64,000 nt of DNA, from NCBI GenBank assembly GCA_947588985.1, contig CANQBG010000003.1:1-64000 (forward strand). The letters run 5' to 3'. The translations under genes and the position numbers were made by a program. Source of the stretch: an uncultured Clostridia bacterium (GTDB lineage: Bacteria; Bacillota; Clostridia; Christensenellales; Borkfalkiaceae). Each line of letters starts with the position of its first letter. Positions within the stretch are counted from its first letter, which is position 1. Shown here piece by piece: positions 1-64,000 of the stretch. The notes beneath the pieces were generated by a model. It ran no database searches. It was not told where the DNA came from and saw only the letters and a program-made list of their open reading frames with translations.

Positions 1-2207
1 TTGTTCTCCTCGGGGATGATGACGTCGCGGATGCCGATGCGGGAGGCGGCGAGCGCCTTCTCCTTGAGTCCGCCGATGGGGAGCACCTTGCCGCGGAGGG
101 TGATCTCCCCCGTCATGGCGACGTCGCGCCGCACGGGCTTCCCCGTAAAGGCGGAGAGGATGGCCGTCGCCATCGTGATGCCCGCGGAGGGCCCGTCCTT
201 GGGGGTAGCCCCCTCGGGAATGTGGATGTGCACGTCCTTCTTCTCGAAGTCCTCCTCGTCGATGCCGTAGGTGGCGGCGTGGGAGCGGATGTAGGTGATG
301 GCCGCGCGGGCCGATTCCTTCATGACGTCTCCGAGCTTGCCCGTGAGCAGGATATCCCCCTTGCCGTGCATCGCGGAGACCTCGATGGTGAGCGTGGTGC
401 CGCCGACGGCCGTCCATGCAAGCCCCGTGGCCATGCCCACTTCGTCGCGTTCGAGCATCTCGTCGTCGCGCAAAAACCGCTTCGCGCCGAGGTATTTCTC
501 CAAATTATTTTTGTTGACGCGGATGGCCGTCTCCTCCCCTTTGGCGATCCGGACGGCCGCCCGACGGCATACCGTGCCGATGGTGCGCTCCAAGGTGCGG
601 ACGCCCGCTTCCATCGTGTAGCCGTCGATGATGGCGGCAAGCGCCCCATCCGAGATCTTCAGCTGCGGCTCGGTGAGGCCGTTTTCCTTCCGTTTCTTGG
701 GGACGAGATAGCGGCGGGCGATCTCCTCCTTCTCCTGCGGGGTGTAGCCGGTGAGTTCGATGATCTCCATGCGGTCGCGGAGGGGCATGGGGATGCTCTC
801 GAGCGTGTTGGCCGTGGCGATGAAGAGAACTTTCGAGAGATCGTACTCCACCTCGAGATAGCGGTCGCGGAAGGTGGAATTCTGCTCGGGGTCGAGGACT
901 TCGAGGAGGGCGTCGGCGGGATCGCCGCGCAGGTCCTGCGAAATTTTATCCACCTCGTCGAGGAGGAACACGGGGTTGACGGAGCCCGCGTTTTTCATCT
1001 CATAGAGGATGCGCCCGGGCATGGCGCCGATGTACGTCCGCCTGTGGCCGCGGATCTCGGCCTCGTCTTTGAGCCCGCCGAGACTCATGCGCACGAACTT
1101 CCGCCCGAGCGCGCGGGCAATGGACCTCGCAATACTCGTCTTGCCCACGCCGGGAGGGCCGACGAGGCACAGAATGGGCGCCTTCAGCTCCCCTGTGAGC
1201 TTTAAGACGGCGAGATATTCCACGATGCGCTCCTTGATCTTCTCGAGGCCGTAGTGGTCCTCCGCGAGCATGCGCTCGACGTCGGAGAGCTGCTCGGTGT
1301 CCTCCGTCTGCTCGTTCCACGGGAGGTCGATGAGCCAATCGGCATAGTTGCGGAGCACGGTGTATTCGGGAGAGGAAGGCGGCATCTTGTCCATGCGCGC
1401 GAGCTCGGCCATCGCCTTTTCCTCCACGGCAGCAGGAAGGTGCTTTGCGAGCAGTTTTTCCTTGAGCCGCTCGTTCTCCTCGAGGTCGTCCCCCAACTCG
1501 GCATGGATGGCCTTGAGTTGCTCGCGGAGGTAGTATTCCTTCTGCGATTTATCGATATTCTTGCGGACGTCCTGCGCGATCTTCCGCTCGAGTCTACCCA
1601 CCTCGATCTCCCCGACGAGCTGTTCCTCGAAGATCCGAAGGCGGGCCACCACGTCGTCCGTCTGCAAAATGGTCTGTTTCACATCGTCGCGGATGCGCAG
1701 ATTGCTCGTGGCGACGTTGACGTATTCGTCGATATCGGCAATGCCCGTGAGCGCCGATTCGAGGTCCTTGGAGAGCTTGGTCTCCCCCAGCGAGAGCTCC
1801 TCCACGAGCGCCTTGGCGGTGCGGAAATGGGCCTCCTCGAGCGTGGGATCGCCGTGAACGGCGGGCATGGGCTCGATGACGGCGTCGATATAGCCGTCCT
1901 CCGCGCTGAATCGCAGGGCACGGGCGCGGTAGATCCCCTCCGCGATGACGCGCACCCGATCCCCCGGGAGCCGCGTCTTTTGCCTGAGCCGGGCGACGGT
2001 GCCCACGGTGCAGAGATCCTCGAGCCCGGGAAGCTCCTTATCCTCGCGCTGACGGGTGATAAAGACGAAGGACTCGTCGTAGAGCGAACGGTCTACGGCG
2101 GCGAGCGAGAGTCCGCGGCCCACGTCGAAGCCGACCGTCGTATTGGGAAAAACCACCTGCGTGCGCATGGGGATCACGGCTAAAATTTTTGTGGATACGA
2201 CAGGCAT
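1..2207 (-). CDS. lon: ATP-dependent protease Lon (partial, C-terminus beyond window start)
   Basis: Reverse complement from ATG at 2207 after AAAGGAGG reads [46 protein letters not shown]..., a Lon N-terminal domain, and stays open to position 1; AAA+ and Lon protease region lie in the same frame. Confidence 0.93.
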
Positions 2208-2351
2208 TTCGTCCTCCTTTGCTGTGTGATTCTATTATATCACACATTTTGCTCTCTTTCAAACATTTTTACGCAAATTTCCCGCCCTCCCTCCCCGATT
2301 TCGGAGTGGTTTTCCGCTCTTTGCGCAATGGAACCGATGGCGCCGCAATGC

Positions 2352-2386
2352 AAAAATCGGGGCACGGCTTTTGCCGTGCCCCATGC
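2352..2386 (-). terminator. rho-independent terminator downstream of the zinc-ribbon protease gene
   Basis: Minus strand GGGGCACGGC-AAAA-GCCGTGCCCC followed by GATTTTTG. Confidence 0.75.
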
Positions 2387-2426
2387 TTCAGACAAAAAAT
2401 CCCTATACCATGTCTGCGTCGAGCGC

Positions 2427-3206
2427 TCAGGAAAGATACTTGGCGGCGAATTTTTTCGCCTCGTTTGCCGGGATGGAATACTTCATGCCGTCGGCGCTCA
2501 CGGAAAATCCCACCTTTTCGAAGAGACCGTTGTCGATGCGCCTTGCGAGCACATTGACGCCGATCACCTCGCCGCGAACATTCAGCAAGGGGCCGCCGGA
2601 ATTCCCGGGATTGATGGCACAGTCCGTCATGATGTACCTCTTCCCGCAGAACAGGCGCATTTTGTCGCTGACGATCCCCCGCGTGATGCAGGTCCCCTCA
2701 CCCTCGGAATTGCCGATGGCATAGACGGTCTCGCCGTTTTTTACCTTTTCGGAATCCGCAAACCGAAGCGCCACGGCGTCCGCGGGGACCCGGGAGAGTT
2801 TGATGACGGCGAGGTCGATCCCGTTTCCGCGTCCGCCCTTGTCGTCCCCGATCGCGACGATCTCCGCGTTGATCTTGGTATTGTTGAGGTTTACGATGAG
2901 GCGCGCACACGGCTTGTTTTTTTCATCGACGATGACATGCGTATTGGTGATCGCATAGCCGTCCTTGGAGATGAGAAAGCCCGATCCCGCGGAACCCGTG
3001 TTGGTATAAATTTCCAGCACGCCGCCGATACTCTTTTCAAAGACGCTCGAGCCGTCCGCCCCCATCGGGGCCGCCGGGTCTTTCCGCACGGCGGGAGCGC
3101 CGCCGCTCTGCGGCATCGTTGCCGAAGTCTCGGGGATCGGCGTCCCGCAATAAGGGCAACGGCCCTTGGCGTCGAGAAGCGTCATCCCGCATCCGTTACA
3201 TTTCAT
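2427..3206 (-). CDS. zinc-ribbon + trypsin-like (S1C/HtrA-like) serine protease
   Basis: N-terminal CNGCG...CPYCG zinc ribbon; triad context TNTHVI, GIDLAVIKL, NPGNSGGPL; no signal peptide, TM segment or PDZ visible. Confidence 0.85.
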   Translation of the reverse strand: MKCNGCGMTLLDAKGRCPYCGTPIPETSATMPQSGGAPAVRKDPAAPMGADGSSVFEKSIGGVLEIYTNTGSAGSGFLISKDGYAITNTHVIVDEKNKPCARLIVNLNNTKINAEIVAIGDDKGGRGNGIDLAVIKLSRVPADAVALRFADSEKVKNGETVYAIGNSEGEGTCITRGIVSDKMRLFCGKRYIMTDCAINPGNSGGPLLNVRGEVIGVNVLARRIDNGLFEKVGFSVSADGMKYSIPANEAKKFAAKYLS

Positions 3207-3210
3207 GGGT

Positions 3211-4308
3211 TTACTCCTTGATCGGATCGATCAGCGGGCTGAGCGTACTGCCGTTGAGCGGGCAGAGCTCCCCTTTCCTATACTGCATTTTTTCTGCCCC
3301 GTTATATGTGAGGCCTACAATGCGGGTGTAGATAGCATCGGCGATAGGATCATACGCCTCATCTTCGAAACTATCACTTTCAATCGTCCACTTGCTCCAC
3401 TTGCGCAGTTCCGGCGTGATATCGCAGTTGCAGAGGACGGAAGCCAATTCCTCCGCACTCCCGCCGTGATAGACATAGAAATCGCGGCACTGCCTTCCGA
3501 CACTCCCGATATAGCTACGGACAGCCTCCAACTCCCTCTCACTCGCGGACATGGTAGCGTCGTTTTTCCTCTCCGAAGATTCGTCCATCTCGAATTCGTC
3601 CGAATAGAGCACGAACATGAGCGGCGCCTTGTTCGGATTGTGGAGAATCAGCTTCAGATAGACGGCACGCAGCCGGAATGGGATCTTCTGCAAGGAAACG
3701 GGTGCGAAAAATACGTCCGTCTTTTTGGAGAGCAAATCGTAAACGCCGTGTGCGGCATCCGCATCGAGCTCGATATCATAGTTATAGGCGAGGATGGCCC
3801 GATAATTCGGGATACTCTCGAGGATACGCCCGTTGCGTTTCCGTAGCGCCTCGATGTACTCGCTCAAGAGTTGCCACTGCCGATAGCGGCGGGGCTGTTG
3901 GGTGGCCTCCCGCGCGAGCTCAAGCGCACGCTGCAAGTGTTTGTCGGCGGAGACGGGGCGAACTTTGGTCGAAGAGCAAGTACAGCTCTTGACCCGGTCG
4001 CCCTCGAAGGAGTAATCCGCGACCTCATAGGAGCAGAGGAAGAATTGGAACTCCGCCTCGGGGAAATTCTTCTTTTCGCGCATGAGGCGGAGAAGCGTGA
4101 TCTTCGCCTCATCGAAATTTTCGTTCCGCCGATCGTCGATGGCCGAGCGCAAGCTGGCCATCACGTCCTCGCCTAAATCCAGCCACAGGGACACGCTGTT
4201 GATGGTCCCGCAACTCGGACAACGGACTTCCGCCACGCTGTCATCCGCAACGGGAATGGCATAGCGGCAGCCCGCGCATTCGATGGAATTGAGTTGGCCT
4301 CGGATCAT
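3211..4308 (-). CDS. zinc-ribbon protein of unknown function (365 aa)
   Basis: N-terminal CAGCRYAIPVADDSVAEVRCPSCGT motif; start overlaps the upstream microgene by ATGA. Confidence 0.75.
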   Translation of the reverse strand: MIRGQLNSIECAGCRYAIPVADDSVAEVRCPSCGTINSVSLWLDLGEDVMASLRSAIDDRRNENFDEAKITLLRLMREKKNFPEAEFQFFLCSYEVADYSFEGDRVKSCTCSSTKVRPVSADKHLQRALELAREATQQPRRYRQWQLLSEYIEALRKRNGRILESIPNYRAILAYNYDIELDADAAHGVYDLLSKKTDVFFAPVSLQKIPFRLRAVYLKLILHNPNKAPLMFVLYSDEFEMDESSERKNDATMSASERELEAVRSYIGSVGRQCRDFYVYHGGSAEELASVLCNCDITPELRKWSKWTIESDSFEDEAYDPIADAIYTRIVGLTYNGAEKMQYRKGELCPLNGSTLSPLIDPIKE

Positions 4309-4484
4309 GACGGATCCTCCTCATCTGATGTCTGTGTTCCCGTAGGACTTTTTTCGTCCGCTCGAGCCACGATGTTCACCGTCCCGCAACACGGGCAGCA
4401 GACTTTCGCCTCGCCGCCGCCCGGAATAGAGAGCGGATAGCCGCAACCGACGCAGCCGACCGTGCTTGTCTGTGCCCGTGCCAT
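4305..4484 (-). CDS. 59-aa zinc-ribbon microprotein
   Basis: Translated by hand: MARAQTSTVGCVGCGYPLSIPGGGEAKVCCPCCGTVNIVARADEKSPTGTQTSDEEDPS*; stop overlaps the next start (ATGA at 4308-4305); not in supplied ORF list. Confidence 0.75.
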   Translation of the reverse strand: MARAQTSTVGCVGCGYPLSIPGGGEAKVCCPCCGTVNIVARADEKSPTGTQTSDEEDPS

Positions 4485-4496
4485 TGACTGCCTCCC

Positions 4497-5867
4497 TTAT
4501 TTGATGACCTTGTTCCCGCAGAAGGGGCAGAACTGCGTCCCCCACGGGACTTGGTTCCCGCAGGACGGGCACGCCACATGCTCGTCTTCGCGAGGGAGCA
4601 CCGCACCGCAGCCGGGGCAATATTTCGCGCCGGGCTTATACGATGAACCGCACACGCTGCAATGATGGCCGGCATTGACCGCCGCCGATTTTTCCGACGC
4701 GGCTTCCGCGGCTGCCACGCTCGCGATCGCCTCGTTCTTGGATTTCTCTACGTCGCTCCGGACGTCGAGACCTTTATTGAACATGCGCTCTTCGCGGTCG
4801 GCCGCCTTGTCCTCACGCGACCATGCCCGCTCTTCGTCCTCGTGCTGAAGATCCCGCTCATACTCTCTCTCCTCGCGCTCGCGGTCGCGATTGCGGTTGT
4901 AGATCGTATCGTCCATCTCCATGTCCTCGAGCACATCCCGCTTGCGGCGGCGCTCGGCGGCCTTTTCCCAGCCGTAAGTCTCCTCGTTGCGCTCGTACTC
5001 TTCCCGTGCGCGCTCGTGTTCTTCGCGCTTCTGTTTTTCGGCGCGGGCCTTGGCGGTCTCCTCCCGATCGAGATTATGAAACGCCTCTTCCTCTTCCTTG
5101 GGGATGTTGATGTTTTCAATGAGGAAGTTCCTGATCTCGATGCCATAGTCGGGGACGAAGTGCTCCGAGAGGATGGCATTGGCTTCTCTTTGAATGGCGC
5201 GCTTTTCGGTGGTGAATTCCGTGTAAGGAACTTGCTTCTTCTTGAGCACGCTTTCAAGCGTTTCATTGACGTCGTCTACGGTGAGCGAACGGAGGTGGTT
5301 CTGCAAGTCCTCCGTGCTATAGTTGGGACTGCTCGCGACGAGCTCTTTGTAAAACGTCATGGCGTCGCGAACGCCGATCTCCATGGTCCCGAAGGCGCCC
5401 ACGGAAACAAAGATGCCGAGCCGGGGTTCTTGATATTGGAACCGCTCGTGTTCCTGCGTCCCCCAACGGATCCTCACCCGCACGGTCTTGGAGATATAGA
5501 GGACCTTGAGGGAATGGACGGACTGCTTGGGGTTCCCGCCGTCATGCGCGTCATACAGCGGATATTCGCCCTGCTCATAGGGGCCGAGCGGAGTCCCATT
5601 GCGGATCAGGATCGCGCAGTGGGTGGGAGGCACGATAAAGGGCGCCGTCTTATCGTAAGACGTACCGACGTCTACGAGTTCGAAGAGCTTTTCGTTGTTT
5701 CCCGTGTATTCAAGATATTTTTTCGTCGAATTTGTGTCGGGGCGAGGGGGGCGAGGGGGGCGATTTCTAAGATAGATAGCGATGAGCACGGCGGCGACTG
5801 CCACAATGGCTACGGCGGCCACGATCCCGCCGATCAATCCGCCGGATACTTCCAAAAGGCTGTTCAT
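4497..5867 (-). CDS. SPFH/band-7 domain protein with N-terminal TM and two C-terminal zinc ribbons (YdjI-like architecture)
   Basis: N-terminal hydrophobic segment, SPFH-like region, long charged coiled coil (EREEREYERDLQHEDEER), C-terminal CSVCG...CPGCG and CPSCG...CPFCG. Confidence 0.75.
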   Translation of the reverse strand: MNSLLEVSGGLIGGIVAAVAIVAVAAVLIAIYLRNRPPRPPRPDTNSTKKYLEYTGNNEKLFELVDVGTSYDKTAPFIVPPTHCAILIRNGTPLGPYEQGEYPLYDAHDGGNPKQSVHSLKVLYISKTVRVRIRWGTQEHERFQYQEPRLGIFVSVGAFGTMEIGVRDAMTFYKELVASSPNYSTEDLQNHLRSLTVDDVNETLESVLKKKQVPYTEFTTEKRAIQREANAILSEHFVPDYGIEIRNFLIENINIPKEEEEAFHNLDREETAKARAEKQKREEHERAREEYERNEETYGWEKAAERRRKRDVLEDMEMDDTIYNRNRDREREEREYERDLQHEDEERAWSREDKAADREERMFNKGLDVRSDVEKSKNEAIASVAAAEAASEKSAAVNAGHHCSVCGSSYKPGAKYCPGCGAVLPREDEHVACPSCGNQVPWGTQFCPFCGNKVIK

Positions 5868-5885
5868 CCTTTTTCCCTCCGCTCG

Positions 5886-6758
5886 TTAATCATGTTTTTT
5901 CGTGACGAGGCGCTGCGACCCGCGGCCATACATCATCATCTCATTCAACTGAGCATTGTAATTATCCCCGGATTGCTGGCCTTTCATCATGTCGTCACTG
6001 AGTTTCTTGGAAGCATCATTATATTGTTCTTGCTCTTGAGCTTCTTTCTTGAACTCGTCCATTTGCTTCTGCAAATCGGCTTCCATCTTTGCCTGTCTTT
6101 GGTTACGCTCCATCTCGGACAAGCCAACCTGCGTAACAAGCAGTGCGAATTTTTTATCATATTCTGCTCGCAATTTGGCAAAATACTCTTGCTCGCTCTC
6201 TTTTTTGGTCTTCATCTTGCGAGCCGTCTCAAAGAATAACTTGTTGGTCTCTTGCATCGACGTCTGATAAGCGGCGTATTCCTTCAAGGTCTTGATGTTC
6301 TTAAGACGGACGACGAGACGCCGGATAAAGACGATGGGCGATGCAATGATACCGCCGAGGAAGAAAAGAATTCCGAGGAAGAAACCCCTACCGCGCGCAA
6401 AGTTGAAAAGCGTAAAGAAGGACGCAAACAGGGTGGGCATAAAGAATGCGAGGAAAAGGAAGGGGGTGGAGGACAACAAGACGCCAAGGATGATCGCCAC
6501 GATAATCCCGATGACGCCACCGACGATCATGCCGACGATCTCGCTTTTGACGGCATTCTTGGCCTTAACGGAAAGCGCGGCGCCCTCGCGCAGTTCTGCA
6601 TTCAGGCAGTCCACGCACAGGATCTTCCCCGTCTTGGGGGAACGGAGCTTGTCCGTACACTCGGTGCAGAGCCCTTTCCCGCAATTACTGCAGGTGGACA
6701 CGGCAGGCCTATCTTCACAATTGCTGTGATGATAGCATACAATACTTGCGTAAGCCAT
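5886..6758 (-). CDS. membrane protein with N-terminal B-box-like zinc-binding motif and C-terminal coiled coil
   Basis: CYHHSNCEDRPAVSTCSNCGKGLCTECTDKL...CVDC; two hydrophobic segments; coiled-coil tail. Start set at MAYASIV (6758); track start is 6773. Confidence 0.7.
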   Translation of the reverse strand: MAYASIVCYHHSNCEDRPAVSTCSNCGKGLCTECTDKLRSPKTGKILCVDCLNAELREGAALSVKAKNAVKSEIVGMIVGGVIGIIVAIILGVLLSSTPFLFLAFFMPTLFASFFTLFNFARGRGFFLGILFFLGGIIASPIVFIRRLVVRLKNIKTLKEYAAYQTSMQETNKLFFETARKMKTKKESEQEYFAKLRAEYDKKFALLVTQVGLSEMERNQRQAKMEADLQKQMDEFKKEAQEQEQYNDASKKLSDDMMKGQQSGDNYNAQLNEMMMYGRGSQRLVTKKHD

Positions 6759-6804
6759 AAAAAAACCTCTCATGAATTTCTTTGGATTTCTCCGCGTTGA
6801 TAGG

Positions 6805-6833
6805 ATTATAGCATATTTTAACTATATTGTCAA
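6805..6833 (-). promoter_or_regulatory. sigma-A promoter of the zinc-ribbon operon
   Basis: Minus strand TTGACA - 17 nt - TATAAT, exact consensus in both hexamers. Confidence 0.85.
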
Positions 6834-6898
6834 CTCAATTTTGGAAATTCGTAATGATTTTTTATAGTAAAATAACTTATAGGGGGGATTTGAATCTC

Positions 6899-7216
6899 AT
6901 GGATGTCATTGCAAAGCTGAATCGACTGCGATTGGAGCGAAATATGAGCGTATATCGGCTCGCGGAGCTCTCGGGGATCAATCAATCTACGCTCGCAAAC
7001 ACCTTCTCGCGCGGAACGGTGCCCTCTGTAAAAAATTTGGAGCTGATCTGCGAAACGTTGGGGGTCAGTCTCTCCCAATTTTTTGCCGAGGACGAAGAAC
7101 CCATGCCGCTCACGGCGCAGGAGGTCCGCTTGATCACCAACTATCGCAAGCTCCCCGAAAACTTCCGGGGAGCGATCTCGGAGATCGTCAACAACATCCC
7201 ACAGCTCCGAAGCTAA
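6899..7216 (+). CDS. XRE-family HTH transcriptional regulator
   Basis: MDVIAKLNRLRLERNMSVYRLAELSGINQSTLANTFSRGTVPSVKNLELICETLGVSLSQFF is a typical Cro/CI-type HTH; divergent from the zinc-ribbon operon. Confidence 0.85.
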   Translation: MDVIAKLNRLRLERNMSVYRLAELSGINQSTLANTFSRGTVPSVKNLELICETLGVSLSQFFAEDEEPMPLTAQEVRLITNYRKLPENFRGAISEIVNNIPQLRS

Positions 7217-7265
7217 ACCGCCGCCTCTCGCGCAAGGGGCAGGCGGGCGCTTCCGCATGCACATG

Positions 7266-7290
7266 ACCGCCGGGCCTTTCGGCGGTTTTT
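7266..7290 (+). terminator. rho-independent terminator after XRE gene
   Basis: CCGCC-GGGCCTTTC-GGCGG-TTTTT. Confidence 0.65.
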
Positions 7291-7452
7291 ATTAACATAT
7301 AAGTTGCACGCGCAACGCGCGCGTGGGATTTTCCGGAAAAGAAAAAACCGCCGGGCGGGAAGGGCCGCGGCGGCGGAAAATGCAAAGATTTTCTATTTTC
7401 GAGCGCCCGCTTTCGGACACGGGTGGCTCGTTTTTTGTCTTGTTGAGGAAAT

Positions 7453-7977
7453 TTACATGGCGGGGCCCGTCGTGGAAGGGGCGTAGACGCGCCCGAGCAG
7501 CTCCTGATTGAGGGCGTAGAGCCCCTTGGCGTCGGAGCCGTAGAGCTTAAATTTCTTGATCATGTCGTCGGCGTTTTGCTCCTCCTCGCCCTGCTCCTTG
7601 ATGAACCAATCGAGGAACTGCATGGTGCGGTAATCCTTCTGCGCGAAGGCCTCGTGGTAGATCTCGGTGATGAGCGACGTGACGTACTGCTCGTGCTCGT
7701 AGCCGGCCTCGAGGGGTGCGAGGTGATTTTCGAAGGTCTTATCGGGCTTTGCGACGGCCTCAAAGACGACTTTCTCGCCGTTGTTCAAGAGATAGCGGCG
7801 GAGCATCATGGCGTGGTCGCGCTCCTCCTGCGCCTGCACTTCATACCAATGGGCGAAGCCGTCGAGCCCCTCGTCGGCATAGTAGTTGGCGAAGTCGAGG
7901 TAGAGATAGGCGGAGTAGAGCTCCTTGTTGACCTGGTCATTGATCATAGCCGTGATTTTTTTGTTTAACATAACCAT
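7453..7977 (-). CDS. ferritin
   Basis: MLNKKITAMINDQVNKELYSAYLYLDFANYYADEGLDGFAHWYEVQAQEERDHAMM matches non-haem ferritin ferroxidase-centre helices. Confidence 0.95.
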   Translation of the reverse strand: MVMLNKKITAMINDQVNKELYSAYLYLDFANYYADEGLDGFAHWYEVQAQEERDHAMMLRRYLLNNGEKVVFEAVAKPDKTFENHLAPLEAGYEHEQYVTSLITEIYHEAFAQKDYRTMQFLDWFIKEQGEEEQNADDMIKKFKLYGSDAKGLYALNQELLGRVYAPSTTGPAM

Positions 7978-8076
7978 CCTCCGGATTTTGATACCTATAT
8001 ATACCCGCCCGAAGCGAACTTCAAGCGGGGATCGAAAAATTTCCCCGATTTTTTTCGCGGGCAGATGGGTTCGGGC

Positions 8077-8418
8077 TTAAAAATTGCTCCCGTTCCAGCC
8101 CCAATCTTTGAGGCCGTGGTAGGTGACGTAGACGCATGCGGCGGGGACGCCGAGTTCCTCCGAGAGGATCTTGCAGATCTCGCCCGTCATCTTTTCGTAA
8201 TCGGAGGACGGCGCGCTGCCGAACAGGCTGACCTCCACATAGGCCCCCTTCTCGAGCTTCTTCCCGCCGAGCCAGAGGTCGTATTGATCCGCGATGCCCA
8301 CCATGAGATAGGTCTCGCCCTTGTGGAGAATGGAGACGGCCTTCCCGAGGCGCGCCTTCACGCTCTCCTTCTTTTCCGCCGTCACGGGGACGGTGATCTT
8401 CGCGTCGATAAACGGCAT
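8077..8418 (-). CDS. tautomerase/MIF-family protein
   Basis: MPFIDAKITVPVTAEKKESVKARLGKAVSILHKGETYLMVGIADQYDLWLGG; Pro1 start and overall MIF-like pattern. Confidence 0.75.
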   Translation of the reverse strand: MPFIDAKITVPVTAEKKESVKARLGKAVSILHKGETYLMVGIADQYDLWLGGKKLEKGAYVEVSLFGSAPSSDYEKMTGEICKILSEELGVPAACVYVTYHGLKDWGWNGSNF

Positions 8419-8482
8419 TTTGCGTTCCTCCCAAATGATTTTTTATTGCGCTACCTCGGACATGATATGCCCGTTTTCGCCC

Positions 8483-9730
8483 TCAATCCTTCGTGGCGTC
8501 GTCATGAGGAAGATAATAGAACTTCCCGCCCACGGAAAAAAGTTCCACGTCGTCGGCATAGTAATCGGTCTGCTCCCCCATCGCCACCTCTTCCGCTTTG
8601 GCCTGTGCGGCCATCATCCGCGCGCTTTTTTCATCGATGGCGCGATAGTTCCACGCGTCCTTGAAGAGGCCGGGGAGGAAGTGGATGGCGCGGTCCAATC
8701 CCCGCCGTTTTCTGCGGCCCGCCTTAAGGTCCACCTGCAGGCGTTCCATGGTGCCGAGGTGCCACGAAGCGATCTCCTCCCGCGCCTTTTGGGCCTGTTC
8801 CTGAAAGGGGGTGAGGAGCGCCTCGCACTGCGCCCGCGAGACGCCGCCGAAATGCAATGCGTATCGCAGTGCGGCAATGCGGTCGAGCACGCAAAGGAGC
8901 CGCTTTTGTTCGGCGAGCAGGATCTCGATCTTGGGCAACGTCTTTTCGTACGCCGCATAGTCCGGCCCGCTCCGCCTTGCGATCTTGCAGAGCGACAGGT
9001 TGACCTGAATGAGGAGCTTGGTGCACTCCTCCTCGAGGCCGTCGAGCTGGGCAAGTTTGAAGTGGCGCAGCTCGTCGTTTTCCAAGATCTCGAGCTCGAA
9101 ATCGGCAATCTTTTCGACGTGCACGACGAGCGAGAGCACCCGGCTCTGAAACTCACTGTCCTGAAAATCCGAGACGTCCGCGATCTCCGTATGTAAGGCG
9201 CCGAGCTCGCGGTGGATGCGGTCCATATAATATTGGCCGACGATGAGAGAGGCCACGCGCATGGCGGCCACCGCCACGCCCGTCAGCGCCGTCACGGCCT
9301 GCACCGAACCCGCCGGAATGAGGTTGGCATGCCCCGCCACGCCGCCTGTCCCGCGGTAGAACCCGCGGACCGCGCCCGCAACTTCCTTGGAGCGCGCGAG
9401 CTTGGCCCCCGAGGGAATGACCACGCGATAGAGCGTCTCCCCGGAGGAGGAAATCGCGCTTGCGGCCTTCCCTGCGGCGCTTCCCGCTTTCACCGCCACG
9501 GGGACAAAGGAGCAGAGCCGCTTCAGGAGCCCTTCATCCTTGACTTCGCACAGCAGCGCCTCGTCCGGGAGACAGTCCTGCGAAATCTCCTCCACGCGGA
9601 CTTCCAAAGCGTCCGTCTGGGCGGGGATGGGAGCGGGATCGGGCGCGAGAGCTGCGGCCGTCTCTTCGAGAGCGGGCTTCTTTTTCTTCCTTTTGAAGAT
9701 CGAAAAGATCGATTTTTCGAATAGTTTCAT
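8483..9730 (-). CDS. uncharacterised protein
   Basis: Long ORF with a Gly/Ala-rich hydrophobic centre (LIPAGSVQAVTALTGVAVAAMRVASLIVGQYYMDRI); start MKLFEKS at 9730 preferred over 9745. Confidence 0.65.
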   Translation of the reverse strand: MKLFEKSIFSIFKRKKKKPALEETAAALAPDPAPIPAQTDALEVRVEEISQDCLPDEALLCEVKDEGLLKRLCSFVPVAVKAGSAAGKAASAISSSGETLYRVVIPSGAKLARSKEVAGAVRGFYRGTGGVAGHANLIPAGSVQAVTALTGVAVAAMRVASLIVGQYYMDRIHRELGALHTEIADVSDFQDSEFQSRVLSLVVHVEKIADFELEILENDELRHFKLAQLDGLEEECTKLLIQVNLSLCKIARRSGPDYAAYEKTLPKIEILLAEQKRLLCVLDRIAALRYALHFGGVSRAQCEALLTPFQEQAQKAREEIASWHLGTMERLQVDLKAGRRKRRGLDRAIHFLPGLFKDAWNYRAIDEKSARMMAAQAKAEEVAMGEQTDYYADDVELFSVGGKFYYLPHDDATKD

Positions 9731-9799
9731 GGTTCCTACACGCATTGCGCGGCGATTTTTGAAGGCTTCCCCTCGGACATGGTATGCCCGTTTTTGCTC

Positions 9800-11251
9800 T
9801 TACGACTCCGCAGCCGAATCTGAGCGGCGGAGAACGACGAGTGTTTCGACGTGCTTGGTCTGCGGGAACATGTCGTAGGGCTTGATGCGCTCGATCTCGT
9901 AGGCGCCCTGCGGCGCGGCGCATTTGAGAAGTTCCCCCGTCTCCGATTCCGCGAGCGTCCCCGTGAGCAGCCCGAGGTCGCGGGCCAGCGTGGCGGGGTT
10001 GCAAGAGATCATGAGAATGCGCTTGGGCCGGGCGGAGAGGATGGTCTTGATCACGCTGCGCTCCACGCCCGCACGGGGCGGATCGAGCACGACGACGGCC
10101 TCCTTCTCCTCCTTCAACAGGGCGGGAAGATGCTCCTCCACGCTTCCCAAGATGCTCGTCATGCAGTCGGACAGGCCGTTTTGCTCCGCGAGATGCTTGG
10201 AGCACTCGCTCGCCTCCGGGACGATCTCGATGCCGTAGGCCTTGCCGTAGGCGCGGGCGAAGAGGGCGGTGAGCAGGCCGCCGCCCGCATAGCAATCGAT
10301 GACGGGCCCGCCCTGCGCGAGCTCCACGGCGCTCTGGTAAAGTTTGGCGCGCACGCCGTCGTTCACCTGCACGAACGTGTTGGGTCCGACGTCAAACGTG
10401 ATACCCATGTCCGAGCACTCATAGGTCTCTTTGCCCTTTACGAGGTGAAATTCCTCGCCAAAGACGACGTTGGTATCCGCCGGATTGACATTGAGAAAGA
10501 GGCTGTATTCCGAGAAAATTTTATCGAGCAGGAAGGCGTAATAATCGATCCCCTTGATGTCCTTTTCGGTGACGACGAGGGTGACGATGTGCTTTTTCTT
10601 GAGCTCGCGCACGACGAGATGACGGACTTGCCCCGTCTTGGTCTCCTCGTCGTAGCCGTCGAGGCCGCATTTCTCCATGAAGTTGAGCGTGGCGGCGATG
10701 ATCTGCTCCGACCACGCGGGGTGGATGGGACAGACCGTGATGGGGATCATGCGGTGGCTGCGTTCGGCGTAGAAGCCGATGACGTTTTGCCCGTCTCTGC
10801 GCCCCACGGGGAGCTGCAGTTTGTTGCGGTAGCCGTATTCCCGCTCGCTCCGTTCACAGGCCTCCACCGCGGGGAGGCCGCCCGCATCGGCTTGCTTTGC
10901 CCGCCCGCGCTTGGGCTCCGCCGTCTGAATGCCGGCGATCTTTTTCAGGCTGTCGCGCACGAGTTTGCTCTTGAATTTGAGCTGATCGCGGTAGCGGATG
11001 TGTTGTAGTTGGCATCCGCCGCACCGCAAAAAGACGGGGCACTTCGGGCGTACCCTCTCTTCCGCGGGTGTGACGATCTCCTCCACGCGGCCGTACCCCA
11101 CTTCCCCCTTCACCTTGAGAACGCGCACCTCCGCGCGCTCGCCGGGGAGCAAGTCGGGGACGTAGAGCGTGACGTCGCCGCACCGGGCAATGCCTTCGCC
11201 CTGTGTGCCGATGCCGTGCGCCGTGACGGATACGATGTCGTTTTTTTCCAT
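9800..11251 (-). CDS. rlmD: 23S rRNA (uracil-C5)-methyltransferase RlmD-like (TRAM domain)
   Basis: TRAM N-terminus, CPVFLRCGGCQLQH Cys cluster, DPPRAGVE and SCNPATLARDL motifs. Confidence 0.92.
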   Translation of the reverse strand: MEKNDIVSVTAHGIGTQGEGIARCGDVTLYVPDLLPGERAEVRVLKVKGEVGYGRVEEIVTPAEERVRPKCPVFLRCGGCQLQHIRYRDQLKFKSKLVRDSLKKIAGIQTAEPKRGRAKQADAGGLPAVEACERSEREYGYRNKLQLPVGRRDGQNVIGFYAERSHRMIPITVCPIHPAWSEQIIAATLNFMEKCGLDGYDEETKTGQVRHLVVRELKKKHIVTLVVTEKDIKGIDYYAFLLDKIFSEYSLFLNVNPADTNVVFGEEFHLVKGKETYECSDMGITFDVGPNTFVQVNDGVRAKLYQSAVELAQGGPVIDCYAGGGLLTALFARAYGKAYGIEIVPEASECSKHLAEQNGLSDCMTSILGSVEEHLPALLKEEKEAVVVLDPPRAGVERSVIKTILSARPKRILMISCNPATLARDLGLLTGTLAESETGELLKCAAPQGAYEIERIKPYDMFPQTKHVETLVVLRRSDSAAES

Positions 11252-11263
11252 GAGAGCCCTCCC

Positions 11264-11815
11264 TTACCGCCTGATCCGCATCACGACGCGATCGGCCGAA
11301 CGCTGACAGAGAAAGATCATAATGTCGTAAGCGGCGAAGAAGAGCGTGCCGCCCAAAAAGAGTACTGCGAAGAAATAACGCTCCACAAAGGGGTACCATG
11401 TCGCGGAAGCGACCCCGAAAACGGGGACGAGCACGACGGCCCACATGAGCCACATGGCGAGATCGAACCACACGGCCTTCCCCAAAAAGAAGAGCGCGTT
11501 TTGCCAAGGTCTCTTCGCATAGCGCCGCTGGATATGGTTGAGGAGGGGGTGTAGGCCGAAGAACGCCAAAAAAGGCAGCAGCATGAAGATGGAGAAGCCG
11601 CAAAACATGAAGGCGAGGAGCACCGCCCCGAGGTAGGCGAGGAAGGCGCCCCAAAAGAAATTCTTTGCGAGCGGCACCATGAGCGCAAAATCCGCCAAGA
11701 GATATCCCGCCGCGAGAAATACGTCTACATAGGAGCCGAGCGTGAGCGAGAGCGCGGCGAACGCGCAAGCGATCGCGGAGAGGGCGATCTCAAAGGAATG
11801 CGAGGGGCGTTTCAT
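11264..11815 (-). CDS. multi-pass membrane protein of unknown function
   Basis: 183 aa with several hydrophobic segments. Confidence 0.55.
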   Translation of the reverse strand: MKRPSHSFEIALSAIACAFAALSLTLGSYVDVFLAAGYLLADFALMVPLAKNFFWGAFLAYLGAVLLAFMFCGFSIFMLLPFLAFFGLHPLLNHIQRRYAKRPWQNALFFLGKAVWFDLAMWLMWAVVLVPVFGVASATWYPFVERYFFAVLFLGGTLFFAAYDIMIFLCQRSADRVVMRIRR

Positions 11816-11816
11816 C

Positions 11817-12425
11817 TTAACCGCATCTGCAGCAGAGGTTGAAGAGACAGTTTACGCAGAGGAAGGTATAGCACATGCTCGCGCAGTTCGTGCACCAATT
11901 CCCCCCCATCTGCTCCTCGCCCGAGGAGACGTTGGGATCGGTGTTGGGTGCGCCGCCGTTCTGCTGCGAGTAATCGGCGCGCGCTTTGAGTTTTTCGTAG
12001 GCCGAGCGGTATTTCTCGTTGGCGCCGTCCATCTGCATGGCGATCTCGAGCTGTTTTTTACTCTCGTTCATCCAGCTCTTCTTATAGAACACGACGGACT
12101 GCAGATAGTGCCACTCGGCGTTGCGCTCGTTGAAGGCGTCGAGAAGCTGCTGGGCGCGGGCAAGGTCGCCGCTGCGGATGGCGGAAGCGACCTCGTCGAA
12201 GGCGTTGTCGTCCGACGTCACGCGTTCCCTGCGCTCATCCTTGATGTCGGCATAGGCGGCCTCGAGCTTTTCGAGCATGCGCGCGGCGTTGTTGCCGGCC
12301 TCGCCGTCTTGCCACTTCTCCTCGTTGTACTTTTCCTTGAGCTCCCGATATTTCGCCTCGATCTCCTCCATCGAAGCCTGTTCGTCGAGCCCGAAAATTT
12401 CATAACTTTCTTTCATAATTTTCAC
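11817..12425 (-). CDS. J-domain-like protein with TPR-like middle and Cys-rich C-terminus
   Basis: ESYEIFGLDEQASMEEIEAKYRELKEKYNEEKW resembles a J domain lacking HPD; tail WCTNCASMCYTFLCVNCLFNLCCRCG. Confidence 0.7.
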   Translation of the reverse strand: MKIMKESYEIFGLDEQASMEEIEAKYRELKEKYNEEKWQDGEAGNNAARMLEKLEAAYADIKDERRERVTSDDNAFDEVASAIRSGDLARAQQLLDAFNERNAEWHYLQSVVFYKKSWMNESKKQLEIAMQMDGANEKYRSAYEKLKARADYSQQNGGAPNTDPNVSSGEEQMGGNWCTNCASMCYTFLCVNCLFNLCCRCG

Positions 12426-12439
12426 CTTTTGGGAATCGG

Positions 12440-13306
12440 TCAGAGTTTTACCGTCATGCGGGCGGGCGGATCCCCCTTGAGCACCCGCTGCGTCTCGAGC
12501 GGAATGCCGCGCAGGATCACGTTGTCCGTGAGGTCGCGGTTGAAGGAAAACTTCAGCGCCGCAAGATGTTCGCGCATCGCATAGAATCCCGTATCGAAGA
12601 GGAAGATGAGCTCGCTCCCGTATTTTTGGATGAGCTCCTTCTTGTCCGCCGCGCCATAGGCGAGCACGAAGGGATTATACGCGCCCGATTTTTTATCCTT
12701 GTCGAAGTCGTCGAGCGCGTCGATGAGGTAGATCCATTTCCCGAGTTCGTGGAAGAGTCCGGCGGAATCGGGGGTACCCATGTCCGAGAGGAAGTGCTTC
12801 GAAAGCGCTTCGAGGAGCATCGCCGTCGGCTCCGCCGCCATCTCGGGAGAGGGAAGTTTTTGCCTTTCCACGGCGGCCTGTTCGCGGAGGAAGCCCTCCA
12901 CGAGCGCGACCATTTCGGGGTAGCGCTTTTTGGCCCGTTTGAAGCCCTTCTTGAAGAAGATACGCCGCGCGCGCCCCTTCTTTTCGTCCTCCATGTCGTC
13001 GGTGAGCTTATAGTAGCACAGCACCGTGTTGAGGGCGCCGAGCTCCTCGGTGAGGGGATCGACGGCGGCGATCGGCCGCTTGCGGATGGCGTGTTCGAAG
13101 CAGTTCTGCTGTTCGATCCTGATATCCGCGCCCTTGAGGTTGTGAAAAAGGGCGGAGAGGAAGGCGACGTCGTAGGAAAGGCCGAGGCGGGCGCAATGGC
13201 CGCAGGATTTGGCGATGCCCTTGCACAGGCCGCAGTAGAGGGCTCTGTAGAGCACCACGTCCTTCACAAACAGGTTGGGGTAGTCGTAACGAACGTATCC
13301 GAACAT
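12440..13306 (-). CDS. DUF5685-like family protein
   Basis: MFGYVRYDYPNLFVKDVVLYRALYCGLCKGIAKSCGHCARLGLSYDVAFLSALFH. Confidence 0.75.
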   Translation of the reverse strand: MFGYVRYDYPNLFVKDVVLYRALYCGLCKGIAKSCGHCARLGLSYDVAFLSALFHNLKGADIRIEQQNCFEHAIRKRPIAAVDPLTEELGALNTVLCYYKLTDDMEDEKKGRARRIFFKKGFKRAKKRYPEMVALVEGFLREQAAVERQKLPSPEMAAEPTAMLLEALSKHFLSDMGTPDSAGLFHELGKWIYLIDALDDFDKDKKSGAYNPFVLAYGAADKKELIQKYGSELIFLFDTGFYAMREHLAALKFSFNRDLTDNVILRGIPLETQRVLKGDPPARMTVKL

Positions 13307-13312
13307 GCCGAT

Positions 13313-14308
13313 TTATTCCTTCCAGAAGCCGACTTTGCGGTAGACTTTCGAGAGCGTCTTTCTTGCGGCGTAGGCGGCCCGCTCCCGCCCCGAGACGAGA
13401 TAGGAAACGAGCTCGTCCTTCTCTGCGAGCAGCCGCGCCTTCTCCTTCTGAATGGGGGCGAGGACGTCTGCGACGGTCTCCCCCACCGCGAGCTTGAAGT
13501 CGCCGTAGCCCACGCCCGCGAACTCCCGCTCGGCCTCCTCGGGCGTACAGCCCTTGAAGGTGCAGTAGATATTGAGAAGATTGGAGACGCCCGGCTTCTC
13601 CTCCCCGTAGCGTACCTCGTTGCCGCTGTCGGTGACGGCCCGCTTGAACTTGCGGAGGACGGTATCGCGGTCGTCGGAGAGGAACACGGAGGCGTTGGGG
13701 TTCTCCGTCTCGGACTTGGACATCTTGTGCGCGGGATCCTGCAGGGAGGCGATGCGCGCCCCGCCCTTTAAGATGAGGGGCTCGGGGACGGTGAACGTCT
13801 CGCCGCAGCGGCCGTTGAAGCGCATGGCGATGTCGCGCGCGAGCTCCACATGCTGCTTCTGATCGGCGCCCACGGGGACGAAGTCGGCCTTGTATAGAAG
13901 AATATCCGCCGCCATGAGCACGGGGTAATCCATGAGACCCATGTTGATGTTGTCGGCGTGCTTTTGGCTCTTATCCTTGAACTGCGTCATGCGGGAGGCC
14001 TCGCCCACGTAGGTAAACGTGTTGAGGACCCAGCAGAGCTCGGCGTGCGCGGGGACGTGCGACTGCACATAGAGGACGCACTTCTCGGGGTCGATGCCGC
14101 AGGCGATGTAGAGCGCGGCAAGCTCGAGCGTGCGCCTTCTGAGCTCGGCGGGATCTTGCCGCACCGTGATGGCGTGCATATCCGCGATGGCGAAAAAGCA
14201 GTCGTATTCGCTCTGCAACCTCACCCAATTGCGGATGGCCCCCGCATAGTTGCCGATGGTGAGATTGCCGCTCGGCTGGACCGCCGAATAGATGATCTTC
14301 TTCTCCAT
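13313..14308 (-). CDS. trpS: tryptophan--tRNA ligase
   Basis: SAVQPSGNLTIGNYAGAIRNW and KMSKS (AHKMSKSETENPNASVFLSDD). Confidence 0.97.
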   Translation of the reverse strand: MEKKIIYSAVQPSGNLTIGNYAGAIRNWVRLQSEYDCFFAIADMHAITVRQDPAELRRRTLELAALYIACGIDPEKCVLYVQSHVPAHAELCWVLNTFTYVGEASRMTQFKDKSQKHADNINMGLMDYPVLMAADILLYKADFVPVGADQKQHVELARDIAMRFNGRCGETFTVPEPLILKGGARIASLQDPAHKMSKSETENPNASVFLSDDRDTVLRKFKRAVTDSGNEVRYGEEKPGVSNLLNIYCTFKGCTPEEAEREFAGVGYGDFKLAVGETVADVLAPIQKEKARLLAEKDELVSYLVSGRERAAYAARKTLSKVYRKVGFWKE

Positions 14309-14435
14309 GATCTCGCTCCCGAAGTTCTTTCCCGTCTATTATACCATATCTTTCCGCAAATTGCAATCCGTGGTATGCGTATCTTGATGAAAATCTTGTA
14401 AACATTGCGATAAAACGGCGTTTTTTCCGGGGAAT

Positions 14436-14462
14436 GCAAAACCCGCCCCTTCTCGGGGCGGG
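14436..14462 (-). terminator. rho-independent terminator downstream of thrC
   Basis: Minus strand CCCGCCCC-GAGAA-GGGGCGGG-TTTTG. Confidence 0.8.
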
Positions 14463-14493
14463 CAGCGATCGGAGATCGAAAAGCTCCGTTTGA

Positions 14494-15984
14494 TCACAAA
14501 AACTTCAAGAGTTCCTCCTGCATCTTGTCGGACGAGACGCACGTCTTGAAGCGGATGGGCTTATAGCGAACCGCCTTGATGGGCTCGGGGACCTTCATGG
14601 CCGTGTGCAAGAGAATGCGCTTTACGCCCTTGAAGGAATCCTTCACGTCGTTGCCGGTGAGGGCATAAAGGACGTCTTGCGGGAACTTGTAGGGGCTCGC
14701 CGTTGCGACGACGACGAGGGGGTCAATCTCGGACATGGGGTCGTCCTTTTTCTTCTCGACGTACTTTTGCGCGACGTTCATCGCCACACCCGTGTGGGTA
14801 TCCATGGGGTAGCCGTATTCCTCGAAGAACTCATAGATGCACTCCACCGTCTCGTCCTCGCCCGAGCAGCCGGCGAAGAAGTCGGCCTGAAATTTCTTGA
14901 ATTCGTCGGTCGCGATGGAGTAGCGGCCCGTCTCCTTGAGCGCCGTCATGCGCTCCGCGGTGCGGGCGGCGTTGCGACCCGAGAGCTCGAAGATGAGCCG
15001 CTCCACGTTGGAGGCGATGAGCACGTCCATGGAGGGCGACATCGTGGGGAAGAAGGGACGGCGGGTCTCAAACGTCCCCGTGCGCCAAAACTCGGGGATG
15101 ACGTTGTTTTTATTGGAGGCGCACACGATCGTCCCCACGGGCAGACCCATGCGCTTGGCGTAGTAACACGCGATGGCGTTGCCGAAGTTGCCCGTCGGGA
15201 TGGCGAAATCCACCCTGTCCCCCATCGCGATCTGGTCGGAGGTGATAAGGTCGCAGTAGGCGGAGACAAAGTAGGCGATCTGCAGCGCGATCAAGGCGAA
15301 ATTGACGGTGTTGGCCGAGGAGAGCCGGTAGCCCGCCTCCCGGGCGGCTGAGGCGACTTTCTCCGACCGCAACATGCGCTTGACGCCCGCCTGACAGTCG
15401 TCAAACGAGCCGCGCACCGCGACGACATTGAGGTTTTCGCCGTCCTGCGTGCACAGCTGCAGTTTCTGCATCTTGGAGGCGCCCTCCTCGGGGTAAAAGA
15501 CGAGGACCTTCACGCCCTCCGCGCCCATGAAGCACTCGAGCGCGGCCTTGCCCGTATCCCCGCTCGAGGCGATCGGGAGCACGATCTTCTCCTTGAGGCC
15601 GAGCATTTTCGCCCCCGTTTGAAGGAGATAGGGGAAACAGACGAGGGGGATATCTTGAAAGGCGCACGTCGGGCCGTGGAAGAGTTCCAAAAGATACATG
15701 CCGTTGTCCATGCGCACGAGGGGCGCAGGGTCGCCGCCTTCGAACTTGCGGTAGGCCGTGCGGAGGGCGGCAAGGAGCGCCTCCCCCTCATACTCCTCGA
15801 AAAATTTCCCGAAGATGAACGCGGCGCGCTCGGGATAGTCCATGGAGAGCATGTCCCCGAGCTCCTCCCGCGAGAGGGCGGGGATCTGTTCGGGGACGAA
15901 GAGCCCGCCGTCGTTTGCGATGCCATAGACGACGGCTTCGGGCCCCGTTGCCCGCGCACCGCCGCGCGTACTCAAAAACTGCAT
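14494..15984 (-). CDS. thrC: threonine synthase
   Basis: MQFLSTRGGARATGPEAVVYGIANDGGLFVPE..., ASSGDTGKAALECF, PTGNFGNAIACYYAKRMGLP. ORF track extends to 16377 but the native start is 15984. Confidence 0.96.
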   Translation of the reverse strand: MQFLSTRGGARATGPEAVVYGIANDGGLFVPEQIPALSREELGDMLSMDYPERAAFIFGKFFEEYEGEALLAALRTAYRKFEGGDPAPLVRMDNGMYLLELFHGPTCAFQDIPLVCFPYLLQTGAKMLGLKEKIVLPIASSGDTGKAALECFMGAEGVKVLVFYPEEGASKMQKLQLCTQDGENLNVVAVRGSFDDCQAGVKRMLRSEKVASAAREAGYRLSSANTVNFALIALQIAYFVSAYCDLITSDQIAMGDRVDFAIPTGNFGNAIACYYAKRMGLPVGTIVCASNKNNVIPEFWRTGTFETRRPFFPTMSPSMDVLIASNVERLIFELSGRNAARTAERMTALKETGRYSIATDEFKKFQADFFAGCSGEDETVECIYEFFEEYGYPMDTHTGVAMNVAQKYVEKKKDDPMSEIDPLVVVATASPYKFPQDVLYALTGNDVKDSFKGVKRILLHTAMKVPEPIKAVRYKPIRFKTCVSSDKMQEELLKFL

Positions 15985-16138
15985 ATTTGCCTGCCTGTGA
16001 AAAGGATTGACGAAAATTTCGGATTTTATAATGGATGATGAGAACTTCTGTAAGTTTCGCCGCCCAAGAGGAGGACGGGGCGGAACAAATGCGAGTTCGC
16101 GGAAGGGGTGCGTATGCGCGCACCCCTTCCGGTCATAT

Positions 16139-16546
16139 TCAGAGATACTTTCTCGCGAATTCGGGGAGTTCCTCCTCCGCACAGCTGCAGGTGATCCAGA
16201 TCTCGAGGGAACGGGCCGCGGAGACCTTCTCGAGCATGTAGAAGAGCTGCGCCATGTCGGCAAGCGACTTGCCCGCGATGCGTGCCACGCCGTCCACAAA
16301 GACGTATTCGTTGTCGTAGCTGCCCGCGATGACGCCCTTGATGAAGCCGCAGAGCGCATCCTCTCCCGCGACGGCATAGTCCGTCACATCGATAAACCGG
16401 ATGGCGCGGTTGACGTCGTACATATATCGTTTGGTATCGGTGATGAAGATGAGGTGGCCCTTGGCGGTAGCGACGGTGCTGTTTGCCCGGTCAATGATGC
16501 GCTTTGTCTTGCCGCTGCCCTTGGGGCCGCAGATGATTTTGATCAT
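16139..16546 (-). CDS. small P-loop NTP-binding protein
   Basis: N-terminal GPKGSGKTKRI Walker A. Confidence 0.7.
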   Translation of the reverse strand: MIKIICGPKGSGKTKRIIDRANSTVATAKGHLIFITDTKRYMYDVNRAIRFIDVTDYAVAGEDALCGFIKGVIAGSYDNEYVFVDGVARIAGKSLADMAQLFYMLEKVSAARSLEIWITCSCAEEELPEFARKYL

Positions 16547-16704
16547 GAGATCCTCCTTATCGCCTTGGAAGGCTGAATGATTGGTACTATTATTCTATCA
16601 AGTTTCGGGGATTTTTTCAAGTGGTTTGGGAAAATTTGAGAAAATTATTTTCTCGCGCGCACGCAACCTTCGTTTTTGGAGGCCCTGTCTCGGACATGCC
16701 CCCC

Positions 16705-17769
16705 TCACTCTTCGTCTCCCGCGAGGCGACGCTCGGTATCGGCACGGGCGAGAGCGTCGATCATTTCATCGAGATCGCCCGCGAGAAAGCTCTCCATATT
16801 GTGCAGCGAGAGCCCGATCCTGTGGTCGGTGATGCGGCTTTGAGGGAAGTTGTAGGTGCGGATGCGCTCGCTCCTGTCCCCCGTGCCCACGAGGCTCCGG
16901 CGGTTTTCGGCCTCCGCCCCCGCCGCGCGGCTCCCGTAGTAGTCGTAGAGGCGGTCTTTGAGGACGCGGAAGGCCTTCTCCTTATTCTTGAGCTGACTGC
17001 GCTCGTCCTGACAGGTGACGACGATGCCCGTGGGGAAGTGCGTGATGCGGATGGCCGTCTCCGTCTTGTTGACCTTCTGCCCGCCTGCGCCCGACGAGCG
17101 GAACAGGTCGACGCGGATGTCCTTCTCGTCGATCTGCACGTCGAGTTCCTCGGCCTCGGGGAGCACGGCCACCGTGCAGGTGGAGGTGTGGATGCGGCCC
17201 TGCGATTCCGTCTCGGGGACGCGCTGGACGCGGTGCACCCCGCTCTCGTATTTGAGCCGCTTATAGGCGTTTTTGCCGCCGATGAGGACGATGGCCTCCT
17301 TCACGCCGCCGAGCTCGGTCTCGTTGAGGTCCGCCACCTCCCACGAGAGGCGGTGCTTCTCGCAGTACCCCATGTACATGCGGTAGAGCTCATACGCGAA
17401 GAGCGCGGCCTCCTCGCCCCCCGCACCCGCGCGGATCTCGAGCGTGCAGCCCCGTTCGTCGCGGACGTCTTTGGGAAGGAGCATGGTCTTGAGGGTGTGC
17501 TCCTGCTCTTTGAGGCGCTCCTTGAGGGCATACCCCTCCTCGAGCAACAGATCTTTGAGCTCCCCCGTCTCCTTTTCCGCCTCCGAAAAGGCCGCCTCCA
17601 TCTCACGGGAAAGGCGGCTGTATTCGTCGTATGCGGAGACGAGTTCCGCAAGCTCTGCCCGCTCCTTGGAGAGCTTTCCGAAGTCCTCGCGCAGGTAGGC
17701 GTCGGGGGCGGAGAGCTGCTCCGTGAGCGCCGCATAGCGCCCTTTGATCTCTTCGAGGCGCCGCAGCAT
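16705..17769 (-). CDS. prfA: peptide chain release factor 1
   Basis: RSSGAGGQKVNKTETAIRITHFPTGIVV (GGQ) and RF1 C-terminus. Confidence 0.97.
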   Translation of the reverse strand: MLRRLEEIKGRYAALTEQLSAPDAYLREDFGKLSKERAELAELVSAYDEYSRLSREMEAAFSEAEKETGELKDLLLEEGYALKERLKEQEHTLKTMLLPKDVRDERGCTLEIRAGAGGEEAALFAYELYRMYMGYCEKHRLSWEVADLNETELGGVKEAIVLIGGKNAYKRLKYESGVHRVQRVPETESQGRIHTSTCTVAVLPEAEELDVQIDEKDIRVDLFRSSGAGGQKVNKTETAIRITHFPTGIVVTCQDERSQLKNKEKAFRVLKDRLYDYYGSRAAGAEAENRRSLVGTGDRSERIRTYNFPQSRITDHRIGLSLHNMESFLAGDLDEMIDALARADTERRLAGDEE

Positions 17770-19613
17770 CAGAAGCCTATCTTGACGACGCGCTCGACGC
17801 CCGCAAGGTCCTTTACGACCATGGCGAACTCACAGCGCGTGGCGGTCTGGAAGATTTTGATGATCTCGCGGGCCTGGTCCTCCCCGCATTCCAAAAGCAG
17901 CATTCCGCCGCGGGCCATGTACCGCGGGACGTCCTGCGCGATCCTGCGGTAGAAGTCCAGCCCGTCCTCCCCGCCGTCGAGGGCGAGGTGGGGTTCAAAC
18001 TCGCGCACGTCCTTGGGCAAGCCGGCGATCTCCCCCTTTTTGACGTAGGGCGGATTGGCCGTGATGAGGTTGTAGCGGCCGCGGACGCTCTCCAAAAGAT
18101 CGCTCTTGACGAAGCTGACGTTGGCCTTGTTGAGGCGGGCATTCTCGCGGGCGACCTCGAGGGCGCCCTCCGAGACATCCGAGGCTGCCACCGTAACATT
18201 TTTATCCTTGGAGGCCTCGCAGAACACGGCGATGGCGACGGCCCCGCTGCCCGTGCACAGATCGAGCATGCTGTCCCCCTCGCGGAGGGAGATGACGGCC
18301 TCGCGCACGAGCACCTCCGTCTCGGGGCGGGGAATGAGCACGCGTTCATCCACCTTGAAGGTGTAGCCGTAAAATTCGGTGTTGCCATAGATATACCACA
18401 GCGGCCGGCCGGTGAGGCGTTGGTTGAATACGTCGAGCACCCGCTTGCATTCCGACCGCGTGATGACCCGCTCCTCCGTGAGCGCGCTCCGCGGGATATT
18501 GAGCGAGATGGAGAGGATCCACTCGGCGTCCGATTCATCGATATTCTGCGCCGCGAAGGATTTCTTCATGAGCGCGGAGAGCTTGGTGAGCTTGGTCTCC
18601 GTCACGAAGAACTCCTCGGGGGCCTCGGGATCGGCGTCCATCAGGCGGACGCGCTCGAAGGCACGGATGGCGCACTCGATCATCTCGTCCGTCGGCTCCC
18701 GCGTGGTCAGCGTCTGCATGAGATAGCCGGGGGCCTTGAGGGGAAGCACAAGGGGCGAATCGGTGTAGGAGAGCAGTTTTAAGATCTCATAGGAGATCCC
18801 CGCCACGACGGGCAGGAGCAGGATGCGGACCACCACGGAGAGCAAGCTCTCCCAAAATCCCTCGATGTGGGCGGCCGTGTAGAGCATGTCGAGCGGCACC
18901 CCCGCGAGCGCAAAGATGAGAATGGAGATGATGAGCACGAGGAAGAGGAAGGTGGTGCCGCAGCGATCGTGGAGGCGCGAGCAGCCGCGCACGTTTTCCA
19001 CGGTGAGCGGCTTGCCGTATTCATAGCAGTTGATGGTCTTGTGCTCGGCCCCGTGGCACATATACGTCCTGCGGAGGTCGGGGAGGAGCAGCGTAAAGAG
19101 AATATAGATGACGAAGATCGCAAGGCGGAAGCCGCCCTCGATGAGGTAGTACCACAGCCCGTACATCTCGGACTTATCCACGGCGGGGAAGGCCGTGGCG
19201 ATGAGGCCCGTGAAGAGCAGGGGGAGATAGACGAAGAGCACGAGCGCGAGCGCGGCGCCGATGACGACGGCGACGCCCGTGAAGATGTCTCCGAGCGTCA
19301 CCTTCCACTTATTTTTCATCCACTCGGAGAACTTGGTCGGGTCCTCCTGCTCGGTGGTATCGGCGGCCTCCGCACTGCGCATGAGGGCCTGCATGCCCCC
19401 CACGAGGGAGTTCCAGAAGCTGACGACGCCGCGGATGAAGGGAAGGCGGAGCCACTTCTTGCGCTTTTCGGGCGGCGTCAACCGCCGTGCCTCCGTCTGA
19501 AGTTCGCCCGTATCATCCCGTACGACGGTGACGGAAGCGCGTTTCCCGCGCATCATCACGCCCTCGATCACGGCCTGTCCGCCGATATATGTCCTGTTTG
19601 TTTTTTTCTTCAT
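17769..19613 (-). CDS. prmC: fused DUF1385 membrane protein and PrmC (release factor glutamine N5-methyltransferase)
   Basis: N-terminus YIGGQAVIEGVMMRGKRASVTVVR and CHGAEHKTINCYEYGKPLT (DUF1385); C-terminus RPETEVLVREAV..DLCTGSGAVAIAV..ITANPPYVKKGEI (PrmC NPPY). Continuous frame; overlaps prfA start. Confidence 0.92.
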   Translation of the reverse strand: MKKKTNRTYIGGQAVIEGVMMRGKRASVTVVRDDTGELQTEARRLTPPEKRKKWLRLPFIRGVVSFWNSLVGGMQALMRSAEAADTTEQEDPTKFSEWMKNKWKVTLGDIFTGVAVVIGAALALVLFVYLPLLFTGLIATAFPAVDKSEMYGLWYYLIEGGFRLAIFVIYILFTLLLPDLRRTYMCHGAEHKTINCYEYGKPLTVENVRGCSRLHDRCGTTFLFLVLIISILIFALAGVPLDMLYTAAHIEGFWESLLSVVVRILLLPVVAGISYEILKLLSYTDSPLVLPLKAPGYLMQTLTTREPTDEMIECAIRAFERVRLMDADPEAPEEFFVTETKLTKLSALMKKSFAAQNIDESDAEWILSISLNIPRSALTEERVITRSECKRVLDVFNQRLTGRPLWYIYGNTEFYGYTFKVDERVLIPRPETEVLVREAVISLREGDSMLDLCTGSGAVAIAVFCEASKDKNVTVAASDVSEGALEVARENARLNKANVSFVKSDLLESVRGRYNLITANPPYVKKGEIAGLPKDVREFEPHLALDGGEDGLDFYRRIAQDVPRYMARGGMLLLECGEDQAREIIKIFQTATRCEFAMVVKDLAGVERVVKIGF

Positions 19614-19634
19614 AGCGTCCCCTTCCCTTGGAAT

Positions 19635-19666
19635 AACAAAACAGCCCAAGTTGACCCGGGGCTGCT
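19635..19666 (-). terminator. terminator-like hairpin after rpmE
   Basis: Minus strand CAGCCC...GGGCTG followed by TTTTG. Confidence 0.5.
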
Positions 19667-19675
19667 TTCTTTTGC

Positions 19676-19879
19676 TTAAATGCCGTATCTCTTCTTGAAC
19701 TTATCGACCCGGCCGCCCGTATCGACGAGCTTCTGTCTGCCCGTGAAGAAAGGATGGCACTTGCTGCAAATATCCACCTTCAGGATCTCGGCGTCTTTGG
19801 TCGTGCCCGTCTTGAAGGTCTCGCCGCAGGCGCAGACGACCGTCACCTCGTGGTATTTGGGATGGATCCCTTGTTTCAT
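19676..19879 (-). CDS. rpmE: 50S ribosomal protein L31 (zinc-ribbon type)
   Basis: [67 protein letters not shown]. Confidence 0.97.
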
Positions 19880-20037
19880 CTCGTTCACCTCGCTCCGTGT
19901 TTTAATCAAATACGCGTCTATTATATATTTTTTTTTCGCGTTCGTCAACTGATTTTGGGCGGCAAACGCAAAAATCCCCGCGGCCGCGCCGAATTTTTCG
20001 CAAAACGGGGCAATTGTTTGAAATCGTTGAAAAAGTC

Positions 20038-20066
20038 TTGCCAAATATCGGCAAATGCGGTATAAT
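20038..20066 (+). promoter_or_regulatory. putative sigma-A promoter
   Basis: TTGCCA - 17 nt - TATAAT upstream of the 20108 gene. Confidence 0.6.
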
Positions 20067-20107
20067 AGAAGGGAATATTACGGAAATTGTCTTGCAAGGA
20101 GCCATGG

Positions 20108-21118
20108 ATGAACAGCTGGAAGTTAGTGGGAGCCAAACAACTCGTCAAATCCGAAGTCCCTCTTCCCAAACAGGAAGTCGGCCTTTTGCGCGTTCGCGTC
20201 ACCAAGGTGCTCCTCAACCGTCAGGACGCCGCCATCTACCGCGGAGACGTGCGCGTGAAATATCCCCTCACGATGGGAAGGTACGCCGTGGGATTTATCG
20301 CGGAGGACGGATTCGCGGAGTTTACCAAGGGGACGCGCGTCGTGCTGCACGGCTATCGGCCCGTCCCTTCGGACGGCACCGAACGGCGGGACTTCTCCGC
20401 CGACGACTACCTCGCCTGCGGCAGGACGGCGGACGGCTTCCTCACCGATTTCGTCAACGTCGCCCCCGAGGACATGACGCCCCTCCCCGCCTCCGTCAGC
20501 GATGAGCGGGGGCTGCTCCTCCACAACATCGCCGTCGCCAAGGAGATCGCGGACCACCTCGGCGCCAAGCGCGGGCAGCACATCGTCGTCGTGGGGGCAG
20601 ACCTCATCGGCATCCTCGTCTGCCAGCTCCTCATCTATCAGCAGGCCGCGCCCATCCTCGTGGACAGCAACCCGCTGCGGCTGGAATTTGCGCGCACCTG
20701 CGGGGTATATTACACCGTCCTTGCGACTTCCCATCTCGTGGACGCCGTCGCCTCTCTCACGGGCGGAAGGCTTGCGGGCGGCGCGGTGTACATCGCCACC
20801 GCCTCGGGCAACGACCCCGATATCCCCTTCCTGCTCTGTGCGCGGGAGGGCAAAGTCATCTACTTCGCGACGAGCGCGGAAAAGCTCACCGTCAACCTCG
20901 ATATCGCCTTCCGCAAACATCTCTCCGTCCACTGCGTCTCGCACGGGATCAAGTATCTCATGGCCGCCATCAACCTCATCGCCAACAAGGCCGTGGACCC
21001 CTCCCCCTTCCATGCCAACGCCCACCGCTCTTCGGGCGTGGCGAAACTCTTGGAGGAATATCCCTTAAAGCCCGACCGCGACGTGGACGAGATCAACTTC
21101 GTAGATCTGCTGCAATGA
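20108..21118 (+). CDS. MDR-family (alcohol dehydrogenase-like) protein without recognisable zinc ligands
   Basis: GroES-like N-terminus, Rossmann-like QHIVVVGADLIGILVCQLLI; AAGGAG RBS before 20108. Confidence 0.75.
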   Translation: MNSWKLVGAKQLVKSEVPLPKQEVGLLRVRVTKVLLNRQDAAIYRGDVRVKYPLTMGRYAVGFIAEDGFAEFTKGTRVVLHGYRPVPSDGTERRDFSADDYLACGRTADGFLTDFVNVAPEDMTPLPASVSDERGLLLHNIAVAKEIADHLGAKRGQHIVVVGADLIGILVCQLLIYQQAAPILVDSNPLRLEFARTCGVYYTVLATSHLVDAVASLTGGRLAGGAVYIATASGNDPDIPFLLCAREGKVIYFATSAEKLTVNLDIAFRKHLSVHCVSHGIKYLMAAINLIANKAVDPSPFHANAHRSSGVAKLLEEYPLKPDRDVDEINFVDLLQ

Positions 21119-21137
21119 CGCGTCCCCGCATACATAT

Positions 21138-22565
21138 ATGCGGAAACTCCACTATTTTCTGCACGGCAGACTGTTTCCCTGCGTCCTTCTCCTTGTGCCG
21201 ATCGCCGCGGGAGGCGTGCTCCTCGCCGTCTTTCTCCCCCGCCTGCTCGCGCCCGTCGCGCTCGTCGAACGGGTGTTTTCCTTTGTCGTGGCGGTGATCG
21301 TCGCCACCGGGCACGATCTGCCCGAGAGCAAGGCGGCCAAGCTGCTCCTCCTCTTTCTGCCGTGGACGGGCGCCGTGCTCGCGCTCCTCTTCCGCACCCC
21401 GCGGGAGGCCGCGCGTCTGCAAAATTGTACGCCGAACCTCGGGCATGCCCCCCTTGTCGATCGTCTCTTCGCCCTTTCGGAGCGCATGACGGGGCTCCCC
21501 CCTTCCCGCGCGGAGACCGTCTCCTATTTCCCCGTGGGGCAGGAGATGTTCCGTGCGCTCACGGCCGATCTCAAGGGGGCGAAGCGGCGCATCTATCTCG
21601 AATACTACATCGTCGCGCGCGGCGTCTTTTGGGGGGAAGTGCTCAAGATCTTAAAAGAGCGCGCCGCGGCGGGCGTGGACGTCCGCCTCATCTACGACGA
21701 CTTCGGCTGCGCGCTGACCCTTCCCGAGGACTATGTGCGCGAACTCGCCGCATGCGGCATCCGGGCGGCGGCGTTCGGCCGCGTGCGCCTGCGCCGCGGG
21801 CTCACCCGGCGCGACCACAGAAAGCTCGCCGTCATCGACGACGTGGCCTACTGCGGGGGCGTCAACCTTGCCGACGAATACATCGGGGAAAAGCTGCGCT
21901 TCGGGCATTGGAAGGATACCGCCCTCCGCATCCAAGGGGGAATTTCCGCATTTTCGGAGCTCTTCCTTCGGACATGGTATGCCCTTCGGCCCTCTGACGG
22001 GCTTCCCGCGCCGCAGACCTCTCCCGCGGGGGAACTCCCTTTTGCGCTTCTTTGCGACGGGGCGGACGCGCGCGAGCGGATCTTCCCGGAGGCCCTCGCC
22101 CTCCTCCTCTCTCATGCCGAGCGCCGGATCTACTGTTTCACCCCCTACCTCTCCCTCCCCGCCTCCCTTCTTGCGCGGCTGCGGGGTGCGGCGGCGGCCG
22201 GCTTGGACGTGCGCGTCGTCATCCCGCATATCCCCGACAAGCGGGCCGTCTTTTTCCTGACGCGGGCCTATGCGCGCCTGCTCGAGGAGTGCGGCGTGCA
22301 GGTGCGGGAATATGTTCCCGGCTTTTTGCACGCCAAGAGCCTCGTGATCGACGGCAAATACGCCCTCGTATCGAGCTATAATCTCGACTTCCGCAGCCTA
22401 TATGTTCAGGCCGAATGCGGGGCGTTCATCGCGGACATGCCCCTTGCGGAAGAGGTCGAGCGCGACTTTCTCACCGTGTGGAAACAGAGCGCGCCCGTCA
22501 AAAAAACCAACGCATTCGTGCGCGGACTCGGGCGCATCGCCATGCTGTTTGCGCCCCTTACCTGA
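21138..22565 (+). CDS. cls: cardiolipin synthase (phospholipase D family)
   Basis: Two HKD motifs: DHRKLAVIDD..GGVN and LHAKSLVIDGKYALVSS; N-terminal TM segments. Confidence 0.93.
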   Translation: MRKLHYFLHGRLFPCVLLLVPIAAGGVLLAVFLPRLLAPVALVERVFSFVVAVIVATGHDLPESKAAKLLLLFLPWTGAVLALLFRTPREAARLQNCTPNLGHAPLVDRLFALSERMTGLPPSRAETVSYFPVGQEMFRALTADLKGAKRRIYLEYYIVARGVFWGEVLKILKERAAAGVDVRLIYDDFGCALTLPEDYVRELAACGIRAAAFGRVRLRRGLTRRDHRKLAVIDDVAYCGGVNLADEYIGEKLRFGHWKDTALRIQGGISAFSELFLRTWYALRPSDGLPAPQTSPAGELPFALLCDGADARERIFPEALALLLSHAERRIYCFTPYLSLPASLLARLRGAAAAGLDVRVVIPHIPDKRAVFFLTRAYARLLEECGVQVREYVPGFLHAKSLVIDGKYALVSSYNLDFRSLYVQAECGAFIADMPLAEEVERDFLTVWKQSAPVKKTNAFVRGLGRIAMLFAPLT

Positions 22566-22575
22566 AGGACTTCCC

Positions 22576-23391
22576 ATGATCAAATTTATTGCAACCGACC
22601 TCGACGGCACCCTCCTCACCGAGGACAAGCGCGTCCCGCCCGAGATCTTCGAGCTCATCCCCCGCCTCTATGCGCGCGGCATCCTCTTCGCCCCCGCGAG
22701 CGGGCGGCAGTATGCCAATCTTCTTGCGCTGTTCGCCCCCGTCAAGGACCAAGTGCTCTTCATCTGCGAAAACGGCGCGCTCATCAAGTATCGCGGCAAG
22801 ACCTTACATATCGATCCCATCGACGACGGGTATCTCCCCCGCGTGCTCGCGGAGATCCGCGCCCTGCCCCACCTCTATCCCCTCCTCTGCGGCGAGCATA
22901 CGGCCTACCTCGAGGACGACTTCAAGCCCTTTTACGACTTCTCGATGTCCGCCTACACCCACTGTGAGAAGGTCCCCTCCCTCGACGGGGTCATCGGCAG
23001 AGAGCGCATCTTAAAGGTCGCCGTCTACGACGCCGTCGGCGCGGCCGAGAACTGTATCCGCAACCTTCCCGCCCGCCTGCCCGCCCTTCGGACGGCCATC
23101 TCGGGGGAGGAGTGGTGCGATGTCACCGCGCCCGACGCGCACAAGGGCGCGGCCATCCGCGTCATCCGCGAGCGCATGGGCCTCAAGCGGGAGGAGTGCC
23201 TCGCCTTCGGGGACCACATGAACGACTTCGAGATGCTCTCGGAGTGCGGCACGGCCTACGTCCCCGCCAACGCCTATCCTCCCCTCAAAGAGCAGTTTCC
23301 CGTCATTCCCGCAAACGGGGAGGGCGGCGTCGTTATGAAACTTCGCGAACTACTTTCGGCGGGCTGCCCCCGCAAGGAGAATCAGTCATGA
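22576..23391 (+). CDS. Cof-type HAD-superfamily hydrolase
   Basis: MIKFIATDLDGTLL and FGDHMNDFEML. Confidence 0.95.
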   Translation: MIKFIATDLDGTLLTEDKRVPPEIFELIPRLYARGILFAPASGRQYANLLALFAPVKDQVLFICENGALIKYRGKTLHIDPIDDGYLPRVLAEIRALPHLYPLLCGEHTAYLEDDFKPFYDFSMSAYTHCEKVPSLDGVIGRERILKVAVYDAVGAAENCIRNLPARLPALRTAISGEEWCDVTAPDAHKGAAIRVIRERMGLKREECLAFGDHMNDFEMLSECGTAYVPANAYPPLKEQFPVIPANGEGGVVMKLRELLSAGCPRKENQS

Positions 23392-23924
23392 AATACGTCA
23401 TCGCCTCGGATATCCACGGCTCGGCAAAGTACTGCCGCATGCTCAAAGAGCGATTCGAGGGGGAGCATGCCCAAAAGCTCATCCTCCTCGGAGACCTCCT
23501 CTACCACGGCGCGCGCAATCCTCTTCCGCCCGAATATTCCACGCTCGCCTGCGCGGAGATCCTCAATTCCATGAAACAAGACATCCTCTGCGTGAAGGGA
23601 AACTGCGACAGCGAAGTGGATACCCTCGTTTTGGAATTCCCCCTCTTCGCGGGATATTGCCTGCTGCCCGTGGGGGAGCGGACGCTCATCCTCACGCACG
23701 GGCATGAGACGCCCGCCGTGCTCCGAAAAGGCGACGTCCTCGTCTGCGGCCATTTCCATGTGCCCGCCTTCGAGGAGCGGGAGGGCTATACTTACGTCAA
23801 CTGCGGGTCCGTCTCCATTCCCAAGGCAAATTCGCGGCATTCCTACCTCGTTCTCGAGGATTCCACCCTCTTCTACAAAGATCTTCTCACCGGGGAAGTC
23901 TATCTCCGAAAAGAGCTCCTCTGA
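23388..23924 (+). CDS. yfcE: YfcE-family phosphodiesterase
   Basis: MKYVIASDIHGS..GDLLYHG..VKGNCDSEVD..LTHGHE..CGHFHVP metallophosphoesterase motifs. Confidence 0.93.
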   Translation: MKYVIASDIHGSAKYCRMLKERFEGEHAQKLILLGDLLYHGARNPLPPEYSTLACAEILNSMKQDILCVKGNCDSEVDTLVLEFPLFAGYCLLPVGERTLILTHGHETPAVLRKGDVLVCGHFHVPAFEEREGYTYVNCGSVSIPKANSRHSYLVLEDSTLFYKDLLTGEVYLRKELL

Positions 23925-24000
23925 GCTTCTCCGCGGGGGGCATGTCCGCGATGTCTCCCTCCGCGCCGAAAAAAATTTTTCGGAAAATTCCTTCAACCCC

Positions 24001-24029
24001 TTGACAAAACGCCCGAAATCCGTTACACT
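24001..24029 (+). promoter_or_regulatory. sigma-A promoter
   Basis: TTGACA - 17 nt - TACACT. Confidence 0.7.
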
Positions 24030-24060
24030 ATAAGAAAATCCATTGAAGGAGATCTTTCTT

Positions 24061-24291
24061 ATGGCTACATGGTTCAACCGGCAATCCCGCCTCGTTCAGA
24101 TCATCCTGCTCCTCATCCCCGTCGTCAACTGGGTCGTGGAGATCCTTGTGAGATGGTCTGCATTCCTCAAGACGAAGAGCCTCGTCACGCTGCTCGTCGC
24201 CATCCTCGTCACCTTCTTCGGCCTTGCCTTCGGCTGGCTCGACCTCATCTGGTGCCTTCTTTTCAAGCATCTCATCTTTGCAAAAGCGTAA
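24061..24291 (+). CDS. small membrane protein, paralog of 24453
   Basis: MATWFNRQSRLVQIILLLIPVVNWVVEILVRWSAFLKTKS...; RBS GGAG; own promoter and terminator. Confidence 0.8.
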   Translation: MATWFNRQSRLVQIILLLIPVVNWVVEILVRWSAFLKTKSLVTLLVAILVTFFGLAFGWLDLIWCLLFKHLIFAKA

Positions 24292-24300
24292 CGAAAGGCA

Positions 24301-24329
24301 GGGAAGCGGCGCGTCCGCTTCCCTTTTTC
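24301..24329 (+). terminator. rho-independent terminator
   Basis: GGGAAGCGG-CGCGT-CCGCTTCCC-TTTTTC. Confidence 0.85.
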
Positions 24330-24390
24330 TATGCCGCAAACCCCCTTCCTCCCCTCCTCGGGAAAATTCTGAAAAATTTTCGGGAAACTA

Positions 24391-24419
24391 TTGACTTTTC
24401 GTCATGAATCGTGTAGAAT
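24391..24419 (+). promoter_or_regulatory. sigma-A promoter
   Basis: TTGACT - 17 nt - TAGAAT. Confidence 0.7.
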
Positions 24420-24452
24420 AGGAATAGATTCTTTCATAAGGAGATATAGAAA

Positions 24453-24692
24453 ATGAACTTCGATACTTGGTTCCATAAGCAGAGCAAGATCCTTCAGATC
24501 ATTTTGCTCATCATCCCGTTCGTAGGTTGGATCATGGACCTTCTTGTCCGTTGGTCGGCGTTCCTCAAGAAGAACACGACCGTCAACCTCGTCATGGCGC
24601 TCGTCATCACCCTTCTCGGTGAATTCTGGATCCTCACCATTCTCGACGCTGTGTGGATCGCGCTCAACAACAAGCTCTTCCTCGAGGAGTAA
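24453..24692 (+). CDS. small membrane protein, paralog of 24061
   Basis: MNFDTWFHKQSKILQIILLIIPFVGWIMDLLVRWSAFLKKNT...; aligns without gaps over the first two thirds with its neighbour. Confidence 0.8.
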   Translation: MNFDTWFHKQSKILQIILLIIPFVGWIMDLLVRWSAFLKKNTTVNLVMALVITLLGEFWILTILDAVWIALNNKLFLEE

Positions 24693-24706
24693 CAAAGGAA
24701 AACAAG

Positions 24707-24735
24707 AAACCGTCTCGGATGAGGCGGTTTTTTCT
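24707..24735 (+). terminator. rho-independent terminator
   Basis: AACCGTCTC...GAGGCGGTTTTTTC. Confidence 0.7.
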
Positions 24736-24816
24736 TTCGAACGCGTTTGCGGCGGAACTTGTTTTGATTAACTTGTTTTGAAAAGCCGCGCGCGGGAAAA
24801 ATTTCCCCTATCGGCC

Positions 24817-25875
24817 CTATAAATCGAAGGCGACGGCGGTGATGTCGTCGTGGAAGGAGCCGCAGAAGTTCTTGAGGGCGGATTTTAAGCGTTCGATGAA
24901 GCGCTCGGCGTTTTCCGAACGACTCAGGACGGCCTCGACGCGCTCCGTGCCAAACTGCTCCCCCGCGGGGCTCTTGCTCTCGATGACGCCGTCGGTCAGC
25001 AGCACGAGGATGTCCCCCGGCGCGTATGCGATGGTGCGGTCCTCATAGCGGAAGCCGGGGATCCACGTGGAGATGGGGGGCGTGCTCCCCTCGATCTCCG
25101 CGATGCCCTCGCCGTGCCGCAAGAGGATGGGCGCATTGTGACCCGCAAAACAATAGGTAAACGTGCGGCTGTGCGCGTCGATACGCACGGCAACGGCCGT
25201 GATATACGACCGCTCGTCGAGATTGAGTTCGGCAAACTTTACGTTGAGGCCGAAGAGGGCGCGGGCGGGCGAGGGTTCGCTCCGATCCCACCCCGCCTTG
25301 ACGAAGGCCGAGAGCATGCCCGCCGCCACGCCCTTCCCCGAGACGTCGGCAAGAAAGCCCATCGTCTGCCCGTCCGCTTCATAGACGTCGGGAAGATCCC
25401 CTCCGATCTCGCGGCAGGGGATATAGGTGAAGGAATAGGGCGTGCCGCTCCCCCCGGAGGCGGGCGGAAGCAGCCGCTGCTGGATGGTCTGCGCCGAATA
25501 CATCTCCTGCGCGATCTCCGTCTCATAGGCGTTGTCCACGACGCCCAAATAATACTTCCCGAGCGGGCTCACCTTCATGCGGAGGGCGAGGCCCTCCTCC
25601 CCGCTGCGGAGGATGATCTTGCGGAAGGCCGTCTTGCCCGTCCCGATGACCTCGCGGAAGAGGTTGCGCAAGGGGCAGTAGGCACAGCGCACTCCCTCGC
25701 CGCACTTGCCCTCTTTCTCGCCGCAGTCGGTGACGTCGCGGAGGGTCCCTTTGCGCCTCCCCGAACGGAAATAATCCCCGAACGCGCGGTTCATGTAGCG
25801 CACCTTATAGGACTCGTCGAGCACGATGGCCGCCGTGGGAATGTTGTCGAGCACGTCTTTATAGAGATTTGCCAT
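24817..25875 (-). CDS. PAS + PP2C (SpoIIE/RsbU-type) serine phosphatase
   Basis: PAS-like N-terminus; YIPCREIGGDLPDVYEADGQTMGFLADVSGKGVAAGMLSAFVK; GDILVLLTDGVIES. Confidence 0.9.
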   Translation of the reverse strand: MANLYKDVLDNIPTAAIVLDESYKVRYMNRAFGDYFRSGRRKGTLRDVTDCGEKEGKCGEGVRCAYCPLRNLFREVIGTGKTAFRKIILRSGEEGLALRMKVSPLGKYYLGVVDNAYETEIAQEMYSAQTIQQRLLPPASGGSGTPYSFTYIPCREIGGDLPDVYEADGQTMGFLADVSGKGVAAGMLSAFVKAGWDRSEPSPARALFGLNVKFAELNLDERSYITAVAVRIDAHSRTFTYCFAGHNAPILLRHGEGIAEIEGSTPPISTWIPGFRYEDRTIAYAPGDILVLLTDGVIESKSPAGEQFGTERVEAVLSRSENAERFIERLKSALKNFCGSFHDDITAVAFDL

Positions 25876-25876
25876 T

Positions 25877-26734
25877 TCAGCCTCGGAATACTCTGAGCTT
25901 CCCGCTCACGACGCGGGCATGGAGCGTGCGGGCATCCACGAGCTCGCCGTCGAGCTCCACGATCTTGCCCTCCGTTTGCACGATGCGGGCTTCGTCGCAG
26001 AGGATATGTTTGGTGATGGGCCGCTCCAAGATCTTCCCGCGCTTTAAGGCGAGGAGTTCGAAGAGGATCTTGCTGCGCTTGGGGCAGGAGATGACGACGA
26101 GGTCGAGCTTTCCGTCGTCTAAGACGGCGGGCGGGCAGATGGCGATGCCGCCGCCGAACTGCGAACCGTTGCACACGGCCGCGATGAAGGCCGTCTCGAA
26201 GAAGGTCTTGCCGCCCACCGTCACCTCGATCTTCTGCCCCTTGTAGGAGACGAGAGAGGCGAGGAGGCTGCGGAAATACTTGCTCCGCTTGCCGCCCTTC
26301 ATGCGGTAGCACCGCTCCAAAATGTCTACGTCGATGCCCAATCCCGCGATGTTGAGGGACTTATATTCGCCGCAGTCGATGAAGTCGGTAAACTTGGAGG
26401 GGGTGTGCAGGATGAGGTCGAGCGCGGCAAGGCCCGTGGGGATCTTGGCCTTCTCCGCGAAGTCGTTGCCCGTCCCCACGGGGATGAGGCCGAGCTCCAC
26501 GTTTTCGGGCACGGCAATGCCGCAGAGCACGTCGTTGAGCGTCCCGTCCCCGCCGATGGCGACGATGGTAACGGGGCCGCTCTCCGAGAGCCGCCGCACG
26601 ATGGCGCGCGTCTCCTCCTTGCTCTCCCCCATGTGGAAGTCGAAGGGAACGTTCTCCGCCCGCAACCGATCGGCAAGCTCGCCCAAGAGCTCTTTGCGCT
26701 TTTTGGTGTTGGGATTGACGATAAAATGGAGCAT
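25877..26734 (-). CDS. diacylglycerol/lipid kinase (YegS/BmrU family)
   Basis: IVNPNTKK..VAIGGDGTLNDVLCGI..GLIPVGTGNDFA. Confidence 0.93.
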   Translation of the reverse strand: MLHFIVNPNTKKRKELLGELADRLRAENVPFDFHMGESKEETRAIVRRLSESGPVTIVAIGGDGTLNDVLCGIAVPENVELGLIPVGTGNDFAEKAKIPTGLAALDLILHTPSKFTDFIDCGEYKSLNIAGLGIDVDILERCYRMKGGKRSKYFRSLLASLVSYKGQKIEVTVGGKTFFETAFIAAVCNGSQFGGGIAICPPAVLDDGKLDLVVISCPKRSKILFELLALKRGKILERPITKHILCDEARIVQTEGKIVELDGELVDARTLHARVVSGKLRVFRG

Positions 26735-26847
26735 TTCGCGTCTCCGTCGTAAAAAATTCTGTTTTTATTATACAACATCTTTCGGGGAATTGCAATTTTT
26801 TTCCCAATCTGCTATACTTGTTTTCGGAAAAAATTTGGAGGAGCCCT

Positions 26848-28209
26848 ATGAGAGACTCTTTGCCGCAAAGCCTTATCCGCCTCGCAGACGCCTGCCCCGC
26901 CCCCCTCTACCTCGTGGGAGGGAGCGTGCGCGACTACCTTTCGGGCGTCCTTCGCCCCGACGCCGATTGGGACCTCGCCTCCCCCATGAAGGAGGAGCAA
27001 CTTCTCGCCGCATGCGAAAAATGCGGCATCCATGTCCGAGGCGTATACCGCGCGACGGGCACCGTCAAGCTCGAGGACGACGAAAGAAACTGCTTCGAAT
27101 TCACCCGCTTCCGCTCCGATAAATACGTCCGCGGCATGCACACTCCCACGGAGATCGTCTTTACCGACGACCTCGAGGTGGACGCGCGGCGGCGGGACTT
27201 TTGCGCCAACGCCGTGTACTACGACGTAAAGGCGGGGACGTTCTCCGATCCCCTCGGCGGGACCGAAGATATCCGAAACAGACAGCTTTCCACCGTGCGG
27301 GAGGCCGGAAAGGTGTTCGGGGAGGACGGCCTGCGCCTTCTCCGCCTCGCCCGCATCGCCGCGCAGACGGGTTTTTCCCCCACCGAAGAGACGCTCGCGG
27401 GGGCACGCCGGCACGCCGCCCTCATCGAGGACATCGCGCCCGAGCGCATCTATGCGGAATTTTGCCTTCTCCTGCATGCCGACGAAAAGCACGGCGACGC
27501 TTCCGCCCCCTGCCGCGGGCTCTCCATTTTGCGGGATACGACGGTGCTTCGCCATACCATGCCCGAGCTCGCCCTTGGGGAAGGCATGTCGCAGCGCTCC
27601 GATTACCATAAGTATGACGTGCTCGAACACTCCTTCCGCTGCGTCCGCTATGCTCCCCCTTCCATCCGCTGGGCCGCCCTTTTGCACGACGTGGGCAAGC
27701 CCGCCTGTTTTTTGAAAAACGGCAACTTCTACGGCCACCCCGAGGAGGGCGCGCGCATCGCACAGGCCATGCTCACGCGTCTGCGCGCCCCCAAGGAGCT
27801 CACCAAGGAGACCGTCCTTCTCATCGCCATGCACATGCGCGACTACGACGGCAAGATGGGCGTATATAAGGTGCGGAAGAACCTGAGGACCCTCGGCCGC
27901 CTCATCCCCGCCATGCTCGCCCTCAAACAGGCGGACTACTCCGCCTGCCGGGACGACCTCTCCCCCGCCCCCACCGTCGTGCGATGGGAGAACGTCCTTG
28001 CCGACATGAAAAGAGAGGGCGTGCCCTTCACCCTCAGCGAACTCGCCGTAAACGGGAACCACCTCCGCGGGCTTGTCCCGCCCGAGAAGCTCTCCGCCCT
28101 CCTTGCCGCCCTGCTCGACTTCTGCCTCGAGGACGGCCGCCGCAACACGCCCGAAGTTCTCCTCGCCCACGCCGCCGCCATCGCGCCCAACCTCGCGGCC
28201 GCGGAGTGA
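26848..28209 (+). CDS. cca: CCA tRNA nucleotidyltransferase / poly(A) polymerase family with HD domain
   Basis: YLVGGSVRDYLSG..DADWDLASP, RRRDFCANAVYYD, and HD motif WAALLHDVGKP. Confidence 0.92.
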   Translation: MRDSLPQSLIRLADACPAPLYLVGGSVRDYLSGVLRPDADWDLASPMKEEQLLAACEKCGIHVRGVYRATGTVKLEDDERNCFEFTRFRSDKYVRGMHTPTEIVFTDDLEVDARRRDFCANAVYYDVKAGTFSDPLGGTEDIRNRQLSTVREAGKVFGEDGLRLLRLARIAAQTGFSPTEETLAGARRHAALIEDIAPERIYAEFCLLLHADEKHGDASAPCRGLSILRDTTVLRHTMPELALGEGMSQRSDYHKYDVLEHSFRCVRYAPPSIRWAALLHDVGKPACFLKNGNFYGHPEEGARIAQAMLTRLRAPKELTKETVLLIAMHMRDYDGKMGVYKVRKNLRTLGRLIPAMLALKQADYSACRDDLSPAPTVVRWENVLADMKREGVPFTLSELAVNGNHLRGLVPPEKLSALLAALLDFCLEDGRRNTPEVLLAHAAAIAPNLAAAE

Positions 28210-28340
28210 AGGAGGGAATTTGCGGGGCGGAATATTTCAATTTCTTTGAATTATTTCAATATTATAGGAAAATATGGTTTGCACTCCCCGCTTCGGCGGA
28301 AATTCCCATGCAAGAAGGGCCGCGGATTTCGCAAAAGCGC

Positions 28341-28369
28341 TTGCATTTTTCCGAAAAGTATATTATAAT
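28341..28369 (+). promoter_or_regulatory. putative sigma-A promoter of the large repeat-protein gene
   Basis: TTGCAT - 17 nt - TATAAT. Confidence 0.65.
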
Positions 28370-28409
28370 AGTCACATATCGTTGGAACGAATCAAAGTGA
28401 GGTACATCC

Positions 28410-31400
28410 ATGAGTAAGAAAGGGATCAATCAAGATCGCGACGAACTCGAATACGACGAATGGGGCGACCCCGTCGAGAGCAAACCCGCGGTGCGCAAGC
28501 GCACGCCGAACGAAGTGGACGAATGGGGAGACCCTCTCCACGACGATCCGGAGGAAAAAGCGCTCTATGTAGACGAATGGGGAGACCCCGTCGCGCGGAA
28601 AAACGGCGACGTCGCCATGGAGATCCGCAACTATAAAAAAGAGGAGGACAAGGTCCGCCTCGAAAAGCAGCTTGTGCGCGAAGGCGTCATCTATCCGCGC
28701 GGACACTATCGCCCGCACGGGCGGTTGCGCGGCGTCATCGCCATCCTTCTCGCCTTCCTCTTCGGCATCTTCGTGGTGCTCGGCGGCATCGTGGGCGTGG
28801 GCGCGTACTTCGGCACCACCAAGCTGAGCAAGGTATTCGGGGAGAGCGTCAATAAATATCTCACCGAGGACTACGCGGACATGTCCATCATCGAGCTCAT
28901 CACGGCCGTCGCCGGAGACCTCAGAGGCGGCATCTCCACGCTCGACGATATCTCCAAGTATACCCCTCTCGTCGATACCCTTTTGGATAAGGCCGACGAG
29001 TACGCCGAACAGTTTGGCGTGGAATACGACCGCGCCACCCTCAAATCCACCAAATTCGGGGATATTTGGGGGTATGTGTATAACGACGTCGTGAAGAACA
29101 TCGCCGTCGGCAAGGCGCTCGCCGGGGCCGGGTTCACCGATCCCACCGTGCTCGCCATTTTCCTCGGGGAAGAGGGCGTGGACTACACCGTCGACGAGGA
29201 GGGCAAGATCACCATCCTCGAGAGCGGCAGAACGCCCGTCACCGTAAACGACCTCATGACCAACGTCATGGGTACCCTCAACACCGTCCAGCTCGGCCTC
29301 ATCCTCGGCCTCAACAAGGATGTGACGGAGGACAAGATTTTCGGGGACAACGCCGTGATGTATGCCCTCTCCTATGGGAAATACGGGCAGGACTACGAGC
29401 TCCAGGACGGCAGGATCCACGTGCTCACCGACAAGGCCGGCAGCGAAGGGTTCGTGTTCCCCACCGCCATCGGGGACCTCGTCAATAATACCAACGCCGT
29501 CGTCAACAGCCTCGAGCTCGGCTCCATGCTCGGGCTCTCGGGCGGATTTACCGAAGAACAATACAGCGGCAACGCCGTGATGTATGCCCTCGCCTATGGC
29601 ACCGAGGGGCGGGACTATCAGGTGGTCTGGACGGAGGGCGTCGGCAAGATCGAGCCCCTCGAAGGCCGCAACGAAAATTATCCCACCACCGTCGGCGGGC
29701 TCACGAGCGGTTCGAGCGACTTCATCAACACCATCGAGCTCGGCTCCCTGCTCGGCATCGCAAGCGGCTTCTCGAAAGAGGATTACGACGCCAACTCCCT
29801 CATGTACTCCCTCGCCTATGGCACGGAGGGCACCGACTACACCGTGGAGTGGAACAACGGCGTGGGCACGATCGTCATGATGGAGGATAGGAAGGCCACC
29901 TCGGTGGGCGATCTCACTTCGCGCTCCAATGAGATCATCAACGGCCTCGAGCTCGGCTCCATGCTCGGCATCGGGACCGGCTTCTCGCAGGAGGACTACG
30001 AGAAGAACACCCTCATGTACTCCATCGCCTATGGCGCGGAGGGCACCGACTACACCGTGCAGTGGAACAACGGCGTGGGCACGATCGTCATGATGGCGGA
30101 CAAGAAGGCCAAGACGATCGAGGATCTCACCAAGAATTCCAACGACCTCATCAACGGCCTTGAGCTCGGCTCCATGCTCGGCATCGCGAGCGGCTTCTCG
30201 CAGGAGGACTACGAGAAGAACACCCTCATGTATTCCATCGCCTACGGCAACGAAGGCACCGACTACACCGTGGAATGGGACGCCGAAGGCAAGGGCAAAG
30301 TCGTCATGATGGCGGACAAGAAGGCCACCACCGTCGGCCAGCTCACCACGAGCTCCAACGACCTCATCAACGGCCTCGAACTCGGCGCCATGCTCGGCAT
30401 CGCGAGCGGCTTCTCGAAGGAAGAATACGAGAACAACACTCTCATGTATTCCATCGCCTACGGCAACGAGGGCACCGACTACACCGTCGAATGGGACAAA
30501 GACGACAAGGGTAAGGTCACGCCCCTCGAAGGCCGCAACGAGAAGTACCCCACCACCGTCGGCGGGCTCACCACGAATTCCAACGACCTCATCAACGGCC
30601 TCGAGCTCGGCACCATGCTCGGCATCGGCTCCGACGTCACCGAGGAAGATTTGAAGGAAAACGCCCTCATGTTCGCCCTCTGCTACGGCACCCGCGGCGA
30701 AGATTACGAGATCGTAGGGGGCAAGGTCGTCATGAAGGAGGGCAAGACGGCCACCACCGTCGGAGAGCTCACCACGAGCTCCAATGGCCTCATCCAAGGC
30801 ATGGAAGTGGAGACGCTCATGGGCATCAAACCCACCTCCGATAAGCTCATGCACTACATCGCCTACGGCCCCGAGATGCAGAAGGGCGAAATCCCCTACA
30901 CGCAGGCGGGGAACGCATGGACAGACGCAAAAGACCGGCCCGTCGATGCGCATGGCTACCTGCTTGGCACAGACGGAAACTACCTCATGGAAAAGGGTGA
31001 GGATGCAGACGGCAACGAGATCGACCAATACGCGGGCGGCGGCAGATACGTCTATACCTACGACGGAAACGGGGCCATCACGGGCGTTCAAATGTTGCCC
31101 GACCCCAACGACCCTACGGGCAAGCCCTATCCCAAGCGCACGGTCGCAAACCTCACGGCCGACGACGCGGACATTCTCGGGGGCATGAAGATCGGAGACG
31201 TGACGGAGATCGACGAAGATAGCTCCGGCCTCATGCAAGCCATGAAGGATTGGACGCTCGACGACCTCAAAGACCAGAGCAAGATCGAAAGCCTCACGAT
31301 CGGACAACTGCTCGACGTAGAAGAACAGCAAGGCGAAACCTCCAACATCATTTGGGCGCTCAAAGATAAAACGCTCGCAGCGCTTAAAGATCAAAATACC

Positions 31401-33425
31401 ATCAACGAATTACAACTCTCTGCCATCCTCACGATCGACGAAGATAGCTCCGGCCTCATGCGCGCCATGCAGGATTGGAAGCTCAGCGACCTCAACAGTC
31501 AAGATAAGATCGAGGGCCTCACGATCGGTGCAGTACTCGACGTGGATACCTCCGATACTTCCACAGACTCCAAACTCATGAAGGCTCTCGCGGGCAAAAC
31601 TTTCGCAGAGCTGAAAGGCGAAGATGCGCTCGATGGCTTGACGATCGGGGAAATTCTCGACGTGAATGAGGACGACTCCAAGCTTATGAAGGCCCTCTCC
31701 GGAAAGACTGTCGAACAGCTGAAAGGCGAAGATGCGCTCAATGACTTGACGATCGGGGAAATTCTCGACGTGAATGAGGACGACTCCAAGCTCATGAAGG
31801 CTCTCTCCGAAAAGACTGTCGAACAGCTGAAAGGCGAAAATGCACTCGATGACCTTTTGCTTGGCGATATCCTTGACGTAGACGAAAATAGCTCCAAGCT
31901 CATGCAGTCCCTTGCGAATAAGCAGGTGGGCGATCTCAAAGAAAAGGATACCATCGAAAATCTCAAACTCGGGGATATCATTGAGATCAGCAAGGATGAC
32001 ACGGGGCTCATGGCGGCCATGCAAGATTGGAAGGTCTCCGACCTCAAGAATCAAAACCGCATCGAACGCCTCCGCATCGGCCAGATCATCGCCGTGGGAG
32101 AAGAGACTTCCGGCTTCATGAAGACCATTTCGACATGGCGCATCAAAGATCTCTCCGATTCCTCCAAAATCGAATCTTTGAAGCTCGGGGACGTTATCGC
32201 AATTGACGATGAGACGGGCATTCTTGCGGCGCTCAAAGATACGCAGATCGGAAGACTGCAAGATGGGATCAATGAGCTCACGCTCACCCAACTCCTTGGC
32301 GACTTGAGCGGAAATACCATCTTGAAGGGGCTCGCAAACAGCACCGTTGCCTCCCTCTCGCACGACATTCAGGAGCTCACCGTCAGCACCATCTTCGGAG
32401 ACCAAATCTATTCCTACATGAAGATCGAAGGCGGTGTTACCTATCAAACCCTTTACGAAAATTATTTCCGCAATCACGCAACGCAGCACGGCGACACGTA
32501 TCTGCCCAAGGCATATACGCCGAACAATTTGGAGACCCGCTTGTTCATCAATGATAAAGAGGTCCTCAAAGGCTATTTCGACAGTGCCGATAAACTATAC
32601 GCCGGGAACGCCCTCCGCGACGAAAATGGAAACTACTACTATAACTCGAAAGACTCCTTGACGGTTCTCACCGAATATAAGCAAGTCGTCTACAGCGGCA
32701 CCGCTATCGACTACCAGCCCCTTCCCGAGACTGTTCAGCCCGAGGATATCCTTTCGGACGATTACGGCGGATACTACTATACCGAAACCGGAGAGGACGG
32801 TTCCCATACCAAGGTCGAAGTCGAAAAAGTCGTCACGGGTTACACACTCAACGGCACCTCGCTCACGCAAGGCGCGGACGGCAATTGGCTGCTCGACGGA
32901 AAGGCGGTCGAGGTCATCACTGAGGGCGAACAGGCCTATCTCCTCACCCGTGTAAGCCTCGAGGAAAAGTATTACGAAAAAGATACTCCTGCGACGACCC
33001 ACTCGCTTTCCACACCCGTTGAAAAGCGTTTCTATGACGGCACTACGCAGCTCGACCGCTATGTCTCGGGCGTGTGGTTCCTCCTTCTCGCAGAGACCTC
33101 GGCCGATGAGCAACTTCCCGCGGATGGCCAAGAAGGCAAACCCGGCAAACTTACCTTCGACAAAGATCCCAAGCTCACCGAGATCGCTACAAGCGTTTCT
33201 GAGGTCAACACGACGCTCACCGACACCGCGCTTTGGAAACTCTACTTCGTCGGCGTTTTGCCCGATGATCCTGCCGTGACGTTGGGGATAACAGTAAGCT
33301 TTACAGGCGAACATGGCTCGCGAACCGTTACCGACCTCAGCGACATTACGATTTCCGAACTCGTGCCCTTCATCGCAAAGGTCTCAGAGCTCCTAAACAA
33401 GATCCCCGGCGGCCTCGGCGGTTAA
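28410..33425 (+). CDS. large single-TM surface protein with two classes of tandem repeat
   Basis: Cytoplasmic tail with three DEWGDP motifs, one TM (GVIAILLAFLFGIFVVLGGIVGVGAYF), then ~70-aa and ~36-aa repeats sharing a core TVxxLxxxSNxLINGLELGxMLGI / TVxxLKxxDxIxxLTIGxILDV. Confidence 0.85.
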   Translation: MSKKGINQDRDELEYDEWGDPVESKPAVRKRTPNEVDEWGDPLHDDPEEKALYVDEWGDPVARKNGDVAMEIRNYKKEEDKVRLEKQLVREGVIYPRGHYRPHGRLRGVIAILLAFLFGIFVVLGGIVGVGAYFGTTKLSKVFGESVNKYLTEDYADMSIIELITAVAGDLRGGISTLDDISKYTPLVDTLLDKADEYAEQFGVEYDRATLKSTKFGDIWGYVYNDVVKNIAVGKALAGAGFTDPTVLAIFLGEEGVDYTVDEEGKITILESGRTPVTVNDLMTNVMGTLNTVQLGLILGLNKDVTEDKIFGDNAVMYALSYGKYGQDYELQDGRIHVLTDKAGSEGFVFPTAIGDLVNNTNAVVNSLELGSMLGLSGGFTEEQYSGNAVMYALAYGTEGRDYQVVWTEGVGKIEPLEGRNENYPTTVGGLTSGSSDFINTIELGSLLGIASGFSKEDYDANSLMYSLAYGTEGTDYTVEWNNGVGTIVMMEDRKATSVGDLTSRSNEIINGLELGSMLGIGTGFSQEDYEKNTLMYSIAYGAEGTDYTVQWNNGVGTIVMMADKKAKTIEDLTKNSNDLINGLELGSMLGIASGFSQEDYEKNTLMYSIAYGNEGTDYTVEWDAEGKGKVVMMADKKATTVGQLTTSSNDLINGLELGAMLGIASGFSKEEYENNTLMYSIAYGNEGTDYTVEWDKDDKGKVTPLEGRNEKYPTTVGGLTTNSNDLINGLELGTMLGIGSDVTEEDLKENALMFALCYGTRGEDYEIVGGKVVMKEGKTATTVGELTTSSNGLIQGMEVETLMGIKPTSDKLMHYIAYGPEMQKGEIPYTQAGNAWTDAKDRPVDAHGYLLGTDGNYLMEKGEDADGNEIDQYAGGGRYVYTYDGNGAITGVQMLPDPNDPTGKPYPKRTVANLTADDADILGGMKIGDVTEIDEDSSGLMQAMKDWTLDDLKDQSKIESLTIGQLLDVEEQQGETSNIIWALKDKTLAALKDQNTINELQLSAILTIDEDSSGLMRAMQDWKLSDLNSQDKIEGLTIGAVLDVDTSDTSTDSKLMKALAGKTFAELKGEDALDGLTIGEILDVNEDDSKLMKALSGKTVEQLKGEDALNDLTIGEILDVNEDDSKLMKALSEKTVEQLKGENALDDLLLGDILDVDENSSKLMQSLANKQVGDLKEKDTIENLKLGDIIEISKDDTGLMAAMQDWKVSDLKNQNRIERLRIGQIIAVGEETSGFMKTISTWRIKDLSDSSKIESLKLGDVIAIDDETGILAALKDTQIGRLQDGINELTLTQLLGDLSGNTILKGLANSTVASLSHDIQELTVSTIFGDQIYSYMKIEGGVTYQTLYENYFRNHATQHGDTYLPKAYTPNNLETRLFINDKEVLKGYFDSADKLYAGNALRDENGNYYYNSKDSLTVLTEYKQVVYSGTAIDYQPLPETVQPEDILSDDYGGYYYTETGEDGSHTKVEVEKVVTGYTLNGTSLTQGADGNWLLDGKAVEVITEGEQAYLLTRVSLEEKYYEKDTPATTHSLSTPVEKRFYDGTTQLDRYVSGVWFLLLAETSADEQLPADGQEGKPGKLTFDKDPKLTEIATSVSEVNTTLTDTALWKLYFVGVLPDDPAVTLGITVSFTGEHGSRTVTDLSDITISELVPFIAKVSELLNKIPGGLGG

Positions 33426-33475
33426 GCGGTTAAGCCAAAAAAATTCACAATTTGTGGGAAGGCGGGGTAAAATAA

Positions 33476-33504
33476 TTGACTTGCCCGCAAAAAACAAGTA
33501 TAAT
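33476..33504 (+). promoter_or_regulatory. sigma-A promoter of rpsF-ssb-rpsR
   Basis: TTGACT - 17 nt - TATAAT. Confidence 0.8.
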
Positions 33505-33583
33505 AATGAAGAAAAGTCGAAAACCTTGCGTGCGGACGCGCATCGCGGACCGTACGCCGAATAAGTCCGGGAGGTAAAAAAGT

Positions 33584-33871
33584 ATGCAGAAATACGAGAT
33601 GCTCATTCTGCTCAAGAGCGCTATGGAGGATGACGCCAAGGAGGCCGAACTCAAAAAGTACGCCGACATCGTCACCAATATGGGCGGGAGTGTGGAAGCA
33701 ACCGAGAAATGGGGCGTGAAAAAGACGGCTTACCCCATCCAAGATGAAACGGATGCTTACTTCGCACTCATGACCTTCACTGCGCCCGGGAACGTTGTAG
33801 CCGAGCTCGACCGCGTCGCGGGGATCTCGAGCGACGTCCTTCGCCGTATGATCACAAAAGTAGAGGAATAA
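33584..33871 (+). CDS. rpsF: 30S ribosomal protein S6
   Basis: MQKYEMLILLKSAMEDDAKE..KKTAYPIQDETDAYFALMTF. Confidence 0.96.
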   Translation: MQKYEMLILLKSAMEDDAKEAELKKYADIVTNMGGSVEATEKWGVKKTAYPIQDETDAYFALMTFTAPGNVVAELDRVAGISSDVLRRMITKVEE

Positions 33872-33874
33872 GAA

Positions 33875-34315
33875 ATGAACAAGGTGTTTTTGATCGGAAA
33901 TCTCACGCGCGACCCCGAGCTTACCCAAACGGCCGGCGGTGTGAGCGTGTGCCACTTCGCCATCGCGGTCAACCGCGCCTACACCTCGCAGGACGGCGAA
34001 CGCCAGACCGACTTCTTCAACATCACCGCTTGGCGCGGCCTTGCCGATACCGTCGCGCGGTATGTGAAGAAAGGCTCCAAAGTCGCAGTCTCCGGCAGCA
34101 TTCAGATCCGTAATTACGAGGATAATCAGGGGCAGCGCCGCACCGCAGTAGACGTCATCGCACAAGACGTGGAATTCCTCACCACGAGGACAAGCGGCGG
34201 CGACGATTTCTACGACAACACCCCCGCGCCCGCCAACGAGCGGGGCAATCAAGCGCCCGCAAAGCGGAAGCCGCAGCTCGAATCCTTCGACGACGACGGC
34301 GACATCCCGTTTTGA
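33875..34315 (+). CDS. ssb: single-stranded DNA-binding protein
   Basis: MNKVFLIGNLTRDPELTQTAGGVSVCHFAIAVNR and acidic tip DDDGDIPF. Confidence 0.97.
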   Translation: MNKVFLIGNLTRDPELTQTAGGVSVCHFAIAVNRAYTSQDGERQTDFFNITAWRGLADTVARYVKKGSKVAVSGSIQIRNYEDNQGQRRTAVDVIAQDVEFLTTRTSGGDDFYDNTPAPANERGNQAPAKRKPQLESFDDDGDIPF

Positions 34316-34349
34316 GGCGCACCCCCCAAACTTATAAGGAGATATCATT

Positions 34350-34691
34350 ATGGAAGAGAACGAAGTGATGACCGCTCCCGTGGAAGAGCCCGCAGAAGAG
34401 CCCCAGGCGGAACCCGCCGCGCCCCGCGAAAGAAGCGAGCGCAGTGAGAGAGGCGAACGCCCCGCGAAGAAAGGGTTCAAGAAGCAGAACTTCAAGAAAG
34501 TCTGCCTCTTCTGCCAGGAGAAATCGGAAATCAACTATAAAGAAGCGGCAAAGCTCAGAAAGTTCATCGCGGAGGGCGGAAAGATCCTTCCCCGCCGCAT
34601 GACGGGCACCTGCGCCAAGCACCAGAGAGAACTCTCCGTTGCCATCAAGCGCGCCCGCGTCGCTTCCCTTCTGCCCTTCAAAGCAGACTAA
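34350..34691 (+). CDS. rpsR: 30S ribosomal protein S18 with N-terminal extension
   Basis: [52 protein letters not shown]. Confidence 0.95.
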
Positions 34692-34703
34692 AAAGCAACT
34701 TCA

Positions 34704-34738
34704 AAAAGCGCTCCCGGCGAATAGTTGGGAGCGCTTTT
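34704..34738 (+). terminator. rho-independent terminator after rpsR
   Basis: AAAAGCGCTCCC ... GGGAGCGCTTTT. Confidence 0.85.
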
Positions 34739-34900
34739 CGCCTCTTCTGAAGGGGGCATGTCCGCGACATGCCCCTCAAAAAACATTTTTGCCTGTTCCC
34801 CCTTCCTCCCCCGCTTCCGCCCATAACGCATTGCGGCTTGTGCGATCGGCCCTTCCTCTGCATCGGAAGCGGTAATTTTCCGGAATTTCCCGAAAATTTC

Positions 34901-34953
34901 TTGACAGGCTGCACATGCTTGTGCTATAATTCCTATTGAAAAGATAGGAATTA
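34901..34953 (+). promoter_or_regulatory. promoter with overlapping palindromic operator of Fe-S operon
   Basis: TTGACA - 18 nt - TATAAT; palindrome TAATTCCTAT-TGAAAAG-ATAGGAATTA (10-bp perfect arms) at 34927-34953. Confidence 0.8.
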
Positions 34954-34963
34954 AGGAGCGACT

Positions 34964-36151
34964 ATGTTTGTTTACGCAGATCATGCGGCGACGACGCGCA
35001 TCTCCCCCGAAGCCCTTGCGGCCTACACCGCGACGGCCGAGGAGTTTTACGGCAACCCCTCTTCCCTGCACAGCGCAGGGCAGCGGGCCAAGGAGATCCT
35101 CGACGACTGCCGCGCACGCATTGCGAAGGTCCTGAATGCCGACGCGCGCGAGATCATCTTCACTTCGGGCGGTAGCGAGGCGGATAACCAAGCCATCCGC
35201 TCGGCGGCGTATGCGGGGCTGAAAAAGGGAAAACGCAAGCTCATTTCCACGGCCATTGAGCATCACGCCGTCCTCCACACCCTCAAAAAGCTCGAAAAGG
35301 AGGGATTCGAAGTCGTCCTGCTTCCCGTGCAGCCCAACGGCATTCTCGACGTGGAGACGGCGCGGGCGGCCATCGACGAGGACTGCGCCCTCGTCTCCGT
35401 GATGCTCGCCAACAACGAGATCGGCACCCTCCAGCCCGTGGAGGAGGTCGCGGCCCTCTGCAAGGAGCGCGGCGTGCCCTTCCACACCGACGCGGTACAG
35501 GCCGTGGGGCATATCCCCGTGGACGTGCGCGCCATCGGGTGCGACTATTTAGCCCTCTCGGCGCACAAGTTCTGCGGACCCAAGGGCGTGGGCGTCTTAT
35601 ATGCCCGCCGCGGCGCTCCGCTCTCTCCGCTCATTGAAGGCGGCGCACAGGAACGGGGCAAGCGCGCGGGGACGGAAGATCTTCCCGCCATCGCCGCCAT
35701 GACGGCCGCTCTCGAAGCCTCCGTCGCGGACATGGGTAGGGCGTCCGCCGTCTTGAAGAAGTTACAAGACAAGCTCATCGACGGGCTCTCCCGCATCCCT
35801 CACTGCGCCCTCAACGGCGACAGGGAGCGCCGCCTGCCCGGGAACATCAGCTTCTGCTTCGAGGGCATCGAGGGAGAATCCCTCCTTCTGCTCCTCGACG
35901 AAAAGGGCATCTGCGCCTCCTCGGGGTCGGCGTGTACCTCGGGCTCGCTCGATCCCTCCCACGTCCTCCTCGCCATCGGGCGGGTGCACGACGTGGCGCA
36001 CGGCTCCCTGCGGCTCACCCTCGGCGCGGAGAACACGGAGGCCGACGCGGACTACATGCTCGAAGCCATCCCCGAAGTCGTCTCTTACCTTCGCAACATG
36101 TCCCCCGTCTGGCGCGACCTGCAGGAAGGCAAGCGGCAATACCTCTTATAA
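34964..36151 (+). CDS. cysteine desulfurase (NifS/IscS type)
   Basis: MFVYADHAATTRISPEAL.., SAHKFCGPKGVGVLY (PLP Lys), SGSACTSGSLDPSHVL (active Cys). Confidence 0.96.
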   Translation: MFVYADHAATTRISPEALAAYTATAEEFYGNPSSLHSAGQRAKEILDDCRARIAKVLNADAREIIFTSGGSEADNQAIRSAAYAGLKKGKRKLISTAIEHHAVLHTLKKLEKEGFEVVLLPVQPNGILDVETARAAIDEDCALVSVMLANNEIGTLQPVEEVAALCKERGVPFHTDAVQAVGHIPVDVRAIGCDYLALSAHKFCGPKGVGVLYARRGAPLSPLIEGGAQERGKRAGTEDLPAIAAMTAALEASVADMGRASAVLKKLQDKLIDGLSRIPHCALNGDRERRLPGNISFCFEGIEGESLLLLLDEKGICASSGSACTSGSLDPSHVLLAIGRVHDVAHGSLRLTLGAENTEADADYMLEAIPEVVSYLRNMSPVWRDLQEGKRQYLL

Positions 36152-36239
36152 GCGCCTCATCTCGGCGCCTCTCAAAAAGCACCCCCACCCGCCCCTCGGA
36201 GCGGGTGCGCACCCGAAGCATCGGGAAAAGGAGAACACT

Positions 36240-36695
36240 ATGTCACTTTACAGCGAAAAAGTTATGGATCACTTCAAACATCCGCGCAACGTGGGCGTCA
36301 TCGAGGACGCAGACGGCGTGGGAGAAGTGGGAAACGCCAAGTGCGGCGACATCATGAAGATGTATATCAAGGTGGAGGACGGCAAGATCGCGGACGTGAA
36401 GTTTGAGACGTTCGGCTGCGGCAGCGCGATCGCGACGAGCTCGATGGCTACCGAGATGATCAAGGGCAAATCCCTCGACGAGGCGCTCACGCTCACCAAC
36501 AAGGCGGTGACGGAGGCGCTCGGCGGCCTTCCCGCCTACAAGCTCCACTGCTCCGTCCTTGCCGAGCAGGCGGTGCAGGCGGCCATTCTCGACTACTACA
36601 AGCGCAACGGGATCGCCTACGACGAGAGCAAGTTCCCCTGCGCCCTCTGCGCCCATGAACACGACCACACCGCGGACGAGGACGACGAGGCATGA
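36240..36695 (+). CDS. Fe-S cluster scaffold protein (IscU/NifU N-terminal type)
   Basis: KCGDIMKMYIKV, FGCGSAIATSSMATEMIKG, KLHCSVLAEQAVQAAI. Confidence 0.95.
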   Translation: MSLYSEKVMDHFKHPRNVGVIEDADGVGEVGNAKCGDIMKMYIKVEDGKIADVKFETFGCGSAIATSSMATEMIKGKSLDEALTLTNKAVTEALGGLPAYKLHCSVLAEQAVQAAILDYYKRNGIAYDESKFPCALCAHEHDHTADEDDEA

Positions 36696-37093
36696 TCGTC
36701 TCCACGCGGGGAAGATATGCCGTGCGCATCATGGCGGCCCTCGCAAAGCGGGAGGAGAGCGCATCCCTTCGCGCCCTTGCGAATGAGGAGCATGTCCCCT
36801 TCAAATATGCGGAATCCATCGTGAGCAGTCTCTTGAAGGCGGGGCTCGTGGAATCGACGCGGGGCAAAAAAGGCGGCTACGCGCTTACCCGCGCGCCCGA
36901 GGAATATACCCTCGCGGAGATCCTGAAGGAGGCCGAAAACTCCCTCGCCGCCACCGACTGCACGGGCGGAAAGGAGGCCGAATGCCCCAATGCCGCCACC
37001 TGCCCCTCCCTCCCCGTATGGCGCGCGCTCGATGAGACCGTCTATGCCTTTCTCTCGCGCTACACCCTCTCCGACGTGATGCCGAAAACTTGA
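36692..37093 (+). CDS. Rrf2-family regulator (IscR-like)
   Basis: MIVSTRGRYAVRIMAALAK, C-x7-C-x5-C cluster (DCTGGKEAECPNAATC); ATGA overlap with scaffold gene. Confidence 0.93.
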   Translation: MIVSTRGRYAVRIMAALAKREESASLRALANEEHVPFKYAESIVSSLLKAGLVESTRGKKGGYALTRAPEEYTLAEILKEAENSLAATDCTGGKEAECPNAATCPSLPVWRALDETVYAFLSRYTLSDVMPKT

Positions 37094-37112
37094 TTTTTTG
37101 AAAACGAAAGGG

Positions 37113-37139
37113 CGCGCCGCGGACATGGTCCGCGGCGCG
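37113..37139. terminator. perfect 12-bp-stem hairpin between convergent genes
   Basis: CGCGCCGCGGAC-ATG-GTCCGCGGCGCG between rrf2 (+) and lysC (-); no strong T tract. Confidence 0.45.
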
Positions 37140-37175
37140 TCGCTCTATACTGTAACGTTTCAACTTCTTCCGCCC

Positions 37176-38495
37176 TCAGCCTTCCCGAAAAAATTCCTCG
37201 TAGATGGCGCGGACGGTGCGCTCGTATTGCTCGTTTTCCACGCCGACGATGATGTTGAGCTCGGAGGAGCCCTGGTCGATCATGCGGACGTTGACGCCCG
37301 CGCGCGCAATGGCGGAAAAGAGGCGGGCGGCGATACCGACTTTGCTGCTCATGCCGTGGCCGACGACGGCGATGAGCGCGATGCCGCCGAACACCCGCAG
37401 ACTGTCGGGCGAGACGGCCTCCTCGATCTCCCGCTCGATCTCTTCGAGCACGCCGCCGCCGAGCTCGGCGCTATCGATGACGAAGGACATGGTGTCGATG
37501 CCGGAGGGCATGTGTTCGAAGGAGACCCCGTGCCGCCGAAGGACGGTGAGGACCTTGTGCGCAAAGCCGATCTCGGCGTTCATCAGCGATTTTTCGAGAA
37601 AGACGACGGTGAAGTCCTTCTTCCCCGCGATCCCCGTGACGGGCAGATCGCCGTATTCATAGCGGGCGGAGGGCACAATGAGCGTGCCCTCGTCCTCGGG
37701 GCGGAAGGTATTCAGGATGCGGACGGGGATCCCCGCCTCGCGCACGGGGAAGATGGCCTCGCTGTGGAGGACGTTCGCCCCCATATAGGAGAGCTCGCGG
37801 AGCTCCTTATAGGAGAGCGATTTGATCTGCTTGGGCCCGGCCACGATATGCGGATCGCAGGCGAGAAAGCCGGAGACGTCCGTCCAATTCTCATAGAGCT
37901 CGGCCCCCGCTGCCCGCGCGACAACGGCGCCCGAGACGTCGCTCCCCCCGCGCGAGAAGGTGACGACGTTGCCCTCCTCGTCCGCGCCGTAAAACCCGGC
38001 GACGACGGCCCGCGGCTTGCCCTTGAGGGCGGCGCGAAGGAGGCGATCCGTCTCCTCTTCCGCAAGCCGGCCTTGACGGAAGCGGATGACCTCGGCCCCG
38101 TCGAGGAAGGGGACGCCGAGCAATTCCGCCATGATCCGGCCCGTGAGATACTCCCCGCGGGAGGCCGTGAAATCGCGCGACCTTCTCTTTTCGATGGCGC
38201 GCGCCGTCTCTTCGAGGAGGGCGGAAACATCGAGCGAAAGCCCGAGTTCCTTCCCGATGGAGCGGAAGCGATCTGCGATTTTGGCATACGCTTCCCCGAC
38301 ATGCCCCCCCTCTTTCACGTCTCGATCCGTCTCGTAGAGCAGATCGGTGACTTTGTAATCTCCGCTGTAACGCTTCCCCGGGGCCGAGACGACGACGTAG
38401 CGGCGCGCGGGATCGCGCTCGACGATCTCCTTGACGCGGAGCATCGTCATGCCATCCGCCATCGACGTGCCGCCGAACTTGCAGACCTTAATCAT
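37176..38495 (-). CDS. lysC: aspartate kinase
   Basis: MIKVCKFGGTSMADG, SRGGSDVSGAVVARAAGAELYENWTDVSGF, ACT region. Confidence 0.95.
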   Translation of the reverse strand: MIKVCKFGGTSMADGMTMLRVKEIVERDPARRYVVVSAPGKRYSGDYKVTDLLYETDRDVKEGGHVGEAYAKIADRFRSIGKELGLSLDVSALLEETARAIEKRRSRDFTASRGEYLTGRIMAELLGVPFLDGAEVIRFRQGRLAEEETDRLLRAALKGKPRAVVAGFYGADEEGNVVTFSRGGSDVSGAVVARAAGAELYENWTDVSGFLACDPHIVAGPKQIKSLSYKELRELSYMGANVLHSEAIFPVREAGIPVRILNTFRPEDEGTLIVPSARYEYGDLPVTGIAGKKDFTVVFLEKSLMNAEIGFAHKVLTVLRRHGVSFEHMPSGIDTMSFVIDSAELGGGVLEEIEREIEEAVSPDSLRVFGGIALIAVVGHGMSSKVGIAARLFSAIARAGVNVRMIDQGSSELNIIVGVENEQYERTVRAIYEEFFREG

Positions 38496-39648
38496 AGCTT
38501 ATTTCCCGGCCTTCGAAATAGTATCGTTTTTCGCGCGCCTCCCCGATGGAAAAGCACTTCTTGGGGAGGTTGACGCCGCCGTCGAGGTAGTCGAAAAAGT
38601 CGTCCTTCTCGAGGGGACGGGGCATCACGCCCACCGTATGCGCCTCCGCGGCGAGGCGGAAGAGCTCCTCTTCGCCGTGGATATAGTCGATGGTGCCGCC
38701 GTGCTCCTTCACAAAACGCTCGATGAGCGCGTCGCACCGCTCAACGGGCACGGGGCCCTTGCCCGCAAGATGCACAATGTTCCCCTCCCATTTCCCCTTC
38801 AGCTCCCTTTGCAGAAGGCGCATGAGAGCCTCGGCGTCGGTATTTTGCACGATCCGATAAATGGGGCGGAACACGATGCTCTCGTCGTAGAGGTTGACGA
38901 GCTCGACGAGCATGAAGCGAGCGGGGTGGAAGTCGAGCTGCTCCGCGCTGAGGGTGGGTTTGAGTTCCTCCCAGAAGCGCTTTGCCGCCGCCACGGAGTG
39001 ATTGCCGTCGGCCACGGCAAACGAGATCCCCCGCGTGTGCATGAGTTCGGAGACGTCCTCCGAGAGGTCATCGGGGAGGTAGAAGCCCTTGAGCCGGCCG
39101 CCGCCCTCCATGAGCTCGAAGTCGTAGAGCTCCTCGAGGTCCTCGTTTGCGAGATAGCGCCCCACTTTGTTTTTCTTGTCCCTGTAAAAGACGAGGGCGT
39201 GGGGAAACTCGAGGGGCACGGCGCGGCGCAGGGCGACGCGGGCGGGAAGGCGCTCCTTCACGACCTCCTCGGAGGAGCGGATGGGCGTTTTTTCCCCCCG
39301 TTCGAAGGAATATTCTTCGAGATCGATGCAAGCGACGATGCCCCGCCGCGTGCCCGAGGGGGTGGTGCGCTCGGTGAGGATGAAGCCGCGGTTGAGCTTT
39401 TCGAGGACGCCGTCCTCGAGGTCGGCATACATGCGTTCCCGCGCCGCCGCGATGCGCTCCTCGTCGTTTTCCCCGAGAAAGGCCTCGGGCAAAATATAAT
39501 TGAGCGCGGACGGGGAATTCCCCACGGCGCGCTCCACTCGTTTCCAATAGTCGCGGTCGGAGGTGAATTGATCGCAGGCGATCACCGCCCACTTTTCAAA
39601 CCCTTCCCTCGGAATGAGGACCCGCGGGATCATGAGACAATTCTTCAT
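38488..39648 (-). CDS. DUF1015-like family protein
   Basis: LIPREGFEKWAVIACDQFTSDRDYWKRVE..., FAVADGNHSVAAAKRFWEEL; start 39648 after neighbour stop. Confidence 0.75.
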   Translation of the reverse strand: MKNCLMIPRVLIPREGFEKWAVIACDQFTSDRDYWKRVERAVGNSPSALNYILPEAFLGENDEERIAAARERMYADLEDGVLEKLNRGFILTERTTPSGTRRGIVACIDLEEYSFERGEKTPIRSSEEVVKERLPARVALRRAVPLEFPHALVFYRDKKNKVGRYLANEDLEELYDFELMEGGGRLKGFYLPDDLSEDVSELMHTRGISFAVADGNHSVAAAKRFWEELKPTLSAEQLDFHPARFMLVELVNLYDESIVFRPIYRIVQNTDAEALMRLLQRELKGKWEGNIVHLAGKGPVPVERCDALIERFVKEHGGTIDYIHGEEELFRLAAEAHTVGVMPRPLEKDDFFDYLDGGVNLPKKCFSIGEAREKRYYFEGREISYD

Positions 39649-39652
39649 GGCA

Positions 39653-39763
39653 TTATACAAAGGCGTTGATGACGACCACGCACACCGCCGCAAGGACGAT
39701 GGCAAGCAGTTTTAAGGGGATGTTCCGGGTAAAAAATTGCCCGAGCGCTCGGAAAAATTTCAT
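39653..39763 (-). CDS. 36-aa single-TM peptide in cdaR position
   Basis: Translated by hand: MKFFRALGQFFTRNIPLKLLAIVLAAVCVVVINAFV*; ATGA overlap with cdaA stop; not in ORF track. Confidence 0.65.
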   Translation of the reverse strand: MKFFRALGQFFTRNIPLKLLAIVLAAVCVVVINAFV

Positions 39764-40602
39764 CTCCGCACCTCCGCGTTAAACTCTTTCCAATAGTATT
39801 CTTTGAGGAAGCTCCGAAGCCCCTCCGAATCGACGTACCGCGTGATCTCCCCCCGCTTCACGATGGAGACGATGCCCGTCTCCTCCGAGACGATGATGGT
39901 GGAGACGTCCGCGACCTCGGTGATGCCGATGCCGGCGCGGTGGCGGGTGCCGTAGTCCTTGGGGAAATCCTTCGCGGTAAGCGGCAAAAAGCACCCCGCG
40001 GCCTGAATTTTATCGCCATAGATGACCATCGCTCCGTCGTGCAAGGGGGCCTTGGGAATGAAGATGCCCTCGATGAGCTGGCTGGAGATGGTGGCGTTGA
40101 GCGAGACGCCGCTCTCGACGACTTCCTTGGGCAGATTGCCGTTGGAGAGCACGATGAGCGCGCCGATATCGTTTTTGGAGAGGTTCTGCACCGCCTTTAC
40201 GATGCTCGTGACATACTCGTCGGCACGGGCCGCGACGGCGGACATCTTGGCCGCCGAGGCAGAGGACGCCGTGATCGAAGAGCGCTTGCCCGCGTTCCAC
40301 ACGCTCCGCTTGATCTCCACATTGAAGAGGAAGAGGAAGAAGAGGGAGAGCACGAGGAAGAAGAGGTAGAAGGCCAGCCGATCGAAGGCCTTCGAAAACA
40401 GCGTGATCGCGCCCGCCGCAAGGAGGAGCAGGATATACAGAATGGTGAGTTTTTTCGCGTTGTTTTCCCAAAGCGTCCTGAGTACAAAGTAGATCACGAT
40501 CGCAAAGAAGAGCAGTTCGAGCACGAGCACCCACTCGAAGCGCTCAAACAGCGATCGGATCCCCTCCCAGACCTCTGCGGAAGTTCTGAGCCGTTCGTTC
40601 AT
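39760..40602 (-). CDS. cdaA: diadenylate cyclase CdaA
   Basis: N-terminal TM helices; DGAMVIYGDKI and GTRHRAGIGITE DAC motifs. Confidence 0.96.
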   Translation of the reverse strand: MNERLRTSAEVWEGIRSLFERFEWVLVLELLFFAIVIYFVLRTLWENNAKKLTILYILLLLAAGAITLFSKAFDRLAFYLFFLVLSLFFLFLFNVEIKRSVWNAGKRSSITASSASAAKMSAVAARADEYVTSIVKAVQNLSKNDIGALIVLSNGNLPKEVVESGVSLNATISSQLIEGIFIPKAPLHDGAMVIYGDKIQAAGCFLPLTAKDFPKDYGTRHRAGIGITEVADVSTIIVSEETGIVSIVKRGEITRYVDSEGLRSFLKEYYWKEFNAEVRR

Positions 40603-40679
40603 GAGGTCTCCTTTGCCCGGAGTCCCGGGCGTATGTATCCATTATTATAGCGCATTTTTCGGAAAATGCAAAGTCTTTT

Positions 40680-41684
40680 TCATGCCCTTTTGGAAGTTTG
40701 CGGGCTTTCCCCGAAGAAGATCTCGCAAATCGCCCCATAGAGCGCGCCGGACTTGGTGTAAAGCCCGCTCTTCATATCGGCGGAGAGGGCATAGAGGCGA
40801 AGATAAAGGCTGCGCGCCCGCTCCTTTCCGAGGCGCATGATCGTCTCGCGGTTCTTCTTTACGGCATAGGGATGCAGACCCAAACTCTTCCCGATGACCT
40901 CATCCGAGCCACCCATGTCCGCGATCTCCGCGAGGGAACGGAAATGAGAGAGCAGTGTGGAGAGGACGTCGTTTTCATCGAACCCCTTCTCCCGAAGGTC
41001 GTGAAGGATGGTGAAGAAGGCGATCCTATTTCCCCCGGAGGCGGCCTGCGAGAGCTCGTAGGCGCGGTATTTCACATCTTTTGCGACGTACGCCTCGATG
41101 GTCTCGCGGCGCACCCGCCCGTCCGCGCCGAGAAGAAGGGCGAGTTTTTCGAGCTCGAGCGTCATGCGCGCGGCGTCGTAATCGGTGTAGCGGAGCATGA
41201 GGGAGACGGCGTCGCCATCCATGGTAAGCCCCTTGCGCCCGGCCGCCTTGTAGAGCCACTTGGCAAGCATCTCCTCGCCCTCCTTGGCGCAATCGACGTA
41301 AGTGGCCTCCTTGCGCTTTTTGAAGTCCGCCGTCTTTTTGGTGAGCGCGTTTACGATGACGACGACGGTGGCGGAAGCGGCCGAGAAGGCGCCGAGAAAG
41401 GTCTCCCAATCGCGGTCGGAGGGGTAAAATTCATAGATGCGGACGAGGCGGCGCTCGTCGAAGAGGGGCAGGGTGGCGAGCTCGGCGGCAAATTCCCGGA
41501 GCCGATCCCCCTTCAGGGTCTCCCCCTCGTATCTTACGTCGTTGAGCAGGGGTTGGGTGAGGTTGCACGCCGCGCGGATTTGCAAGACGGCATGATCGCG
41601 GAAATAGGCCTCCGCGCCCTCCGCCACATAGAGCGGCCGCAGCCCCTCTTCCTTCAGATGTTTTGCAAGTTGAACAAATTTCAT
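40680..41684 (-). CDS. holA: DNA polymerase III subunit delta
   Basis: Whole-length pattern MKFVQLAKHLKEEGLRPLYVAEGAEAYFRDHAV..., typical HolA layout. Confidence 0.88.
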   Translation of the reverse strand: MKFVQLAKHLKEEGLRPLYVAEGAEAYFRDHAVLQIRAACNLTQPLLNDVRYEGETLKGDRLREFAAELATLPLFDERRLVRIYEFYPSDRDWETFLGAFSAASATVVVIVNALTKKTADFKKRKEATYVDCAKEGEEMLAKWLYKAAGRKGLTMDGDAVSLMLRYTDYDAARMTLELEKLALLLGADGRVRRETIEAYVAKDVKYRAYELSQAASGGNRIAFFTILHDLREKGFDENDVLSTLLSHFRSLAEIADMGGSDEVIGKSLGLHPYAVKKNRETIMRLGKERARSLYLRLYALSADMKSGLYTKSGALYGAICEIFFGESPQTSKRA

Positions 41685-41699
41685 GAGATCCCCCGGATC

Positions 41700-43682
41700 C
41701 TACGCATACATTATACCATCGCGGAGGAAAAATTTCAAGTATCCCTCGGAAGGTCGGAGCAAAAAATCTGCGCCGATCCCGCCTTCCTCCGAAAAATCCA
41801 CTTCGAGGACGACGTTTTCCGCCACAATGACGAGCCGGTCCCGCCGCACATACCGGAATTGCATCCCGTAGAGCGCGACTTCGCGCGTATATTGAATGGG
41901 CGTGAAGAGCCCCGTGGGGACCTCGTCGCAGGCGAAGATGGCCCCCGCGTGCAAAAAGACGGCCCGCCCGAGCGCCTCCACCTCATCCTCCGCGACGACG
42001 AGACAGGCGTCCGGGCCCGTGGGCGTCTCCCTTCGGAGGAAGTCCTCGCAGTCGGCAAGCGACGCCTGCCCCATCACGAGGACGGTGTGATCGCGCGTCT
42101 TGAGAAGGACGAGTTCCTTCCCGTCTGCGACCTCCACGCGTACCCCGCGCATCGGCACGTTTTCAAAGGAGACCGCAAAGGCGAACAGGACCGCAAGCAG
42201 GCAGAGCGCGGCGGTGCGCATCCCGCGGGAGAGGCGGACGCGCCCGGAGAGCACAATGAGCGCGATGACCAAAAACGAGGCACCCATGCCCAAGACAAAG
42301 CCTTGCAAAACCATGCCGAAGTCGTGCGTGAAGAGCCACATGAGCAAGGAGAGCAGCCCCTTCGGGACGACGAGCAGGCCGGCCGCCGCGGGCGGGATCA
42401 TAAGGGACAGCGCCGCGGAGAGGAGCAGGTAGGAAAAGACCATGGGCAAAAGGGGCAGGATCAGGAGATTGAGGAGGGTCCCCCACACGGAGACATAGCC
42501 GAAGCAGGCCAGCATCACGGGGAAGGTGAAGATCTGCACGGAGAGGTTGGCGGAGAGGTAGTCCGCGATTGGGCGCGGCGCATGCGGGATGGCAAAGAGT
42601 AGGCGGCGGATGGGCCCCGCAAGGAGGGCGAGCCCGAGGCACGCCGCAAAGGAGAGCCGAAAGCCCGGGGAGAGAAGGTCTGCGATGTCGAAGGTCAAAA
42701 GGCAGAGCGCGGCCGCCCCGAGTGCGGAGAGAAAGTCGAATTTTCGGCCGAACACCTTGGAAAACGCCAGCGCGACGCACACGACGAGCGCGCGGACGGC
42801 GGAGACGGGGAAGCCGCACAGGGCGGTATAGAGAAGCGCCGCCAAAAGCGCCAAAAAGCTACGCTTCCTTCCCAAGGGGCGGAAGAGCTGCATCGCGAGG
42901 CCGAACACGATCCCGATATGTAGGCCGGAGACGGCAAAGATATGCGCGATCCCGCCCCGCCGCATGGCCTCGGAGAGGCCCGCGTCCATGCTGCCCGAAT
43001 TGCCCGTGAGAAGGGCGTAGGCAACCTCCGCCTCCTCCCCTCCCATCTTGGCGGAAAGAACGTCGTAGAGGGCGGAACTTACGCGGTAAAAGGGATTGCC
43101 GCTCGTTGCGAGTTTCTTGTAATCCACATTGGGCGCGCGGTAGCGGATGTCGCTGTAAAAGAGGTAATTGGAATAGCTGTCCTCGGACATGGGTAGGTCA
43201 TTTGCCGTCACTTGCTTCCGAAATTCCACGATATCGCCCGCGCGAACGTCCTCCGATTCGATCTGCACGGCGAGCTTTCCCCCCACCGATTCGCCGTCGA
43301 AGAAGAGGTTTTCGAGGATGACGGCGGTGCGGCCGCGCTTCACGGTGAAGGAGCACACGGTGCCCGTCACGGTAAAGACCCCCTCCTTCGTCTCGAGGAA
43401 TCGCGCGGTGCGCAGGTGCGCGAGTCCCGCGCCGACGCCGCCGAAGAGCAGCACGGCGAGGCCGATGGCCGCCGCCCGCTTGCATGAAACAGGCGGGAGC
43501 GCGAAGGCGACGAGCAGGAGGAGCACACAGAGGTCGCTCGGGCCGATCCCCCCGAAGCGGCCGCGAAAATAGAGAAATCCGCCGTAGAAGAGGCCGAGCG
43601 CGCAAAAAACGAGGGGGCGGAAATTGATACGCGGCAATGACTGCGCCCCTCCCTCGATTTTTTCTTTCGTGTTCGCCACCAT
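41700..43682 (-). CDS. comEC: ComEC/Rec2-family DNA uptake protein with divergent C-terminal domain
   Basis: ALLTGNSGSMDAGLSEAMRRGGIAHIFAVSGLHIGIVFGLA competence-domain signature; DUF4131-like N-terminus; no HxHxDH motif. Confidence 0.88.
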   Translation of the reverse strand: MVANTKEKIEGGAQSLPRINFRPLVFCALGLFYGGFLYFRGRFGGIGPSDLCVLLLLVAFALPPVSCKRAAAIGLAVLLFGGVGAGLAHLRTARFLETKEGVFTVTGTVCSFTVKRGRTAVILENLFFDGESVGGKLAVQIESEDVRAGDIVEFRKQVTANDLPMSEDSYSNYLFYSDIRYRAPNVDYKKLATSGNPFYRVSSALYDVLSAKMGGEEAEVAYALLTGNSGSMDAGLSEAMRRGGIAHIFAVSGLHIGIVFGLAMQLFRPLGRKRSFLALLAALLYTALCGFPVSAVRALVVCVALAFSKVFGRKFDFLSALGAAALCLLTFDIADLLSPGFRLSFAACLGLALLAGPIRRLLFAIPHAPRPIADYLSANLSVQIFTFPVMLACFGYVSVWGTLLNLLILPLLPMVFSYLLLSAALSLMIPPAAAGLLVVPKGLLSLLMWLFTHDFGMVLQGFVLGMGASFLVIALIVLSGRVRLSRGMRTAALCLLAVLFAFAVSFENVPMRGVRVEVADGKELVLLKTRDHTVLVMGQASLADCEDFLRRETPTGPDACLVVAEDEVEALGRAVFLHAGAIFACDEVPTGLFTPIQYTREVALYGMQFRYVRRDRLVIVAENVVLEVDFSEEGGIGADFLLRPSEGYLKFFLRDGIMYA

Positions 43683-43955
43683 GCCCCCCTCCTGCGGACG
43701 ATCGCGTCCCCTCGGATATTACAAGTATACCCCCGCGCGGCGGTCTCCGTCAAGCGCTTCCGGCCATTTCCCCTTCAAAATATTCCGAGGAAGGCATAGC
43801 GGCGCGCAGGCGGAAGGCGAGAGCGGAGGCCTTCTTTAAGGCGTCTGCCCGTAGGGCGTTACGGCGCCGTCTTGGAAAGAGACCTTTTCGACGCGGGGTG
43901 GATTTGAGTTCGGTGAAGAGTAGCGTGTAGTTGCATGCGCCTTCGTCTCCTTTTC

Positions 43956-43986
43956 AAAAAAAGAAAGGCACGCGGCCTTTCTTTTT
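43956..43986 (-). terminator. rho-independent terminator after pnp
   Basis: Minus strand AAAGAAAGGC-CGCG-TGCCTTTCTTTTTTT. Confidence 0.8.
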
Positions 43987-44002
43987 GGGTTTTGGAAGAA
44001 AC

Positions 44003-46099
44003 TCAGGAGAGTTTTTCGAGCAGTTTGAAGTCGATGCCCTTCTCTCCGATCTTGATGATGCGGACTTTGACGACGTCGCCCACGGAGAGGACGTCCTCCA
44101 CCTTGTCGATGCGGCGGTCGCTCATCTTGGAGATGTGGATCATGCCGTCTTTGCCGGGGGCGAACTCGACGAACGCGCCCGTCTGGGAGAGGATCCGCAC
44201 GACGCGGCCGATGAACATATCGCCCACCTCGGGGTCGTGCACGATGCTCTCGACGATGGCCTTGGCCTTGAGCGCGGCCTCGCTGTCGCCGTAGGAGGCG
44301 ATGCACACGGTGCCGTCGTCCTCGATGTCGATCTTGGTGCCCGTCTCGGCAATGATGGAGTTGATGACCTTGCCCTGCTTCCCGACGACGTCTCCGATCT
44401 TCTCGGGGTCGATCTTGAAGAAGATGATGCGAGGCGCATACTTGGAGATCTCGGGGCTGACTTCGGGCACGCACTCGAGCATCTTGGAGAGGATGAACTC
44501 GCGGCCCTCGTTGGCCTGGTTGATGGCCGTGTGCATGATCTCCTCGGAGATGCCCTTGATCTTGATATCCATCTGAATGGCAGTGATGCCCTTCTTGGTC
44601 CCCGCGACTTTGAAGTCCATGTCCCCGAGGAAGTCCTCAAGGCCTTGGATATCGGTCATGACGCGGAATTCGCCCGTCTCCTGATTCTTGATGAGGCCCA
44701 TGGCGACGCCCGCGACGGGAGCCTTGATGGGAACGCCCGCGTCCATGAGGGCCATCGTCGAGCCGCACACGGAGGCCATCGAGGAGGAGCCGTTGGAGGA
44801 AAGGATGTCGTTGACCACGCGGATAGCGTAAGGGAACTCCTCTACGGGCGGGATGACGGGGATGAGCGCGCGCTCCGCGAGGGCGCCGTGGCCGATCTCG
44901 CGGCGGCCGGGGCTGCGGAGGGCCTTGGCCTCACCCGTGCAGTAGCCGGGGAAGTTGTATTGGTGCATGTAGCGCTTCTCGGTCTCGTCGTCGAGCCCTT
45001 CGAGCTTCTGCGCCGCGGCGAGCATGTCGAGCGTGCACGTCGTGAGCGTCTGCGTCTGCCCTCTCGTAAACACGGCCGAACCGTGCGCGCGGGGAAGGAC
45101 GTGCCGTTCGCACCAGATGGGACGGACGTCTTTGAGGCCTCTGCCGTCGGGGCGGATGCCCTTATCGAAGATCTTGGCGCGGACCTTCTCCTTGGTGAGA
45201 TAGTAAAGGCTATCCTTGATCTCGCGGGTATTCTCGGGGTAAATTTCCTTGAAGTGCTCCAAGGTCTCGGCGTCTACCTTGTCCTGCCGGGCCTGCCGCT
45301 CCTGACGGTCAAAGGTATCGAGCGCCCAGTCGAGCTTGTCCGAAGCATAGGCGCGGACGGCCGCGTCGATGTCCTCGGGGATGTGGTAGAGCGCGATCTC
45401 GCGCTTGGGCTTGCCCACGGCGGGGACGATGGTATCCTCGATGAAGGCGCAGATCTTGGAGATCTCGTTCTGGCCGAACATGATCGCGCCGACCATCTCG
45501 TCGTTGGAGACCTCGTTCGCGCCCGCCTCGATCATGAGGATGGCGTCTTTGGTGCCGGCAAGGTTGAGGTGAATGGTGCTCTTCTCGCGCTGGGCGGCGT
45601 CGGGATTGATGACATACTGCCCGTCTACGAGGCCGACGACGACGGAACCCGTGGGCCCGGCCCAAGGGATATCCGAGATGGCGAGGGCGATGGACGAGCC
45701 TACCATGGCGAGAGGCTCGGGCGCGACATCGGGCTCCACGGAGAGCGCCGTAGCGATGACGACGACGTCGTTGAAGAAGCCCTTCGGGAAGAGCGGACGA
45801 AGGGGACGGTCGATGAGGCGGGCCGTCAAAATGGCCTTATCGGAGGCCCTTCCTTCCCTGCGTTTGAAACCGCCCGGGATCTTGCCGACGGCGTACATCT
45901 TCTCCTCGTAGTCCACCTGCAGGGGGAAGAAGTCGATGCCGTCGCGCGGGGTCTCGGACATGCAGACGTTGACCATGACGGCCGTCTCGCCGCATCTTAC
46001 CACGCAGCTGCCGTTGGTCTGCTCGGCGTATTTGCCCGTCTCAACGACGACTTCTCTTCCGCCGACCGTAAATTTGAATTCTTTGTAGTTTGGTGTCAT
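44003..46099 (-). CDS. pnp: polyribonucleotide nucleotidyltransferase
   Basis: Two RNase PH-like domains, KH (IGKQGK-like VVGKQGKVINSI) and S1 domain. Confidence 0.97.
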   Translation of the reverse strand: MTPNYKEFKFTVGGREVVVETGKYAEQTNGSCVVRCGETAVMVNVCMSETPRDGIDFFPLQVDYEEKMYAVGKIPGGFKRREGRASDKAILTARLIDRPLRPLFPKGFFNDVVVIATALSVEPDVAPEPLAMVGSSIALAISDIPWAGPTGSVVVGLVDGQYVINPDAAQREKSTIHLNLAGTKDAILMIEAGANEVSNDEMVGAIMFGQNEISKICAFIEDTIVPAVGKPKREIALYHIPEDIDAAVRAYASDKLDWALDTFDRQERQARQDKVDAETLEHFKEIYPENTREIKDSLYYLTKEKVRAKIFDKGIRPDGRGLKDVRPIWCERHVLPRAHGSAVFTRGQTQTLTTCTLDMLAAAQKLEGLDDETEKRYMHQYNFPGYCTGEAKALRSPGRREIGHGALAERALIPVIPPVEEFPYAIRVVNDILSSNGSSSMASVCGSTMALMDAGVPIKAPVAGVAMGLIKNQETGEFRVMTDIQGLEDFLGDMDFKVAGTKKGITAIQMDIKIKGISEEIMHTAINQANEGREFILSKMLECVPEVSPEISKYAPRIIFFKIDPEKIGDVVGKQGKVINSIIAETGTKIDIEDDGTVCIASYGDSEAALKAKAIVESIVHDPEVGDMFIGRVVRILSQTGAFVEFAPGKDGMIHISKMSDRRIDKVEDVLSVGDVVKVRIIKIGEKGIDFKLLEKLS

Positions 46100-46161
46100 G
46101 ATTCTCTATACTCCTATTCTTTGCCCCCGTGCCCCGTGGCCCGGGAAGCGATTTTCAAAAT

Positions 46162-46227
46162 TGGTTCACGAATTTTTCCTTAGCGGAAAAATTCCGTGAG
46201 GGGTGAAGTTGGTACATCTCATAACTT
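46162..46227 (-). repeat. hairpin repeat copy 1
   Basis: TTCACGAATTTTTCC-TTAGC-GGAAAAATTCCGTGAGGGGTGAAGTTGGTACATCTCATAACTT. Confidence 0.7.
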
Positions 46228-46334
46228 CGTCGGCCGCAACTTTGTCTGTTCTCAAAGACAAGAAGCCGAAAGGGTTCGGCAAATTGGGTCGCGCAGCGCA
46301 AAAGCGTGGTTTTGCTCGCGCATGAAATCGGAAC

Positions 46335-46410
46335 TTGTTCACGAATTTTGTTTTGCAAGAGCGCAAAACAAAATTCCGTGAGGGGTGAAGTTGGTTCATC
46401 TCAAAACTTG
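46335..46410 (-). repeat. hairpin repeat copy 2
   Basis: TTCACGAATTTTGTTTTGC...GCAAAACAAAATTCCGTGAGGGGTGAAGTTGGTTCATCTCAAAACTT; same flanks as copy 1, different apical stem. Confidence 0.7.
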
Positions 46411-46421
46411 ACGTGGAAGCC

Positions 46422-46480
46422 CTACCCCCGCTGGGGGGAGGGTGGCACGGCGTAGCCGTGACGAGTGGGGGGGGCATTCC
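46422..46480. repeat. GC-rich palindromic interspersed repeat
   Basis: CCTACCCCCGCTGGGGGGAGGGTGGCACGGCGTAGCCGTGACGAGTGGGGGGGGC with internal CACGGC-GTA-GCCGTG. Confidence 0.6.
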
Positions 46481-46510
46481 TCAAGATACACTCCCCACTC
46501 CCTTCGTTCG

Positions 46511-46570
46511 GGGTCGGTATGAGGAGAAGGTCCCCCGTCGGCCTCCGTGCAGTGGGTCGGTATGAGGAGA
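46511..46570. repeat. 17-bp direct repeat pair
   Basis: GGGTCGGTATGAGGAGA at 46511-46527 and 46554-46570. Confidence 0.75.
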
Positions 46571-46612
46571 GGATTCCCCGCTCACTCCGCGAGCGGCCGC
46601 CTGCGGTTTCAA

Positions 46613-46640
46613 CAAAAAAGGGCGGACAAAAGCGCCGCCC
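46613..46640 (-). terminator. rho-independent terminator after rpsO
   Basis: Minus strand GGGCGG-CGCTTTTGT-CCGCCC-TTTTTTG. Confidence 0.8.
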
Positions 46641-46652
46641 CTTCCGTTTGGG

Positions 46653-46907
46653 TCATTTCCTGAGACCGAGACTCTCGACAATGGCTCTGTAGCGTGCGAT
46701 ATCTTTGGCCTTGAGGTAGTCCAAAAGTCCGCGGCGCTTACCGACCATCTTCAAAAGTCCGCGACGGGAGTGATTATCGTGCTTGTGCTCTTTGAGGTGC
46801 TCGTTGAGGTGGTTGATGCGTTCGGTGAGGAGCGCGATCTGGACCTCGGGAGACCCCGTGTCACCCTCGTGTTGCGCGTACTTCGCGATGATTTCGTTCT
46901 TTTCCAT
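46653..46907 (-). CDS. rpsO: 30S ribosomal protein S15
   Basis: [62 protein letters not shown]. Confidence 0.97.
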
Positions 46908-47104
46908 TTGCGTTTATCCTCCTATGGAATTTGCCCTTGGGCATGACGCGCACGCCAAGCCATGCGTGGAGAGCGCACCGCCTCGCGTACGTCAAATATA
47001 GAATAGCATATTTTTCGGGGCTTGTCAAAGGATTTTGCCCCCTTCGGCAAGTTTTTTCGGGAATCGGCCGAAATTCGGCGCCGCCTCCCCTCTTTTGCGG
47101 GCCG

Positions 47105-47995
47105 CTATGCGAAGGTGTGCGCCTCGAGGAAGGAGAGCACCTTCCCGATGGCCGTCTCGAGCGCTTCGCCGCCGAAGCCGTGCCCCGCGCCGGGGATGAC
47201 GGTGAGATCGGTGCGCGCCGCGCCGTAGGTCTCCACCGCGCGGTCGATATACGTCTTTCTCACAAGCTCGTCCTGATCGCCCCACACGATGCACACGTCC
47301 CCCGCAAAATTGCCAATGACGGCGTAGGGATCGAGATCTTGCACCGAGCGGATGAACTTCGCGCCGATGGAGTAGCCCATGAGCGGGGTATCCTGCTCGG
47401 GCTTGCCACGCCAATCATCGGGGATGTTGAGGGCGGGGAAGTACATGGCGATCGCCGCGACGTCCTTCTTGAGATCGGCCGCCGTGAGCGCGGTGACGAA
47501 CCCGCCCTGACTGCCGCCGAAGAGGAATACCTGCGTCGCATCGACGTTTTTGCGCTTTTGGATGCGCTTGACGGCGGCTTTGAGGTCCTCCTTCATGGTG
47601 AAGGGGGTGTAGTCGGCGGGGCCCCGCCCCGTGCTCAGCCCGCTCGCCTGTGCGCCGCAAAAATCAAAGGCGTAACACACATAGCCGCGCGCGGCAAAGC
47701 GGTTGCATTCGGCCGTGAAGTCGGAGAAGTGCCCGTTGAAGCCGTGGCTCAGGATCACGGCGGGGAACTTGCCCTCCCCCTGCGGCTCATAGAGCTCGCC
47801 ATAGAGCTCGATCTCCGCGCCCTCGGAATCGGTGTAGCCGACGCGGTAGGTCTGCTTTTCCACCTCGTAGCGATACTCCGCGGGAAGCTCCCGCAGCGGT
47901 CGATCCTTCATTCCGTCCTCCCCGCCGCAGCCCGTGCAGAGCGCGGCCAATGCGAGGACGATGGCGGCCCCGCAAGCAAATTTTTTTCTGTTCAT
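47105..47995 (-). CDS. alpha/beta hydrolase lipoprotein
   Basis: Lipobox ALCTGC; VILSHGFNGHFSDF; FGGSQGGFVTAL nucleophile elbow; terminal PGAGHGF. Confidence 0.88.
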   Translation of the reverse strand: MNRKKFACGAAIVLALAALCTGCGGEDGMKDRPLRELPAEYRYEVEKQTYRVGYTDSEGAEIELYGELYEPQGEGKFPAVILSHGFNGHFSDFTAECNRFAARGYVCYAFDFCGAQASGLSTGRGPADYTPFTMKEDLKAAVKRIQKRKNVDATQVFLFGGSQGGFVTALTAADLKKDVAAIAMYFPALNIPDDWRGKPEQDTPLMGYSIGAKFIRSVQDLDPYAVIGNFAGDVCIVWGDQDELVRKTYIDRAVETYGAARTDLTVIPGAGHGFGGEALETAIGKVLSFLEAHTFA

Positions 47996-48061
47996 ATTCC
48001 CTCCCAATGCGCCGCAGCGCATGATTTTCTTACGTTATATCTCGGACATGCCCCCCTCCGA

Positions 48062-51000
48062 TCACGTCTCGGAGAGAGTGACGGTGAACGTCGGGCGGCC
48101 CTCGCTATCGTCCTCTCCCGCCGTGACGACGAGCGTGTAGGTGTGCTCCTCTCCGTCCCGCGTGCCGGTGACAGTGACGGTCTCTCCCTCCACGCGGAGG
48201 TCTTTGGGGTCGGAGAGCCAGTCGTAGCGGCCGTGGTCGGCGGTAAAGACGCCGAAGCCGACGACGCGCACCTTGCCCTCTTCATCGAGGAAGAGATTGA
48301 CGAGGCACTCCCGCAAGACGACGACTTGCACAAATTCATACTCCTCAACGGTGACGCCCGTGACGGCGCCCTCGGCGCTGCGGGCGAAGGTGACAAGATA
48401 CCCCTTGCCCCATGTGCAGGTGCCCGTCGTGCCCTCCTCTTCCACGCCGTCCATGTCCACGAGCCACACGCCCGTGCCGTAGCCGTCGACGAGGTAGCCT
48501 GTATCGTAGGCGACGACGGCCTTTTCCTCGGCCTTACGGATGAGGGTGACGGCGATAGGCTGCCCGATGGCGGGATTGGCGGCCTTATCGGCAACGTAGC
48601 CCGGCGCGGTGGAGAATTGGGTGTAGGCGAGAGACTTCACGCGGACGGTGTATTCCGCCGTATCGAAGTCCTCCACGGTATAGAGGCCGTAGGCCCAATA
48701 GTAGTTGCCGCCCTGATAGTATTCATAGTAATCGATGGCGTAGCGCGTCCCGTTATAGAGGAAGATGATCTCCATGCGATCGCCGTAGCTCGGGACATGC
48801 CCCACGCAGAGCACGTCGCTTGCGGGGATCCCTTCGAAGGTGATGGGCGTGGGATCGGAGCCGTCATAGAGATAGAAGAAACTACCCGAATAGACGACGT
48901 CCTCATAGACGATGGGCCCGAAGCCCACGGAGGCCTTTTCGATATAGCCGCCGCGATAGATGGGCTGCTTATTCGAATCCAGCTCGTCGCCCGGGATATA
49001 GCGCGCGTTGTGGTCGAGAAGGCGCACGCTGTTATAGCCCGCTGTCACGGTGAAGGCGTTCTGCGCGCCCGGTGCATAGGTGAAGGCGATGGGATAGACG
49101 TTGTGTCCGTAAGTGACGGTGGGCGCAAACTGACTGCCCGTGCCCATGAGGCTGCCGCTCGTGTAGACGCTGAGGCGGAAGCCCTCATACTTCATCTCCC
49201 CGATCGTAAACGTCGCGGAGACGTTTGCATTGGTATTGCCGTTGGGCATGAAGGTCAAGACGGCGTCGAGCGGGGCCATGTTGTTGTAGGCCTTGCCGTC
49301 CGCGCCGAGGATCTCCACCTTCCCGCTGAGGACAAGTTCCCGCCCGTCCCAACGGTAGTAGGTCTTTTCCCCATAGGAATAGGTCTCGCCGCCGGGGACG
49401 GGGAGATGAAGAGGCGTCTCGGTGAGGAACACGAGCGCCTCGTCTCCCTTGACGAGATAGGGCCCTTGGGCCGCGCCGACGTAGGCGGTGCCGTCCGTGC
49501 CAAAGACGACGCTCTCCAATGCGGAATTGAAGTAGACGGAGGCGTACTGCGCATAGTCATTCATGAGGAAGGTGCCGTTTGCGGCGAGCGCCATGTAGTA
49601 GACGACGCCCTCCGCGGGGCCCACTTCCTCCACGGTGAAGGCGACGACGTTATACTCCGCGGAAATGACCTCATAGCTCCCGGCAAGACTTGCAAATTCC
49701 ATGGTTGCGAGGGTACCATGTCCGAAACCGTCGAGGGTGAGGACGTTCCACGCCTCGTCGAGGAAGAGGCCGAGCGTGGCCGTACTCTGCACGAGCGCGG
49801 CATACTGCCCGGACATCTCGCCATAGACGAAGGCCACCCGGTAGTTGGCTTCGGGATAGGCGCTCCCGAGGGAGACGTCGCGGAGGAGATACTCGGGATA
49901 GCCGCCGCCCGGTTCGTAGACGGCGTCGAGGTCGGTATACGTCCCCGAGGAGACAAGGGTCTCGCCGTCCGCGCGGAAGATCTTCACGCCGCCTTCGCCG
50001 TCGAACTTGGCGAGGTAGCCGTCTCCGATGGGCTCATAGTTGGTATCGAGGAGCTGCCACATGCGGCTGCTCGCCCAGTCGATGGGCGCAAACGCGGCGC
50101 CGTTCAGGATGAAGATGCGCTCGCGCTCGCCTTCCGCCCCTTCGGAGAGGGAAACCTGGTCGCCCGTGCGCACATAGTAGCATTCCTCGACTGCGCCGTC
50201 CGCACCGGTGTAGCGCGCGCGGCAGAAGCCGTCGAGAAGGAGGGCGGAGCCGTCCTCCGCCGTATAGGTGCCCGCCGTGCCCGCAATATAGACGGAGGTG
50301 AGCAGGGTGCTTCCCGTGAGCTCGAGCTGATAAATTTCGCAAAACCGCAACACTTCCTCGCCGCCGATGGTGAGGGTGTAGATGGGATCGCCCAAGGCGG
50401 TCGTCTCCGCGGCCCTCTGCCATGTGCCCGCGCGGAAGCTGCTTCCGTCGTCGTCGGTGTAGCGGGCCCTGCCCTCGCTGTCGCGATACATCGCGCGGGC
50501 GCCGTAGCCGGCCGTGCCCGCCCCCGCCTCGGGCACGATGAGCACGAGCTGCTCGGTGTAGGGAACGCTCCTTCCCGAGACCTTGCCCGTCTCGTCCGTC
50601 GTGAGGACATAGTACTGCGTGACGACGTCTCCCAGCGGCGTCGCATAGACAAGGGTGCCGTAGGTGGAGGAGAAGCCGTATTCGCTCTGCGCCTTGGTGA
50701 ACTGCGCCTCGTAGATCTCGCCGCTCGACGTATAGTAGAGGGAGCCGAGGCCGCCCGCCGTCACCGTTCGCGTGGTAAGGACGTGCTCGCCGCCGCCGAG
50801 GTCGGTCTCCTCCCAATAGATCTCGCCGTTGCGCTCCAAAACGCAGTAGACGTCGTAATTTTCATAGGTCTCCGTGCTCGTGACGCTGGAAGTATAGAAT
50901 TTCAACGTCTCCGCGACTTCGTCCTCGTAGCCTTCGAGGACCCATTCGCGGGTGAAGGTGACGAGGCGGAAGCGGGAGGTCCCGCCGATCACCTCGATCG

Positions 51001-53137
51001 CATACGTCCCCCGCCCCACGAGCAGGAGCTCGCTCTCGTCCTCGGAGGGAAGATAGACCTCCGCGCGCAGGACGTTTTCCTTGGCCGCATAGAGGAAGAG
51101 GAAGGGAGGTTGCAGGGAGTTGCCGTCCATGAAGCGATAGGCGGTGTAGGGATCGTGCGCCGCCTCAGTATAGGGCTCGAAGGTGTGCGCCGTGAGGTTG
51201 AGTTTGAAGAGAACGGGCTCCGCCGCGCCCTCCGGATAGACGGAGACGAGCGTCCCCTCCAAGAGCGAGGTCTGCACCGTGTACGCACCCGTGACCTCGG
51301 AGCTGCCCCCCGCGTAGTGCGCGCTGTCCTCGAATACGCCGAAGCCGTCGAGGGTAAGCGTCGTGCCGTCCGGGCCCTCGTAGTCGCCGTAGTAGCGGTC
51401 GGCCGCGACATAGCCGTCGTAGCCCTCAACCACCTCGGGCACGGTGTAGACGTAGTTATAGACGTAGCCCGGGGCGCCGCCCGTGAGCAGGCCGAGGGAG
51501 TCGTAGAGACGGCAGACGATCCTATAGATCCTGTAGTCCGTATTCCGGATAACGATGGTATCCTCTACATAGTAGCGGCCCTCATACTGCGCGGCGTTGA
51601 CCGTATCGAGCAGGGAGACGTTGCCGTAACCGTCGAGGGCGAGGAGCATGGATTGCGTAGTGAAGCCCGTGCCCTCCTCGAAGTCCAACATGGTGAAGTC
51701 CACATAGAAGCCCGCCTCGGTGCCCGCCTCCGAGAACACGGCGGGATACTTGAATTGGTCGCCGTGGACGGGCAGGAAGCGGAACTGCTTGGAATCGCTC
51801 ACAAAGCGGAAGTCGCCCCACTCGGTATCGTAGACGGCGACGCCCGCCGTCGCCTTTCCGCCCTCGGTGTATGTGGCGTTGAGGTATTCGTCGATCGTGA
51901 GCGTGCGCGTGGGATCGTATTGCTCCGTCACGGCAGGATCGGCGGAATTTTCGAAGAAGATATAGGTATCCGCGATGTCGGTGCGCAGATAGGAATACTG
52001 CGCTCCGTACACCCTACCCTCGAGCATGGTATGCCCGTTTTGCGTGAAGGTGAAGTCGTTGCCCGTGCGGGTGCCCGTAAATTCCATGCCGCCGCGAAGA
52101 AGGATTGCCTTGCCCGGTTCGAGGCGGGGGAAGAAGATGAGGTCGGCGCTGCCATAGCGGTCGGTATACCCCAAATCCCACACGGCGAAGAGGATGAAGG
52201 GCCCGTTTAAGACGATGGTCTGCCCCGCGGTGTACTCCACGTCGCCCGTGGGCGCCGTGCTCCAGCCCGCGAAGCGATACCCTTCGCGCACGAAGGGACA
52301 ATCGAGCAGTTTCACGGCCTGTTCATAGACCCCGCTCCCGATCTCCGCCTCGTCCTCTTCGCCGCCGCTACGGTAGACGATGTTGTACTGCGCGCGGTCG
52401 TAGTAGAAGCGGTAGACGTTGGCGGAGGCGTCCTCGGAGAGGGTGCGCGTCGTCACGGGCTCGCCGCTTTCGGGAGCCTCGTTGAGTTCGTAGTGCGCGA
52501 TCGCGGGAGCCTCGGGCGAATAGCTCTCCCCCAAATACCATGTCCCACCCGTGAGGTCCTCGTCGCTGCGGACGAAGGACGTCCCCGAGAGGTTTTCGAG
52601 GTACACCTCCACGGTGTACGAGACGAGATACTTGGCCGTGACCGTCGCGGCCGAATCGGGCATGCGCGCGGAGGCCGTGAGCTGTGCGCCGTTATAGAAC
52701 CATGCGCCGAAGGGGAAGCCGCTCCGTGCGGGGACGATCCCCTCGAGGGCCGCGAGAATGCTCGTGCCCGGCTTGACCCAGACATGCTCCACGGAGGCCG
52801 TGCCGCCGCCGAGGTCGAGGGTGAGCTCTCGCCCTTCCGCCCATTTGGCATAATATTTGGTGTCCTTTTCGGGGGCCGTGAGCGTTCCGCGCACGCCTTC
52901 GCCCTCATAGGAGGAACTCGCGTACCAGCCCTCGAAGGCATAGCCCTCCCTTACGGGCGTCTCGAGCGCGACCTGCTCTCCCGGCGCTACCTCGAGAGAG
53001 GCGACGGGGGAACCTCCCGCTGCGTCGAAGGAGAGGGTGACGGTGCTCTTGCTCCCGCCGCAGGCCGCAAAGAGCAGGCCGACCGCCGCCGTGAGCGCGA
53101 GCGCAAGAATGGTGAGAATGCGGTTGCGTATTTTCAT
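48062..53137 (-). CDS. very large lipoprotein with InlB B-like repeats and degenerate LDGFG repeats
   Basis: Lipobox LLFAAC; SFDAAGGSPVASLEVAPGEQVALETPVREGYAFEGWY and GYRFAGWSTAPTGDVEYTAGQT (Listeria-Bacteroides-type repeats). Confidence 0.88.
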   Translation of the reverse strand: MKIRNRILTILALALTAAVGLLFAACGGSKSTVTLSFDAAGGSPVASLEVAPGEQVALETPVREGYAFEGWYASSSYEGEGVRGTLTAPEKDTKYYAKWAEGRELTLDLGGGTASVEHVWVKPGTSILAALEGIVPARSGFPFGAWFYNGAQLTASARMPDSAATVTAKYLVSYTVEVYLENLSGTSFVRSDEDLTGGTWYLGESYSPEAPAIAHYELNEAPESGEPVTTRTLSEDASANVYRFYYDRAQYNIVYRSGGEEDEAEIGSGVYEQAVKLLDCPFVREGYRFAGWSTAPTGDVEYTAGQTIVLNGPFILFAVWDLGYTDRYGSADLIFFPRLEPGKAILLRGGMEFTGTRTGNDFTFTQNGHTMLEGRVYGAQYSYLRTDIADTYIFFENSADPAVTEQYDPTRTLTIDEYLNATYTEGGKATAGVAVYDTEWGDFRFVSDSKQFRFLPVHGDQFKYPAVFSEAGTEAGFYVDFTMLDFEEGTGFTTQSMLLALDGYGNVSLLDTVNAAQYEGRYYVEDTIVIRNTDYRIYRIVCRLYDSLGLLTGGAPGYVYNYVYTVPEVVEGYDGYVAADRYYGDYEGPDGTTLTLDGFGVFEDSAHYAGGSSEVTGAYTVQTSLLEGTLVSVYPEGAAEPVLFKLNLTAHTFEPYTEAAHDPYTAYRFMDGNSLQPPFLFLYAAKENVLRAEVYLPSEDESELLLVGRGTYAIEVIGGTSRFRLVTFTREWVLEGYEDEVAETLKFYTSSVTSTETYENYDVYCVLERNGEIYWEETDLGGGEHVLTTRTVTAGGLGSLYYTSSGEIYEAQFTKAQSEYGFSSTYGTLVYATPLGDVVTQYYVLTTDETGKVSGRSVPYTEQLVLIVPEAGAGTAGYGARAMYRDSEGRARYTDDDGSSFRAGTWQRAAETTALGDPIYTLTIGGEEVLRFCEIYQLELTGSTLLTSVYIAGTAGTYTAEDGSALLLDGFCRARYTGADGAVEECYYVRTGDQVSLSEGAEGERERIFILNGAAFAPIDWASSRMWQLLDTNYEPIGDGYLAKFDGEGGVKIFRADGETLVSSGTYTDLDAVYEPGGGYPEYLLRDVSLGSAYPEANYRVAFVYGEMSGQYAALVQSTATLGLFLDEAWNVLTLDGFGHGTLATMEFASLAGSYEVISAEYNVVAFTVEEVGPAEGVVYYMALAANGTFLMNDYAQYASVYFNSALESVVFGTDGTAYVGAAQGPYLVKGDEALVFLTETPLHLPVPGGETYSYGEKTYYRWDGRELVLSGKVEILGADGKAYNNMAPLDAVLTFMPNGNTNANVSATFTIGEMKYEGFRLSVYTSGSLMGTGSQFAPTVTYGHNVYPIAFTYAPGAQNAFTVTAGYNSVRLLDHNARYIPGDELDSNKQPIYRGGYIEKASVGFGPIVYEDVVYSGSFFYLYDGSDPTPITFEGIPASDVLCVGHVPSYGDRMEIIFLYNGTRYAIDYYEYYQGGNYYWAYGLYTVEDFDTAEYTVRVKSLAYTQFSTAPGYVADKAANPAIGQPIAVTLIRKAEEKAVVAYDTGYLVDGYGTGVWLVDMDGVEEEGTTGTCTWGKGYLVTFARSAEGAVTGVTVEEYEFVQVVVLRECLVNLFLDEEGKVRVVGFGVFTADHGRYDWLSDPKDLRVEGETVTVTGTRDGEEHTYTLVVTAGEDDSEGRPTFTVTLSET

Positions 53138-53149
53138 AATGTTCTCCAA

Positions 53150-54766
53150 TTAGTCTTTTCGATCGGGCAGGGCGTATTCGCCTGTAAGAGCAGTTTGGGC
53201 GGGGGCATGCCCGTGCGTCCAATAATCTGCGCTCGTGTATTTTTCAAAGAGGGATTCAAACTCGCTCTGCGACCCCGAGCGGATCTCGCAGACGACGCCC
53301 TCGCTGTCAACGACAACCGTCGTGGGGACGTTCGACACGCCAAACAGGCTCTCGAGCCCGATGCGCTCCTCCTGCGGGACCATGGGGAAGGTGAGGCCCA
53401 TCAAGGTGGCGTAGGCGCGGACGGCCGCGGCGTTGTCGTCGGGGTCCTCCGTGATGGCGAGGACTTCGATCTCATCCCGGTATTTCTGATAGGCGCGCTC
53501 GAGCAGGGGGAATTCCTGCCGGCAGGGGGCGCATCCGTCGTACCAGAAGTTGAGCACGACGGCCTTCTTTTGCGTGAGCAGCTCGGAGAGGGTATACGTG
53601 GCGCCGCTTACCGCGTGCAGGGTGAAATCATACATCACAGAGCCCACGCCGTATTGCGTGGCGCGCGGGACCTCCTCCTTGAGGACGGAGCCGCGGAGAT
53701 AGAGCGCGCAGAAGGGGCTTCCCGGCCGCACCGTCACCTCCCCTTCCGCCGTGTAGCCCGCGGGAAGGCCCGTGAGCTTTACGGTGTACGTCGCGGGAGA
53801 GAGGTTTACGCTGTAGACGCCCGCACTGAGCGTGGCGGCGTTGCTTTGGGCCGCGACCGTGCCGTCTGCATTGTAGACGGTGACGACGGCTCCGGGCGCG
53901 GTGAGGCGCTCGCCGTTGTTGCGCAGAAGGGTGATCTCATAGAGGATGGGCACGCCTTCCTGCAATTGGGGAATTTCCGTGACGTCGTTGCGCTCGCCGC
54001 AGCGGAGGCAGTGATAGGATTTCTCGCCCGCGCGATCGAAGGTGGCCTCGCGGTCTACGGTGTACTCCCCCTCCCACTTGTGGCCGAGGGCGGGCACGGA
54101 GACCGTCTCATCCTTTCCGCAGACGGTGCACACGCGCCGGACCGTCCCCGCATTGGTGCAATCGGCGGCCTTCACCACGTCGCGCTCCTCCCACGTGTGG
54201 CCCTTGGCGGGGATGGTATCCGTCTCCGTCTTGCCGCAGAGTGCGCAGCGCATGTTGCGCGTGCCCGCGCTCTCGCAGGTGGCCTCCTCGTTGACGCCCG
54301 CCTTCTCCCACACATGGGCAAGCGCGGGAATGGCATGCTCCTCGCTCTTCCCGCAGCGCAGACAGGTGAAGTTGCCGCGGCCGGGCGTTTCGCACGCGGG
54401 CTCTGCGAGGACCTCCCCTTCCGCCCAATCGTGGCCGAGGGGGGCGATCTCCTCCTCTTTGGAGCTTTGGCAACGGCGGCAAGTGCGGGTGCGCATGCCC
54501 TCCGTCTCACAGCCCGCCTTTACGGTGACGGTGCCGAGATCATAGTCGTGGCCGAGCGGGGGAATGGTCTCCGTATCCTTTTCGCCGCAGATGGTGCACG
54601 TCCGCGTGCGCGAGCCCTCCCCCTCGCAGGTGGCCTCCACCGTCGTCCATGCGCCGTAGGTGTGTTCGGTGTGCGTTCCGCCGCATGCCGCGGCGCCGAA
54701 CGTGAGAACAAGCCCGGTGAGGGTCCCGAGCAACGAGATGAAAATTTTCTTCATTTTTTTGATCAT
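53150..54766 (-). CDS. lipoprotein with six Cys-rich repeats fused to TlpA/thioredoxin-like domain
   Basis: Lipobox GAAAC; repeats such as ATCESAGTRNMRCALCGKTETDTIPAKGHTW; VVLNFWYDGCAPCRQEFPLLERAYQKY. Confidence 0.87.
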   Translation of the reverse strand: MIKKMKKIFISLLGTLTGLVLTFGAAACGGTHTEHTYGAWTTVEATCEGEGSRTRTCTICGEKDTETIPPLGHDYDLGTVTVKAGCETEGMRTRTCRRCQSSKEEEIAPLGHDWAEGEVLAEPACETPGRGNFTCLRCGKSEEHAIPALAHVWEKAGVNEEATCESAGTRNMRCALCGKTETDTIPAKGHTWEERDVVKAADCTNAGTVRRVCTVCGKDETVSVPALGHKWEGEYTVDREATFDRAGEKSYHCLRCGERNDVTEIPQLQEGVPILYEITLLRNNGERLTAPGAVVTVYNADGTVAAQSNAATLSAGVYSVNLSPATYTVKLTGLPAGYTAEGEVTVRPGSPFCALYLRGSVLKEEVPRATQYGVGSVMYDFTLHAVSGATYTLSELLTQKKAVVLNFWYDGCAPCRQEFPLLERAYQKYRDEIEVLAITEDPDDNAAAVRAYATLMGLTFPMVPQEERIGLESLFGVSNVPTTVVVDSEGVVCEIRSGSQSEFESLFEKYTSADYWTHGHAPAQTALTGEYALPDRKD

Positions 54767-55075
54767 ATCGACCTCCGCGCCCCATCGTCGGGCGCTCTGT
54801 CCGCCTCCCAAACGGGCGGGAGCGGACGATTCGCAAAAAGATTCCTTTTCTATTATAATGGAACGCGACGCGTTTGTCAATTACTTCTCCCTCCCCATGA
54901 AAATTTTTCGCAATTTTCACAGAGAATATCGCCCGAAGAAGCCGATCCCCGTCATCCCGCGCGGAGGCGCAACCAAAGCCGCCCCGCGCCTTCGAAGGAT
55001 GAAAGAAGAGCGGATCGCTCCGCTCCTCTTCCGAAAGGTTTGCAGTACGGCCCGAGGCCGCCTTGGAAACGCGAA

Positions 55076-57487
55076 TCAATGCTTCTCCGCGGGCAGGGCG
55101 TATTCGCCCTCGAGCGCCGTGGGGGCAGCCGCCTTCTTCTCCACGGTGAAGGAGACCTCACCCTCCGCCACGCCGCCATACGTCATGATCTTCACGACAT
55201 ACGTCCGCGCCTTCAAAGAGATCGTCTGCGTTTTGGAACTCGGGGTGTAGAAGGAAAGCGTCCCGTCCACTTCTTTGAGATAGATCGGGGAGTTCGCCGT
55301 AAACACATAGTCCCCCGCTTCTTTCACGGTGAAGGTGTAGAAGTGGCCGTCGTTCGTCTCCCGGAAGGTGTGCGTGCCCACGATGTCGGCAATGACGAAG
55401 GGATTGCCCTCCGTGCCCGGCTCCTCTTCGCCCGTGACCTCCGTCACGGTGAAGTCGATCTCCTTCTCGGTCTGATCCTCTCTTCCGAAGCCGGCGTCCC
55501 AATCGGACGAGACGCCGATGACGTACGTCTTTCCCGCCTCGAGGGTGAAGCGCTCCGTCGCGCCCGCCGCCACGTCGATGGAGGGCAAGATCGTCTTGTC
55601 CTCGATCTTCGCGTCGGGGCCGAGGCGGAAGGTGATGTGGATGCCCCCCGCATAGGCGGTCGTTGCGAGATACGAAGTCCCCGCGGTCTCCGTATAGCGG
55701 TAGAAGTAGGCCTGCCCGTCGAAGCGGAAGGTGTGTTTGCCGAGGAGGGCGGAAAGGTCCTCCGGCTTTTCGATGCTCCCGAGCGCGGCGGGCGGCGCAA
55801 CGTAGACGGCGATCTCAAACACGGCGGTAAAGGACGACGTGCTGTCCTCATTGAAGTTGCTCACGCAGAAGGAGAGCGTCTCGCCCGCCTCGAGCGTGAA
55901 ATCGACGGAAGGGCTCCCGGGATTGATGAAGAACCTGCCGCTGTTGAAGGAGACGAGGTAGTCCCCCGAGACCCCCTTGGCGGCGTAGTGCCCGGCCTCC
56001 TGCGCGGTGTAGGTGAACCAGACCTCCGCGAAGCTCTCCCCATCCCATGCGACGGGAACTTCATATTTCCCGACGAGATTTTTCACGGCATAGGGTGCGG
56101 CCTTCGTCCCCTCGCCCTCCCAAGGATTCTCGGGAAGGGGCTCGTCGGGATCGACTTCTTCGGGCGGCGCGGGGGTATCGGAGATGGTGAGCGTGTAGGA
56201 AAGGTCGCCCTCCTCCGCACGCGAACTCGCGTAAATGAGGTAGGGCATGTCTGCCTTGAGGGCTGCGGAAACGTCTTTCTGCGCCCCGACGATGCCCTCG
56301 GGGAAGATCTCCGCGGTGACGTTTGCAAGAGCGCTCGACGTGGTGAAATAGTAGGTCGCCGTGGCGGGAGGAACGAATAAATACGCCACGCTCCCATACG
56401 CATTCAGGATCTCCTTGGTGAGCGGGACGGCGTTCTCCCCGACCGTGAGCGTGAGCGGCGCCTCCTGGCTTCCGAACACGCCCTTCGCCTCCAAGGCGAG
56501 GGTCAGCGCGGGAGCTTCGGCGGTAAGCGTCCGCACGGCCTTCGCGGGGATACGGTAGTTCCGGGCGGAGACGGCGACGTAGTAACTCTTGCCCGTGAGG
56601 GTGAACTGCACCTTGCCCTCGGCGTCTGTGTTCTTTGAAGCGACGGCGACCGTCGAGAGCTCCGATTCATAGAGGGTAACGGGGATCCCTGCGGCCGGAC
56701 CCGCGGCATGGGTGCCTCCGAATACGTCTGTTGCCTGCGAATAGGTGAGCGTCACCTCGTAGGAATACTCCCGCTCCAAGGGGCTCCCCGTCACGGCGAC
56801 AAGGGCCGTGGGGGCCTCGGCGGAGACGGTGGCCGCGGGGGCGGAGTACCCCTCGGGAAGGCCGACGAGGACGACGGAATACGTCCCCGGCGCGAGCAAA
56901 AATTCCGCCTTGCCGTTGACGAGCGGCGTCTCCCCGGCGAGATCCGCGCCTGCCATGAGTTGCACGCGGACGCCCGTGAGCACGTCGTCGGAACAGACGA
57001 CGGTGACGGTGTAGGCGATCTGCTCGGCGGGCGGGGGCGGCGGTGTGACGGACGGGGCGTTCACCGTGATGGTGGCCTCCGGCGCGGCCTCTGTGAGGAC
57101 GGCGTCCTCGAAGGTGTACCCTTGGGGGACCCCGGTGAGCGTGGCCGTGTAGTCGCCCGCTTCGAGGCTGAATTGCGCCGTGCCATCGGTGAGCGCGCTC
57201 TCCCCCGCCTCCGTTTCTTCGTGCAGGATGCGGACATGGACCCCTCCGAGCACGTCATCCGCGCAGACGACGTGCACGGTGTACGTCACCGTTTCGGGGG
57301 TAGGGGTGGGGGTGGGCTCGTCGTCTCCCGGCGTGGGCGTGGGCGTGGAAGGGCCGTCTCCCCCCGGCGTGGGCGGCGTGGGCGTGGGGTCTGCTTCCTG
57401 TCCGCAGGCCGCGATCCCGAAGATGAGAATACATCCGAAGAGCGCCAAAAGAAGGGCGATGGCTCCCCGGCGAAATGCGGTTTTCAT
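55076..57487 (-). CDS. lipoprotein with Pro/Thr linker and repeated Ig/carboxypeptidase-regulatory-like domains
   Basis: Lipobox FGIAAC; TPTPPTPGGDGPSTPTPTPGDDEPTPTPTP linker; repeats VTYTVHVVCADDVLGGVHVRIL.. and IAYTVTVVCSDDVLTGVRVQLM... Confidence 0.83.
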   Translation of the reverse strand: MKTAFRRGAIALLLALFGCILIFGIAACGQEADPTPTPPTPGGDGPSTPTPTPGDDEPTPTPTPETVTYTVHVVCADDVLGGVHVRILHEETEAGESALTDGTAQFSLEAGDYTATLTGVPQGYTFEDAVLTEAAPEATITVNAPSVTPPPPPAEQIAYTVTVVCSDDVLTGVRVQLMAGADLAGETPLVNGKAEFLLAPGTYSVVLVGLPEGYSAPAATVSAEAPTALVAVTGSPLEREYSYEVTLTYSQATDVFGGTHAAGPAAGIPVTLYESELSTVAVASKNTDAEGKVQFTLTGKSYYVAVSARNYRIPAKAVRTLTAEAPALTLALEAKGVFGSQEAPLTLTVGENAVPLTKEILNAYGSVAYLFVPPATATYYFTTSSALANVTAEIFPEGIVGAQKDVSAALKADMPYLIYASSRAEEGDLSYTLTISDTPAPPEEVDPDEPLPENPWEGEGTKAAPYAVKNLVGKYEVPVAWDGESFAEVWFTYTAQEAGHYAAKGVSGDYLVSFNSGRFFINPGSPSVDFTLEAGETLSFCVSNFNEDSTSSFTAVFEIAVYVAPPAALGSIEKPEDLSALLGKHTFRFDGQAYFYRYTETAGTSYLATTAYAGGIHITFRLGPDAKIEDKTILPSIDVAAGATERFTLEAGKTYVIGVSSDWDAGFGREDQTEKEIDFTVTEVTGEEEPGTEGNPFVIADIVGTHTFRETNDGHFYTFTVKEAGDYVFTANSPIYLKEVDGTLSFYTPSSKTQTISLKARTYVVKIMTYGGVAEGEVSFTVEKKAAAPTALEGEYALPAEKH

Positions 57488-57954
57488 GCGTTCCTCCGCG
57501 ATCCTGCATTCATGCAGGATCTTCCTATCTCTATCATACCCCTTCTCCCCCCCATCTTGTCAAGGAAAATCGCCGCTCCAAACCCGATTTTTACATCGTT
57601 TGGTACTAAAAATTATTATACTATCTATAAGCGGAAATTATTCATCGGAAATTTTCCCGAAAAAGACCGCCCGAAAAAAGGCGGCCGTCCCGGAATATTT
57701 TTGTAAATTTATGAGGAATTTTCCCCGTTTTATACATTTTCCCCGCAAGCGGGCGGTACAAAAAACGGCCCCGCAAAGGGTCATCGGCGCGGGGCGTGCC
57801 GCATAGAATACATCGCTTGGGGTATCGCGGGGCCCGCCTCCCCGCGGGGGGAACTTCGAAGCGGGGGCGCGATCCGACAAAGATTCCCCCCGTTCCGCAA
57901 AATTTTGCACGCCTCCGCCCGCCGCGGCGGAATACCATGAGGTAAGAGGTCAAC

Positions 57955-58653
57955 ATGAACATTTCATCGTATATTGGAAAACCCGTCATCTCCCCCGAGG
58001 GGGCCGCCTACGGCTACGTCACCGACGTGCGGCTCTCCCTCAGCTACGAGCACATCTCCTGCATCGTCTGCGCCGACGCCGAAGAAGAGGAGTTCTCCCT
58101 GCCTCTGCGCGCCGTAAAGGCCGCGGGCGACGCGCTCATCGTGGGCAAGGCGCGCCTCAAACAGGCCACGGGCACCCCCTCCCCCATCGGGCGGGCCGTC
58201 TATGCCTGCACGGGGGAACTGCTCGGCACCGTCTCCGACGTCGTCATCGGGGAGGGCCCCGCGCGCCTCGTCGTCACCAAAGAGGGCGAGGGCCGCGAAG
58301 TCCCCTTTGCGTTCGCGCAGCTCGGGGAATCGGTGGTGCTCTACCCGGAGGAAGTAAAAAAGCGGGCGAAGGCGCGCCGCCCCGCTTCCCCCAAACCGCA
58401 TGCCGACCCGCCGCCTGAGAGCGAATCCGAGGCACCCATGTCCGAGAGGAAGGCTTCCGTCCGCACCGAAAAGCCGGAGGGCGCCGTCGTGCTCAACCGC
58501 ACCAACCTGCTCGGGCGGCGCGTAAAGCGGACCCTCTATGATCGGGCGGGCGTGCCCATCGTGCTCGAGGGGACCAAGATCACCCCCGCCATCCTCGCCG
58601 CCGCGCGCCAAAAGGGAAAACTCCTCGAACTCATGGTGTGCACGCTTACTTGA
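57955..58653 (+). CDS. PRC-barrel domain protein
   Basis: GKPVISPEGAAYGYVTDVRLSLSYEHISCIVC and a second PRC-like segment GRAVYACTGELLGTVSDVVIGEG. Confidence 0.75.
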   Translation: MNISSYIGKPVISPEGAAYGYVTDVRLSLSYEHISCIVCADAEEEEFSLPLRAVKAAGDALIVGKARLKQATGTPSPIGRAVYACTGELLGTVSDVVIGEGPARLVVTKEGEGREVPFAFAQLGESVVLYPEEVKKRAKARRPASPKPHADPPPESESEAPMSERKASVRTEKPEGAVVLNRTNLLGRRVKRTLYDRAGVPIVLEGTKITPAILAAARQKGKLLELMVCTLT

Positions 58654-58708
58654 GCGGGCGCGGACGTACCGCCGCGCCCCCTGCCTCCCGTCCTGCTTTT
58701 CGCTCCCC

Positions 58709-59287
58709 TCAGAGTTGATACTTCGCCGTCAGTTTGAGGGTGGCGGTGAGGCAATCGTTGAGCGTCTCGCGTTCGGCGGCGCTCAGGGGGCGGCCCGAGA
58801 GCGCGGAGACGGTGCGGGTGAGGACGTCCGTCTCCAGCCGATCCGAAGCGGTCAGCCCCGCCTCCTTCAGGCGCACGAGCAGGGTCTCCGCGTGTTTGAG
58901 GCGCATGCCGCATTGCGCCGCGGAAACGAGTTCTCCCTCCTCAAAGTGGCACACCTTGGGCGGGCGCGGGAACGCGGCGGGGGCGATGTCCGTCCGTTCG
59001 GCCGCCATGGGGACGCGCTCCTTCTTCCTCCGCACGGCAAGCGGAAAGAGGGCCGCCGCCCACACGCAAAAGAGCCCTGTAAAGGCGCAGACTGTCGCCG
59101 CGCCCTTCCCCGCAAGCAAAAATACGCCGAGGCCGCCCGCCGCAAATGCGACGAGCATGTGCCGAAGCCCCCGCCGCTTTCCGCGGGGGATCCCGGCCGA
59201 CGCCGCGAGCAGGGCGGGCGGGAGGAGAAAGCCGATCCAATCGGGAAGGGCCGCAAGTGCACCGATGAGGCCATCAAAGATATCCAT
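58709..59287 (-). CDS. membrane protein of unknown function
   Basis: Hydrophobic N-terminal half, soluble C-terminal half. Confidence 0.55.
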   Translation of the reverse strand: MDIFDGLIGALAALPDWIGFLLPPALLAASAGIPRGKRRGLRHMLVAFAAGGLGVFLLAGKGAATVCAFTGLFCVWAAALFPLAVRRKKERVPMAAERTDIAPAAFPRPPKVCHFEEGELVSAAQCGMRLKHAETLLVRLKEAGLTASDRLETDVLTRTVSALSGRPLSAAERETLNDCLTATLKLTAKYQL

Positions 59288-59364
59288 AAAAAAACTCCGC
59301 CTCTATGATAGACAGAGCGCGCCGTCGAAGCGGCGCGCTCTCTGTCTTTTTTGGGCGAACTTTG

Positions 59365-62300
59365 TCACATGGGGATCACGCTTCCGCGCGCAAGGTTGAC
59401 GATGAAGACCGAAACGTCGTCCATCTCCCGCCCCATGACCTTGGCGACGGCCGCACGGTAGAGCTTGAGCTGAACGGCGTACCGCGCGCGGATATCCTCG
59501 CTTGAAAGGCGGGAGAGCTTGTAGTCGATGACGGTGAACTTACCCCCGCCTTCCTCGATGAGCAGGTCGATGGCGCCCTGAAAGACGATCTCGTCGTCCG
59601 CCCCCCCGTAGCGCTCGGGGAAGAGGGACGCGGGGAGCTTTACGAGGAACTTCTGCTCGCGCCACAGCCGCTTTCCGCGCACCGCGCCGAACACGGGGAG
59701 GGACAGGATCTTCGAAAGATGCGTAAGATTAAGCCGCTCGATCTGCTCCGCGGGGAGCACGCCGCCCTCCGTCATCCGCACGAGTTCCTCCGCGGCGGAC
59801 TTTGTGAAATCCACGTGTTGCAGGAAGGCGTGGTAGGCCGTCCCGTCCTCGGGCGAAAACGAGCCGCCCATGTCCGCATCGAATAGGTCACTTTCAGGCA
59901 TGGTACCTTCCTCTTCGCTCCTCCCGTATTCGTACATGGGTACCCCGTCCGTCTCCAAGAGGGCCGTTGCGGAGCTCTTCACGGGAACGCGCGTCGCGCT
60001 TTTTTCGAAGGGATAGGGCGCACACGCGGCAATCAGTTCCTCCATGTGCTTTGCGTCGGTGCGGAAATGCCGCCTGCGGAGCGGCTCCTCCGCCGTCTGC
60101 GGGGCGGGGGGTGCGGTCTCCTTTTCGGGCAGACCCTGCGGAAGGAAATCGGAGAGCCGCTTTGCCTCGGCGGGCGCATATTCCCGCTCCCCCTCCGCCT
60201 TCTCTGCGAGCAGATAGAGGCGGGCGCGGGCCCGCGTCATGGCGACATAGAGGAGGTTACACTCCCCCTCCACTTCCTCGCGGCGCATCGTGAGCGCGGC
60301 CGCGCGGCGGATGAGCGTCTCGCCGTATTTGCGCGTCTCCTCGTCGTAGTAGCGGGGCGCAAGGCGGTAGTCCTCCGTCCACATGACGTCGTCCCGATCG
60401 GGGCCGTGGAAGGCGGCGTCGAGCTCGGTGAGGATGACGATGGGGAACTCCAAGCCCTTCGAGGCGTGCATGGTCATCACATGGACGGCGTCCTCGCCGC
60501 CCACCTCGGCATACTCCACCTTGAAGTCGCAGTCCTTGAGCCGGCGGAGGAAGTCGTGCACCGTCGTGCAGCCCTCGCTCTCGGCAATGAGCCGCCGCAC
60601 GTGCGCGAGACGCAGTTCCGCCCCGCTCGCCCCCTTGGCCGCGATCTGCGCCTCCAGCCCGTCCGCAAGGAGCAGGCGAAGCATCTCGGCGGCCGACTTG
60701 ACGCATGCGAACGCGCGATACTTCTCCGCTTGCCTTTGGAAATTTTTGAGCTTCTCCGCGAGACCGTCCTGCGCCTTGGCGGCGTACACACGGCAGGCGG
60801 CGCGGAAGGTGAGCCCGCGGAAGGCTTGGTCGGCAAACAGGCGGATGCGGGCGAGTTCGCGCTCGTCGAAGCCGCCGATCACGGAGAGCATGGCCGCCGC
60901 CATGGGGATATCCTGCTCGGCATTGTCGAGGAAGGAGAGCCAATCGAGAAGCAGCCGCCCCTCAAACTGTTCGCACACGTTGATCTCGGCCGACGTCGTC
61001 ACAGGAATGCCGTTTTGGGCGAGCAGGCGGGAGATATCGCCGGCGGAGGCCGAATTTTTGCGCACGAGGACGGCTACGTCGCCAAACCGGACCTTGCGCA
61101 TCCCCCCCTTGGCGCCGTCTGGGCGCTTGAGTTCGGCGTCGAAGAACTCCCTCCCGAGCCCGGGCGCGCGCCCGCACTCCGCGAGGACGAGTTCGAGAAC
61201 TTTCTTCGCGATGGCGTTTTCGGGGGAATGAGCCGCCGCGCGCTTCACCGAGTATACGCCGCGCTCCCCCTTCTCCGCCGCGGAGGTCTCCCCCGCGGAA
61301 AGGGGCACGAGGGTGACGCCGCCCGCCTTGCCCGTGCCCACGGCGTCGGCATACTCCTTGTGCAGGGGCGGGAACACTTCGCGGAACACGAAATTGGTGC
61401 AATCGAGCACGGCGTCGGAAGAGCGGAAATTCATGTCGAGATCGATGCAGTTGCCGCCGCTCGCCCGATACTCCTTCCCCTTCTCCTCAAAATATTTGGA
61501 ACGGCTGCCACGGAACCCATAGATGGCCTGTTTGGGGTCTCCCACGAGAAAGACGTCGCATTCCTCCCCCGCCAACGTGGTGAGGATGCGCTCCTGCATG
61601 GGGTTGACGTCCTGATATTCGTCCACGAAGAGATAGCGGTAGCGCGACTTGAGATCTTCCCCCTCGCGGTCTTTGAGAACGGTCAGGGCGATGTGTTCGA
61701 GGTCGCTGTAATCGAGCACGCCCGCATCCCGCTTGGCCGCCGAAAACTGCGCGTCGTACGCGAGGGCAAGGCGCGCGAGCATCGCCCCCTTCTCCGCCGC
61801 CTTTTCGCATCTTTCGAACTCCTCATCGCGGACATGGTATGCCCCGAGCTCGTCGTAGACCGATTTGATGACATCGGAGACCGCCTTGAGCCGATCGGCA
61901 AAATCGCAAAACTCGGGTCCCGTCTTTGGCGTTTTTCGCGGCTTGGAGGGAAGCTTGCAGACGGTGGTTTTCATCGCAAAGACGCCCTGCGCCGCGGCGA
62001 GAGAGGCCGCGGCCCCTCGGAGTTCGCGGGCGTAATCCTTGAGCTTTTCGAGCGCGTAGAGCTTGTTCCACGCGGGGGAATCCAGCTGCATTTCGAGCGC
62101 AGAGAGCGCCTCGAGCGCGCGTTCCGCCCGCCTCTTGTAGTCCTCTGCGAGGGACATTTCGGCCTTTGCGAAACGCTCCGCCGTGTCGGAAGCCGCCTCC
62201 TCGAGCACCCGGCGGTAATCGGGTTCTCCGCGCGCGATGGCATAGAGGCTGAGGACGATCTCCTTGAGCCGCTTATCCTTCTTCTTGCGGAAGTAGACGG

Positions 62301-62781
62301 CAAGCAGGGCGGAAAAGGCGGGATCGGCCTGCCCGTAGGCCTCCTCAAACGTCTGATCGAGCGCGCGCGAGGAAAGGGCGCGGCACTCGGCGTCGTCCGG
62401 GCCCACGATGCGGAAGGCGGGATCGACGTCGGCAAGGTAAAAATAGGTGCGGATGAGCCGCCCGCAGAAGGCGTGGATGGTGCAGATATCCGCGAGCGGA
62501 AGCATGTAGAGCTGCCTCTTGAGGTGCTCCCGCATCTCCCCCGCGGCCGCAGACACGGCCTCCGTGAGCGCCTTGCGAATGCGTTCCCGCATTTCCCGCG
62601 CCGCCTTGTTGGTGAAGGTGACGGCGAGCATCTCGGAGACTTCGGCCCCCGCCTTCACGAGCGCGACATAGCGCTCCACCATCACCTTGGTCTTGCCGCT
62701 TCCCGCCGAAGCCGAGACGAGCGTCTTGCCGCGAGCCTCGACGGCCTCTTGCTGGCGCGGCGTTAAATTAACCTTCTCCAT
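59365..62781 (-). CDS. addA: ATP-dependent helicase/nuclease subunit A
   Basis: LVSASAGSGKTKVMVERY, YLFVDEYQDVNPMQ, VMTMHASKGLEFPIV, C-terminal nuclease VIDYKLSR. Confidence 0.95.
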   Translation of the reverse strand: MEKVNLTPRQQEAVEARGKTLVSASAGSGKTKVMVERYVALVKAGAEVSEMLAVTFTNKAAREMRERIRKALTEAVSAAAGEMREHLKRQLYMLPLADICTIHAFCGRLIRTYFYLADVDPAFRIVGPDDAECRALSSRALDQTFEEAYGQADPAFSALLAVYFRKKKDKRLKEIVLSLYAIARGEPDYRRVLEEAASDTAERFAKAEMSLAEDYKRRAERALEALSALEMQLDSPAWNKLYALEKLKDYARELRGAAASLAAAQGVFAMKTTVCKLPSKPRKTPKTGPEFCDFADRLKAVSDVIKSVYDELGAYHVRDEEFERCEKAAEKGAMLARLALAYDAQFSAAKRDAGVLDYSDLEHIALTVLKDREGEDLKSRYRYLFVDEYQDVNPMQERILTTLAGEECDVFLVGDPKQAIYGFRGSRSKYFEEKGKEYRASGGNCIDLDMNFRSSDAVLDCTNFVFREVFPPLHKEYADAVGTGKAGGVTLVPLSAGETSAAEKGERGVYSVKRAAAHSPENAIAKKVLELVLAECGRAPGLGREFFDAELKRPDGAKGGMRKVRFGDVAVLVRKNSASAGDISRLLAQNGIPVTTSAEINVCEQFEGRLLLDWLSFLDNAEQDIPMAAAMLSVIGGFDERELARIRLFADQAFRGLTFRAACRVYAAKAQDGLAEKLKNFQRQAEKYRAFACVKSAAEMLRLLLADGLEAQIAAKGASGAELRLAHVRRLIAESEGCTTVHDFLRRLKDCDFKVEYAEVGGEDAVHVMTMHASKGLEFPIVILTELDAAFHGPDRDDVMWTEDYRLAPRYYDEETRKYGETLIRRAAALTMRREEVEGECNLLYVAMTRARARLYLLAEKAEGEREYAPAEAKRLSDFLPQGLPEKETAPPAPQTAEEPLRRRHFRTDAKHMEELIAACAPYPFEKSATRVPVKSSATALLETDGVPMYEYGRSEEEGTMPESDLFDADMGGSFSPEDGTAYHAFLQHVDFTKSAAEELVRMTEGGVLPAEQIERLNLTHLSKILSLPVFGAVRGKRLWREQKFLVKLPASLFPERYGGADDEIVFQGAIDLLIEEGGGKFTVIDYKLSRLSSEDIRARYAVQLKLYRAAVAKVMGREMDDVSVFIVNLARGSVIPM

Positions 62782-64000
62782 GCCCATCCTCCCCCGCTTT
62801 TTTCGCGATCGCGGCCACTTCCTGCGCCGTCATCCGTTCCTCCTTGCGTGCGTCGCCCGTAAATCCGCACAGCCCCTTGAGCTTGCAATACCCGCACGCC
62901 TTCTCGTAGGGCGAGGGGGCGAAGTGCCCCGCCGAGAGCTCCTCCTTAGCCTTTTCCGCCACGAGGACGCCGTAATCGAGGAAGTGCTCGAATTCCTCCC
63001 GAGGGAGCGCCTTGCGGCTCCCGCTCTCGAAGATCTCGCTCTTGCCCTCGTTGCACACGGTATCCAAGCCCTTAACGACGGCCTCATCCTTGCAATAAAA
63101 CCCCTTCATGCGGAAGGGATTTTCCCCATCCTGCTCGCTGACGAAGTCGTCCGCGGCGGGGAAATAGAAGGCTCCGGCCGCGACATGCCCCTCGGAGACC
63201 GCCCGCAGATAGAGCTCGAGCTGCAATTTGCGGCCCGTATAGTAGGAGAGCACGTCGTCTGCGATCTCCCCCGTCTTGTAGTCGATGACGCGCACGAAGT
63301 CGCCCGCCTCGTCCACGCGGTCGGCCTTCCCCCTCAGATGCAAAGCGGGAAGCGCGATCTCCTTCTCCGCTTCGCGGACGCGATAGGCGGAACTGAGGAG
63401 CTGGCGGTAGGCGACGGCGGTGACGCTCTCGGCCTCCCCCACGAGCCGGCTGTGGGCATATTCCCCCGCGGCCGTATCGCGGATCGCCGCGTATTGCGGC
63501 TCCCCGATGAGCCGCTCGGCCTCCTCCCGGGCCCGCGCACGGCATTCCTCCTCGCTCGAAATGGCGTTGAAGTCCCGCGCCACGCGTTCGAGCACGGTAT
63601 GGACGAAGGTCCCCGCATCGGAGGCGTCGAGCAAAGACCGCTCCTCCCGCTCCGAGAGGCGGAGCGCCCGCATCATGAACCCTTTGTAGGGGCAGAGGAA
63701 GTAGTCCTCGAGGGCGGTGGGCGAGAGCTCGCGGCCCGTCCAGAGCGCGCCCGCCTCGGCCGCGTCCTCCTTCTGCCCGTGCGCAAAGAGCTGCTCGGGA
63801 TCGACGGAGGGCCAATCGGGCTGCGGCGGCGACAAGAAGAGCTCGCGAAGAGCAGAGTAACGCGCCTGATACTCGGCCGCATTCTCCCCCGAAAATTCCC
63901 GCTCCGCATCCCGGAAAAACGCCATGAGCGCGGGGCCGAATTGGGTGCGATCGAAGGGGTAGACCTCGGGCATGGGTAGCACCTTGAAGGTCTTTTCCGC
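62768..64000 (-). CDS. addB: ATP-dependent helicase/nuclease subunit B (partial, N-terminus beyond window end)
   Basis: LSPTALEDYFLCPYKGFMM, DFVRVIDYKTGEI, C-terminal CGYCKLKGLCGF; frame open to 64000; overlaps addA start. Confidence 0.9.
   Translation of the reverse strand, partial: AEKTFKVLPMPEVYPFDRTQFGPALMAFFRDAEREFSGENAAEYQARYSALRELFLSPPQPDWPSVDPEQLFAHGQKEDAAEAGALWTGRELSPTALEDYFLCPYKGFMMRALRLSEREERSLLDASDAGTFVHTVLERVARDFNAISSEEECRARAREEAERLIGEPQYAAIRDTAAGEYAHSRLVGEAESVTAVAYRQLLSSAYRVREAEKEIALPALHLRGKADRVDEAGDFVRVIDYKTGEIADDVLSYYTGRKLQLELYLRAVSEGHVAAGAFYFPAADDFVSEQDGENPFRMKGFYCKDEAVVKGLDTVCNEGKSEIFESGSRKALPREEFEHFLDYGVLVAEKAKEELSAGHFAPSPYEKACGYCKLKGLCGFTGDARKEERMTAQEVAAIAKKAGEDGHGEG

Follow-up and report, generated by a model that had tools for sequence, protein, structure and literature searches.

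What kind of protein is encoded by the long, internally repetitive gene of the window (the whole 64,000-nucleotide stretch of DNA analysed here), and what might it do at the cell envelope? An initial annotation, made from the letters alone, had proposed a 1671-residue surface protein in which two nested classes of repeats build an extended rod or envelope-spanning structure belonging to no named family. The open reading frame at 28410-33425 is real and its proposed length was borne out; it begins with ATG, carries GTGAGG a few bases 5' of this codon, and is present in a single copy in its own genome (1.6 Mb, 83.5% complete). An open frame of 1000 amino acids running antisense to it (window 28392-31394, minus strand) was taken as a shadow ORF of GC-rich codon use rather than as a gene. 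The coordinates of the gene, its expression signals, its neighbors and the parts of its product are collected in Table 1.

Table 1. Features of the repeat-protein locus, in window coordinates
Feature	Coordinates	Strand	Basis or remark
cca (tRNA nucleotidyltransferase), 5' neighbor	26818..28209	+	constant across genus
Putative sigma-A-type promoter TTGCAT-17-TATAAT	28341..28369	+	recurs 5' of orthologs
Putative ribosome binding site GTGAGGT	28397..28403	+	read from sequence
Whole repeat protein, 1671 aa	28410..33425	+	single copy in genome
Predicted cytoplasmic tail, residues 1-108	28410..28733	+	three DEWGDP motifs; ortholog alignment
DEWGDP motifs in tail	28455, 28518, 28572	+	DNA pattern search of genome
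Predicted single transmembrane helix, residues 109-131, second half glycine-rich	28734..28802	+	hydropathy and flanking charge, 45 homologs
Predicted membrane-proximal helical region, residues 132-210	28803..29039	+	AlphaFold2 N-half model
Nine units of the long class (~70 aa; core and beta-hairpin insert), residues 211-829	29040..30896	+	
Insert after hybrid unit, residues 830-910, ~80 aa	30897..31139	+	ortholog alignment; beta strands in model
Eleven units of the short class (~36 aa), residues 911-1320	31140..32369	+	residues 1064-1171 are lineage-specific copies
Predicted beta-rich C-terminal domain, residues 1375-1542	32532..33035	+	AlphaFold2 C-half model
Conserved C-terminal end: DRYxSGVWxLLL ... 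LWxLYFxxxLxxxP ... helix	33036..33422	+	alignment
rpsF-ssb-rpsR, 3' neighbors, own spacer	33584..34691	+	constant across genus

The perfect -10 element and the exact 17-base spacing of the window's promoter recur 5' of some twelve orthologs from other species, and the recurring promoter (TTGnnn-17-TATAAT) appears in many orthologs to be of the vegetative, housekeeping-like type. In some species rmuC lies between cca and the repeat gene (for example locus L037, 5843-6973); it is not there in the window. Divergent from and upstream of cca, the window also carries an RsbU-like phosphatase gene and a diacylglycerol-kinase-like gene (24817-26734, minus strand), a pair identified by eye and by synteny whose position is kept across the genus.

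Repeat classes, topology and predicted fold

Tandem Repeats Finder detected two periods, one of 213 bases over positions 29683-30627 (score 1095) and one of 108 bases over positions 31566-31853 (score 471). The long class described in the initial annotation stands, but its count of about eight becomes nine, with the first and last units degenerate, and the estimate of about eleven short units was matched by the number counted here. That annotation had mentioned neither the hybrid unit with its ~80-residue insert, nor the DEWGDP tail, nor the C-terminal domain as a part of its own. Genus-wide profiles of the long and short units, built from non-overlapping units after removal of overlapping rows, align over 34 columns (E 4.8e-8, probability 95%, score 33.4), and the decoys scored far lower: none of 100 column-permuted profiles exceeded 15.0, and the reversed profile reached 12.0. 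When only units of the window were compared, the match between the classes was weaker (P 1.9e-4, probability 48%, with shuffled controls). The profile comparison indicates that both repeat classes descend from one core, as had been proposed from the motif that they share.

Adjacent long units reach 84% DNA identity and the short units at residues 1064-1099 and 1100-1135 are 93% identical, so the suggestion of recent duplication between neighbors was correct. The nearest relatives of the short units at residues 911, 949, 988, 1024, 1173, 1208 and 1244 are units of other species, and the units at residues 1064, 1100 and 1136 are nearest to one another. Since the latter are mutually closest and the outer ones closest to other species, the array has expanded in its middle part in the lineage of the window. 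By sequence similarity, the outer short units are orthologous between species and some of the middle ones are recent duplications.

A single N-terminal transmembrane helix with a positive N-terminal flank was observed in 45 of 45 homologs examined for hydropathy and flanking charge, and no second separate transmembrane segment was found in these homologs. The predicted orientation is N-in, C-out, and the helix and its flank support the surface location that had been assigned to the protein. On the predicted cytoplasmic side, the DNA pattern for DEWGDP occurs three times in the whole genome, every time in the tail of the repeat protein, and the tail also contains a basic juxtamembrane stretch (EKQLVREGVIYPRGHYRPHGRLRG) that is conserved in the ortholog alignment. 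AlphaFold2 models of the N-terminal and C-terminal halves, built on only five sequences, gave a pLDDT of ~70-85 across both repeat classes, with global pTM values of 0.30 and 0.49 that would be expected of a long chain, yet call for caution. In these models, the short unit is predicted to consist of four short helices and the long unit of the same core with a beta-hairpin, consistent with the hairpin-like insert initially read from the letters, and consecutive repeats form an elongated solenoid, as the proposed extended rod would.

Searches for a known family or fold yielded no Pfam or NCBIfam family above cut-off for the repeat protein, no PDB match by sequence or by fold, nothing in a fold search of the viral models of BFVD, and no description of the family in the literature searched; the C-terminal domain likewise had no relative in Pfam or PDB searches. 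Without a convincing match among PDB structures or viral models, the repeat fold may be new. Several candidates were considered and rejected. The long units bear a weak, sub-cut-off likeness to the Cu_amine_oxidN1 stalk repeat (PF07833; E 1.8e-4, 21.9 bits against a curated cut-off of 24.2), which matched none of eight homologs. Foldseek matched MurA (E 2.6e-3, TM 0.08, rmsd 21) as well as SH3b wall-binding domains (E 0.35 or worse), in both cases too weakly. Leucine-rich repeats are alike in forming a solenoid of short units with Leu/Ile at regular spacing, but LRR_11 reached 14.2 bits against a cut-off of 29, no LRR model scored over its cut-off, and no LRR structure was among the Foldseek matches listed.

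Distribution, length variation and loss

The absence of a named family had been noted from the outset, and it holds in that nothing matched over cut-off; the protein is nevertheless not a singleton, but a member of a large, vertically inherited family of one order. Orthologs were found in 28 of the 37 genomes of the genus, with lengths of 428-1671 residues, an approximately fourfold spread between species. Wherever the flanks could be read in the genus, the gene sits between cca (followed by rmuC in some genomes) and rpsF-ssb-rpsR, and a second genus of the window's family shows the same cca-rpsF gene order. Nine genomes of the genus do not have the gene: in eight of these, rpsF comes immediately after cca or after cca plus rmuC, and in the ninth it comes immediately after rmuC, with the contig ending there. 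Mapped onto a tree of six linked genes, this distribution requires at least three losses in the genus, and the repeat gene is therefore not essential.

Beyond the genus, a 115-column repeat profile found relatives within the order in 99 of 396 genomes, which fall in 25 of its 142 genera. It matched nothing among the sampled genomes from other orders of the class and, in a sample of the phylum, matched the window's own genome only. At this profile sensitivity, at which more divergent members may be missed, the family appears confined to one order of Clostridia. Its members have in common one N-terminal, glycine-rich transmembrane helix and the ~36-residue core, and their inserts are wholly different between taxonomic families. 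The search for the repeat protein found it on no phage or plasmid, and it is vertically inherited at a fixed locus. The family offers a natural experiment in which one core unit has given rise to two classes, with a roughly fourfold length range and repeated loss at a fixed position, and it is missing from Pfam and NCBIfam though common in one order of Clostridia.

Linkage with cvpA and possible function

In two other families of the order, f3 and f24, cvpA lies directly upstream of the repeat gene on the same strand in every genome in which both genes were placed (24 of 24 and 18 of 18, respectively, or 42 of 42), and its identity was confirmed by PF02674 above cut-off at six of six loci tested. 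For f3 and f24, this adjacency argues strongly that the two genes are functionally linked. The two genes are apart in f1 (the family of the window), f8 and f19, where the partnership is therefore assumed, and cvpA was not identified in the window's genome (83.5% complete); the window's protein would be a CvpA partner by extension. CvpA also occurs where the repeat protein is absent and is widespread; the control genomes of E. coli and B. subtilis, for example, gave matches. It is presumed to be a partner (CvpA/Colicin_V, PF02674) and not a homolog, as the repeat protein has one transmembrane helix and a large external part. In enterics, CvpA is an inner-membrane protein needed for resistance to the bile salt deoxycholate, and a role in export has been suggested (PMC6705877). 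Within the genus, some cvpA genes encode an additional loop a few tens of residues long and others do not (loci L154-L173). The long-loop form is present in seven of the nine genomes that have no repeat protein; a correlation between repeat loss and the long loop was rejected as shared ancestry, with at most three independent pairs and a sign test of p = 1.

With regard to the envelope itself, a search of 61 genomes from the genus and order had no match to Omp85 (PF01103), with 7 of 14 control genomes positive, and Spo0A was found in 51 of the 61 relatives. The absence of Omp85 and the frequent presence of Spo0A indicate that these cells are probably monoderm spore-formers; with no Omp85, an outer-membrane bridge is unlikely, and the envelope-spanning alternative of the initial annotation was not supported in this respect.

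The reading that we prefer, somewhat short of even odds (roughly 0.45), is that of a type II membrane protein with an external helical solenoid in or through the wall, which would be an ancestral partner of CvpA and act as a tether or scaffold. The protein would pass the membrane once (N-in, C-out), and tandem duplication of one ~36-residue core would have built the long external solenoid. The core would tolerate lineage-specific inserts (the beta-hairpin in the window's protein), the beta-rich C-terminal domain would cap the solenoid, and the number of units would set its length. Given an apparently monoderm cell, the rod would enter or cross the peptidoglycan layer, lying within the wall or beyond it. 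The transmembrane helix would pack with a membrane partner, ancestrally CvpA, the cytoplasmic tail would bind a cytosolic partner, and the repeat protein would tether or scaffold an envelope complex that contains CvpA. The architecture is well supported: the repeats, the family, its synteny and losses and the adjacency to cvpA are observed, the topology and the solenoid are predictions, and partner binding and tethering are inferred.

Alternatively, the protein could be an adhesin-like or decoy surface protein, with a rod that shows its C-terminal domain or inserts to the host, to neighbors or to phages, and with a repeat number that alters reach or antigenicity. The length range within the genus, the species-specific duplication of units and the differing inserts would all suit this role, but we consider it unlikely because there is no Pfam adhesin domain or C-terminal wall anchor, because the gene is single copy and vertically inherited at a fixed locus, and because an old linkage to cvpA, kept in two families, speaks for a role close to the membrane. 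In Gram-positive stalks with sortase anchors, such as SasG and Rib-type proteins, external tandem repeats differ in number from strain to strain or from species to species. The repeat protein resembles them in its tandem external repeats of varying number, but it has an N-terminal transmembrane anchor instead of LPxTG, its units are predicted to be helical, and it has no Pfam domain in common with them. A sortase-anchored surface protein was rejected, as the C-terminus, which ends LNKIPGGLGG, contains no sortase motif and does not show the LPxTG-type motif, transmembrane segment and basic tail of such proteins, and the only transmembrane helix is N-terminal.

A sporulation protein spanning the intermembrane space between forespore and mother cell, like SpoIIIAH and SpoIIQ, would have a compatible topology, and most of these genomes encode Spo0A. 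In f3 and f24, cvpA and the repeat gene also have a yyaC-like DUF1256 gene as a neighbor, although yyaC and cvpA remain paired even where the repeat gene sits elsewhere. This explanation is improbable because, of the nine genomes in the genus without the repeat protein, eight retain Spo0A, and because the promoter in many orthologs is of the housekeeping-like type. Selfish, slippage-driven expansion, with no function beyond that of a short core membrane protein, would account for the few units of the shortest orthologs (428 residues) and for the repeated loss of the gene. Against such expansion, which we judge quite improbable, the outer units, the transmembrane helix and the C-terminal end are conserved across species while the middle grows, and the frame is open in the orthologs seen in the genus, with one in-frame TGA in one ortholog. 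Finally, a lipid-transfer bridge of the AsmA/TamB kind is exceedingly improbable, as the likeness, an N-terminal transmembrane anchor and then a long extended stretch of repeats, is only superficial, no AsmA/TamB profile matched the window protein or eight homologs in the Pfam scan, the repeats are predicted by moderate-confidence AlphaFold2 models to be helical and not a beta-taco with a hydrophobic groove, and cells without Omp85 probably have no outer membrane.

The tether or scaffold reading extends to a bolder and rather unlikely form, in which an order-specific envelope system consisting of a helical solenoid of unsolved fold, length-tunable by duplication, would cross the wall of monoderm, spore-forming Clostridia and work with CvpA. 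If this were true, CvpA would gain an external arm and a testable role. To our knowledge, no mechanism of CvpA is settled, and a conserved neighbor with a large external domain is a concrete lead on its role.

Outlying homologs

Homologs from f19 (L062 2916-8000, L114 4609-8718 and L121 4998-10595) carry Cys/His-rich inserts, with 22-44 Cys per protein and motifs like HTHTxxCYGxVWY that look metal-binding by sequence; these inserts have no counterpart in the window. In f29, a match to the repeat profile lies in an open frame of 4899 amino acids (locus L122 1-12003, G065:C15, partly read), by far the largest candidate relative.
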